A DNA stretch of 36,200 bases. Origin: Acidobacteriota bacterium (GTDB lineage: Bacteria; Actinomycetota; Acidimicrobiia; ATN3). The stretch's first letter is position 1. Each line of letters starts with the position of its first letter. Made by a program: the position numbers and the translations under genes. Below, piece after piece: positions 1 through 36,200 of this stretch. A model generated the notes under the pieces. The model was not told the origin of the DNA, did not search any database, and was given only the letters and a program-made list of their open reading frames with translations. The stretch lies in NCBI GenBank assembly GCA_003577105.1, contig QEUQ01000022.1, positions 1-36,200 of the forward strand, given 5' to 3'.

Positions 1-1
1 C

Positions 2-106
2 GGCCAGATCGTCATGGCAGCAAGCGAGATCGAGTCCGCGTCGACTGGTGTCGCAGGCACAGCCGATGCGCTGCGCCGCCTTGCGTCATGGGGGGGTGGC
101 GTTTAG
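2..106 (+). CDS. C-terminal tail of an unidentified protein (partial)
   Basis: Frame 2 is open from the left edge to a TAG at 104-106 and encodes about 34 residues: an Ala/Ser/Thr-rich helical stretch (IESASTGVAGTADALRRLAS) followed by a Gly-rich end. The pattern resembles the coiled tail of a methyl-accepting or other helical signalling protein, but it is too short to identify. It meets the exonuclease gene tail to tail, with a 4-bp overlap at the stop codons. This could be chance coding; confidence is low. Confidence 0.3.
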   Translation, partial: GQIVMAASEIESASTGVAGTADALRRLASWGGGV

Positions 107-651
107 CGCGAGCGTCCGCCGCGCGCTGCAGCCAGCTGACGCCGTCGAGGGCTGTGTTCTGCTGAAGATGAGAGGCAGCAGTCCGACTCAAAGTGGGCCT
201 TCAAGAACCTCATGCCCGCGAGATCCTCTGCGTTGTACTTGAGCAGATCGTCGAGCGCCTCTTGATCACCCTTGGTATAGCGTTTCCAGAACTCGATTGC
301 GCTAAGGCCACTGAGGCCAGGCAGCTCCCTTTCAAATCCAAGCTCGTCTTCCAGTGCTTTTTGCCCACCCTTGAGCCCGTGCGCCCACCCGACTCGCATC
401 AGATCGCAAGATCGATACCGCTCGAGCAAGTCAACACCGGTAGCTGCAGCGATCTTCGGGATATCAAACTTCTCGCCGTTGAACGTATACATCACTCCGC
501 TCGCCGGCAGCGACGCGAGCAACTTCTTGCGAGTGACATCTTTTCCGTAGAGCTGCACGGGCCCAGTCTCGTCAGAATCGAACCCGATGACAGTAACCAG
601 GTCATAGCCATTAGTCTCGATGTCGAGATAGATCTCGTTTCGCTTGCCCAT
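103..651 (-). CDS. Ribonuclease H-like 3'-5' exonuclease domain protein (YprB-type)
   Basis: A small DEDD-superfamily nuclease, predicted to cut nucleic acid 3' to 5' with two metal ions. Visible motifs, in order, are YLDIETNG near the N-terminus (ExoI, with D and E ligands), [10 protein letters not shown] (ExoII, with N and D) and YNAEDLAGM near residue 150 (ExoIII, Y-x3-D, so DEDDy-like). This matches the RNase_H_2/YprB family of predicted exonucleases. The last 25 residues are Arg/Ala-rich and lie outside the domain. I chose ATG at 651 because a GAGAG-type ribosome site sits upstream at normal spacing; a GTG at 657 is the alternative. It is divergent from the glucokinase gene, separated by about 65 bp. 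The real substrate (RNA or DNA) cannot be read from sequence. Confidence 0.8.
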
Positions 652-716
652 ATTCACTCTCTTCGTATAGCAACAAGTGCAGTATGAGACATCGGTATGA
701 CAAGTAAAGGAATGTG

Positions 717-1451
717 ATGTTGCTCGGGATTGATATTGGCGGATCGGGCGTCAAGGGAGCGCCCGTCAATGAGACCACGGGGGAGCTGACAGCTGAGCGA
801 CTGAGGATCCCGACGCCTAGCCCGGCAACTCCGGAGTCGGTGGCTGGAACCGTCGCAGAAATCGTCCACCACTTCGGCTGGAGCGGCCCCGTGGGCTGCA
901 CCTACCCAGGCGTCGTCGAGGGTGGCCGAATACTCACAGCGGCCAACGTCGACTCTGCCTGGATTGGCGTTGACGGCGCCGGACTTCTTAGTGATGCGAC
1001 CGGATGTCCGGCGGCACTCATCAATGACGCCGACGCCGCGGGCCTCGCCGAGATCGCTTTTGGCTCAGGACGCGCATCCGAGGGTGTGGTGATTCTGCTG
1101 ACCCTCGGAACCGGAGTGGGCAGCGCCCTCTTCACACATGGCCAGCTGGTGCCAAATACGGAATTCGGCCACCTCTACTTCCAGGGAGGAGCTGCGGAGA
1201 AGTTCGTCTCCGATGCCGTCCGCAAGAGCGAGGACCTGTCGTGGACCGAATGGGCGGCGCGGCTCAATGCGTATCTTGGATATATCGAGATCCTGCTCTG
1301 GCCCGAACTCATCATCCTCGGTGGAGGAGTCAGCAAGCGGCATGAGGAGTTCCTCGGCCTCCTCACTACACGTGCACGAGTGGTCGCCGCCGAGCTCCGC
1401 AACAACGCCGGAATTGTCGGCGCGGCGCTCGCAGCGGCTAGGGCCGGCTAG
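717..1451 (+). CDS. ppgK: Polyphosphate glucokinase, ROK family
   Basis: Phosphorylates glucose to glucose-6-phosphate using polyphosphate (and often ATP) in the cytoplasm. The N-terminal phosphate loop [12 protein letters not shown], the central catalytic region with DAD ([11 protein letters not shown]), and [12 protein letters not shown] followed by TEFGHL match actinobacterial PpgK. The length of 244 aa is slightly below the roughly 250-270 aa of characterised enzymes. The C-terminal [14 protein letters not shown] motif is also a ROK hallmark. ATG at 717 is chosen because AAAGGA lies 5 nt upstream; GTG at 714 is possible. PpgK is largely confined to Actinobacteria and a few other phyla, which supports the host assignment. 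No sugar transporter or other glycolytic gene is next to it. Confidence 0.87.
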
Positions 1452-1496
1452 GCGCTCTCAGCCGCTCGGAACCCTAGGACTTGGCTCGAACTAGTC

Positions 1497-2168
1497 TCAC
1501 TTGTCGCGGCCACCCGGCTTGTACGGGATTATCGGAGGCGCTCCGGTGGTGCGCGGCTGATCCTCCTGAGAGTCAAAGGGGTCTGCCCCAAGCTCCATCG
1601 CCTGGTCACGGGGAAAGTTTCCCTCGTACTTGAGCTTTGGAACGTGGAGCGCACCGAGTGTCCAGACCCATCTGAGCGTGCCCGGGCGGCACAGCACGAC
1701 CAGAGACGCGATCGCGACAAGTGCAATGGGAATCGGCGTGAAACGCCCAGGGACTCCGCGAATCCATTCGGCAAAGTTGACGATGAAGTCGACGACCGGC
1801 AGCAGGATCGTTGAGACCATGACGCACCACCCGATCTTGACCGCCGGCCGCCCGCGCTCACCTGCTATCAGAGCCCATGCGCCGCCAATCCTGATCAAGT
1901 TGGCAAAAGAGGCGACGAATATCGCCGCCCAGAGGACCGTCGTGCCGGGGGGAGGCAGTAGCCGAAAGTCATCGCTCCAAGGCGGCGCAAACGCGTAGAA
2001 AGCACTGGCCACTGTGAGCAGTACGAGATAGAGAAGGCTCAATAGCATCCAGGTCCACGAGACCACTCGGATCCCGATATCAGCCTTCTCAACTAAGCGA
2101 ATACCCGGGACCGGCCGCGGCCCGCCCTCCCTTTTCCAAGCGACATTGGGTGTGCTGCCCGAGCTCAC
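1497..2168 (-). CDS. Four-helix membrane protein of unknown function
   Basis: A 223-aa integral membrane protein with about four hydrophobic segments (residues ~35-58, 78-95, 108-130, 143-160), a positively charged N-terminus, and a hydrophilic, Pro-rich C-terminal tail ending in KPGGRDK. The layout is reminiscent of the DUF4328 type, but I do not recognise a diagnostic motif. It starts with GTG at 2168, overlapping the UbiB stop codon as GTGA, so the two are translationally coupled and the protein is probably made with UbiB. It is the last gene of the minus-strand operon that begins with the two APH-like genes. Function is not assignable; the coupling suggests it may work with, or help localise, the UbiB kinase. 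Confidence 0.72.
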   Translation of the reverse strand: MSSGSTPNVAWKREGGPRPVPGIRLVEKADIGIRVVSWTWMLLSLLYLVLLTVASAFYAFAPPWSDDFRLLPPPGTTVLWAAIFVASFANLIRIGGAWALIAGERGRPAVKIGWCVMVSTILLPVVDFIVNFAEWIRGVPGRFTPIPIALVAIASLVVLCRPGTLRWVWTLGALHVPKLKYEGNFPRDQAMELGADPFDSQEDQPRTTGAPPIIPYKPGGRDK

Positions 2169-3529
2169 CCGGCTCTTCGGTTCAGCATCGCCCGGACACC
2201 CTCGTCGTTGGCAACGCGCTCATTTAACGCAACGAGAACGGGGTCGTCAGCATCAATAAAGGAGAGACCACCTGCTATTGCCGGAATCTTTCCAGGTATC
2301 ACGTTCACGAGGTCAAGAGATCCGTCGAGCATCTTCGCGACGCCCTCAAATGTAATCTCGGACAAGAAGAATCCTGTTAGTTCGGCGTCAAGGTAGATCC
2401 GGTGCCGGCGAAGAATCGTCATGATCTCCACGAGGCCCTTGCCAATCTCAAAATCCGAGAAGCTGATGTCCTGATACTTCTCGACGAGTGCATTGGTGTC
2501 GCGAATTGCATCTTCAATGCTCGGCGGCCGTACCTCGGCATTGTCGAGATAGGTATCAACAATCAATTCAGCATTCATGGTCATCATTGACATGTAGAGC
2601 CTTATGAACTTCTTCGCATAGTGCTCAGGAACTTCATGCACCAGACCCGTATCGAGCAACACGTAATTGCCCTCGTGATCGATGAGCATGTTGCCCGGGT
2701 GTAGGTCCGCGTGCACGAAGAAGTCTCTAAAGGCCATGGAGAGATAGATATCGATCATTCTCTCGGCCATGACAGCGGGATCAATCGGAGGGTTATCGAG
2801 GATATCGGAGAGCTTCTTGCCCTCAATGAACTCCATGGTTATCACGTTGGGCCCGCATAGCTCCTCATGGATGTGGGGCACACGCGCAAACTCGAAGTCC
2901 GAGAGATTCTCTTCGAACCTCTTGTTGTTGCGAACTTCGAGGGGGAAGTCGAGCTGTGCTTGAATCTTCTTTGCGAACTCCTTCGACATTCGAGTGAGCC
3001 CGATGTTGCTCATCCCGGGAAGTAGATCAACAAAGCGCGAGACCCCTGAAATGATTGAGAGGTCGCGCCGCATCGTGTTGGCGATACCGGGCCTGCGAAC
3101 CTTCACGGCAACAACCTCGCCATCCGCGAGCCTCGCCTTGTGGACTTGAGATACCGAGGCCCCAGCAATCGGCTCCTGCTCGAACTCGGCAAATACGTCT
3201 TCGAGCGGGCAACCTAGGTCTGACTCAACCGCCGTGCGGACGGCGGTGAAACCAAATGGCGGAACTTGATCCTGAAGAGTCTGAAGCTCCTCAATCATCC
3301 AGGCCGGTAGGACATCGGGGCGCGCGGAAAGGATCTGCCCGATCTTGATGAAAGTTGCTCCGAGGTTCTTGAAGAAGTCAGTGAAACAGCGTCCGCCGAG
3401 GGCCTGAATTCGCACCTTTGCGTCCTTCGGCGCGGTCATCAAGTACCAGACGGAGACCCCAACAAACCTCGCGGACTGCCAAACCGCCTCAGAGCAAACC
3501 GAGAGGAATCGAAGCGCCGTGTAGAGCAT
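2165..3529 (-). CDS. ABC1/AarF/UbiB family atypical kinase-ATPase
   Basis: A 454-aa member of the UbiB/ADCK family. Characterised members support quinone and lipid biosynthesis or trafficking; actinobacterial members are mostly uncharacterised. Visible are the family-specific N-terminal KxGQ motif (FIKIGQILSARPDVLP), an Ala-rich nucleotide loop (IAGASVSQVH), the VAVKV lysine, and the catalytic loop HADLHPGNMLI. The metal-binding DFG motif reads DTG (VLLDTGLVHEV), a change at its middle residue. The C-terminal membrane helices often found in this family are not evident. ATG at 3529 is 2 nt from the stop of the upstream APH-like gene, and its own stop overlaps the downstream membrane protein. 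The operon therefore contains three proteins of the protein-kinase-like fold. Family assignment is secure; substrate is unknown. Confidence 0.88.
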   Translation of the reverse strand: MLYTALRFLSVCSEAVWQSARFVGVSVWYLMTAPKDAKVRIQALGGRCFTDFFKNLGATFIKIGQILSARPDVLPAWMIEELQTLQDQVPPFGFTAVRTAVESDLGCPLEDVFAEFEQEPIAGASVSQVHKARLADGEVVAVKVRRPGIANTMRRDLSIISGVSRFVDLLPGMSNIGLTRMSKEFAKKIQAQLDFPLEVRNNKRFEENLSDFEFARVPHIHEELCGPNVITMEFIEGKKLSDILDNPPIDPAVMAERMIDIYLSMAFRDFFVHADLHPGNMLIDHEGNYVLLDTGLVHEVPEHYAKKFIRLYMSMMTMNAELIVDTYLDNAEVRPPSIEDAIRDTNALVEKYQDISFSDFEIGKGLVEIMTILRRHRIYLDAELTGFFLSEITFEGVAKMLDGSLDLVNVIPGKIPAIAGGLSFIDADDPVLVALNERVANDEGVRAMLNRRAG

Positions 3530-3531
3530 GT

Positions 3532-4371
3532 CTAGACCTTAGAAGCAGCGTTTCGGAACGCTTCGAGCGCCCTCAGCGCCTCCTCGTTCATCTTCTCGGC
3601 AAGGTCGGGGCTTTGTTCGGCCAAGCCCGGAAGGTTCGGAACGTCGTAGGCGAGAAACCACAGCAAACGAGCTGAGTCAAGGCCAGCGAAAAAGACAGAC
3701 TTGTCAAGCTCAGTCTGGCGCGCCTCGAGATATGCATTTATTTGAGTCAAACGGTCAATTGGGCGGCCTACATGGAAGGGCGCTTGGTCTAGCCAGCTCG
3801 CCAAGTCTGCAGCCGCCGGACCAATCGAGGCTTGCGTCCAGTCGAGCCAAAAGATCTCACCGCCTGAACGCCGGAGGTGAAATGGCCAAGGGTCGCCATG
3901 GAGCAACGTCTGGGGACCTAGACGAAGAACGTCAATAAGCGGAGCGGGGTTCTTCAGAATCTCGCCAAGTTCGCCCGGAAGGACCCAGCCAGACGCCCGG
4001 GCATCTGACATGAGTTCGTTGAGATCCCGCCCCAACGGCCTTCGGATGACCGGGGACTCCAGCGCAGCTGACTCCTCGAAATGATCATGCATGGCCGCCA
4101 GCTGCTCAAGAGCCGCTACCAAGTCCTCGTCGGACCATTCCGTCCCTGCGTCTTTGATCTCTTCCTCGACAATCCATGAGATATCCCAGTCAATTACATG
4201 GGGTACAGGCATAGGAAGGCTCTCGAGGGTCAGCGCCATTCGCTCCCGCTCGATTGAGTCAGGAAGACCGACCTTCGCGACGTATCCGTTGCCTGCATAG
4301 GCGCGCGGATCTCCAAACCCGTCTAACTCAACGGGATCTGTGCCGACGTATTCGGCCACTTCAGGAATCAT
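3532..4371 (-). CDS. APH-like phosphotransferase with altered catalytic loop
   Basis: A 279-aa aminoglycoside-phosphotransferase/choline-kinase-like protein, paralogous to the gene just upstream. The N-lobe contains GNGYVAKVG (nucleotide-binding lysine region) and a conserved acidic segment. The catalytic loop reads HGDPWPFHLRR; in the canonical HGDxxxxN pattern the metal-binding Asn is here His, whereas the paralog keeps Asn. The DFG-equivalent Asp is present (FWLDWTQAS). This suggests either altered chemistry or a pseudokinase partner. The start is ATG at 4371, which aligns with the paralog's start; no clear ribosome site is seen. The stop is 2 nt before UbiB, so the two are tightly linked. 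This is not evidence for antibiotic resistance, since the family phosphorylates many small molecules. Confidence 0.8.
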   Translation of the reverse strand: MIPEVAEYVGTDPVELDGFGDPRAYAGNGYVAKVGLPDSIERERMALTLESLPMPVPHVIDWDISWIVEEEIKDAGTEWSDEDLVAALEQLAAMHDHFEESAALESPVIRRPLGRDLNELMSDARASGWVLPGELGEILKNPAPLIDVLRLGPQTLLHGDPWPFHLRRSGGEIFWLDWTQASIGPAAADLASWLDQAPFHVGRPIDRLTQINAYLEARQTELDKSVFFAGLDSARLLWFLAYDVPNLPGLAEQSPDLAEKMNEEALRALEAFRNAASKV

Positions 4372-4470
4372 TCGCGCAACGATGTGTGCTCTCTAGCAGG
4401 CCACTGGTAGTTGTGAAATCGCCGTAAACAATACGGGCAAATGGCCTTTGGGTGCAGTTCGGAGAGGTTC

Positions 4471-5313
4471 CTAACCCCTCACCGCGGCCAGCGCCCGCTC
4501 GGCCTCACGCACCATGGTCTCGGCAAGGGCAGCGCTTTCATCGGCCAGCGACGAGAGGTTGGGCGCGTCGAAAGCCAAGAACCAAGCCACTCGGGCTGCA
4601 TCGAGGGCTCTTGCGAAAGCTCCGGCGTCAACTTCCTTGCTGCGGGCCTCTAGGTAGGCATCGATGTGAGCTCTGCGGTCGATAGTCCTGCCAATTGCAA
4701 AGGGGGTCTGGTCGAGCCAGCTCGCCAGGTCGGCGACGGCCGGCGCAGCGGAGGCCTGGGTCCAGTCGATCCAGACGATTCCCTGGGGATCTCGAAGCAT
4801 GTTGTGTGGCCACGGATCGCCGTGGGTCAGAGTCAAGGGCAACTGGTCCAATGCCTCGGTCAGGACTGCCGGATCCTCCAACACCTCGATGAGCTCGTTT
4901 GAGAGATGCGCGGCGACGGAGGCTGTCTCTCGGAACAACCGACCCAGGTCACGGCTGAACGGCTTGCGAAGGACAGGCGATGTCAAGACGATCGCGTCCT
5001 CAAACTCGTCGTGCAATCGCGCCATTTGCCTTACTGCTTCGATGAGCTCTTCGTCGGACCACCGGCCTCGATCAAACTCGACCTCATCCATGACCAGCCA
5101 ATTGACGCCCCAATCAACTAGGTGAGGAGTGGTTACGGGCAGCTCACCAGCCTGACCGGATATCACAAAGGATTCGCGCTCTATCAGCTCCGGGGACGCA
5201 ATCTTGGCGACCTTGGAGTTGCCAAAGAGCAACACAGCGTCTGCCGTGCTCTCAAGAATGCGCGGGTCATCGCCCACGTACCGGAGCGCCTCTTCCGGGA
5301 ATGGCTGCTTCAT
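4471..5313 (-). CDS. APH-like small-molecule phosphotransferase
   Basis: A 280-aa kinase-fold protein and the first gene of the minus-strand operon. It shares the overall layout and many segments with the following paralog: SVSPVL/RKPFSRDLG-type linker, HGDPWP, IDWTQAS, ADLASWLDQ and a closing Ala/Glu-rich helix. Here the catalytic loop is intact, HGDPWPHNMLRD, with Asp and Asn, and IDW supplies the second metal-binding Asp. I placed the start at ATG 5313 (MKQPFPEEALRYVGDD) because it aligns with the paralog's start and a GAGG sequence lies just upstream; an in-frame extension to 5433 is Arg-rich and looks non-coding. The gap to the next gene is about 100 bp. The physiological substrate is unknown; linkage to UbiB hints at lipid or quinone metabolism, which is inference only. 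Confidence 0.8.
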   Translation of the reverse strand: MKQPFPEEALRYVGDDPRILESTADAVLLFGNSKVAKIASPELIERESFVISGQAGELPVTTPHLVDWGVNWLVMDEVEFDRGRWSDEELIEAVRQMARLHDEFEDAIVLTSPVLRKPFSRDLGRLFRETASVAAHLSNELIEVLEDPAVLTEALDQLPLTLTHGDPWPHNMLRDPQGIVWIDWTQASAAPAVADLASWLDQTPFAIGRTIDRRAHIDAYLEARSKEVDAGAFARALDAARVAWFLAFDAPNLSSLADESAALAETMVREAERALAAVRG

Positions 5314-5416
5314 GCCCTCAATTGTCGCAATTTCCGCACCACGGTCGCGGAATCCGTCAGTCGCGCCGAGTCGAGATCGGCGCCGAGTCCGCGTGCTTTG
5401 CCTTGTTGATACGCTT

Positions 5417-5435
5417 GGGTGATCGTCTATCACCC
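5417..5435. promoter_or_regulatory. Perfect 7-bp inverted repeat, candidate operator
   Basis: GGGTGAT and ATCACCC are exact reverse complements separated by CGTCT, forming a 19-bp dyad. It lies between the divergent APH/UbiB operon (start 5313) and the histidine kinase gene (start 5538), where a regulator could control either or both. A second exact 10-bp palindrome, TCGGCGCCGA, is at 5377-5386. No cognate regulator is evident. Confidence 0.4.
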
Positions 5436-5537
5436 GTGCGTGACTGAAGCGGGGCGATACCTACGTCGACAAACCAACCACGACAACTCCGGGATACGGA
5501 TCACGCGTGGCGCAGCCTCCTGACTACCCTCCTCGAG

Positions 5538-6959
5538 ATGGCGCCGGAGACGCTTGACGTCACATCCCTCATCCACAAGCTGGTTGACGTTGCGCGGGTG
5601 CTAACCGGCGCTAGGTATGGGGCCCTGCGCCTCATCGACGAAGGCGGCGAAGAATCAGATTTCATCTTCACGGGGTTCGGAGAAGACCAGCTCGCGGCGG
5701 AACGGCAACAGTTCTTCTTCTCGAGTGAAGAGCCCCAGAGCGAAAACAAGAAGCCTGGAGTGATCTCGGTTCCGATTCGCCGGAGCGAGCGCCTGTTCGG
5801 AACCATCTATCTTGCCAGCAAAGCGGATGGCGGTACCTTCGATACCCGCGACTCCGAACTACTAGAGCTTCTCGCGGCCATCGCAGAGGCGGCCGTAGAG
5901 CGCGCAAGCCTTGGCGCCGAGCATCTTCGCCGAAAGCGAATGGTCGAGGGGATTACCGCCCTGACGCGAGCGGTGATAGAGGATCCCGACGAAGAGGCCA
6001 TACAGGACATCACCTGCGAGCAAGCGCGTGAAATCCACGATGCAGACATGGCGATCGCGGCCTTAGCAAGGTCGGTCCAGGGCGAATTCCGAGTGGTCCG
6101 CTGCGAACGCGAGCTGGGTCTATTCGTAGAGAGTGAATCGATGGCTCATGTGACCCCAAGGGTGGAATCCGGTGGTCACAGCTACTTCTCGCCGATCGTC
6201 GCCGACGGCCGTGGCATCGGCTCGATCACGATCATTAATCAGCCTGGGAGCAGAGAACTCGACCACTTCGACCGCGAGATACTCCAGACCTTTGCCGACA
6301 GGGCCGCCCTAACGATCGAATTCACCCGGCTAAGAAAGGAGCTCTCGCGAATCGCCGTCTATGAGGAGCGCGAAAGAATTGCGCGCGACCTCCATGACAC
6401 GGTCATTCAAGAGCTGTTCGCCGCTGGGATCGGGGTTGAAGCGATCATTCCCACAGTGGGGTCGGAGGCTGCCAAGAAACTGCATGAGACTGTTGATGCG
6501 CTTGACACCGCAATTGCAGATCTCAGAGGTCTCATATTCAGACTCGAAACCGATCCCCGCGACGGCGTCGGGCTGAGAGGCGTCGTTAACTCCGTAGCTA
6601 CGGAGCAAGCGAACGTTCTCGGATTCACGCCGAAGGTGAGCCTCTCGGGACCGATCGATTCAGTTCGATCCGATGTAATACGTGCAGACATCGCGGCCGT
6701 GACCCGTGAAGCTCTCTCCAATGTCGCCCGCCACGCGAACGCAACTGAGGCTGCCGTCTACCTCGACGTTACGGGCAGTGAAATCATCCTCAGGGTTGAG
6801 GACAATGGCTCTGGTTCCGACGAATATGTGCGCGCTGACGGCCATGGCACCGAGAACTTTCATGACCGAGCGAGATCTCACGGCGGTAGCGCGACCATAG
6901 GTTCCGCTGACGGATGCGGCACGGTTGTCGAGTGGCGGATTCCCTGGAAGTTGACCTAA
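5538..6959 (+). CDS. GAF-domain sensor histidine kinase (DevS/NarX-type, HisKA_3)
   Basis: A cytoplasmic 473-aa sensor kinase. Residues ~10-130 form a GAF domain (ARVLTGARYGALRLIDEGG) and ~145-270 a second, more divergent GAF-like region. The dimerisation/phosphoacceptor motif ERERIARDLHDTVIQELF carries His at about residue 286, followed by the HATPase domain with NVARHAN (Asn ~395), VEDNGSG and a GHGTENFHDRA glycine-rich lid. The order matches actinobacterial DevS/DosS-type kinases of the NarL group. No response regulator lies nearby, so it is an orphan here. No haem-binding residue can be assigned by eye, so its signal is unknown. The ATG lies 7 nt after TACCCT (a TANNNT -10-like box) with no ribosome site, so the mRNA may be leaderless. 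No transmembrane segment is visible. Confidence 0.88.
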   Translation: MAPETLDVTSLIHKLVDVARVLTGARYGALRLIDEGGEESDFIFTGFGEDQLAAERQQFFFSSEEPQSENKKPGVISVPIRRSERLFGTIYLASKADGGTFDTRDSELLELLAAIAEAAVERASLGAEHLRRKRMVEGITALTRAVIEDPDEEAIQDITCEQAREIHDADMAIAALARSVQGEFRVVRCERELGLFVESESMAHVTPRVESGGHSYFSPIVADGRGIGSITIINQPGSRELDHFDREILQTFADRAALTIEFTRLRKELSRIAVYEERERIARDLHDTVIQELFAAGIGVEAIIPTVGSEAAKKLHETVDALDTAIADLRGLIFRLETDPRDGVGLRGVVNSVATEQANVLGFTPKVSLSGPIDSVRSDVIRADIAAVTREALSNVARHANATEAAVYLDVTGSEIILRVEDNGSGSDEYVRADGHGTENFHDRARSHGGSATIGSADGCGTVVEWRIPWKLT

Positions 6960-6967
6960 GGGCCTCT

Positions 6968-7015
6968 CAGCGCCACAGCGCCACAGCGCCACAGCGCCAC
7001 AGCGCCACAGCGCCA
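6968..7015. repeat. Six perfect copies of an 8-bp tandem repeat
   Basis: CAGCGCCA is repeated six times without mismatch (48 bp). It starts 8 bp after the histidine kinase stop codon and fills the gap between two convergent genes. A perfect short tandem array like this is prone to slippage and should vary between strains. It might also hamper read-through transcription, but it has no inverted symmetry. Confidence 0.95.
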
Positions 7016-7049
7016 ATCGACGCTATGGCATCACGCTATTTCGGCTTCG

Positions 7050-8588
7050 TCAGGCAATACCCAGCACTGTTGTGCCGCCGTTGACAAGCGTCCCGATTCC
7101 GGGATCGAACTGGAAGTACATGGGGCGCTCGGCAACGATCGGCTGGGTCGAAGTGAGCTTGACCGAAACGTTCGTTGGGATTGCCACACTCTGGGACGCA
7201 AAATACTCGCTGACATTGAAGGTGAATCGCCGGCCGGCCTGCACCACCTGGACAGGGGGATTCGGTACGACGACCGGCGCACCGGCGTCATCTTGAACGG
7301 TCAACTCAATCGTGACATTCGCGTTGGTCCCGCCTGGGTTAGACATCGTCAGGTACTCGACGAAGCCAGGGCGCACTGCCCCCTCAGCGAAATACTGCGT
7401 GGTCAACGGAGCTGGGGCTCCCGCGACGGTGGTCCCGTCGTTGACTAGCGCTCCCAGATTCGGATTCGCGCTGAAGTACATGGGCCGTTCAGCAACTAGC
7501 GGCTGATCGGACTGGATCCGTACCGCCAGATTGACCGGGGTGGGCACGCTCTTTGAGCGTAGATAGTCATTGACGTTGAACGTGATTCTGCTGTTCGCCA
7601 GTATCGGAGGATCAGCCCCGCCAAAATGCTTGGGCGGAATATCAACGCCAACGCCGAAGTCATCTGCGGCCTGGAAGGAAATGGTCACGTCATTGGCTGA
7701 CAGCGATCCTGGATTCTGAATCGTCAGATACTCCATGTAACCAGGGCGAACAGTGCCTTCTGCGAAATAGAGATCGGTAATCGGGGTCGTCGGGCCAACC
7801 ACGGTGGTGCCGCCATTGACGAGGGTTCCGATTCCGGGGTCAAACTGGAAATACATGGGCCTCTCCGCGACTATCGGATGGACCGAAGAGACCTTTGTGC
7901 TGACGTTGACCGGGTAGTTGATACCTCTGCTCGCCACGTATTGGCTCACGTTGAAGGTATAACGAGAGTTCGCTAGGACTGTCACGTTGAACGGCGTGAT
8001 CGGAACAATCGAGCCGTCATCCTTGGCCGCCTGGAAGGTGATGGTGGTGAAGCTGTCGGACGGATTCGGATTCTGAATTGACAGGTACTCAACGAAACCC
8101 GGTCGAACTGTTCCCTCGGCAAAATAGAAATCGTTGTCCGGAAATGGCTGACCGACAACATCGGTACCGCCGTTCACGACAACTCCGAGATTGGGATTCG
8201 AATTGAAGTACATCGGGCGCTCGATCCGGGTATCACCTGTAGCGGTAACAAGCGCACTGATGTTGATCGGAAGTGGCACGGAATTCGCAGCCAGCCAGTC
8301 ATTCACGTTGAACGTGACTCTGGTGTTCGCGGCGACACCGGCATAGACCTTTGACGGAACGGCGATTCCGACGCCGGCGTCTGTCGAGGCCTGGAAGCTA
8401 ATCGTGATGGTCTGAGGCCCCGACAGCGACATGATCGTCAAGTACTCGACCCACCCAGACCGGACCGTCCCCTCGGCGAAATACCATGTGGTGGCAGCTG
8501 AAGCATGTGGTGCCGGCAGCAAAGCAAGCAGCAATATCGTCGCAGCGACCGCGACGCACCTCGCAAGACGCGCTCGGGCGGATGTCAT
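7050..8588 (-). CDS. Secreted protein with four ~118-residue YFAEG repeats
   Basis: 512 aa, with a Sec signal peptide (basic N-terminus, hydrophobic ~12-24, cleavage probably after HASA at ~31). The rest is four tandem units, roughly 33-152, 153-271, 272-396 and 397-512. Each opens with YFAEGTVRPGFVEYLTIQNP, contains a beta-rich middle and a TFNV motif, and closes with ERPMYF and NGGTTV. Each unit is probably a beta-sandwich; proteins of this kind occur in Actinobacteria and are unstudied to my knowledge. No transmembrane anchor or sorting signal is visible, so it is likely released or held non-covalently. GGGAGG lies 6 nt before the ATG. A TATGCT box at 8631-8636 on this strand could be its -10 element. 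It is divergent from the Ser/Thr kinase gene across a strong inverted repeat. Confidence 0.82.
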   Translation of the reverse strand: MTSARARLARCVAVAATILLLALLPAPHASAATTWYFAEGTVRSGWVEYLTIMSLSGPQTITISFQASTDAGVGIAVPSKVYAGVAANTRVTFNVNDWLAANSVPLPINISALVTATGDTRIERPMYFNSNPNLGVVVNGGTDVVGQPFPDNDFYFAEGTVRPGFVEYLSIQNPNPSDSFTTITFQAAKDDGSIVPITPFNVTVLANSRYTFNVSQYVASRGINYPVNVSTKVSSVHPIVAERPMYFQFDPGIGTLVNGGTTVVGPTTPITDLYFAEGTVRPGYMEYLTIQNPGSLSANDVTISFQAADDFGVGVDIPPKHFGGADPPILANSRITFNVNDYLRSKSVPTPVNLAVRIQSDQPLVAERPMYFSANPNLGALVNDGTTVAGAPAPLTTQYFAEGAVRPGFVEYLTMSNPGGTNANVTIELTVQDDAGAPVVVPNPPVQVVQAGRRFTFNVSEYFASQSVAIPTNVSVKLTSTQPIVAERPMYFQFDPGIGTLVNGGTTVLGIA

Positions 8589-8670
8589 CTCTGCCTCCCG
8601 GCTGATTCAAGACACGAATGTGAACTTGAAAGCATAGTGGGTCGCGGGCTTGCTTTGCCTACCGGCGAAT

Positions 8671-8699
8671 GCGCAACACACGGATCTCTGGTGTTGCGC
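8671..8699. promoter_or_regulatory. 9-bp inverted repeat between divergent genes, candidate operator
   Basis: GCGCAACAC at 8671-8679 and GTGTTGCGC at 8691-8699 are perfect reverse complements separated by 11 bp. The dyad is in the 149-bp gap between the secreted repeat-protein gene (start 8588, -) and the Ser/Thr kinase gene (start 8738, +). Two half-sites with centres about 20 bp apart (two helical turns) suit a dimeric regulator. In RNA it could also fold as a hairpin in the kinase leader. The regulator is unknown. Confidence 0.5.
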
Positions 8700-8737
8700 G
8701 CTAGGCTTGATCGGCACTCATTCCCAGCGGAGGCGAG

Positions 8738-10417
8738 ATGGAGACCGTAGCGGGCCGCTACGAAATCGAGCGCGAAATCGGCAGGGGCGGCATGGGAGTC
8801 GTTCTGCTTGCGCGCGACTCCACCCTCGGTCGCCGAGTCGCGCTCAAGAAGCTGACTCTCGATGCAACCGGCACAGGTGCTGAGGAAGCAACCAGGCGTT
8901 TCATGCGAGAAGCACGCCTCACTTCACAGCTCTCACACCCCTGCATCGTCAACCTCTTTGACGTCCTCGAAGTTGGAAACGAGCTCTTCATAGTTCTCGA
9001 GTACTACGAATCGGAGAGCCTGGCCGCGCGCATTGCGCGAACAGGGCCGATGGACGAGGAAGAAGTTCGCAGATTGGGCACGCAGGTATCCAGTGCCCTC
9101 GCCTACGCGCATAGCGAGGGAGTTGTTCATAGGGATGTGAAGCCGGACAACATATTGCTGGGTGAAAAGGGAGCGAAGCTCACTGACTTCGGAATTGCCC
9201 GCCTCACCGAGGGCACCCAGGATTCAGACACCAAGCTCACCCAGACTGGCTTCTATGTAGGCACTCCGGGCTATATGTCTCCCGAGCAGATCCAAGGTGA
9301 ACAGGCATCAGCGGCAAGCGACGTCTTTAGTGTGGCCCTAACGCTCTATTTCGCCCTGTACAACGACGAGCCGTTTGGCACTGGAGCCCCGGCGGCTGTG
9401 CTGTACAGAATCGTCCACGAGCCGCTGGACTTCAGTCGCATTGCCATTAGCGACGACTTACGCCGAGTCTTGGCCACAGCATCGGCAAAAGACCCCGCTG
9501 AAAGGCCATCGGCCGCGGACCTTGCCGGACAGCTCGCCGGAGCGCTTCCCTCACCTGCTACCTCGTCGGGAGCCGTGCCATCTGGAGTGCCGACTGTTCA
9601 GAGCGTCGAGCCGGTAGCAGCGCCCACTGTGCCGGGTGTGCCGCCTGCGACACCTGCACCACCTGTGCCGCCTGCGACACCTGCGACACCTGCGACACCT
9701 GTCCCGCCTGCACCAACTGTGCCGCCTGCGACCCCAGTGTCAACTCCTCCAGCTCCGCCGCCGGGCCTGACTCCACCACCAGGCCTGACACCACCACCGG
9801 GTCAGACTCCTCCGGCGGGGCCATACCCGCAGTACGCCCCCCCACCCAAACCCAAGCGCAAGGGACTGATCGTCGCGTTGGTAGTGGTCGTCGTAATCGT
9901 CGTGCTCGGCATGGCTGCCGCCATCGGGGCCAAAGGCGGTAGGAGGGCCGCGAGTTCCGGCGCCTACACAAGCTCTCAGGGGTATAAGACATCCACACCC
10001 CCCGGTTGGAGTGCCCGCTACAACGCAAGTGACCGGAGCGATGAGTTCACATCCCGCGACACCCAGGCGAGAGTGCTGATCGGGAAATTGGGCCCGGAAA
10101 GAGCTGACCTAGAAGAGAAAGAGGCTCAAGACTTGCTCAAGGAGTACCTGAAGGAAACGATCCCGTTGGGCGACAAGCTAAAGGTGGACGACGGGATCAC
10201 CAAGGTCAATGTCGATGAGGACTACAACGGCAATCCCGGGGTTATGTTCAACATTGTGGTGATCGACGAGCGAACCCGCTCGCGATTCACAGCGGAGTAC
10301 TTCATCTTCAATGCAGGCGATTCTCAGTGGGCGGTGCTGACAGCTGCCCCTGAGGGGACGTACGAGCGATACCGCCCGGCATTCAACGAAATCGAGAGCG
10401 GCTTCACGACGGTCTAG
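8738..10417 (+). CDS. Membrane-anchored Ser/Thr protein kinase (PknB-like, no PASTA)
   Basis: A 559-aa eukaryotic-type kinase. The kinase domain (~8-265) has the glycine loop GRGGMG at 15-20, VALKKL with the lysine at 37/38, HRDVKPDN at 131-138, DFG at 150-152 and an activation segment with TQTGFYVGTPGYMSPEQ. A Pro/Thr-rich linker (~270-370) follows, then KPKRKG, one transmembrane helix (~375-397) and an extracellular C-terminal domain of ~160 aa. That outer domain is not PASTA; its charged alpha/beta pattern (TPPGWSARYN, AVLTAAPEGTYERYRPAFNEI) resembles PsbP/DUF1795-type folds. Bacterial kinases of this layout transduce envelope signals through cytoplasmic Ser/Thr phosphorylation. The start is firm: GGAGG lies 5 nt before ATG. 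No phosphatase gene is nearby. Confidence 0.92.
   Translation: METVAGRYEIEREIGRGGMGVVLLARDSTLGRRVALKKLTLDATGTGAEEATRRFMREARLTSQLSHPCIVNLFDVLEVGNELFIVLEYYESESLAARIARTGPMDEEEVRRLGTQVSSALAYAHSEGVVHRDVKPDNILLGEKGAKLTDFGIARLTEGTQDSDTKLTQTGFYVGTPGYMSPEQIQGEQASAASDVFSVALTLYFALYNDEPFGTGAPAAVLYRIVHEPLDFSRIAISDDLRRVLATASAKDPAERPSAADLAGQLAGALPSPATSSGAVPSGVPTVQSVEPVAAPTVPGVPPATPAPPVPPATPATPATPVPPAPTVPPATPVSTPPAPPPGLTPPPGLTPPPGQTPPAGPYPQYAPPPKPKRKGLIVALVVVVVIVVLGMAAAIGAKGGRRAASSGAYTSSQGYKTSTPPGWSARYNASDRSDEFTSRDTQARVLIGKLGPERADLEEKEAQDLLKEYLKETIPLGDKLKVDDGITKVNVDEDYNGNPGVMFNIVVIDERTRSRFTAEYFIFNAGDSQWAVLTAAPEGTYERYRPAFNEIESGFTTV
9643..9735 (+). repeat. Pro/Thr/Ala-coding 9-bp minisatellite inside the kinase gene
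   Basis: The linker-coding region is built from variants of CCTGCGACA (Pro-Ala-Thr); three exact copies run 9671-9697 within a longer degenerate run. Further on, at ~9765-9815, a GGCCTGAC...CACC 18-bp unit repeats. The units are in multiples of three, so expansion or contraction changes linker length without breaking the frame. Confidence 0.75.
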
Positions 10418-10462
10418 ATGGCGCCTAGGCATCTTGGCCCAGCCCGCGATCCAGCCCGCGAT

Positions 10463-10475
10463 CCAGCCCGGCTGG
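10463..10475 (+). terminator. Short GC-rich hairpin after the Ser/Thr kinase
   Basis: CCAGC-CCG-GCTGG forms a 5-bp stem with a 3-nt loop 45 bp after the kinase stop. It follows two copies of the 12-bp unit AGCCCGCGATCC (10441-10464). There is no T-tract, so terminator function is only possible. Confidence 0.25.
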
Positions 10476-10524
10476 CAAGCTCCCGAACCAGCTCGCCATC
10501 CGTCCCCGCTGTCCGTACCGCGTT

Positions 10525-10637
10525 GCTTGTTTTGCTTTAAACCTGCAGGTCAGAGAAGCGCCATAGACGGATTTTGCAAAACAAGCTATCTTTTTGTCCC
10601 CAAACTCCGTCTTTGGAGCGGGGTCGGTCACGCGTGA
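10525..10637. other. Palindrome-rich intergenic region, possible structured RNA or binding site
   Basis: This is the core of the only gene-free stretch above 300 bp (10418-10755). GCTTGTTTTGC at 10525-10535 pairs perfectly with GCAAAACAAGC at 10576-10586 (11 bp, 40-nt loop), followed by TATCTTTTT. The loop contains an exact 10-bp palindrome, ACCTGCAGGT (10541-10550). A second hairpin runs 10598-10623 (CCCC-AAA-CTCC, loop, GGAG-C-GGGG), and a third exact palindrome, TCACGCGTGA, is at 10628-10637. I do not recognise a known riboswitch. It precedes the pentapeptide gene by ~120 bp, so it could be a leader RNA, a terminator of the kinase gene, a small RNA or an operator cluster. The short open frames across it look non-coding. 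Confidence 0.5.
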
Positions 10638-10755
10638 TTTTGTGGCTGAGTTCGGCTAGATGGCCGGATTCAGTTGCTGAGACGACGAGCCGATACCGTC
10701 ACCAAGGCGGCAATTACGTGTCGAGAGACGGCGCGGCGAAACAGTGAGGAATGTC

Positions 10756-11799
10756 ATGAGCTCGGAGCGTTCATCCATACGTCTTCCAGTCATCATCATT
10801 GCGGCTATCGCAATCGCACTACTCGGGCTTGGCGCCGTTTCAATTGCCCAGACTCCCGCTTCAACGCCGAAATCAACTCCGGCGCAATCAGGTAAGCAGG
10901 CGGTCACACCAACCGCATCGCCCTCACCAAGCCCTGCTGCAGATAAGCCCTATCCGTGCCCCAAGGGAGTGACCAAGAACTACGCCGGCCGCTCGATGCG
11001 CAAGGCGAACTTCTCCGGCCAGGACCTCACATGCGCAGACTTCACCAACTCCGACATCCAAGGTTCGAACTTCAACGACGCAATCCTTGTGGGGGCGTCA
11101 TTCGTCGATGCCAAGCTCCAGGGATCGACCATGATCAACGCCAATCTCAAGGATGCGCGCATGACCAACGCGTGCCTGCAATACACCAAGCTTGATGGCG
11201 CAAACCTTGAGGGCGCTGCAATTCAGGGCGCCTGGATCAGCAATGCCAGCCTGCTCAACACCCGCTTCGTCGGCGATAACCTGACTTCAGCGCGAATGTC
11301 AGGGGCGAATTTCGAGTACTCAAACCTCACAAATGCCGTCTTCCACAAGGCTGACTTGAGCTACTCGAAGTTCGGCTACGCCAAGCTCACAAATGTCTCA
11401 TTCAACAGCGCGACCCTGCTCGGCGCTGACTTCTACAACGCCAGAGCGGCAAACGTTGACTTTGCAAACGCTGAGCTCAACGTGGCTCGCATGGGGAGCG
11501 CTAACCTGACCGGCGCAACGTTCACCAACGCGAAAATGAACGACATCAACCTTGATAACGCCGTTATGCGTGACGCCGTGCTCGACGGTGCCAAAGTCAC
11601 GTATTCGTCCCTCAAGTACACCAATCTTTCAAATGCCGCCATGTCGAATACGGACTTCACAGGAAGCACCTTCGTGGCAGCACGGCTCAAGGGGGCGAGC
11701 TGGTCCGGGGCCAACCTCACTGGAACCAAGTGGGTCAAGACCTACTGCACTGACGGCTCGTACAGCGAAACCAACTACGGGACCTGCGTGGGTTTCTGA
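10756..11799 (+). CDS. Membrane-anchored extracellular pentapeptide-repeat protein
   Basis: 347 aa. One N-terminal hydrophobic helix (~8-28, signal anchor or signal peptide) is followed by a Thr/Pro/Ser/Lys linker (~32-62). Then come ~260 residues of A(N/D)LxX pentapeptides (GANLEGA, NANLKDA, ADLSYSKF), enough for about 13 coils of a right-handed quadrilateral beta-helix. Cys residues flank both ends of the helix (PYPC and LTC; TYC and GTC), suggesting disulfide-capped ends outside the cell. Most characterised pentapeptide proteins (MfpA, Qnr) are cytoplasmic, so an exported one is less usual; there is no sign of gyrase-binding features. ATG at 10756 is chosen because GTGAGGA lies 5-6 nt upstream; GTG at 10744 overlaps that site. 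It overlaps the next gene by 1 bp (TGATG). Confidence 0.85.
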   Translation: MSSERSSIRLPVIIIAAIAIALLGLGAVSIAQTPASTPKSTPAQSGKQAVTPTASPSPSPAADKPYPCPKGVTKNYAGRSMRKANFSGQDLTCADFTNSDIQGSNFNDAILVGASFVDAKLQGSTMINANLKDARMTNACLQYTKLDGANLEGAAIQGAWISNASLLNTRFVGDNLTSARMSGANFEYSNLTNAVFHKADLSYSKFGYAKLTNVSFNSATLLGADFYNARAANVDFANAELNVARMGSANLTGATFTNAKMNDINLDNAVMRDAVLDGAKVTYSSLKYTNLSNAAMSNTDFTGSTFVAARLKGASWSGANLTGTKWVKTYCTDGSYSETNYGTCVGF

Positions 11800-12491
11800 T
11801 GACAAGCGGGTCGGGTACACCACAGCAGTATCCGCCTCAAGGGGCCAAGTCTTCGTCGCGGCTCCTAATGGGAATTCTCGCCGGCGGCCTTGTCGTCGCA
11901 GTTGTGGTGATTCTTTTGCTGGTCCGCAGCGGCGGCAATTCGGCTTCAACAAAGGCTGACTCGTCTGCCACACCAGCTGCTTCGAGCCAGTCCTCCTCGT
12001 CGCCTGCGACGGCGAGTGGAGTTCCGACGACGGAACCAACCCTGACGGGCAATGAAGAGGTCGCGCCAGAGGCGACGTCTTCGTCAGATGTGGTAATCGA
12101 AGATGTGAAAATCGACGCCAATGGCACTGTCACGGTCACCGGCAACACAGCAACCGCTAACTTGAGTACCGGCGACATTGAAGTGACCACCGTCTACAAC
12201 GACGGCACGGTCGTGGCGCTTCCCATAGACATCAGTACCGTCGGTTCACAGTTCTCCTTCAACTGGCAGCGCCCGAAGACCCTCCCGTCGCCGGGGCAAC
12301 TGCCAGGCGAATGGCGGAACTATCAACTTCAGATTCGTAACAAGGCAGGTAGTAGCGGGGCTCCCGCAACCGTGAAGTTCCAGCCTCGATCTGGAGGAAC
12401 TGTCGGGGGCGGAAGCGGACCGGCAGGCGGTGGCGGCGGTGGTCCCGTGGGCGGCGGTGGCGGTGGCCGCGCTGGAGGCGGGCGGCGCTAA
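11799..12491 (+). CDS. Membrane-anchored protein with beta-rich domain and Gly-rich tail
   Basis: A 230-aa protein not recognised as a known family. It has a short Pro/Gln-rich cytoplasmic start, one transmembrane helix (~24-42), a Ser/Thr/Ala-rich spacer (~45-90) and a compact beta-rich domain (~95-195) with alternating Val/Thr strands (DANGTVTVTGNTATANLS) and a conserved-looking FNWQRP. It ends in a low-complexity tail of GGGGG runs closing with GGGRR. ATG at 11799 shares its A with the TGA of the pentapeptide gene, so translation is coupled and the two products probably act together at the cell surface. The domain may resemble immunoglobulin-like stalks, but this is not certain. Confidence 0.75.
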   Translation: MTSGSGTPQQYPPQGAKSSSRLLMGILAGGLVVAVVVILLLVRSGGNSASTKADSSATPAASSQSSSSPATASGVPTTEPTLTGNEEVAPEATSSSDVVIEDVKIDANGTVTVTGNTATANLSTGDIEVTTVYNDGTVVALPIDISTVGSQFSFNWQRPKTLPSPGQLPGEWRNYQLQIRNKAGSSGAPATVKFQPRSGGTVGGGSGPAGGGGGGPVGGGGGGRAGGGRR

Positions 12492-12504
12492 TCGCGTTCC
12501 TCAG

Positions 12505-12525
12505 GCCAGCAATGGGGTGGCTGGC
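12505..12525. terminator. Hairpin between convergent genes
   Basis: GCCAGC (12505-12510) pairs with GCTGGC (12520-12525) around a 9-nt loop, 14 bp after the stop of the Gly-rich protein gene and before the convergent mycothiol-dependent enzyme gene. There is no T-tract. It could serve either strand. Confidence 0.35.
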
Positions 12526-12561
12526 GCGCCATCAACGGAGTGCCCGACAACGGGAGAAGTT

Positions 12562-13347
12562 CTAGAAGAGCACCCTAGCCGCTGCAACGTCGTCAGCTGC
12601 TTTCACATCCCCCTCGACTGCGATAAGCGGTTCGTCGTTGCGGCCAGATAGCGTCCTCATGTAGTCGACACAGTCCACGGTTGCAGTGGCCAACGGCTCG
12701 CCCTCACCGAGGCTCCAGTCCCCGGTCACGTAGCCTTCTAGCTCCAGCACGCAAGGTCGCGCCTGCCACTTCGTTCCTAGGTCGAGCAGTACCTGCTCAA
12801 TGATGTCTTTCTCGTGCCCGAAGTACTCCGGCTCACGCCCAATCGCCAGCGAAATGTCAATGCGGTGGGCCCACATGTCTCTCACATACAAGATGTCGTT
12901 TAGGTAGGCGACGGAGATCACACCCAGCCCGCCAAGGGGAATTCGCACTGCCCGCAGGGGCGCAGGCATCTTTGCGCGAACGCGCACCGCCTTCGGACCA
13001 AGGCTATTCATTTCGGCCACGAGTTCGGTCGGGGTCAGGCCGCGGCGCTCATCCACCTGAGACGCATTCATGGCGTCAACTAGATCTACGCCTTTGACTC
13101 GAAGTGCCTTGAAGAACCGGCGAATCAGCCGGTTAATGTGCGCAGAGTCTTCGCAGGTACCGGCGAGATGGGAGACGAGTTTGAAGACATCCCACTCATC
13201 GCAATCGGTAGGTTGGCTCCAGGCGTCTGAATCGAGAGCGCCCAGAAGGGCGAGCATTGCATCGAGCTCGGCCACTGCAATTTCACGCGCTCGCTCGCGC
13301 GGCAGGCGCGCGATATCGAGCGCGCTAGGCGGGTGCGAAGGACTCAT
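12562..13347 (-). CDS. Maleylpyruvate isomerase-fold mycothiol-dependent enzyme
   Basis: 261 aa. The N-terminal DinB-like four-helix domain (MDMPI_N) carries DEWDVFKLVSHLAG, with the first metal-binding His, and DMWAHRIDI with the second. The C-terminal half (~170-261; VDCVDYMRTLSGR) resembles the SCP2-like MDMPI C-terminal domain. Family members use mycothiol as a cofactor or substrate, or are metal-dependent transferases, and act in the cytoplasm; the reaction here is unknown. Mycothiol is confined to Actinobacteria. The start was moved to ATG 13347 (MSPSHPPSALDIARL), preceded by AGGCGGG; the longer open frame to 13563 is Cys/Arg-rich and not domain-like. It lies downstream of the radical SAM gene on the same strand with ~130 bp between. 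Confidence 0.8.
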   Translation of the reverse strand: MSPSHPPSALDIARLPRERAREIAVAELDAMLALLGALDSDAWSQPTDCDEWDVFKLVSHLAGTCEDSAHINRLIRRFFKALRVKGVDLVDAMNASQVDERRGLTPTELVAEMNSLGPKAVRVRAKMPAPLRAVRIPLGGLGVISVAYLNDILYVRDMWAHRIDISLAIGREPEYFGHEKDIIEQVLLDLGTKWQARPCVLELEGYVTGDWSLGEGEPLATATVDCVDYMRTLSGRNDEPLIAVEGDVKAADDVAAARVLF

Positions 13348-13475
13348 CGGCCCGCCTAAGGATTCTGCCCAATGACACGGAAACTCTCCTGAATCTCGCT
13401 GAAACAGAGCTGCATGTTCTCGCGCTCCGAGATTGCCGTCACAGCTGAATCCTAAGCCCTGCGAAGCACGGCAGT

Positions 13476-14813
13476 TCAGGACCGTGCGGCAGGTCGCTGC
13501 GACGCAGATCGACCGTGACTTCCGTGGCAATGCTTGTACTTCGCTCCGCTGCCGCACGGACATGGATCGTTTCGGCCCGTGGCGCTGTACGCGGCCTCGA
13601 TTGCGGCGTCGGCCTCAGCCACCATTGCCATGACCACAGCTGGCGGCTTGCCCATGTCATAAAGGCGCGCCATTGCCCTCATTGGCGCGTCGATGTGGCG
13701 AAAGAACCGTCTGTAGCCTTCGCACAGGTAGTTGAGACCGGTGTCGCCGTTTGGAGCGATGCCAAATCGGTTCTTTGGACATTCGCCGTGACAGGCAAAG
13801 CGGACATCGCAGTCGAGGCAGTATTTCGGCAGCCCATCACGCTTGTCGAGCCCAAATGCCACCTGCTCGGGCCGGGCAGCGAGCTCAATCAAGTGAGTCT
13901 CCGTCAGGTTGCCAAGCAAGTGATCCGGATCAACGAAATGATCGCATGAATAGACATCTCCGTTGTGCGCCAGGGCCAAGCCATTGCCACAGGTCTCGTT
14001 GAATATGCACACGCCGGGCGGCACGCCCACCCACGACGCCAGAGCTGCGTCAAAGGACTGCACGAAAACCGTACCCACATCGTTGCGAACCCACTCGTCG
14101 AAGACCGCGCACAAGAACTCTCCCCACGCCTCCGGCCTCACCGACTCGTCCGTTACGCCTTCGTCGCGCCCCAGTCGCTCGACTATGGGTATGAACTGAA
14201 TGAAGCGCGCACCGAGCTCATCCCGGAAATATCTGTACACCTCAGTGGGATGCGCGCTATTGGCCTCATGAACCGTGCACAAGATGTTGAACTCAACCTT
14301 GTGTTTCCGGAGCAGCTCAAGACCGCGCAGCGCCTTCGCGTGTGTCGGCTCACCTCGCTTGTCGACCCGGTACGCGTCGTGCAATTCGGAGGGACCGTCA
14401 ATGCTTATGCCTACTAGGAATTGGTTGGCGGCTAGGAATTCACACCATTGGTCGTCGAGGAGGGTGCCGTTGGTCTGGATCGCGCGCTCGACGTGCAACT
14501 CCGATGTGTTGTGTTTCGACTCGAAATCGACGGCTCGCTCAAAGAAGTCGAGTCCCATGAGGGTCGGCTCTCCCCCCTGCCATGCCAGGGTCGCGACGGG
14601 ACCGGACTGAGATTCGAATTGCTGGCGGATGTAGTTCTCAAGGACCTCATCTGACATGCGAAAACGGTCCCCCGGATACATCTCCTCCTTTTCGAGAAAG
14701 AAGCAGTACGTGCACGCAAGGTTGCAGATCGGGCCCGAGGGCTTGGCCAGCACATGAAGCGCCGGGGGCGCATCTGCGGGGCGTGAAGATGGAAGCACTG
14801 GTGACCTAGGCAT
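13476..14813 (-). CDS. Radical SAM/SPASM protein, anaerobic sulfatase-maturase type, with SEC-C tail
   Basis: 445 aa. The radical SAM cluster is CNLACTYC (Cys ~30, 34, 37) after LAKPSGPI, the start typical of anSME proteins. GEPTLMG and a TNGTLL segment follow. The C-terminal SPASM region has CGNGLALAHNGDVYSCDHF, then CLDCDVRFACHGECPKNRFG, the usual ligands of two auxiliary Fe-S clusters. A SEC-C zinc motif (NDPCPCGSGAKYKHCHG) is appended at ~415-430, which is not part of the standard anSME. Such enzymes oxidise an active-site Cys or Ser of sulfatases to formylglycine, but no sulfatase is in this window, so a peptide-modifying role on another target is possible. ATG at 14813 places the motif at the usual distance; a GTG at 14894 would add 27 residues without homology. 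Confidence 0.88.
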   Translation of the reverse strand: MPRSPVLPSSRPADAPPALHVLAKPSGPICNLACTYCFFLEKEEMYPGDRFRMSDEVLENYIRQQFESQSGPVATLAWQGGEPTLMGLDFFERAVDFESKHNTSELHVERAIQTNGTLLDDQWCEFLAANQFLVGISIDGPSELHDAYRVDKRGEPTHAKALRGLELLRKHKVEFNILCTVHEANSAHPTEVYRYFRDELGARFIQFIPIVERLGRDEGVTDESVRPEAWGEFLCAVFDEWVRNDVGTVFVQSFDAALASWVGVPPGVCIFNETCGNGLALAHNGDVYSCDHFVDPDHLLGNLTETHLIELAARPEQVAFGLDKRDGLPKYCLDCDVRFACHGECPKNRFGIAPNGDTGLNYLCEGYRRFFRHIDAPMRAMARLYDMGKPPAVVMAMVAEADAAIEAAYSATGRNDPCPCGSGAKYKHCHGSHGRSASQRPAARS

Positions 14814-14918
14814 AGGCGAACATTGTCCCCCAAGTTCGACTAACCCGATGACCGCACCTGACCTCGAAGGATTTTTTCCATGTGACAGGAGCACCGCCGC
14901 AGTGCAATCCTCTGCGCC

Positions 14919-15968
14919 ATGTCTGAAATGGCCATCGCCGCTGAGAACCTAGTCAAGAGCTTTGGAGAAGTGCGCGCCCTGCGTGGCGTAGACCTGTCGG
15001 TCGAGAAGGGCACCGTCTATGGATTGCTTGGCCCCAACGGCGCAGGTAAGACCACTGCAGTTCGAATTTTCACGACGATACTCAAGCCCGACGAGGGCTC
15101 GGCCGAGGTGCTCGGAATTGACGTAGCCGCGCATCCGCAGGCGGTCAGAGAGCGGATTGGTCTCGCAGGTCAATTTGCGGCGATTGACGAAAATCTGACG
15201 GGCCGCGAGAACCTACGTTTGATCGGCCGGCTCACGCACCTCCCGATGGACGAAGTCGTCAAGCGAGCTGACGATCTGCTCCGCCGGTTCGGCCTAAGCG
15301 GGGCCGCAGACCGGCCATCGAAGACCTACTCCGGCGGCATGCGCCGACGGCTGGACCTCGCTGCGGCCCTAGTACATCGCCCGCCGGTGCTCTTCTTGGA
15401 TGAGCCGACCACGGGGCTTGATCCCGCAAGCCGCCAGGATCTTTGGGCCTTCATCGAGGAGCTTGTCTCCGAGGGCACAACGGTATTGCTCACAACGCAG
15501 TACCTCGAAGAAGCTGACCGCTTAGCTGACCGCCTTGCCGTGATCGACCACGGCAAGGTGATCGAAGAGGGCACGCCCGCGGAGCTGAAGGCTCGCCTCG
15601 GAGCCACCGTAATCGACCTTGAATTCAAGGCAGCGTCTGAAGCCGCTGCGGCTGAGGAGCTTCTGCGCAGCGCCGGCACGCTGGCCGAAGTCGAAGCGCA
15701 ATCCCGCGTCGAGGGTGCGCGCCTTGAGTTGGCAGTAGATGACGGACCGGCTGCGGTAGTGACTGTGCTCCGATCGCTAGACGCCGGAGGAAGCGTGCCC
15801 TCGACTCTCGCAGTTAGAGAGCCGAGCCTCGATGACGTCTTCCTCGCGCTAACGGGCCATCGAGCCGAAGGCGACGAAGAGACCGGCGAGCACGATGCCG
15901 AGGACGGCTCAAGGAAGTCGAAGAGGCGCCCGCGTGCGCGAAGGCGCGCCGAGGAGGGCGCCGCATGA
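14919..15968 (+). CDS. ABC exporter ATP-binding protein, DrrA family
   Basis: 349 aa, and the ATPase half of a drug or lipid exporter with the following permease. Walker A is GPNGAGKTT (38-46), followed by signature YSGGMRRRLDLAAAL and Walker B VLFLDEPTTGLDP. The D-loop and switch His follow, then the DrrA-type C-terminal regulatory domain (LEEADRLADRLAVIDHGK, then VREPSLDDVFLALTGH). The last ~35 residues are highly charged (KSKRRPRARRRAEE) and are an extra tail. Family members export antibiotics or cell-envelope glycolipids. It is divergent from the radical SAM gene and overlaps the permease by 4 bp (ATGA). No ribosome site is obvious before ATG 14919; an in-frame ATG lies 3 codons later. 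Confidence 0.92.
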   Translation: MSEMAIAAENLVKSFGEVRALRGVDLSVEKGTVYGLLGPNGAGKTTAVRIFTTILKPDEGSAEVLGIDVAAHPQAVRERIGLAGQFAAIDENLTGRENLRLIGRLTHLPMDEVVKRADDLLRRFGLSGAADRPSKTYSGGMRRRLDLAAALVHRPPVLFLDEPTTGLDPASRQDLWAFIEELVSEGTTVLLTTQYLEEADRLADRLAVIDHGKVIEEGTPAELKARLGATVIDLEFKAASEAAAAEELLRSAGTLAEVEAQSRVEGARLELAVDDGPAAVVTVLRSLDAGGSVPSTLAVREPSLDDVFLALTGHRAEGDEETGEHDAEDGSRKSKRRPRARRRAEEGAA

Positions 15969-16768
15969 CCGAGACCGCCGAGATCACACTCCACAAGCGC
16001 ATAGGCCTGGGATGGGCGATTGCGGACTCAGTCGCGGTAGCGAAGCGGTACTTGATTGCCTACATACGAGTTCCCGAGCTGATCGTATTCACGACCGTGC
16101 AGCCGATCATGTTCGTCCTGCTATTCAGATATGTCTTCGGTGGCGCAATTCAGATCCCTGGCGTCTCCTATGTTGACTACCTGATGCCGGGGATCTTTGT
16201 GCAAACGGTTGTCTTCGGATCCGCCGGAACCGGAATCGGTCTTGCCGAAGACTCGGCGAAGGGTCTGATCGAGAGATTTCGCTCGCTGCCGATGGCTCGC
16301 TCTGCGGTTCTCGTTGGACGCACCCTCGCGGACCTCATACGCAACGTCTTCGTGGTAGCCCTAATGCTGCTTGTCGGATTCCTCGTCGGCTTCAGGATTC
16401 ACGGTGGAGTAGCGGCGTTTGCTCTGGCAATGGTGATGGTATTGCTTTTCGGATATGCGATTTCGTGGATGACCGCCAACATTGGGCTGCGAACTTCGAC
16501 GGCCGAAGCTACTCAGGCCGCGATCTTTCCCATGTTGTTTCCACTCACATTCGCGAGCTCAGCATTTGTGCCCGTTGACTCAATGCCCGCCTGGCTTCAG
16601 GTCTTTGCTCGCAATCAACCTGTGACGGTCATGGTCAACGCTGCGCGCAATTTGTCACTTGGTACGGCTACTTCCGGTGAAGTGATCAAGGCGCTACTTT
16701 GGACCGTGGCGATTGTGGCGGTCTTCGCTCCGCTCGCCGTCAGGGCATACCGCCGCAAGACGGTCTGA
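15965..16768 (+). CDS. ABC-2 type exporter permease, DrrB family
   Basis: A 267-aa integral membrane protein with six predicted helices and the ABC-2 signature GLIERFRSLPMARSAVLVGRTLADLIRN in the cytoplasmic loop, followed by the conserved FPLTFASSAFVPVDSMPAWLQVFARNQPVT segment. It forms the membrane half of the exporter with the DrrA-like ATPase, whose gene it overlaps by ATGA. It has the usual length for DrrB-type permeases (~250-280 aa). The substrate is unknown. Two hairpins follow the stop codon, so the two-gene unit probably ends here. Confidence 0.9.
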   Translation: MTETAEITLHKRIGLGWAIADSVAVAKRYLIAYIRVPELIVFTTVQPIMFVLLFRYVFGGAIQIPGVSYVDYLMPGIFVQTVVFGSAGTGIGLAEDSAKGLIERFRSLPMARSAVLVGRTLADLIRNVFVVALMLLVGFLVGFRIHGGVAAFALAMVMVLLFGYAISWMTANIGLRTSTAEATQAAIFPMLFPLTFASSAFVPVDSMPAWLQVFARNQPVTVMVNAARNLSLGTATSGEVIKALLWTVAIVAVFAPLAVRAYRRKTV

Positions 16769-16781
16769 CGGGATCACTCTT

Positions 16782-16831
16782 GAACCCCAAAGGTTCGCTC
16801 TGCACGCATGGCGCTCCAACCGCGTCATGCG
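16782..16831 (+). terminator. Two hairpins after the DrrAB-like operon
   Basis: GAACC-CCAAA-GGTTC (16782-16796) is a perfect 5-bp hairpin. It is followed by CGCATGGCG-CTCCAAC-CGC-GT-CATGCG (16805-16831), a 9-bp stem with a 2-nt bulge. They lie 13-63 bp after the permease stop and before the ribosome site of the next gene. There is no T-tract, which is common in high-GC actinobacteria. Confidence 0.5.
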
Positions 16832-16874
16832 CGACTGACGCTAATCTCTCCTAGCAAACTGAAGGAGGCCATGG

Positions 16875-17555
16875 GTGACCGAAACGGAAGCCGAGGACCT
16901 GCCGAAAGCCAAGGGATCGAAGAAGCTCACGGCAGGCGAGCGAAGTGAGCGGCGAAGAGAGCTGATCGCGACAATCATGCTCTCAATCGCAACTGTGCTA
17001 TCGGCCTGGTCGGCATTTCAGGCAACGAAGTGGCACGGGCAAATGTCAGTTGCCCACAGCGACGCGAACTCAGCGCGCGCCCAATACACCGTGGCCTCCG
17101 AGGAAGCCGATGCCGCCTTCACCCTGGACATGAAGCTCTTCACCGAATGGCTGGATGCTCACAATTCCGGCCACACCGACCTCGCCAATGGCTATGCCGC
17201 GAGTTTCCGGGATGGCTTCAGAACCGCGTTCAACGCGTGGCTAGCCGACAATCCACCAGGCCACTTGAACGGCTCGAAGATGCCATTTGACTATGAGCAG
17301 TATTCAATCCCTGAGCAGGCGAAGGCCGACGAGCTGTTCAGACAAGCCGAAGAACTCAGCAACGAGGCCCGGGCAGATGTGAGAAACGCCGACAACTACA
17401 CCTTGACCACGGTCATGCTCGCTTCTGTGCTCTTCTTCGCCGGCATCAGCGTCAAGTTGGATTCCGGTCCGATGTCCTGGTTCCTGCTGTCAGTCGGTGG
17501 CTTGCTCCTCGTTGGAGCCACAGTGGCCATCACTCAGATTCCGGTGGCCAGCTGA
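16875..17555 (+). CDS. Membrane protein of unknown function (DUF4337-like layout)
   Basis: 226 aa. It has a Lys/Arg-rich cytoplasmic N-terminus (~1-33), one hydrophobic helix (~34-50; ATIMLSIATVLSAWSAFQA), and a ~120-residue helical extracytoplasmic or cytoplasmic segment rich in Ala, Glu and Asp, then two closely spaced helices (~174-192 and ~200-222). The helix-domain-helix pair layout and N-terminal WSAFQATKW are reminiscent of DUF4337 proteins, but the match is by eye. The start is GTG 16875, supported by AAGGAGG at 16862-16868 with 6-nt spacing; the ATG at 16871 is out of frame. The YihY-type gene begins 2 bp after its stop, so the two form an operon. Confidence 0.75.
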   Translation: MTETEAEDLPKAKGSKKLTAGERSERRRELIATIMLSIATVLSAWSAFQATKWHGQMSVAHSDANSARAQYTVASEEADAAFTLDMKLFTEWLDAHNSGHTDLANGYAASFRDGFRTAFNAWLADNPPGHLNGSKMPFDYEQYSIPEQAKADELFRQAEELSNEARADVRNADNYTLTTVMLASVLFFAGISVKLDSGPMSWFLLSVGGLLLVGATVAITQIPVAS

Positions 17556-17557
17556 AG

Positions 17558-18601
17558 GTGGACGGCGCACCCGGCGAGGGCAGCGGCGCGGGCCCGACAA
17601 CTGCGGGCAACAAGGGCAAGGCCAGCCGCGCAATAAGTCACATCTCCGAGAGGGTTGATGGCGTGCGATCAGCGGGCGGAGAAAAAGTCGCTCGTGCACG
17701 TTCGCGTTCCTGGCTGGTTGAGCGTACAGCCGCAACCTACGAGGGCTTCCGCGAAACCCATGGCGGCGAGTGCTCTGCCGGCCTTGCCTACTACGGCTTC
17801 CTCTCGCTCTACCCCTTGCTGGTCACAGCTGCATCGATCATGGCGATCTTCATCAGGGATCCCGAGCGGGTTGAGCATTTCATGAATCAGATGATCGGAA
17901 GGATCTCCCCCGGCTTGTTACCACTAGTGGCAGGATCGACTGAGGTCATTAGCGACAGTGCCGCCCCGCTTGGCCTCATCGCCACAGTCCTGTTCCTCTG
18001 GTCAGCCTTCAAGGTGATTCAGGTGACCCAACAGCGGCTCTCGCGAATCTTCGGAATCGAAGACCGCTCGTTTCTGAAGGCAATTGGCTCGCGCGTCGCA
18101 TTTGCCGCAACTGCCATGCTTGCTCCGGCGGTACTCATGCTGGCGTCGGTCATCTTGTCAAAGCAGGGACCAAGACGCATGTTCAGAGGGGCCGGGCAAC
18201 AGGGGCCGGGGCCAGGCCGCTTTATCGCCTACCTATTGATCGTACTCCTCGTCAATTTCGTGCTTGCGATCGCCGTGATGAAGATCGTCGGTGGATACAA
18301 GGGCCGCAACGCTCCGCTTTTTCAGGGCGCTTTGGTGACTGCATGCGGGTGGTTTCTGCTCCAGACCGTCGGTGTGTTTCTCGTACTGAAGCTCTTCACA
18401 TCTTGGGCACTCACGTTTTACGGCGTGGCCGCTTCAAACATTGCAATGCTGATCATCGCCAACTTCGGCTCCCGCGCCCTGCTCTTCGGTGCCCTCTGGA
18501 CTGCGACCGCACCCGAGAACCAGTCCCTCCGACCCGGCGCCGGGTGTGGTGATGTGGCCGGTGAACTAGCTGTCGGCGGGGGGGACGAAGAGCTTGCTTA
18601 G
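17558..18601 (+). CDS. YihY/virulence factor BrkB family inner-membrane protein
   Basis: A 347-aa polytopic membrane protein. The conserved N-terminal block is ECSAGLAYYGFLSLYPLLVTAASIM, and the family's later VQVTQQRLSRIF-type amphipathic segment and six hydrophobic helices are present. An unusual ~50-residue hydrophilic Gly/Lys/Arg-rich extension precedes the domain, and a Gly/Glu-rich tail follows. The family was once called RNase BN or BrkB; its true role is unknown, perhaps transport. It starts with GTG 17558 after AAGG, 2 bp from the preceding gene's stop. Its 3' end overlaps the convergent dCTP deaminase gene by 36 bp, so the tails of both proteins are encoded on opposite strands of the same DNA. 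Confidence 0.85.
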   Translation: MDGAPGEGSGAGPTTAGNKGKASRAISHISERVDGVRSAGGEKVARARSRSWLVERTAATYEGFRETHGGECSAGLAYYGFLSLYPLLVTAASIMAIFIRDPERVEHFMNQMIGRISPGLLPLVAGSTEVISDSAAPLGLIATVLFLWSAFKVIQVTQQRLSRIFGIEDRSFLKAIGSRVAFAATAMLAPAVLMLASVILSKQGPRRMFRGAGQQGPGPGRFIAYLLIVLLVNFVLAIAVMKIVGGYKGRNAPLFQGALVTACGWFLLQTVGVFLVLKLFTSWALTFYGVAASNIAMLIIANFGSRALLFGALWTATAPENQSLRPGAGCGDVAGELAVGGGDEELA

Positions 18602-19705
18602 CGTCTCTTCCTGGCGCTGATACGAAGAGCCGATTGAGGCACCGTATAGATCCTCGGGGGGTTCTAGCATTCGCTCAAAGGTCAGCTTACAAACCCTCTG
18701 ACCGTGCTCGATCATGAACGGAACGTCGTGCGCTCTCACTTCAAGGGCCGCGCGGGATCCTCTGAACTCGCCAGCGGGGTCATAGCCAAAGCCCGGATCA
18801 AAGAAGCCCGCGTAATGCGTTCGGAGTTCGCCGCTAGTCGGGTCGTATGCGGTCATCTCCGCCGCAAGACTTGGCGGAATCGAGACCGCCTCATCGGACA
18901 TGAGCAGATAGAACTTCTGAGGCGAGAGCACTATGCGATCGCCGTCTTCTCGCGTGACCGGCTCCCAATACGGGTCCCTGTCAAGTGGGCGGGGTGCGCT
19001 TAGATCAAGGAGCGGCGCGTGGTCGCGTGCGCGGTAGGCCACCCTGCCGTGCTCATCCCCCTTGAGATCGAGCCCGAGAAACATGCCGTTTGAGACTGCC
19101 AGCTCGCTCGGCTTCACGGCTTCGCCATCTTTGTAGAGAATCGGATCGACCCCCTGGATACCTCGGAGTTCGGCATCGCTCACTTCCGGGGAACCAACCG
19201 CCAGCCGCAATTGATTGAGGGTCAGGTCCTCACGGACCCTGATCGCAAAGGAGAGCGGAACCACCTCGAGGTAGAGGGGACCGTTGTACCCGGCGCTGAT
19301 CTCGTCGAATCGGTAGCTGCCGTCAGTTATGACCCGGGTGAAAACGTCGAGGCGCCCAGTCGAGGATTTGGGGTTGGTCTTGCCTCTGACGTTCTCAGGA
19401 AGCGCGAGCCCTTCCTTTAGCGGAATGAGATATGGCCGCTTGGTCTCGAGTACCACTCCCTCCTTATGGAGATCGAGCTCGTCAATGATGTAGTCCTTGA
19501 CCTTGCGCTCGACCGTGTCCGTGTCTGGAAGAAAGCTGCACCGAATCCTGTAGGCGACCTCACCGAGGCGCAGATCAATGCTTGCCGGCTGAATATTCGA
19601 TTCAGGGATCTTGAAAGCGCCCGCGTCTACAACGCCGCTCGAGACGGCATCTCGCAAGTGCTGTGATGGAAGTACGCCCTCAGCTCCGGGTGGCAAGTTG
19701 AGCAT
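18566..19705 (-). CDS. dcd: Two-domain dCTP deaminase
   Basis: 379 aa, about twice the usual ~190-aa Dcd. The first half contains IQPASIDLRLGEVAYRI and GKTNPKSSTGRLDVFTRVI (the RSSxGR-like substrate motif); the second half repeats the fold with AEMTAYDPTSGELRTHYAGFFDPGFGY and ALEVRAHDVPFMIEHGQRVCKLTF. This is the fused 2'-deoxycytidine-5'-triphosphate deaminase type (PF06559-like), best known from Alphaproteobacteria. It converts dCTP to dUTP in the cytoplasm, supplying dTTP synthesis. The ATG lies 6 nt after TAGTAT (TANNNT) with no ribosome site, so a leaderless transcript is plausible. It overlaps the convergent YihY-type gene by 36 bp. Which half is catalytic cannot be decided by eye. Confidence 0.88.
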   Translation of the reverse strand: MLNLPPGAEGVLPSQHLRDAVSSGVVDAGAFKIPESNIQPASIDLRLGEVAYRIRCSFLPDTDTVERKVKDYIIDELDLHKEGVVLETKRPYLIPLKEGLALPENVRGKTNPKSSTGRLDVFTRVITDGSYRFDEISAGYNGPLYLEVVPLSFAIRVREDLTLNQLRLAVGSPEVSDAELRGIQGVDPILYKDGEAVKPSELAVSNGMFLGLDLKGDEHGRVAYRARDHAPLLDLSAPRPLDRDPYWEPVTREDGDRIVLSPQKFYLLMSDEAVSIPPSLAAEMTAYDPTSGELRTHYAGFFDPGFGYDPAGEFRGSRAALEVRAHDVPFMIEHGQRVCKLTFERMLEPPEDLYGASIGSSYQRQEETLSKLFVPPADS

Positions 19706-19773
19706 CGGCTGATACTAGCGCGGGCGCGAATCCGCGAGCAGACGCGTTAGCGAGTCTCGACCACGGCATGCAC

Positions 19774-20562
19774 TCAGATCTGAGCACTACCGCGTTTGAT
19801 GATTGCCTCACGCCTTTCAGCAACATCATCGGGACTGAATCCCGCCCCTCGAAGCTGTGCAGCGAACTTCGCGCGCTCGATCTCCCATCCCTCTGCCTCA
19901 ACGGAGTCGATTGCCTCGTCGTAGGAGCGGTAGATCTGGTGCAGCGCGCTCGCCTGCACGCCAGAGATCTGAGCCGCTAGCGAGTGGCAGTACGGAAGAA
20001 GGTCTTCGTGAGGCACAACGTGGTTGACGAGTCCCCAGGCAAGCGCAGTCGCAGCATCGATCATGAGTCCGGTTGCGCTCATCTCTCTGGCACGCCTGAT
20101 GCCGATGGCCTGTGGGAGGAGAACCGTCATGCCCCAGCCGGGGTGAAGCCCTACGCGTGCGTGGGTATCGGCAAACTTGGCCTTCTCGGAAGCGATCAAG
20201 AAATCGCACGCAAGCGCCAGCTCCAGGCCTCCGGTTACCGCTGGGCCGTTGATGGCACCGATGAGAGGCTTGAGTGTGTTGGGGAAGGGGCCACGCCAAG
20301 TCCCCTGCGCCTCGATCACATCGCCGTGTCCGCCACCTAGGTTCGCACCCGTGGTGCCGAGTTCCTTGAGATCCAGGCCGGCACAAAAGGCTGGATCCTG
20401 ACCGGTGAGGATGATGACATCGACATCCGGATTCGCATCAGCCTCAGTGACCACGCCGGGAAGTTGGGAAAGAAGCTCGCTGTTGAGCGCGTTTCTCGAG
20501 TCAGGGCGGTTGAGGCGGACCTCGGCGACCCGATCCTTCACGACGCAATCCACTACTGCCAT
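19774..20562 (-). CDS. Enoyl-CoA hydratase/isomerase family protein (crotonase)
   Basis: 262 aa, full-length crotonase. Visible are LNRPDSRNALNSELL, the CoA-binding/oxyanion segment DPAFCAGLDLKEL, the second oxyanion region INGPAVTGGLELALACDFLIAS, then FADTHARVGLHPGWGMTVLLPQAIG and GLVNHVVPHEDLL. At the usual catalytic Glu positions, one region reads ARVGLHPGWG: the Glu at the position of rat Glu144 (xxFGxPE/ExxxG) seems replaced, so the reaction may not be simple hydration. ATG 20562 has GGAGG 5 nt upstream; GTG 20574 would start inside the ribosome site. It follows the SBBP gene at 55 bp on the same strand and precedes dcd. Probable role: fatty-acid or branched acyl-CoA metabolism. Confidence 0.88.
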   Translation of the reverse strand: MAVVDCVVKDRVAEVRLNRPDSRNALNSELLSQLPGVVTEADANPDVDVIILTGQDPAFCAGLDLKELGTTGANLGGGHGDVIEAQGTWRGPFPNTLKPLIGAINGPAVTGGLELALACDFLIASEKAKFADTHARVGLHPGWGMTVLLPQAIGIRRAREMSATGLMIDAATALAWGLVNHVVPHEDLLPYCHSLAAQISGVQASALHQIYRSYDEAIDSVEAEGWEIERAKFAAQLRGAGFSPDDVAERREAIIKRGSAQI

Positions 20563-20616
20563 CTCAACCTCCACGGTCGCCTAGTCGCGTCCAACTTCGT
20601 GCGAACTTGCCTGATG

Positions 20617-23019
20617 CTAACGGGAGCGTGATCTTCTGCGACTCTGGTACGCGAGGGCAAGGCCAGCAATTACCGCCGCCACAACAGCGCCCGCAATCAA
20701 TAGCGGCCAAGGATTCCCACCGTCACCAGGTGGCCGAGCGCCGCCGACCGAAGGCTCGATTGAGGGAGGACCCCCGCCCGAGAATCGAAACTTGATCAGA
20801 AATGCGTCGTCCTCCCCGCCAAAGCGCCTCTGATAGGCGCGCACCGTCGGCAGATCATCTGACCGGCTCGCACCGGCGACATAGACATCACCTGCCCTAT
20901 CGGCCGCGACAGCTGCGGCGCTCGCGTCCCCCGACCCTCCCAGGTAAGTCGCATAGGTAGCCGCAGTTCCCGACTCATTGAGCATCACGAAGAAGCCAGT
21001 CGCCTCGCCGCCCGGATACTTGGGCAGGAAAGCGTCAGCGGTTGTCGGCATGTCGGCAGATGAAGTTGAACCCACCACCGATGCTCGGCCAGTTTTGTCG
21101 ACATCAACTGCGAGCCCCCAGTCCAAGCCGGATCCGCCAATCAAGGTGGAGTAAAGCAGCGCAGTGCCAGTCGGATTGAGTTTCGCGACAAACGCGCCAC
21201 CGGCCTTGTTCTCGGCGAGCATCGCTCCCTGCGTCGCCGGGAAATCGGTCGAGCGGGATTCCCCCGCAATGTAGGCGTTTCCGCCGGAGTCCACCGCAAC
21301 GTCATATGCCGCGTCAGGCATTGAGCCACCAAAGTAGGTTGAGTACACGAGGCGCGTTCCAGAGGGATCAAGCCGGGTGACAAAGGCATCTGCTGCTCCG
21401 CGAAGTTCCCTGAAGACCGCGCCATCAGTCGTCGGAAAATCTGAAGACTGCGTTCGCCCAACGGCATAAACACTGCGGTCCGGGCCGACGGCTACACCGA
21501 CGCCCCACTGACCTCCGGTACCACCGAGATATGTGGCGAAATCCAGCTTTGATCCATTGGGGGCAAGCTTTGCCACGAATACAGATGTGCGCTCAGGAAC
21601 GGACTTATTTGTCGACATGAAGGCTCCGGCTTGGACCGGGAAGTCCGTCGAGCGGGTCTCCCCAACCACATATGCGTTTCCGTCAGCATCTGCCGCAATC
21701 GAGCGCCCCCACTCGAAATCGGTTCCTCCGAGATAAGTCGAGTATTCGACATTCCCTAGCGGTCCCAGTTTGGCGACGACCGCATCGTCTGAACCCCGAA
21801 GATCCCGCTGCAGCGCACCCGAAGTAGTCGGATAGTCGGGCGACGTCGTCCGCCCCGTCACATAGGCGTTGCCCTTGTCATCTACTGCGATCTCTTGGAA
21901 GAAATCCTCTCCCGACCCGCCGAAGTAGGTCGAATAGACGAGGTCACTTCCGGCCGAGTTGAACTTGGTGACGAAGCCGTCGACGCTATCGGGATTACTG
22001 CTCGCGAAGGCGCTCTGTGCAGCCCGCGGAGTCAGAGGAAAATCCGGCGATTTCGTAGAGCCGGCAATGTACGCATTGCCCTCCTGATCTACAGCCGCCC
22101 CGACTGCTGAGTCCGATCGAGTTCCGCCTAGGTAGGTCGAGTACTCGACGGTGGGATCTATCAGCAAGGTGCTATTGACGTCGCGCTCACCCACCTCTAT
22201 GCCGAATGTGCCCGGCGCACGCTCGCTGAAGGCTGACGTGACCGGCCTCCCGTCAGCCTCAATTGCCTTGGGCTTGGAGATGCGCACCCGGCCAAAATCA
22301 GCTGCGGCTTCGAGGTCGCCCTCCGGAGTCAAGACCGCGCCGGAAACCACAATGTTGATTGGCTCCGTCGCTGCTCCTGGAGCAACCCGCAAATCGAAGG
22401 CCAGCGACCGGCCATCTGATCTGTAGTGCAGATCGACCCCGTCAAAGATGCTCCGCACGACGAGAGACTCGAAATTGGGGATCCCGGTTCGCGTGCCACC
22501 TCTCGCTGCCGAAAGGTAATAGTTGGAATATCCGGCAATTGGGCCATCCGGCTCTACAAGCGCCTCCTGGCGAGTTCCACTGAACTGGACCGCGAGGTGG
22601 CCGCCATCGTGCGCTTCTAGTGAAATGCCGCCCGGGCTCACAAGCGCGTTGTAGGTCGCGGCGCGTGCAAGGAACCTTTCGCCCCAAGACTCGAAGGTCA
22701 CACCCCGGTCGGCGGCGACCGATACCCCGGACATTGCGGAATGAGCGGGACTCGGCTCACTTGTCACTGGCGCCACGCTCAAACCTGCAAGGACCAGGCA
22801 CCCCAAGAGAACGAGAGTCACGGCTCTCAGCGACCCGCTACCGCTGCGGGTCGCGGTCGGGCGATGGGGTGGGGCCGGCGGGCCGGCGGGCCGGCGAGGG
22901 ACTGATCGATGTCTACTTCGCGTGGCCGGGCCGGTGCTGGTTGCCACCCGGCTCAGCGTAGTCCGCGCGCACCCGCAGACCTCGAGTGCGAGGCCGCCGT
23001 CGGATTTCGTCTCAACCAC
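20617..23019 (-). CDS. Membrane-anchored SBBP (seven-blade beta-propeller) surface protein
   Basis: 800 aa. A long basic N-terminal segment leads to a signal-anchor helix (~65-85), then a DUF7948-like N-terminal domain (~95-285) ending in LLIDPT. Seven blades follow (~288-740), each opening with a variant of YSTYLGG and containing AVD..GNAYVAG and DFPTT. Seven units fit a closed seven-bladed propeller. The end is a Pro/Gly spacer, a transmembrane helix (~772-792) and an Arg-rich stop (RRRSRSR), so the propeller is displayed outside the cell and anchored at the C-terminus. The start (GTG 23019) directly abuts GGAG and is uncertain; GTG 22947 is an alternative. It is a paralog of the next gene upstream. 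Role: probably adhesion or ligand binding. Confidence 0.82.
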   Translation of the reverse strand: MVETKSDGGLALEVCGCARTTLSRVATSTGPATRSRHRSVPRRPAGPPAPPHRPTATRSGSGSLRAVTLVLLGCLVLAGLSVAPVTSEPSPAHSAMSGVSVAADRGVTFESWGERFLARAATYNALVSPGGISLEAHDGGHLAVQFSGTRQEALVEPDGPIAGYSNYYLSAARGGTRTGIPNFESLVVRSIFDGVDLHYRSDGRSLAFDLRVAPGAATEPINIVVSGAVLTPEGDLEAAADFGRVRISKPKAIEADGRPVTSAFSERAPGTFGIEVGERDVNSTLLIDPTVEYSTYLGGTRSDSAVGAAVDQEGNAYIAGSTKSPDFPLTPRAAQSAFASSNPDSVDGFVTKFNSAGSDLVYSTYFGGSGEDFFQEIAVDDKGNAYVTGRTTSPDYPTTSGALQRDLRGSDDAVVAKLGPLGNVEYSTYLGGTDFEWGRSIAADADGNAYVVGETRSTDFPVQAGAFMSTNKSVPERTSVFVAKLAPNGSKLDFATYLGGTGGQWGVGVAVGPDRSVYAVGRTQSSDFPTTDGAVFRELRGAADAFVTRLDPSGTRLVYSTYFGGSMPDAAYDVAVDSGGNAYIAGESRSTDFPATQGAMLAENKAGGAFVAKLNPTGTALLYSTLIGGSGLDWGLAVDVDKTGRASVVGSTSSADMPTTADAFLPKYPGGEATGFFVMLNESGTAATYATYLGGSGDASAAAVAADRAGDVYVAGASRSDDLPTVRAYQRRFGGEDDAFLIKFRFSGGGPPSIEPSVGGARPPGDGGNPWPLLIAGAVVAAVIAGLALAYQSRRRSRSR

Positions 23020-23049
23020 CTCCGCGTGAAATCGGGGTCAGCTACTCAC

Positions 23050-23070
23050 GTTAGCGCGTGTGGCGCTAAC
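23050..23070 (-). terminator. Perfect 8-bp hairpin between the two SBBP genes
   Basis: GTTAGCGC (23050-23057) and GCGCTAAC (23063-23070) are exact reverse complements with a 5-nt loop, GTGTG. It lies 41 bp after the stop of the large SBBP gene and ~30 bp before the start region of the next SBBP gene on the same strand. Terminator is the likeliest reading, but an operator for the downstream gene is possible. Confidence 0.5.
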
Positions 23071-23110
23071 CGCTTGCTTTGGTGATTTGAAGAAGTCCCG
23101 AGGCCCCGCC

Positions 23111-26100
23111 TCAGCTCAGCGAGAAATTCGCCGTGAATGGCGCGACGTTGTCAGTTGCCGTCGAGAAGCTCGACGCCCCTGAGAACCACTGCCGAGTGTA
23201 GGGACCTCCCTCGGTAACCAGTCTGTAGCTCTCCCCTGGATTGACCTGGATTCGATATCTCCCTGGTCCGTATCCGCGATCAGTCACACCCTTAGCAAAG
23301 AAGGTACCTGCTGAGGTGTATGCATATACGGGGTACCCATTCAAGTCAGCCGCGGTTGAAGCGTCTTTGACGTATCCGTCGATTGCATCCGCCGGAGTTA
23401 CTGAGAAGTTTGCTGTGGCAGGTGGGGCCTGCGCTGTAGCGTCGGTGAAATTCTGTGCGCCAGAGAACCACTGGGTCACGTATCCCGCACCTGGATTGAC
23501 AAGGATCTTGTAAGTCTCCGACGACGACAGCAATAGCTCATACCTGCCAGGTCCGGCCGAGCCTGAGGCCGAGAACCCGGCATATGTCCCGTCTGCCTTA
23601 AATGCATATACCGACGCGCCATCAATGTCGGCGGCAGTCGCCGAATCTTTGACATAGCCCGATATCACCGCGGCCGATGGAATCGTCATGTCATTGCCTG
23701 ACGACGGCCCCCTCACGCATGTCGCACCACTGAAATTGGGCTTGTCGTTGTACCAGCGCGACTGGGTCGAGTCGTCTGGCGGGAGATACAAGATCGCATA
23801 CCCTCGGCCGGCAGCGCAGTTCGATGGCGGCACCTTGATCGACCACGACCCCCCGGAACCCGCAATGCAGCACTGGTAGGCCGTGACCGCGCCGGTGGCC
23901 TTGGAGTAGATCGAAATCGAACCCCACATCCCACCGGTGAATGTGCCCGATATTGTGACAACCGGAGGCGGATGCTTCGTCAGGAATCCATCGCCGGTGG
24001 CTTGATCGGTCTGGTACTCGCCTACCGTCGGGAAGTCGGCTGAAGACGTCGGTCCGGCGATGTACGTATTGCCCGAAGAGTCGACGGCAACTCCTTGTGC
24101 GTCTTCGCTACCGGTCCCCCCCAGGTAGGTCGAGTACAGGAGTGCTGAATCAGTCCCGTCGAGCATTGCCATGAACGCATCATCGGTACCTGATAGGTCC
24201 GCCTGATACGGATCTTCGGTCGGGAAATCCGATGAAGAGGTCTTGCCCGCGACAATGGCGTTGCCATCTGCGTCTAGCTCCATCGATCTGCCGTCGTCGG
24301 CCGAGCTTCCGCCGAGATACGTCGAGTAGTCCAACGAAGCGCCGGAAGCTGCGAAATGAGTCGCGAATGCGTCAGTTGCGCCGCCGCCATAACTGGGCTG
24401 CGATGCAGACACCATTGGGAAGTCACTGGATGCGGTCGAACCTACGACCGTAGCGCTGCCACTTGAGTCAATCTCAAGGTCGAGTGCAAAGTCTGCTCCA
24501 GCGCCGCCGAGATACGTCGAGTAGTCCAGCGCCGAACCGGCTGGATTGGCTTTGAAGACGAATGCATCGCTGCCTCCGGCGTTTGACGGCTGCAACGGAG
24601 CTACCATCGGGAAGTCGGTTGAGCCCGTATAGCCCGCTACATAGGCGGCACCAGACGAATCAACCGCGACGCCTCTTGCCTCGTCAAAACCCGTGCCGCC
24701 CAAGAAAGTCGAATACACGAGAACCAGCCCCGCCGGGCCCACCTTAGAAATGAATCCGTCTGTGCCCCCCGCCTTGGCCCCCTGAATCGGCGAAACGGTT
24801 GGGAAAGTTGCCGAAGCAGTGTCCCCCACGACATAGGCGGCACCGGAAGAGTCAACGGCGATTCCTCGGCCAGTCTCAATGTCCGTACCCCCGAGATAGC
24901 TCGAGTAACTAAGTGATGACCCCGACGGGTGGACCTTCGCGACAAATACGTCATAGGCACCAGCCATGAAGCCCTGAAAGGCCGAGGCTGTTGGGAAGTC
25001 CACAGAGAACGTCTTGCCCGTAACGTAGGCGGCCCCCGAAGCATCGATGGCTATCGATACAGCAGTGTCATCACTGCTCCCACCCAGGTAGCTTGAGTAA
25101 GCGAGGGATGAGCCCGAAGCGCTGAATTTCGTTACAAACGATTCCACTCCACCGGCGTATACACCCTGGAATGGACTCGCAGTCGGGAAGTCGGTTGAGC
25201 CCGTATACCCCGTCACATACGCAGCCCCAGAAGAGTCGACTGCTACTGCGCTAGCCCAATCAGCTGCACCTCCGCCCAGATAAGTCGAATATGTGAGGGT
25301 CGGGTCAATTACTAGTGGCCGACCTTGATCGTAGGCGCCGACTTCGAATCCAACGATGCGCTCGTCTCGCATGACAAATCGACTGAAGACCTCGGACCTC
25401 TCGCTGCCCTGATACGCGAACGGGGCCCTGTGAACTAGCCGGCCGAAGTCAGAATCTACCTGGAGCCTGCCCTCTTCTGAAATCGCTATGCCCTGGGCAC
25501 CCTCGAATTGGAGGGAAATCTGGCCAGGGTCTGCGCCGGGCGCAATCTCAAAGTCATATCTCACTTGGCCATGATCGTCGTAGATCACCATGTCGATACC
25601 AGGCCAAAGGTCGCGGTAGTAAACCTTCGAATACCCGCCGACATCAGTACGCCACTTGGTCTGGTCGCTTCCGAGGAAATAGTTCGAAACGCCAGCTTGG
25701 GGCTCCCCGGCCTCGATCACCGGCTGCGGATTCGCACCCGCGAAGGTCATGGATACTGCGGCGACCCGCGTTTGTTCGGAGACTGGCGCGCCAGCCCCGT
25801 CGGGAGAATCCGCATCGCCGGCGGCCCTGCCCTCGGGTAGTCCAAATCGAATTGCATCGCTCGACAACGAGGCTATGAACCCCTTGGCCCTGAGGGTGTA
25901 GGCAACGCCATCTGGAGCCTGACCGACGTTTGGCTCGAAGCGCGCAGGCAGGCTGGCCAGCAGGTTCTGCCCGCTTGGCGCCACAGGCGCTTGGGTGCTA
26001 GTCGATTGGACTTGTTCCTCGCGCCCAACTGATTCGGTCGATCTGGGCAAGACGACAATTGCCAGCGAGGCAGCGAGCACGACCACAAGTGCCAAGTTCA

Positions 26101-26230
26101 TGAGCGGTCTTGGGCGCGAACCCCCGTGGACCGTGCGAGAGGCTGTGATCGGCCTCGTCGCCTGATGCGGTCGGGCACGGTCGCGCCAATCTGCTAGGCG
26201 ATCAAGACGGCTGCTGCTCGGCCTAGCCAT
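23111..26230 (-). CDS. Large secreted SBBP beta-propeller protein with three C-terminal beta-sandwich domains
   Basis: 1039 aa. A basic N-terminal segment and signal-anchor helix (~43-62) precede a DUF7948-type domain (~90-310: FEPNVGQAPDGV, FRFGLPEG-like, VIDPTLTYSTYLGG). Seven propeller blades follow (~311-735), each opening with YSTYLGG or a close variant and containing VAVDSSGAAYVAGYTGSTDF. After PPPVVTISG come three repeated domains (~745-850, ~850-945, ~945-1039) of the carboxypeptidase-regulatory/SpaA-like beta-sandwich type (YVKDxxTAADLNGYPVYAY, GPGRYxxxxxPGxxY, QWFSGAxxF). No C-terminal membrane helix is visible. GGAG lies 7 nt before ATG 26230. Probably a surface-associated binding protein; its ligand is unknown. 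Confidence 0.88.
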   Translation of the reverse strand: MARPSSSRLDRLADWRDRARPHQATRPITASRTVHGGSRPRPLMNLALVVVLAASLAIVVLPRSTESVGREEQVQSTSTQAPVAPSGQNLLASLPARFEPNVGQAPDGVAYTLRAKGFIASLSSDAIRFGLPEGRAAGDADSPDGAGAPVSEQTRVAAVSMTFAGANPQPVIEAGEPQAGVSNYFLGSDQTKWRTDVGGYSKVYYRDLWPGIDMVIYDDHGQVRYDFEIAPGADPGQISLQFEGAQGIAISEEGRLQVDSDFGRLVHRAPFAYQGSERSEVFSRFVMRDERIVGFEVGAYDQGRPLVIDPTLTYSTYLGGGAADWASAVAVDSSGAAYVTGYTGSTDFPTASPFQGVYAGGVESFVTKFSASGSSLAYSSYLGGSSDDTAVSIAIDASGAAYVTGKTFSVDFPTASAFQGFMAGAYDVFVAKVHPSGSSLSYSSYLGGTDIETGRGIAVDSSGAAYVVGDTASATFPTVSPIQGAKAGGTDGFISKVGPAGLVLVYSTFLGGTGFDEARGVAVDSSGAAYVAGYTGSTDFPMVAPLQPSNAGGSDAFVFKANPAGSALDYSTYLGGAGADFALDLEIDSSGSATVVGSTASSDFPMVSASQPSYGGGATDAFATHFAASGASLDYSTYLGGSSADDGRSMELDADGNAIVAGKTSSSDFPTEDPYQADLSGTDDAFMAMLDGTDSALLYSTYLGGTGSEDAQGVAVDSSGNTYIAGPTSSADFPTVGEYQTDQATGDGFLTKHPPPVVTISGTFTGGMWGSISIYSKATGAVTAYQCCIAGSGGSWSIKVPPSNCAAGRGYAILYLPPDDSTQSRWYNDKPNFSGATCVRGPSSGNDMTIPSAAVISGYVKDSATAADIDGASVYAFKADGTYAGFSASGSAGPGRYELLLSSSETYKILVNPGAGYVTQWFSGAQNFTDATAQAPPATANFSVTPADAIDGYVKDASTAADLNGYPVYAYTSAGTFFAKGVTDRGYGPGRYRIQVNPGESYRLVTEGGPYTRQWFSGASSFSTATDNVAPFTANFSLS

Positions 26231-26316
26231 ATTCCATCTCCGTAAGTGAGTCGCTCAAGGGTTACCGCCTTACCGAGAGGCTCGGCGGACTCGACCGCTC
26301 ATGGTAGCAAGGTGGA

Positions 26317-26343
26317 GCGGTGCGAACCGCGGGTGTCACCCGC
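26317..26343 (-). terminator. Overlapping hairpins at the end of the YceI gene
   Basis: GCGGGTG-T-CACCCGC (26329-26343) touches the YceI stop codon, and GCGGT-GCGA-ACCGC (26317-26330) follows immediately in the direction of transcription. The two are alternative folds of a GC-rich segment ~85-110 bp before the large SBBP gene start. There is no T-tract. Confidence 0.4.
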
Positions 26344-27089
26344 TACGCCCTGGCGAATATGACCTTGAACTCGAGCGTGCCCGACGGCTCAACGGTGACG
26401 ATCCCGGCAACGTCGGGGGGTGTGATGTTGTAGTCGGCCATGACGACAAGCTTCGCTCCTGCTATCTCAATCTTCGATCCACTTACCTGAATGTCTAGAG
26501 GAATCGTGACCTTTTTGGTTGTGCCATGGAGCGTAAGGTCGCCTGTGACCTCCGCTGACCCTCTGCCCGACTGCGCATCGCGGAGTGAGATCTTGGCTGG
26601 CTCGGTGGCCGTGAAAGTGGCTGTCGGGTACTTCGCCGTCTCGAGCCCCGACGTCTTCATGCGATTGTCGCGGCGATCCTCGTCACTCTTGAGGCTCGCC
26701 ATGTTGACCTCGATCTTTATGTCGGAGGCGACGAGGTTGTCACCTTCCTTCGCGACCGTAAAGCCTCCTTTGATGTCGGATGTGCGCCCCACCGCATCAC
26801 TAGATGCAGGCAGACGGGCGAGTTTCTCACGCACCCGGTAGCCGGCCTCGGAACCAGTTGTCACGCTCCACTTGCCGACGAAGTCCACGTCACTTGCCGG
26901 TGAGCCGGTAACCGGTGTAGCGGGCTTCTCGAGCTGGAGCTTCTCGGGGGAGTCTTTCTTAGCAAAGAAGAAGTAGGCGCCAGCGGCCGCAACTACCACT
27001 ACCAAGACCAAGATAGCTACGAGGCCGAGCCACTTTCGCCCACCGCCTCCCGCGCCGTGAGCAACCGGTTCCTGTGGGTACGCATCCAT
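26343..27089 (-). CDS. Membrane-anchored YceI-family lipid-binding protein
   Basis: 248 aa. A short cytoplasmic Gly-rich start, one transmembrane helix (~20-43), a spacer and a YceI lipocalin-like beta-barrel (~70-248). YceI marks: WSVTTGSEAGYRVRE, DIKIEVNMASLKSDEDRRDNRMKTSGLETAKYPTATFTAT, and VTGDLTLHGTTKKVTIPL. YceI proteins bind polyisoprenoid-type lipids between membranes or at the cell surface; an N-terminally anchored form is common in actinobacteria. ATG 27089 is chosen because GGGGAG lies upstream at usable spacing; a GTG at 27098 adds three residues. It is upstream of the SBBP gene on the same strand and could be co-transcribed, though hairpins lie between. Confidence 0.88.
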   Translation of the reverse strand: MDAYPQEPVAHGAGGGGRKWLGLVAILVLVVVVAAAGAYFFFAKKDSPEKLQLEKPATPVTGSPASDVDFVGKWSVTTGSEAGYRVREKLARLPASSDAVGRTSDIKGGFTVAKEGDNLVASDIKIEVNMASLKSDEDRRDNRMKTSGLETAKYPTATFTATEPAKISLRDAQSGRGSAEVTGDLTLHGTTKKVTIPLDIQVSGSKIEIAGAKLVVMADYNITPPDVAGIVTVEPSGTLEFKVIFARA

Positions 27090-27149
27090 CTGAATCACTC
27101 TCCCCGCGACTTGGAGTAAGACAGAAGCATAGGCCGGTACGCGGGCCCG

Positions 27150-27479
27150 TCAGTCCAGTCCAAGGGCGATCGTAAGCGCCCTGCCCAACTCCGCTTGTTT
27201 CGCTTGGCCAAGCTTGCCTTTGCGGCGCTTCAAGACGGTCTTGGGAAGTGTGAAGACGTTGTCACAGTTGGCAACTGAGTCGTGCCCGAGACCCTCGTCA
27301 CTGCCAAGCTCCACTTCAGCGACGTGGCCTCGATACGTCGTCGTCACCAAAACGCACACCACGGAAGTCATCAGAGGAATCGCCGCATCGCGCGTGACCA
27401 CAACGACCGGGTGAGAGCCGACCCCCGGTATCGACGCATCCCAGACTTCGCCTCTCGAAATCAAGTCTCGGCGAGACAT
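27150..27479 (-). CDS. MazF/PemK-type mRNA interferase toxin
   Basis: 109 aa. RGEVWDASIPG, then HPVVVVTRD and VCVLVTTTYRGHVAEVEL match the MazF/PemK fold; the NCDNVFTLPKTVLKRRKGKL segment is the usual core with Thr before the final helix. The protein cleaves RNA and is neutralised by the protein of the preceding gene. The start ATG 27479 lies inside the end of the antitoxin gene (19-bp overlap), so the two are translated together. The operon is followed by the YceI gene after ~60 bp. The Arg that supplies catalysis in characterised MazF proteins could be that in VVVTRD, but this is by eye. Confidence 0.87.
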   Translation of the reverse strand: MSRRDLISRGEVWDASIPGVGSHPVVVVTRDAAIPLMTSVVCVLVTTTYRGHVAEVELGSDEGLGHDSVANCDNVFTLPKTVLKRRKGKLGQAKQAELGRALTIALGLD

Positions 27480-27712
27480 GCAGCGACCGAGAACGATGCA
27501 ATATCAGCAAGCAGGGCCTCGTGGCCTTGCTCGCTCTCGGCGTATCTCCGCCGATATGACTCAACAATCGCCTCTTCGCCGTGGCGGCTAAGCCACTCAG
27601 AGACCGCAGCTGCCACCGCTCCGCCTCTTGTGGCGGCCAAGCCAGCGGCTACAGCTCTGTCAAGTGCTTGGACTACAGACTCATCGAGGCGAGACGTGAC
27701 AGGAATGCTCAT
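27461..27712 (-). CDS. Ribbon-helix-helix antitoxin (MazE-type)
   Basis: 83 aa. The N-terminal SIPVTSRLDESVVQALDRAV is the DNA-binding beta-strand and helix of a ribbon-helix-helix fold, followed by a helical middle and a flexible C-terminal end that likely wraps the toxin. It should neutralise the toxin and repress its own promoter. I trimmed the start to ATG 27712, the first Met that fits the RHH domain; an upstream open frame begins with an unrelated hydrophobic stretch. That ATG lies 6 nt after a perfect TATAAT, so the message is probably leaderless. The gene overlaps the toxin gene by 19 bp. Confidence 0.82.
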   Translation of the reverse strand: MSIPVTSRLDESVVQALDRAVAAGLAATRGGAVAAAVSEWLSRHGEEAIVESYRRRYAESEQGHEALLADIASFSVAACLAET

Positions 27713-27718
27713 TCGGCA

Positions 27719-27747
27719 ATTATAAGCTCTTGAATACGAAATGTACA
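27719..27747 (-). promoter_or_regulatory. Promoter of the MazEF-type operon, apparently leaderless
   Basis: On the minus strand TGTACA (27742-27747, 4/6 of the -35 consensus) is 17 bp from TATAAT (27719-27724, 6/6). Six bases (27713-27718) separate TATAAT from the antitoxin ATG (27710-27712). Transcription from this promoter would begin at or next to the A of the start codon. TGTACA is itself palindromic and could be an antitoxin-binding half-site. Confidence 0.72.
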
Positions 27748-27772
27748 CGGCCAAGGGGGCTGGCAGCGCACC

Positions 27773-28915
27773 TCAGGCGACTACCGCCGCCTCGCGCAAC
27801 TCAGCGATTTCTCCCTCTGAAAACCCGGCGTCGGCAAGGATTCCGTCAGTGTGCTGACCGGGATGCGCCGGTGGCACAGGTATTTCAGGATCGGTCCGCG
27901 AAAACCGCGGCGCGGGGCGAGCCTGTAGCACACCAGCAATGTCCACAAATGTTGAACGCTCGACATTGTGCGGGTGCGATGGCGCCTCTGCCATTGTCAG
28001 CACCGGGGCAAAGCAGACGTCTGTGCCTTCGAGGAGCTCGCACCACTCATCGCGAGTCTTCTCTTTGAAGATCTTGGCCAGCCGCTGTTTCAGCATCGGC
28101 CAGTTGCCGCGGTCCATCTGCCACGGGAGATCCTCGCCCTCTAGTCCCAACCGCTCAATTAGCTCCTTGTAGAACTGCGGCTCGATCGAGCCGATCGATA
28201 CGTACTTGGAGTCCGCTGTTTCATAGACGTCGTAGAAATGTGCGCCCGAATCCAAGATGTTGGTTCCTCGCTCATCGTTCCAGACGCCCATCGCCCTAAA
28301 TGAGTGAAACATCGTCATCAGAATCGCCGCACCGTCGACCATCGCGGCATCGACAACTTGCCCCTTGCCGGACTTCGCTGCCTCGACAAGGCCACATGCA
28401 ACCCCGAAGGCGAGCAGCATGCCGCCACCGCCGAAGTCACCGACGAGATTGAGCGGCGGCGTCGGGGGCTCACCCGCCCGCCCAACGGGTTCGAGCGCCC
28501 CAGCCAGCGCGATGTAGTTGATGTCGTGCCCGGCAACTTCGGCCAGTGGGCCGTCCTGGCCCCAGCCGGTCATGCGTCCGTAAACGAGTTTGGGATTGGC
28601 AGCCAATGCGACGTCGGGGCCGAAACCGAGCCGCTCAGCCACTCCGGGGCGAAAACCCTCGATCAGCGCGTCGGCTGACTCGACTAGCTTTAGCAGGACT
28701 TCAGCGCCACGGGGATCTTTCAGATTGAGGCCGACCGAGCGCCTTCCCCGGTTAAGCAGATCGAGCGATGGCGAATCAGGGATCTGCTTCGGAACCTTAT
28801 CTGCCCGGTCGATCCTGATGACCTCCGCGCCCATGTCCGCAAGCATCATGGCGCAGAACGGGCCCGGACCTATGCCGGCCACCTCGATGACTTTGACTCC
28901 CGTGAGCGGTCCCAT
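27773..28915 (-). CDS. Alpha-methylacyl-CoA racemase (CaiB/BaiF family)
   Basis: 380 aa, intact. It begins with LTGVKVIEVAGIGPGPFCAMMLADMGAEVIRID, the type III CoA-transferase N-terminal fold. Racemase-type residues are visible: His ~130 in GHDINYIAL, Asp ~160 in VGDFGGGGM and Glu ~232 in DVYETADSKYVSIGSIEPQFY. These agree with the catalytic His/Asp/Glu of mycobacterial MCR. The enzyme would epimerise 2-methylacyl-CoA for beta-oxidation of branched chains or sterol side chains. ATG 28915 has GGGATG upstream. It stands 61 bp before the antitoxin gene. A decayed paralog lies at 34275-35166 in the same orientation. Confidence 0.9.
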   Translation of the reverse strand: MGPLTGVKVIEVAGIGPGPFCAMMLADMGAEVIRIDRADKVPKQIPDSPSLDLLNRGRRSVGLNLKDPRGAEVLLKLVESADALIEGFRPGVAERLGFGPDVALAANPKLVYGRMTGWGQDGPLAEVAGHDINYIALAGALEPVGRAGEPPTPPLNLVGDFGGGGMLLAFGVACGLVEAAKSGKGQVVDAAMVDGAAILMTMFHSFRAMGVWNDERGTNILDSGAHFYDVYETADSKYVSIGSIEPQFYKELIERLGLEGEDLPWQMDRGNWPMLKQRLAKIFKEKTRDEWCELLEGTDVCFAPVLTMAEAPSHPHNVERSTFVDIAGVLQARPAPRFSRTDPEIPVPPAHPGQHTDGILADAGFSEGEIAELREAAVVA

Positions 28916-29036
28916 TGTTCACATCCCTACTAGCAGCATCGCGGCTTCGTGTCATCGAATAGTGACGCACGACTTCTAGAGGCCCCAAACCTACGACATT
29001 GCAAATTGCCGGCGCTGTTCGCGAGCGCGGGGCGAG

Positions 29037-30740
29037 CTACGAGCCGAGCTGGGCCGCCGATCGGGCATAGACCTCGCGCCCCGCGCTCACTGTCAGATCA
29101 ACCTCGATCGATAGCAGATGGTCTGCGGGCGCTGCGGTCGGATCCCTTGTCAGCAAGACGAGGTCTGCGCGTTTTCCTTCTGTGATCGTTCCAACTTCAT
29201 CGGCGGTCAGCGATGCGTCGGCTGCGCTCGACGTGTAGAGCCGGAGCGCCTCGGTGGCGTCAATGCACTCCTGTGTCTCGAATCCATTTCTTGTGACGCA
29301 GGTATGAATCGCAGCAAGAACACTCGTGTCCTCAATGGGTGCATCAGATGCACCGGCGACTGTCACACCGGCCGCACGAAGTGACCGAAACGGATACACC
29401 CACTTCACGCGGTCAGGACCAAGCCGCAGCGGGAGCCATTGACGCTCGCTGCGAATAAAAAGTGGCTGGACTGCGGCAACTACGCCGAGCTCCGCGAAAC
29501 GCTCAACCGCTGACCGCGAAAGGACTGACGCGTGCTCGATTCGGTGCTTCGTATTGGTCGGCGCGTCATCGGGGTGGCGAGCCTTGAGCTCGGCGAAGAG
29601 ATCCAGGGCCGAGTCATTGGCGGCATCGCCAATTGCGTGAACGCAAATCTGGAGACCGGCAAGATGCGCCTCTTCCATGCGGCGCGCACACTCATCTCGG
29701 GCGATCGTGAACATGCCGCTCTGCGAATCATCATCTGAATAGGGCTGGTGCATGCGGGCCGTTCGAGCACCCAATGTCCCGTCGAGGTAGATCTTGATTC
29801 CCTCGACGCGCCTGGCCGATGCAGGATCGTGAAGCTGCGAGTCGCGCAATGCGAGCGCCTTGTCGATGTCCGCTCCGGCGAGGATTGCATTGATCGCGAT
29901 CGGGACTTCGTCGAGAAACATCTGCATCGCGATCGTCTCGAGCGCCCCAGATTCACCAGCCGGGCCCTCGCTGTCAGTCTGAAGAACCACTCCCGCCGAA
30001 GTGATGCCATTGGCAACAAGACGCTCGAAGACGCGCCTTGTTGCATCTCGCAGCGCGTCGATGCTCGGTACCGGCACCGCACCAATCAGCGCTTGCGCCG
30101 CGCTCTCGAAACAGAGACCGCTGAGCGAGCCATCGGATTCACGGCCAAATGCGCCTCCCTCTGGATCAGGGGTCTGCTCGGTGATTTGTGCACCTCTCAA
30201 CGCAGCACTGCTCCCCATGGCGGTATGGCCATCGCGGCGAAACAGCACTATCGGCACGTCTTCGCTTAGAGAATCGAGCTCTTGGCGAGTTGGGAGTCGC
30301 TTCTCGTCGAGTTTCTCGTGATCGATCTGGACGCCCATGACCCACTCGCCCGGCCCGGCTCGGCGCACTCGATCGCCAATTGCGTCAAGAACGTCCTTGA
30401 CTGACACGCAAGGGGTCAGGTCGAGGTGATGCTCATAGAAGGCCATCGGCAACGGGTGGAGGTGGACATCGTGAAAGCCGGGGAGGAGTGCCCGGGATCC
30501 CAAGTCGACGACGCGCGGGGCGCCGGGAGCATCACCGGTGTTCGTATCGTTCCCGGGGGTCGCGCTCATCCCGATTGATCGGCGGCAGTCTGCCTCACTT
30601 CCTACTGCGACAATGCGCCCCGCCCGCGTCGCAACAGCTTGGGCCCCAGGGCGTCTGGGGTCCATGGTGATAATGCTGCCCCCGACGTAGAGCACCCCGG
30701 CCCTGTCATCGGCGACCTCCCCGGCGGCGAGCCTGCTCAC
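29037..30740 (-). CDS. YtcJ-like amidohydrolase (amidohydrolase family 3)
   Basis: 567 aa. N-terminal beta-sandwich (YVGGSIITMDPRRPGAQAVA, RAGRIVAVG) followed by the metal-site HxH in LLPGFHDVHLHPLPM. Later KHRIEHASVLS and the closing Asp in GASDAPIEDTSVLAAIHTC match the family, whose members are zinc-type hydrolases of amide, carbamate or related bonds; YtcJ-like members are mostly uncharacterised. A GTG start at 30740 overlaps the enolase-superfamily stop by 4 bp (GTGA). No signal peptide is seen, so it is cytoplasmic. Together with the enolase-superfamily gene it suggests a two-step degradative pathway. The substrate cannot be named. Confidence 0.9.
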   Translation of the reverse strand: MSRLAAGEVADDRAGVLYVGGSIITMDPRRPGAQAVATRAGRIVAVGSEADCRRSIGMSATPGNDTNTGDAPGAPRVVDLGSRALLPGFHDVHLHPLPMAFYEHHLDLTPCVSVKDVLDAIGDRVRRAGPGEWVMGVQIDHEKLDEKRLPTRQELDSLSEDVPIVLFRRDGHTAMGSSAALRGAQITEQTPDPEGGAFGRESDGSLSGLCFESAAQALIGAVPVPSIDALRDATRRVFERLVANGITSAGVVLQTDSEGPAGESGALETIAMQMFLDEVPIAINAILAGADIDKALALRDSQLHDPASARRVEGIKIYLDGTLGARTARMHQPYSDDDSQSGMFTIARDECARRMEEAHLAGLQICVHAIGDAANDSALDLFAELKARHPDDAPTNTKHRIEHASVLSRSAVERFAELGVVAAVQPLFIRSERQWLPLRLGPDRVKWVYPFRSLRAAGVTVAGASDAPIEDTSVLAAIHTCVTRNGFETQECIDATEALRLYTSSAADASLTADEVGTITEGKRADLVLLTRDPTAAPADHLLSIEVDLTVSAGREVYARSAAQLGS

Positions 30741-31915
30741 CTGCCAATCCGCACCGGCTCGGCTACCGAGTACTTGTCTAGCGCGTCGAGATCGATCTCA
30801 ACCCCCCAGCCGGTTCCCGACGGCACTTCGACACAGCCATTGGAGTACACAAGCCCATCGGCTAGCAGATCCGATTCCCACATGAGCTTCCCGAAGATCT
30901 CGACGTCGTGGCCCAGGTCGAAATAGCGGGCCGCGCCGAGATGAACCATTGCGGCAGATGCGAGACCAAGCGGCTGGTTGTGCAGTATCACGCCCATGCC
31001 GCGCAACGCTGCGTAGTCGATTGCAGCCATGGCCGAGGTGAGCCCACCCGGCCGCTCGGTATTGAGTCCGACGACCCCAATCGCGCCCAGCTCGCTCTGC
31101 GCGACAAGATCTGTGAGCGAAAAGAGCCCCTCGTGGGTGAAGACCGGAGTTCCGACGTTGCGCTGCACAGTCACGAGCCCGGCAAGATCGCCGATCGCGA
31201 CGGGCTGCTCGGCAGCGTCGATTCCGAACTCCTCTATGCCCTTGATAGCGCGAATCGCCTCGTGTGGGCGGTAAGCCTGGTTGTAATCAACTCTGATCCG
31301 AATCTCATCACCGACGGCGTCTCTTACCGCGGCGACGACCTCGCGATCCAGCGAGACTCCCGTCCCGAGCTTGAGGCGGATCGTCTTCGAACCTGAATTC
31401 ACAAAGAACTTGGCCAGCGTGACTGTCTGGTCCACAGGCCCCAGTGGAATGAGCGCGCACAGGGGAATCGCGTCGACGCACTTGCCGCCAAGCAAGTCAT
31501 ATGCCGGCCGGCCGATCGCCTTGGCGGCCAAGTCGTAACAGGCCATGTCCAACAGACCTTTGGCGACTTCGTTGCGCGCGACGTTTCGGTTCATGCGCGC
31601 GGCTATTGCCCGGGTGTCAAAGGGGGATGCGCCGATAACGTAACGAGCGAGTGAATCCCTGACAGACGAGACCACCTGTCCAGCACTTACGGCAGTCTCG
31701 GGGAGCCAGACAAAGACCTCGCTCCACCCGACGACGCCATCTTCAGACTCTATGCGGCAAATCACGAACTCACCGAATTCCCAGGGCTCTTCTGCTGGAA
31801 TTGCCATGCCGAGCCCCGTCGGAGACTCATCCATGCGGGCTTTGGCCATCTCGGCGAGTGGAACGTTCAACTCGTAGAGGGTCAGCTCGGCAACCTTGAC
31901 CTGTATTACGTCGAT
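30737..31915 (-). CDS. Enolase-superfamily enzyme (mandelate racemase/muconate cycloisomerase group)
   Basis: About 392 aa if started at ATC 31915. The barrel carries TIRLKLGTGVSLDREVV, then IRIRVDYNQAY (metal Asp), AAEQPVA (metal Glu) and VFTHEGLFS; the usual lysine of the MLE subgroup after the sixth strand appears replaced (VVGLNTERPGG), and LHNQPLG follows. This makes the reaction class uncertain: a racemase, lyase or cycloisomerase. The first canonical start is TTG 31870, but the typical N-terminus (VKVAELTLYEL, then NVPLAEM) lies upstream in frame. AAGGAG at 31925-31930 points to ATC at 31915 (9 nt) or ATA at 31906. It overlaps the amidohydrolase gene by 4 bp. Confidence 0.82.
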   Translation of the reverse strand: MDVIQVKVAELTLYELNVPLAEMAKARMDESPTGLGMAIPAEEPWEFGEFVICRIESEDGVVGWSEVFVWLPETAVSAGQVVSSVRDSLARYVIGASPFDTRAIAARMNRNVARNEVAKGLLDMACYDLAAKAIGRPAYDLLGGKCVDAIPLCALIPLGPVDQTVTLAKFFVNSGSKTIRLKLGTGVSLDREVVAAVRDAVGDEIRIRVDYNQAYRPHEAIRAIKGIEEFGIDAAEQPVAIGDLAGLVTVQRNVGTPVFTHEGLFSLTDLVAQSELGAIGVVGLNTERPGGLTSAMAAIDYAALRGMGVILHNQPLGLASAAMVHLGAARYFDLGHDVEIFGKLMWESDLLADGLVYSNGCVEVPSGTGWGVEIDLDALDKYSVAEPVRIGR

Positions 31916-32011
31916 TGCAGCTCTCTCCTTAGGATGCGCGGTTCAGGCCCGCCCGGTGAGACTAGCCTCTGGTGTCGTGCGAGGTTCGAACTGCCGATAC
32001 TGTAAATCTGT

Positions 32012-32023
32012 ACATCGCGATGT
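32012..32023. promoter_or_regulatory. 12-bp palindrome upstream of the enolase-superfamily gene
   Basis: ACATCGCGATGT is an exact palindrome ~100 bp upstream of the presumed start of the minus-strand enolase-superfamily gene, in the 233-bp gap after the quinone oxidoreductase gene. It could be an operator for the catabolic operon. No adjacent regulator gene is present. Confidence 0.35.
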
Positions 32024-32148
32024 CGTTATTTCGCACATTGCCAGTGTTTCCAGCTCAAAGTTGATCTGATCGCGATTGGTGCGTACTGCTCGATTTGTCA
32101 CTGATCACATCTGAATTGAAGCTGGTGCCACCTTTGCGAAGTCCGGCG

Positions 32149-33129
32149 CTATTCGGGGATCGTGACTACGACCTTGCCGAGCGCTCCCCGGTCGGCAAGT
32201 AGCCGGATTGCCTCTCCCGCATGCTCAAGGGGATAGGTTTTCGAAACGTGCGGGCGAAGCTTCCCCTCGCTCCACCAAGTCATCAGCTGCTCGACATTGG
32301 CCTTGTGACGCTCAGGCTCGCGGGCGACAAACGCACCCCAGAAGACACCTACCGCCTGACATCCCTTTAAGAGGAGAAGATTTAGCGGAATCTTCGGAAT
32401 GTCGCCGGCAGCGAAGCCGACTACGAGGTAGCGGCCATTCCACGCCATTGAGCGGAGCGCCGGCTCGGCGTAGGGACCGCCGACGGCGTCATAGACAACA
32501 TCGGCGCCTAACCCTCCGGTTAGGTCTCGCATCCTCTTCTTTAGGTCTTCTTCCACGTAGTTGATCGTCTCGGATGCGCCGTACTCCCGGCAGAGAGCCA
32601 GCTTCTCCTCGGTGGACGCAGCTGCAATTACCCGGGCACCGAGAAGCTCGCCGAGTTCCACGGCTGCGAGGCCGACACCACCGGCCGCGCCTAGCACCAC
32701 CAGACTCTCGCCGGGCTGAATGTGTCCTCGATCAACCAGCGCGTGCTGCGATGTCCCGTAGGCGTACATGAATGCCGACGCATGAACGAGGTCGATGCCG
32801 TCTGGAACCGGGACGCAGCTTTCGGCGTTGACGACCACTTTCTCTGCCAGCCCGCCGAATCCCGGCGAGGCAAAAACGGCGTCTCCGACGGCGACGTTTT
32901 CGACCCCGCTGCCAACGTCACTGATGATCCCGGAGACCTCGGCGCCAGGCGAAAAAGGCATTGGGGGCTTGAACTGGTACTTGCCTTCGATTGCCAAGAC
33001 ATCTGGGAAGTTGATGGCGCAGGCCGCGACGTCAATCACCGCTTGGCCTGACTTGGCAACCGGATCATCGACGCTCTCAACGACCAGCGATTCCGGCGGC
33101 CCGTATTCCTTGCATAGAACTGCTCGCAT
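32149..33129 (-). CDS. Zinc-independent NADPH:quinone oxidoreductase (MDR family)
   Basis: 326 aa, full length. The N-terminal GroES-like domain (MRAVLCKEYGPPESLVVESV, PGAEVSGIISDVGSGVENVAVGD) lacks the Cys/His zinc ligands of alcohol dehydrogenases. The Rossmann part has VVLGAAGGVGLAAVELGELLGARVIAAAS (AAGGVG NADPH-binding), VVYDAVGG and a conserved FAAGDIPKIPLNLLLLKG segment. It reduces quinones or enoyl-CoA-like alkenes with NADPH. The ATG 33129 lies 7 nt after TACGGT with no ribosome site, so a leaderless message is possible. It shares orientation with the racemase-amidohydrolase-enolase group, and its stop is ~235 bp upstream of the presumed enolase-superfamily start. Confidence 0.9.
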   Translation of the reverse strand: MRAVLCKEYGPPESLVVESVDDPVAKSGQAVIDVAACAINFPDVLAIEGKYQFKPPMPFSPGAEVSGIISDVGSGVENVAVGDAVFASPGFGGLAEKVVVNAESCVPVPDGIDLVHASAFMYAYGTSQHALVDRGHIQPGESLVVLGAAGGVGLAAVELGELLGARVIAAASTEEKLALCREYGASETINYVEEDLKKRMRDLTGGLGADVVYDAVGGPYAEPALRSMAWNGRYLVVGFAAGDIPKIPLNLLLLKGCQAVGVFWGAFVAREPERHKANVEQLMTWWSEGKLRPHVSKTYPLEHAGEAIRLLADRGALGKVVVTIPE

Positions 33130-33342
33130 GGCGCTTACCGTACCGGAGACTCGCCTCGCCTTGAAATCCGTGGCTATTCGCTATGGGCGCGATCACAAGC
33201 GGAGTCCTGTCAGCCACGAATGCCGGGACACTTGGAGGCTCCATGGTCTCCAACAAACTCGGGGCGATTCGACCCGTCTGACCGGCAAATACTGCGGACC
33301 CGATGGCCACGTGTGTCCGCACTGACACGCGGCGACTATGAA

Positions 33343-33371
33343 TTGACATATTGATGTCGCTAGCATATGTT
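33343..33371 (+). promoter_or_regulatory. VapBC promoter with embedded operator, apparently leaderless
   Basis: TTGACA (33343-33348, perfect -35) is 17 bp from TATGTT (33366-33371, 4/6 -10). The ATG at 33379 is 7 nt past the -10 box, so transcripts should start at or just before the start codon. Within the spacer lies the inverted repeat GACAT-ATTG-ATGTC (33345-33358), a natural site for the antitoxin to repress its own promoter. Confidence 0.75.
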
Positions 33372-33378
33372 TTGATGC

Positions 33379-33618
33379 ATGCGAACTACGATTCGAATAG
33401 ATGATCAGCTCCTCACGGAGGCAAAGAAGCGGGCTCTCGAGTCCGGGAGATCGCTAACCGCGTTCCTTGAGGAGGCCGTGCGAAACGAGCTGTCAAGGAA
33501 TGAGAGCCAACGACGCGCCAAGCCCTTCAAAGTTAAGGAATTCCACGGCACCGGCTTGTTGCCCGGCGTCGATCTTGATGACACAGCGGATCTTCTCGAT
33601 CGGATGGAGTCCCGCTGA
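33379..33618 (+). CDS. Ribbon-helix-helix antitoxin (VapB-type)
   Basis: 79 aa. MRTTIRIDDQLLTEAKKRALESGRSLTAFLEEAVRNEL is a typical ribbon-helix-helix fold (beta-strand TTIRID, then two helices). The C-terminal half (KPFKVKEFHGTGLLPGVDLDDTADLLDRME) is the flexible toxin-binding part with acidic residues. Translation begins at the leaderless ATG 33379. The stop TGA (33616-33618) overlaps the toxin start by 4 nt, coupling the two proteins. It should bind the inverted repeat in its promoter. Confidence 0.85.
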   Translation: MRTTIRIDDQLLTEAKKRALESGRSLTAFLEEAVRNELSRNESQRRAKPFKVKEFHGTGLLPGVDLDDTADLLDRMESR

Positions 33619-34043
33619 AAATCCCCGACGTCAATGTCTTGGTCTACGCGTTTCGCGACGACACCGACAACAGCCAGGCATACCGCGACTGGTTAGAAGA
33701 GGCAGGGAATTCCCCGGAAGCACTCGGGATAAGCGAGTTGATCCTCTCGGGTTTCATGCGAGTCGTCACGCATCCAAGGATCTTCGCTGAGCCCACGTCG
33801 ATTTCCACCGCTCGCGAGCAGGCGGAGTCGCTCCTCGGGGCGCCTGCAACCGTCCGGCTCCGACCCGGACCGTCGCATTGGGAAATCTTTGCGCGGCTCT
33901 GCGAGGAATCCGGTGTTAAGGGCAACCACATTGCCGATGCTTACCACGCCGCACTCGCAATCGAATCGAGGGCTACATTCGTCACGACGGATGGCGACTA
34001 CGCCCGGTTCAAGAATCTCCGATACGCGCATCCGTTGAGGTGA
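33615..34043 (+). CDS. VapC-type PIN-domain ribonuclease toxin
   Basis: 142 aa. The first acidic residue of the PIN active site is in KIPDVNVLVYAF at residue 5, and the later ones in ISELILSGF (Glu), HIADAYHAALA and TTDGDYARF near the end. The earliest ordinary start (TTG 33639) would lose that first Asp. CTG 33615 restores it and is preceded by GGAG (33606-33609) 5 nt away; it overlaps the antitoxin stop as CTGA. VapC toxins cleave RNA, often tRNA or rRNA. A hairpin follows the stop. Confidence is high for the family and moderate for the CTG start. Confidence 0.85.
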   Translation: MKIPDVNVLVYAFRDDTDNSQAYRDWLEEAGNSPEALGISELILSGFMRVVTHPRIFAEPTSISTAREQAESLLGAPATVRLRPGPSHWEIFARLCEESGVKGNHIADAYHAALAIESRATFVTTDGDYARFKNLRYAHPLR

Positions 34044-34070
34044 AAGCGAAGCCGAGTTCGCGGATACCCG

Positions 34071-34094
34071 GCGCGGTCAGGCGGGACGCCGCGC
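34071..34094 (+). terminator. Hairpin after the VapBC-type operon
   Basis: GCGCGG (34071-34076) pairs with CCGCGC (34089-34094) around a 12-nt loop, 27 bp after the toxin stop codon. It is GC-rich and lacks a T-tract. The rest of the gap to 34275 shows no coding signal that I recognise, apart from an ATACGTAT palindrome near 34253-34260. Confidence 0.4.
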
Positions 34095-34274
34095 GCAATC
34101 CCGTTGAGTGGACTGGCCATCGCATGCGAGCCTGAAATCATGGAGCCCCTAGTAAAGAGTTGCCGCCGTCTGGGGTCCGCTTTGACAGCACTTGCTTTGC
34201 CGGGCGGTCATCTCGTGGGTCAGTGCCCGCTCTGCGCCAAGCGAACTCCCATATACGTATGAGAGAGACAACCC

Positions 34275-35166
34275 CTAGGCGATAACGGCGGCTTCTCGCA
34301 TCTCGGCAATCTCGCTCGCTGAGTAGCCGGCATCGGCAAGGATTTCGCCGGTGTGCTCCCCTGCGTGTGCCGGCGGCTCGGGGACCTCACATTCGGTTCT
34401 TGAAAAGCGCGGTGCGGGCCCAGGCTGTGGGATTCCGGCAATCTCGACAAATGTGGACCGCTCGACGTTGTGAGGATGCGCCGGTGCGTCGGCAAGCGAG
34501 AGGACCGGAGCCAAACAAACATCGGTACCCTCGAGAAGCTCACACCACTCGTCGCGTGTCTTCTCTTTGAAGACCTTGGCGAGGCGCTCCTTGAAATCCG
34601 GCCATGCAGCTCGGTCCATCTGCCACGGAAGTTCCTCGCCCTCTAGACCAGTCCGCTCAAGCAGCTCCTTATAGAACTGCGGCTCAATTGAATGAGTGGA
34701 ACATCGTCATTAGCACTGCGGCGCCATCGACCATCGCGGCATCGACGACCTGCCCCTTACCTGACTTCGCGGCCTCTATGAGGGCGCACGCGACCCCAAA
34801 TGCGAGCAACATGCCGCCGCCACCGAAATCACCCACGAGATTGAGCGGCGGCGTCGGAGGGGCACCCGCCCTGCCGATGGGGTCAAGCGCACCGGCTGGA
34901 GCTATGTAGTTGATGTCATGGCCGGCGGCTTCCGCGCGAGGTCCCTCTTGACCCCAGCCTGTCATTCGGCCATAGACCAGCTTGGGGTTGGCCGCTAGTG
35001 CCTCGCTCGGGCCGAAGCCGAGACGCTCGGCAACTCCTGGCCTGAATCCCTCGATCAGCGCATCGGCGGATTCGACTAGCTTCAGCAGGATTTCTGCTCC
35101 ACGCGCATCCTTGAGATTGATGCCGATCGAGCGGCGGCCACGATTCAGAAAGTCGAGAGGTGGGGA
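34275..35166 (-). pseudogene. Decayed alpha-methylacyl-CoA racemase paralog
   Basis: Two open segments together align along their length with the intact racemase at 27773-28915. The upstream part (35166-34684) starts at the equivalent of residue 48, so the first 47 residues, including the N-terminal CoA-binding start, are gone and an unrelated sequence adjoins. It keeps [12 protein letters not shown] and VGDFGGGGM. After TMFHSF the coding frame breaks: about 37 codons (residues 207-243, with catalytic Glu) are absent, net ~110 bp, giving a frameshift; IEPQFYKEL resumes in another frame and continues to the end. Three lesions (5' truncation, internal deletion, frameshift) make it a pseudogene. 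Codon substitutions are many, so the duplication or acquisition is old. Confidence 0.9.
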
Positions 35167-35327
35167 GGTGCGTATTCCGGTCAATTCGAACGGGCATTCC
35201 GGAGCAAACCGAACGCGCAGTCCGGCGCGCCTCGACTCAGCGTTGTGCTGTCGCACTCGGCGATCATCGGGGTGATCGCGGCGTACTTGCCTACGCCGCG
35301 GGCCATGCTGCGAGAGATCAGTTCAGA

Positions 35328-36200
35328 CTAGGTCGGCTGGTACCAGACGTGGCGAAGTCCGCTGCCGCCAGCAAAGAAAGCGTGGAGCTGGTCGAAAGTG
35401 GGATAGGTTGAGGTCGAAACAGGATTAACACCGGCAGTGTCCAGATCAGGGTAATCGACATGCCACGCACCATCCCACCACATGTGACCAAGGCAACCTC
35501 CGTGGTGACCGCAAGGAAAGAGCTCCGCCGATCGACCAAACACTTCAGAATTTCCATGGAATGAGCTGGTCGAGGGGATCGAGGGGCTGTCGTCGTAACG
35601 GTTAAGTGTCTCGTAGTGCCAACCCGCAGCGTCGTACCACGCATGGCGGAGTTCCGGTATTTGGTTTGGTATTCCGAGTATGTTGTTGCATAGTCGCTCC
35701 CCAAACCAATTGAGGTTTCCATCGCTTCCGACAATTGCGCTGCCGAGACCGCTGTTCTCACATCCCGAGTTCTCTTCGTACGGATCGAGCGTTTCAAATG
35801 CCCAGATGCCTGAGACGCTATCTCGGCGGCCGTGGCGAAGTTCACGGCCCGGGAACACGTCGCCAGTCGGGGCGCTCGCGAACACATGCAGCTGATCGTC
35901 GTAGATGACGCCCGACCCTGGCGACGTAGAGTCACTCTTGCCGAAATCTACAGTCTCGAACTGCCAGGTGCCGACTGTCGGGTCGAACCAGCCGTGGCGG
36001 AGCGCGGACTGGCCAGTGTCAGTTCCCGCGTTGAACACATGATGTTGATCGCCAAAGACGACGGTTGCGACTCCGCTGCCTATGGACACTCCGGCGTCAA
36101 GAGTCTCGAAGGCCCAGGTGTCATATCCCGGTTGGAACCACCCGTGGCGTAGAACGGAGTTGCCAGATTCCATTCCCTGATTGAAGACGTGATGTTGTTG
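35328..36200 (-). CDS. Secreted-type repeat protein, propeller-like (partial, 5' end beyond window)
   Basis: The frame is open to the right edge; the first Met (36173) is preceded in frame by QQHHVFNQG, which matches the following repeats, so the true start lies outside. About five and a half ~50-residue units follow, each with (Q)HHVFNAG, LRHGWF (or LRHAWY, LRHVWY) and W.FETLD, ending in SGLRHVWYQPT. The regular aromatic and Gly pattern suggests a beta-propeller or lectin-like fold (similar in style to PLL-type fucose lectins), but the family is not certain. Four Cys occur in the third to fifth units. It probably acts outside the cell. It lies ~160 bp from the racemase pseudogene, on the same strand. 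Confidence 0.75.
   Translation of the reverse strand, partial: QQHHVFNQGMESGNSVLRHGWFQPGYDTWAFETLDAGVSIGSGVATVVFGDQHHVFNAGTDTGQSALRHGWFDPTVGTWQFETVDFGKSDSTSPGSGVIYDDQLHVFASAPTGDVFPGRELRHGRRDSVSGIWAFETLDPYEENSGCENSGLGSAIVGSDGNLNWFGERLCNNILGIPNQIPELRHAWYDAAGWHYETLNRYDDSPSIPSTSSFHGNSEVFGRSAELFPCGHHGGCLGHMWWDGAWHVDYPDLDTAGVNPVSTSTYPTFDQLHAFFAGGSGLRHVWYQPT

Follow-up and report, generated by a model that had tools for sequence, protein, structure and literature searches.

A pair of APH-like kinase genes, one copy with an altered active site, in an uncultured actinobacterium and a relative

Analysis of the window (the whole 36,200-nucleotide stretch of DNA studied here) revealed a run of four minus-strand genes at positions 1497-5313, arranged head to tail, that includes two diverged paralogs of the APH/choline-kinase fold, here called APH1 and APH2. 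Our preferred reading, to which we give a probability of roughly two in five, is that the locus encodes a small-molecule kinase together with a diverged paralogous partner in one operon, with other operon members that depend on the lineage. Under this tentative scheme APH1 and APH2 would act in the same pathway; APH1 would phosphorylate a hydroxyl group of a metabolite using ATP, and APH2 would persist as a partner, be it heteromer subunit, stabilizer or regulator, whose own catalysis is under relaxed demand.

The APH-like pair in the window

APH1 (4471..5313, minus strand) encodes 280 amino acids counted from an ATG; a longer GTG frame extends to 5433. It is separated by 99 bp from APH2 (3532..4371, minus strand, 279 aa), which lies 2 bp from a gene for a UbiB/ABC1-family atypical kinase (2165..3529, minus strand, 454 aa). 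The stop of the UbiB gene overlaps by 4 bp the start of a gene for a 223-aa membrane protein (1497..2168, minus strand), which is predicted to span the membrane four times and has no Pfam family. An earlier note on this DNA had described these genes, their tight spacings and the motifs HGDPWPHN, HGDPWPFH and, in UbiB, DTG; all were confirmed in the sequence.

Both APH-like proteins passed the curated PF01636 threshold (cut-off 23.2), APH1 with 36.6 bits (E=5.6e-09) and APH2 with 32 bits (E=1.4e-07), and they share 48% identity across 272 aa. The catalytic residues of APH1 are intact: the beta3 lysine in VAK (codon 5203-5205, minus strand), the HGDPWPHN loop ending at 4801 and the DxG-type aspartate in WID (codon 4765-4767). 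In APH2 the loop reads HGDPWPFH, an incomplete HGDxxxxN loop in which histidine takes the place of the metal-binding asparagine; this asparagine belongs to the ten key residues recognized for the kinase-like fold (PMC1821047). The histidine codon CAC (3877..3879, minus strand) is one base away from the family's asparagine codon (AAC/AAT). Just this one key residue is lost, and APH2 retains the beta3 lysine, the alphaC glutamate, the HGD aspartate, the DxG-type aspartate and the alphaF aspartate. The change is unusual, since the other APH-like proteins with a readable motif, whether from the window genome, from its relative G001 or from the class, keep the asparagine.

The AlphaFold2 model of APH2 had a mean pLDDT of 91.6 and a complete kinase-like fold, placing APH2 in the family by fold as well as by profile. 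A Foldseek search of the PDB with this model identified 3dxq, of the choline/ethanolamine kinase family, as the closest structure (TM ~0.64, E 4e-09), with further matches to LicA, PsiK, APH and Mph enzymes. As the nearest structures to the APH2 model are choline/ethanolamine kinase, LicA, PsiK and APH, the substrate of the pair is probably a small hydroxylated metabolite. PDB sequence searches with APH1 (phmmer) and with the family profile (hmmsearch) gave no match, and no NCBIfam equivalog was matched by the pair above its cut-off. Set against the APH/choline-kinase-fold kinases (PF01636; CAK family, Kannan et al. 2007, PMC1821047), the APH2 model shares the fold, and APH1 shares the HGDxxxxN loop, the beta3 lysine and the DxG-type aspartate, whereas the pair is far in sequence from solved members and consists of two tandem copies, one of them altered.

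The main alternative, a serious one although short of even odds, is that APH2 is an active, neofunctionalized kinase with another substrate or metal preference, so that the pair would carry out two separate phosphorylations. The histidine would then replace asparagine in metal coordination, or neighboring residues would compensate. This alternative draws on the full set of other key residues kept in APH2, on the short branch of APH2 in the family tree described below, and on methylthioribose kinase (MTRK), an enzyme of the same fold that is active with serine at the asparagine position (PMC4702295). The metal-binding asparagine is thus naturally replaced in both proteins, but MTRK has serine where APH2 has histidine and belongs to another substrate family, and APH2 has no match to the MTRK profile. 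Another structure on the same side is PDB 3w0q, a ternary complex of APH(4)-Ia N203A, the mutated residue being apparently at the same position as judged by its spacing from D198. Because active MTRK carries serine at this position and APH2 has lost a single key residue, pseudokinase status for APH2 is unproven; the compatibility of asparagine loss with activity (PMC4702295) also weakens our preferred reading of a kinase with a diverged partner.

UbiB and the membrane protein

The UbiB protein matched PF03109 with 227 bits (E=2.1e-67). Like other members of the UbiB/ABC1/ADCK family, the gene at 2165-3529 carries all of the family motifs, namely KIGQ, the A-rich loop AGAS, the lysine, the glutamate, HADLHPGN and DTG (in VLLDTG). 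Against the ubiquinone-biosynthesis equivalog TIGR01982 it scored 308.9 bits, below the cut-off of 487.55. No transmembrane segment was predicted from its hydropathy, as for most of the relatives compared; the C-terminal transmembrane pair found in some family members (L082, L084) is absent from the window protein. The earlier note had presented DTG as a departure from DFG. The motif was read correctly, but when 17 UbiB homologs of the same genome and the class were aligned, the middle residue of DxG was F, Y, W, V, L or T. This variability is ordinary, and with the other catalytic residues intact a degenerate UbiB kinase was ruled out.

The membrane protein had no match in a Pfam search, and its relatives in the window genome and G001 reached 26-27% identity at most. 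Its AlphaFold2 model (pLDDT 54) was unusable. We take UbiB to be an ordinary ABC1-type ATPase/kinase, possibly docked at the membrane through the co-translated four-helix protein; it would share the APH transcript in the window lineage and would not be essential to the APH unit. In PADLOC, UbiB gave low-scoring matches through the kinase core only and the three other proteins gave none, by which a known anti-phage defence system was ruled out.

Homologs of both proteins occur elsewhere in the window genome (G000; L070-L076 plus the window, 2.9 Mb). It contains eight UbiB/ABC1 homologs (E <= 1e-30); published genomes are described as having a single copy or a few (PMC1821047). At L069:8834-12182 a paralog of the membrane protein precedes two genes that by eye resemble PAP2-type phosphatases, the second apparently with a kinase-like domain. 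Other features of the window include a secreted-looking protein (7050-8588) with about four repeats of ~120 aa (YFAEGTVRxGxVEYLTI) and a weak DUF5719 match, and two adjoining large proteins (20617-26230) with DUF7948 and SBBP beta-propeller repeats.

A related pair and the history of the duplication

Among the sampled genomes the window genome alone represents its family; one further genome of the order was available, G001, which belongs to another family. G001 also carries two APH-like genes (L021:9105-9989 and L021:13015-13896). They bracket a gene for a 1010-aa FAD/Fe-S oxidase, a fusion of an FAD oxidase and a 4Fe-4S domain, with 4-base overlaps on both sides, forming a three-gene run. Genes for a P450, a thiolase and other oxidoreductases come after this run (L021:9105-13896). 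A search of the window genome with the G001 oxidase gave no good match. Both genomes have a divergently oriented pentapeptide-repeat gene close to the pair (41% identity over 344 aa), which suggests that the two pairs descend from the same ancestral locus.

The first G001 copy is canonical, with VVK, HGDPFPRN and WID. In the second copy the asparagine is kept (HGDPWPAN), the beta3 lysine is replaced by histidine (CAT) and the DxG-type aspartate by asparagine. The same asymmetry is therefore common to both genomes, with one intact copy and one altered, at different residues. Since the related genome keeps a similar pair with a second copy altered elsewhere in the fold, the two proteins may work together, and the occurrence of the G001 pair in one tight run with this asymmetry favors the reading of a kinase with a diverged partner. 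As judged from its residues, the second G001 copy, lacking both the lysine and the aspartate, is a stronger non-catalytic candidate than APH2; activity is harder to reconcile with this counterpart, which counts against APH2 being an active kinase of its own. The earlier note's proposal of an active APH protein with an altered paralog is accordingly upheld for the pair itself, which recurs in a related genome, and goes too far for APH2, whose catalytic death is not established. Its suggestion that the asparagine-to-histidine change might be a conserved feature did not hold: the change was found in the window genome only, the second G001 copy having lost other residues.

The note had also brought in UbiB and a coupled membrane protein. 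Taken further, this gives a dedicated four-gene system, in which an active APH kinase and its pseudokinase paralog would share a lipid or quinone-like target with UbiB and the membrane protein. The 2-bp gap and the 4-bp overlap would fit such a system, as would UbiB-APH neighbors at two further loci (L077 and L071), though the APH proteins there are of another subfamily. In contrast, the four-gene order was not found in G001, where neither a UbiB gene nor a membrane-protein gene is present at the pair locus. The G001 UbiB proteins share at most 32% identity with the window UbiB and include no clear ortholog. The membrane-protein relative in G001 (27%) lies elsewhere, with other genes between it and a UbiB gene; the relatives of the membrane protein do not adjoin UbiB genes. 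Nor did the closest UbiB relatives examined have an adjoining APH gene of the pair family or membrane-protein relative. We consider a dedicated four-gene system improbable and disfavor it.

The two further loci just mentioned form a second UbiB-APH linkage, present in both genomes. At L077:2929-5583 in G001 the UbiB and APH genes are 6 bp apart, and at L071:1855-6165 in the window genome a UbiB gene, a TPP-enzyme gene and an APH gene lie in a row. At these loci UbiB has DWG and the APH protein a canonical HGDYRLDN. If UbiB and APH proteins have a conserved functional link, this linkage is a more promising candidate for it than the window locus.

Strong matches to the APH-pair family were found in 4/395 sampled genomes of the class. 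Beyond the window genome and G001 these were two genomes with a single gene each and intact catalytic residues; one of these homologs is on a G173 contig identical to JACPCJ010000031.1 from an Actinomycetota MAG, which places the class of the window genome in Actinomycetota. Searches of the orders of G173 and G220 identified no additional members, and in a 396-genome sample of the phylum the family was present in the window genome only. When contigs were scanned with APH2 as the single query no relative was recovered, and the four-sequence profile recovered one. Judged by these sequence searches, this is a small, lineage-restricted family of APH/choline-kinase-fold kinases. The intact state of the single-copy outgroups favors our preferred reading, and the presence of the pair in two genomes only weakens it.

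Phylogenetic trees were rooted on the homologs from the two single-copy genomes, giving six sequences in all, and the tests are correspondingly weak. A separate duplication in each genome was ruled out (AU p 0.005-0.017, four models), and the duplication is therefore older than the two families. One-to-one orthology, ((APH1s),(APH2s)), was marginal (AU p 0.050-0.091). The intact G001 copy was outermost in the best tree; both results weaken the reading of a kinase with a diverged partner. Raw identity is highest between the two altered copies (52%), and the trees do not settle which window copy corresponds to which G001 copy. APH2 had the shortest branch, and in relative-rate tests on the six sequences it was not faster than APH1. 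Pairs involving APH2 gave pN ~0.36 against pS ~0.73-0.80, and nonsynonymous change was well below synonymous change in all pairs, with synonymous sites saturated. By these measures APH1 and APH2 are both under constraint.

These data also bear on whether there is anything special about APH2, which might instead be a decaying duplicate or owe its histidine to a single-base consensus error in a MAG. The change amounts to one base (CAC for AAC) in one MAG and is not conserved, which is in keeping with decay or error and weakens our preferred reading. Against this, the APH2 frame is open over its full length, the fold is confident, no rate excess was detected and constraint is strong. The lysine-to-histidine change in G001 takes two base changes, so the altered second copies are not all the product of error. 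Simple decay was ruled out by the lack of rate excess and by pN well below pS, and decay and error taken together are unlikely. The earlier note had named a non-conserved gene order and a histidine restricted to this genome, through simple decay, as what would speak against its proposal; order and histidine turned out that way, and the rates contradict decay. The age of the duplication, the shared ancestral locus, the unexceptional rate and the confident fold of APH2 together favor a kinase with a retained, diverged partner.

Active enzymes with altered paralogs

Pairs of an active enzyme and a dead paralog are known as 'prozyme' pairs from trypanosomatid AdoMetDC and deoxyhypusine synthase (PMC5201418, PMC3663545). 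Those pairs are eukaryotic, have other folds and interact demonstrably, whereas for the window pair an interaction is proposed. Bacterial kinase folds with lost catalytic residues have been described in the actinobacterial Ser/Thr pseudokinase families ActPs1-3 and DYD (PMC12599244), which are Ser/Thr protein kinases; in contrast, the window pair consists of APH-type small-molecule kinases. A literature search for APH-type pseudokinase pairs found none in the library searched. We infer that the second copy may lack catalysis and bind the first. In its boldest form, which we regard as rather doubtful, the proposal would be that of a bacterial 'prozyme', in which an active APH/choline-kinase-fold kinase is obligately partnered by a repeatedly and differently altered paralog, while the rest of the operon can be exchanged (UbiB and the membrane protein, or the FAD/Fe-S oxidase).

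Bacterial small-molecule kinases form a very large family with roles in antibiotic resistance and lipid metabolism, and a lost catalytic residue in them is usually read as decay. If the two proteins do not interact, the pair would be an ordinary diverged duplicate. If they do form a heteromer, the principle of an enzyme with an inactive paralog would extend to bacterial small-molecule kinases, and the differing lesions in two related genomes could be used to test what a partner requires of the fold.
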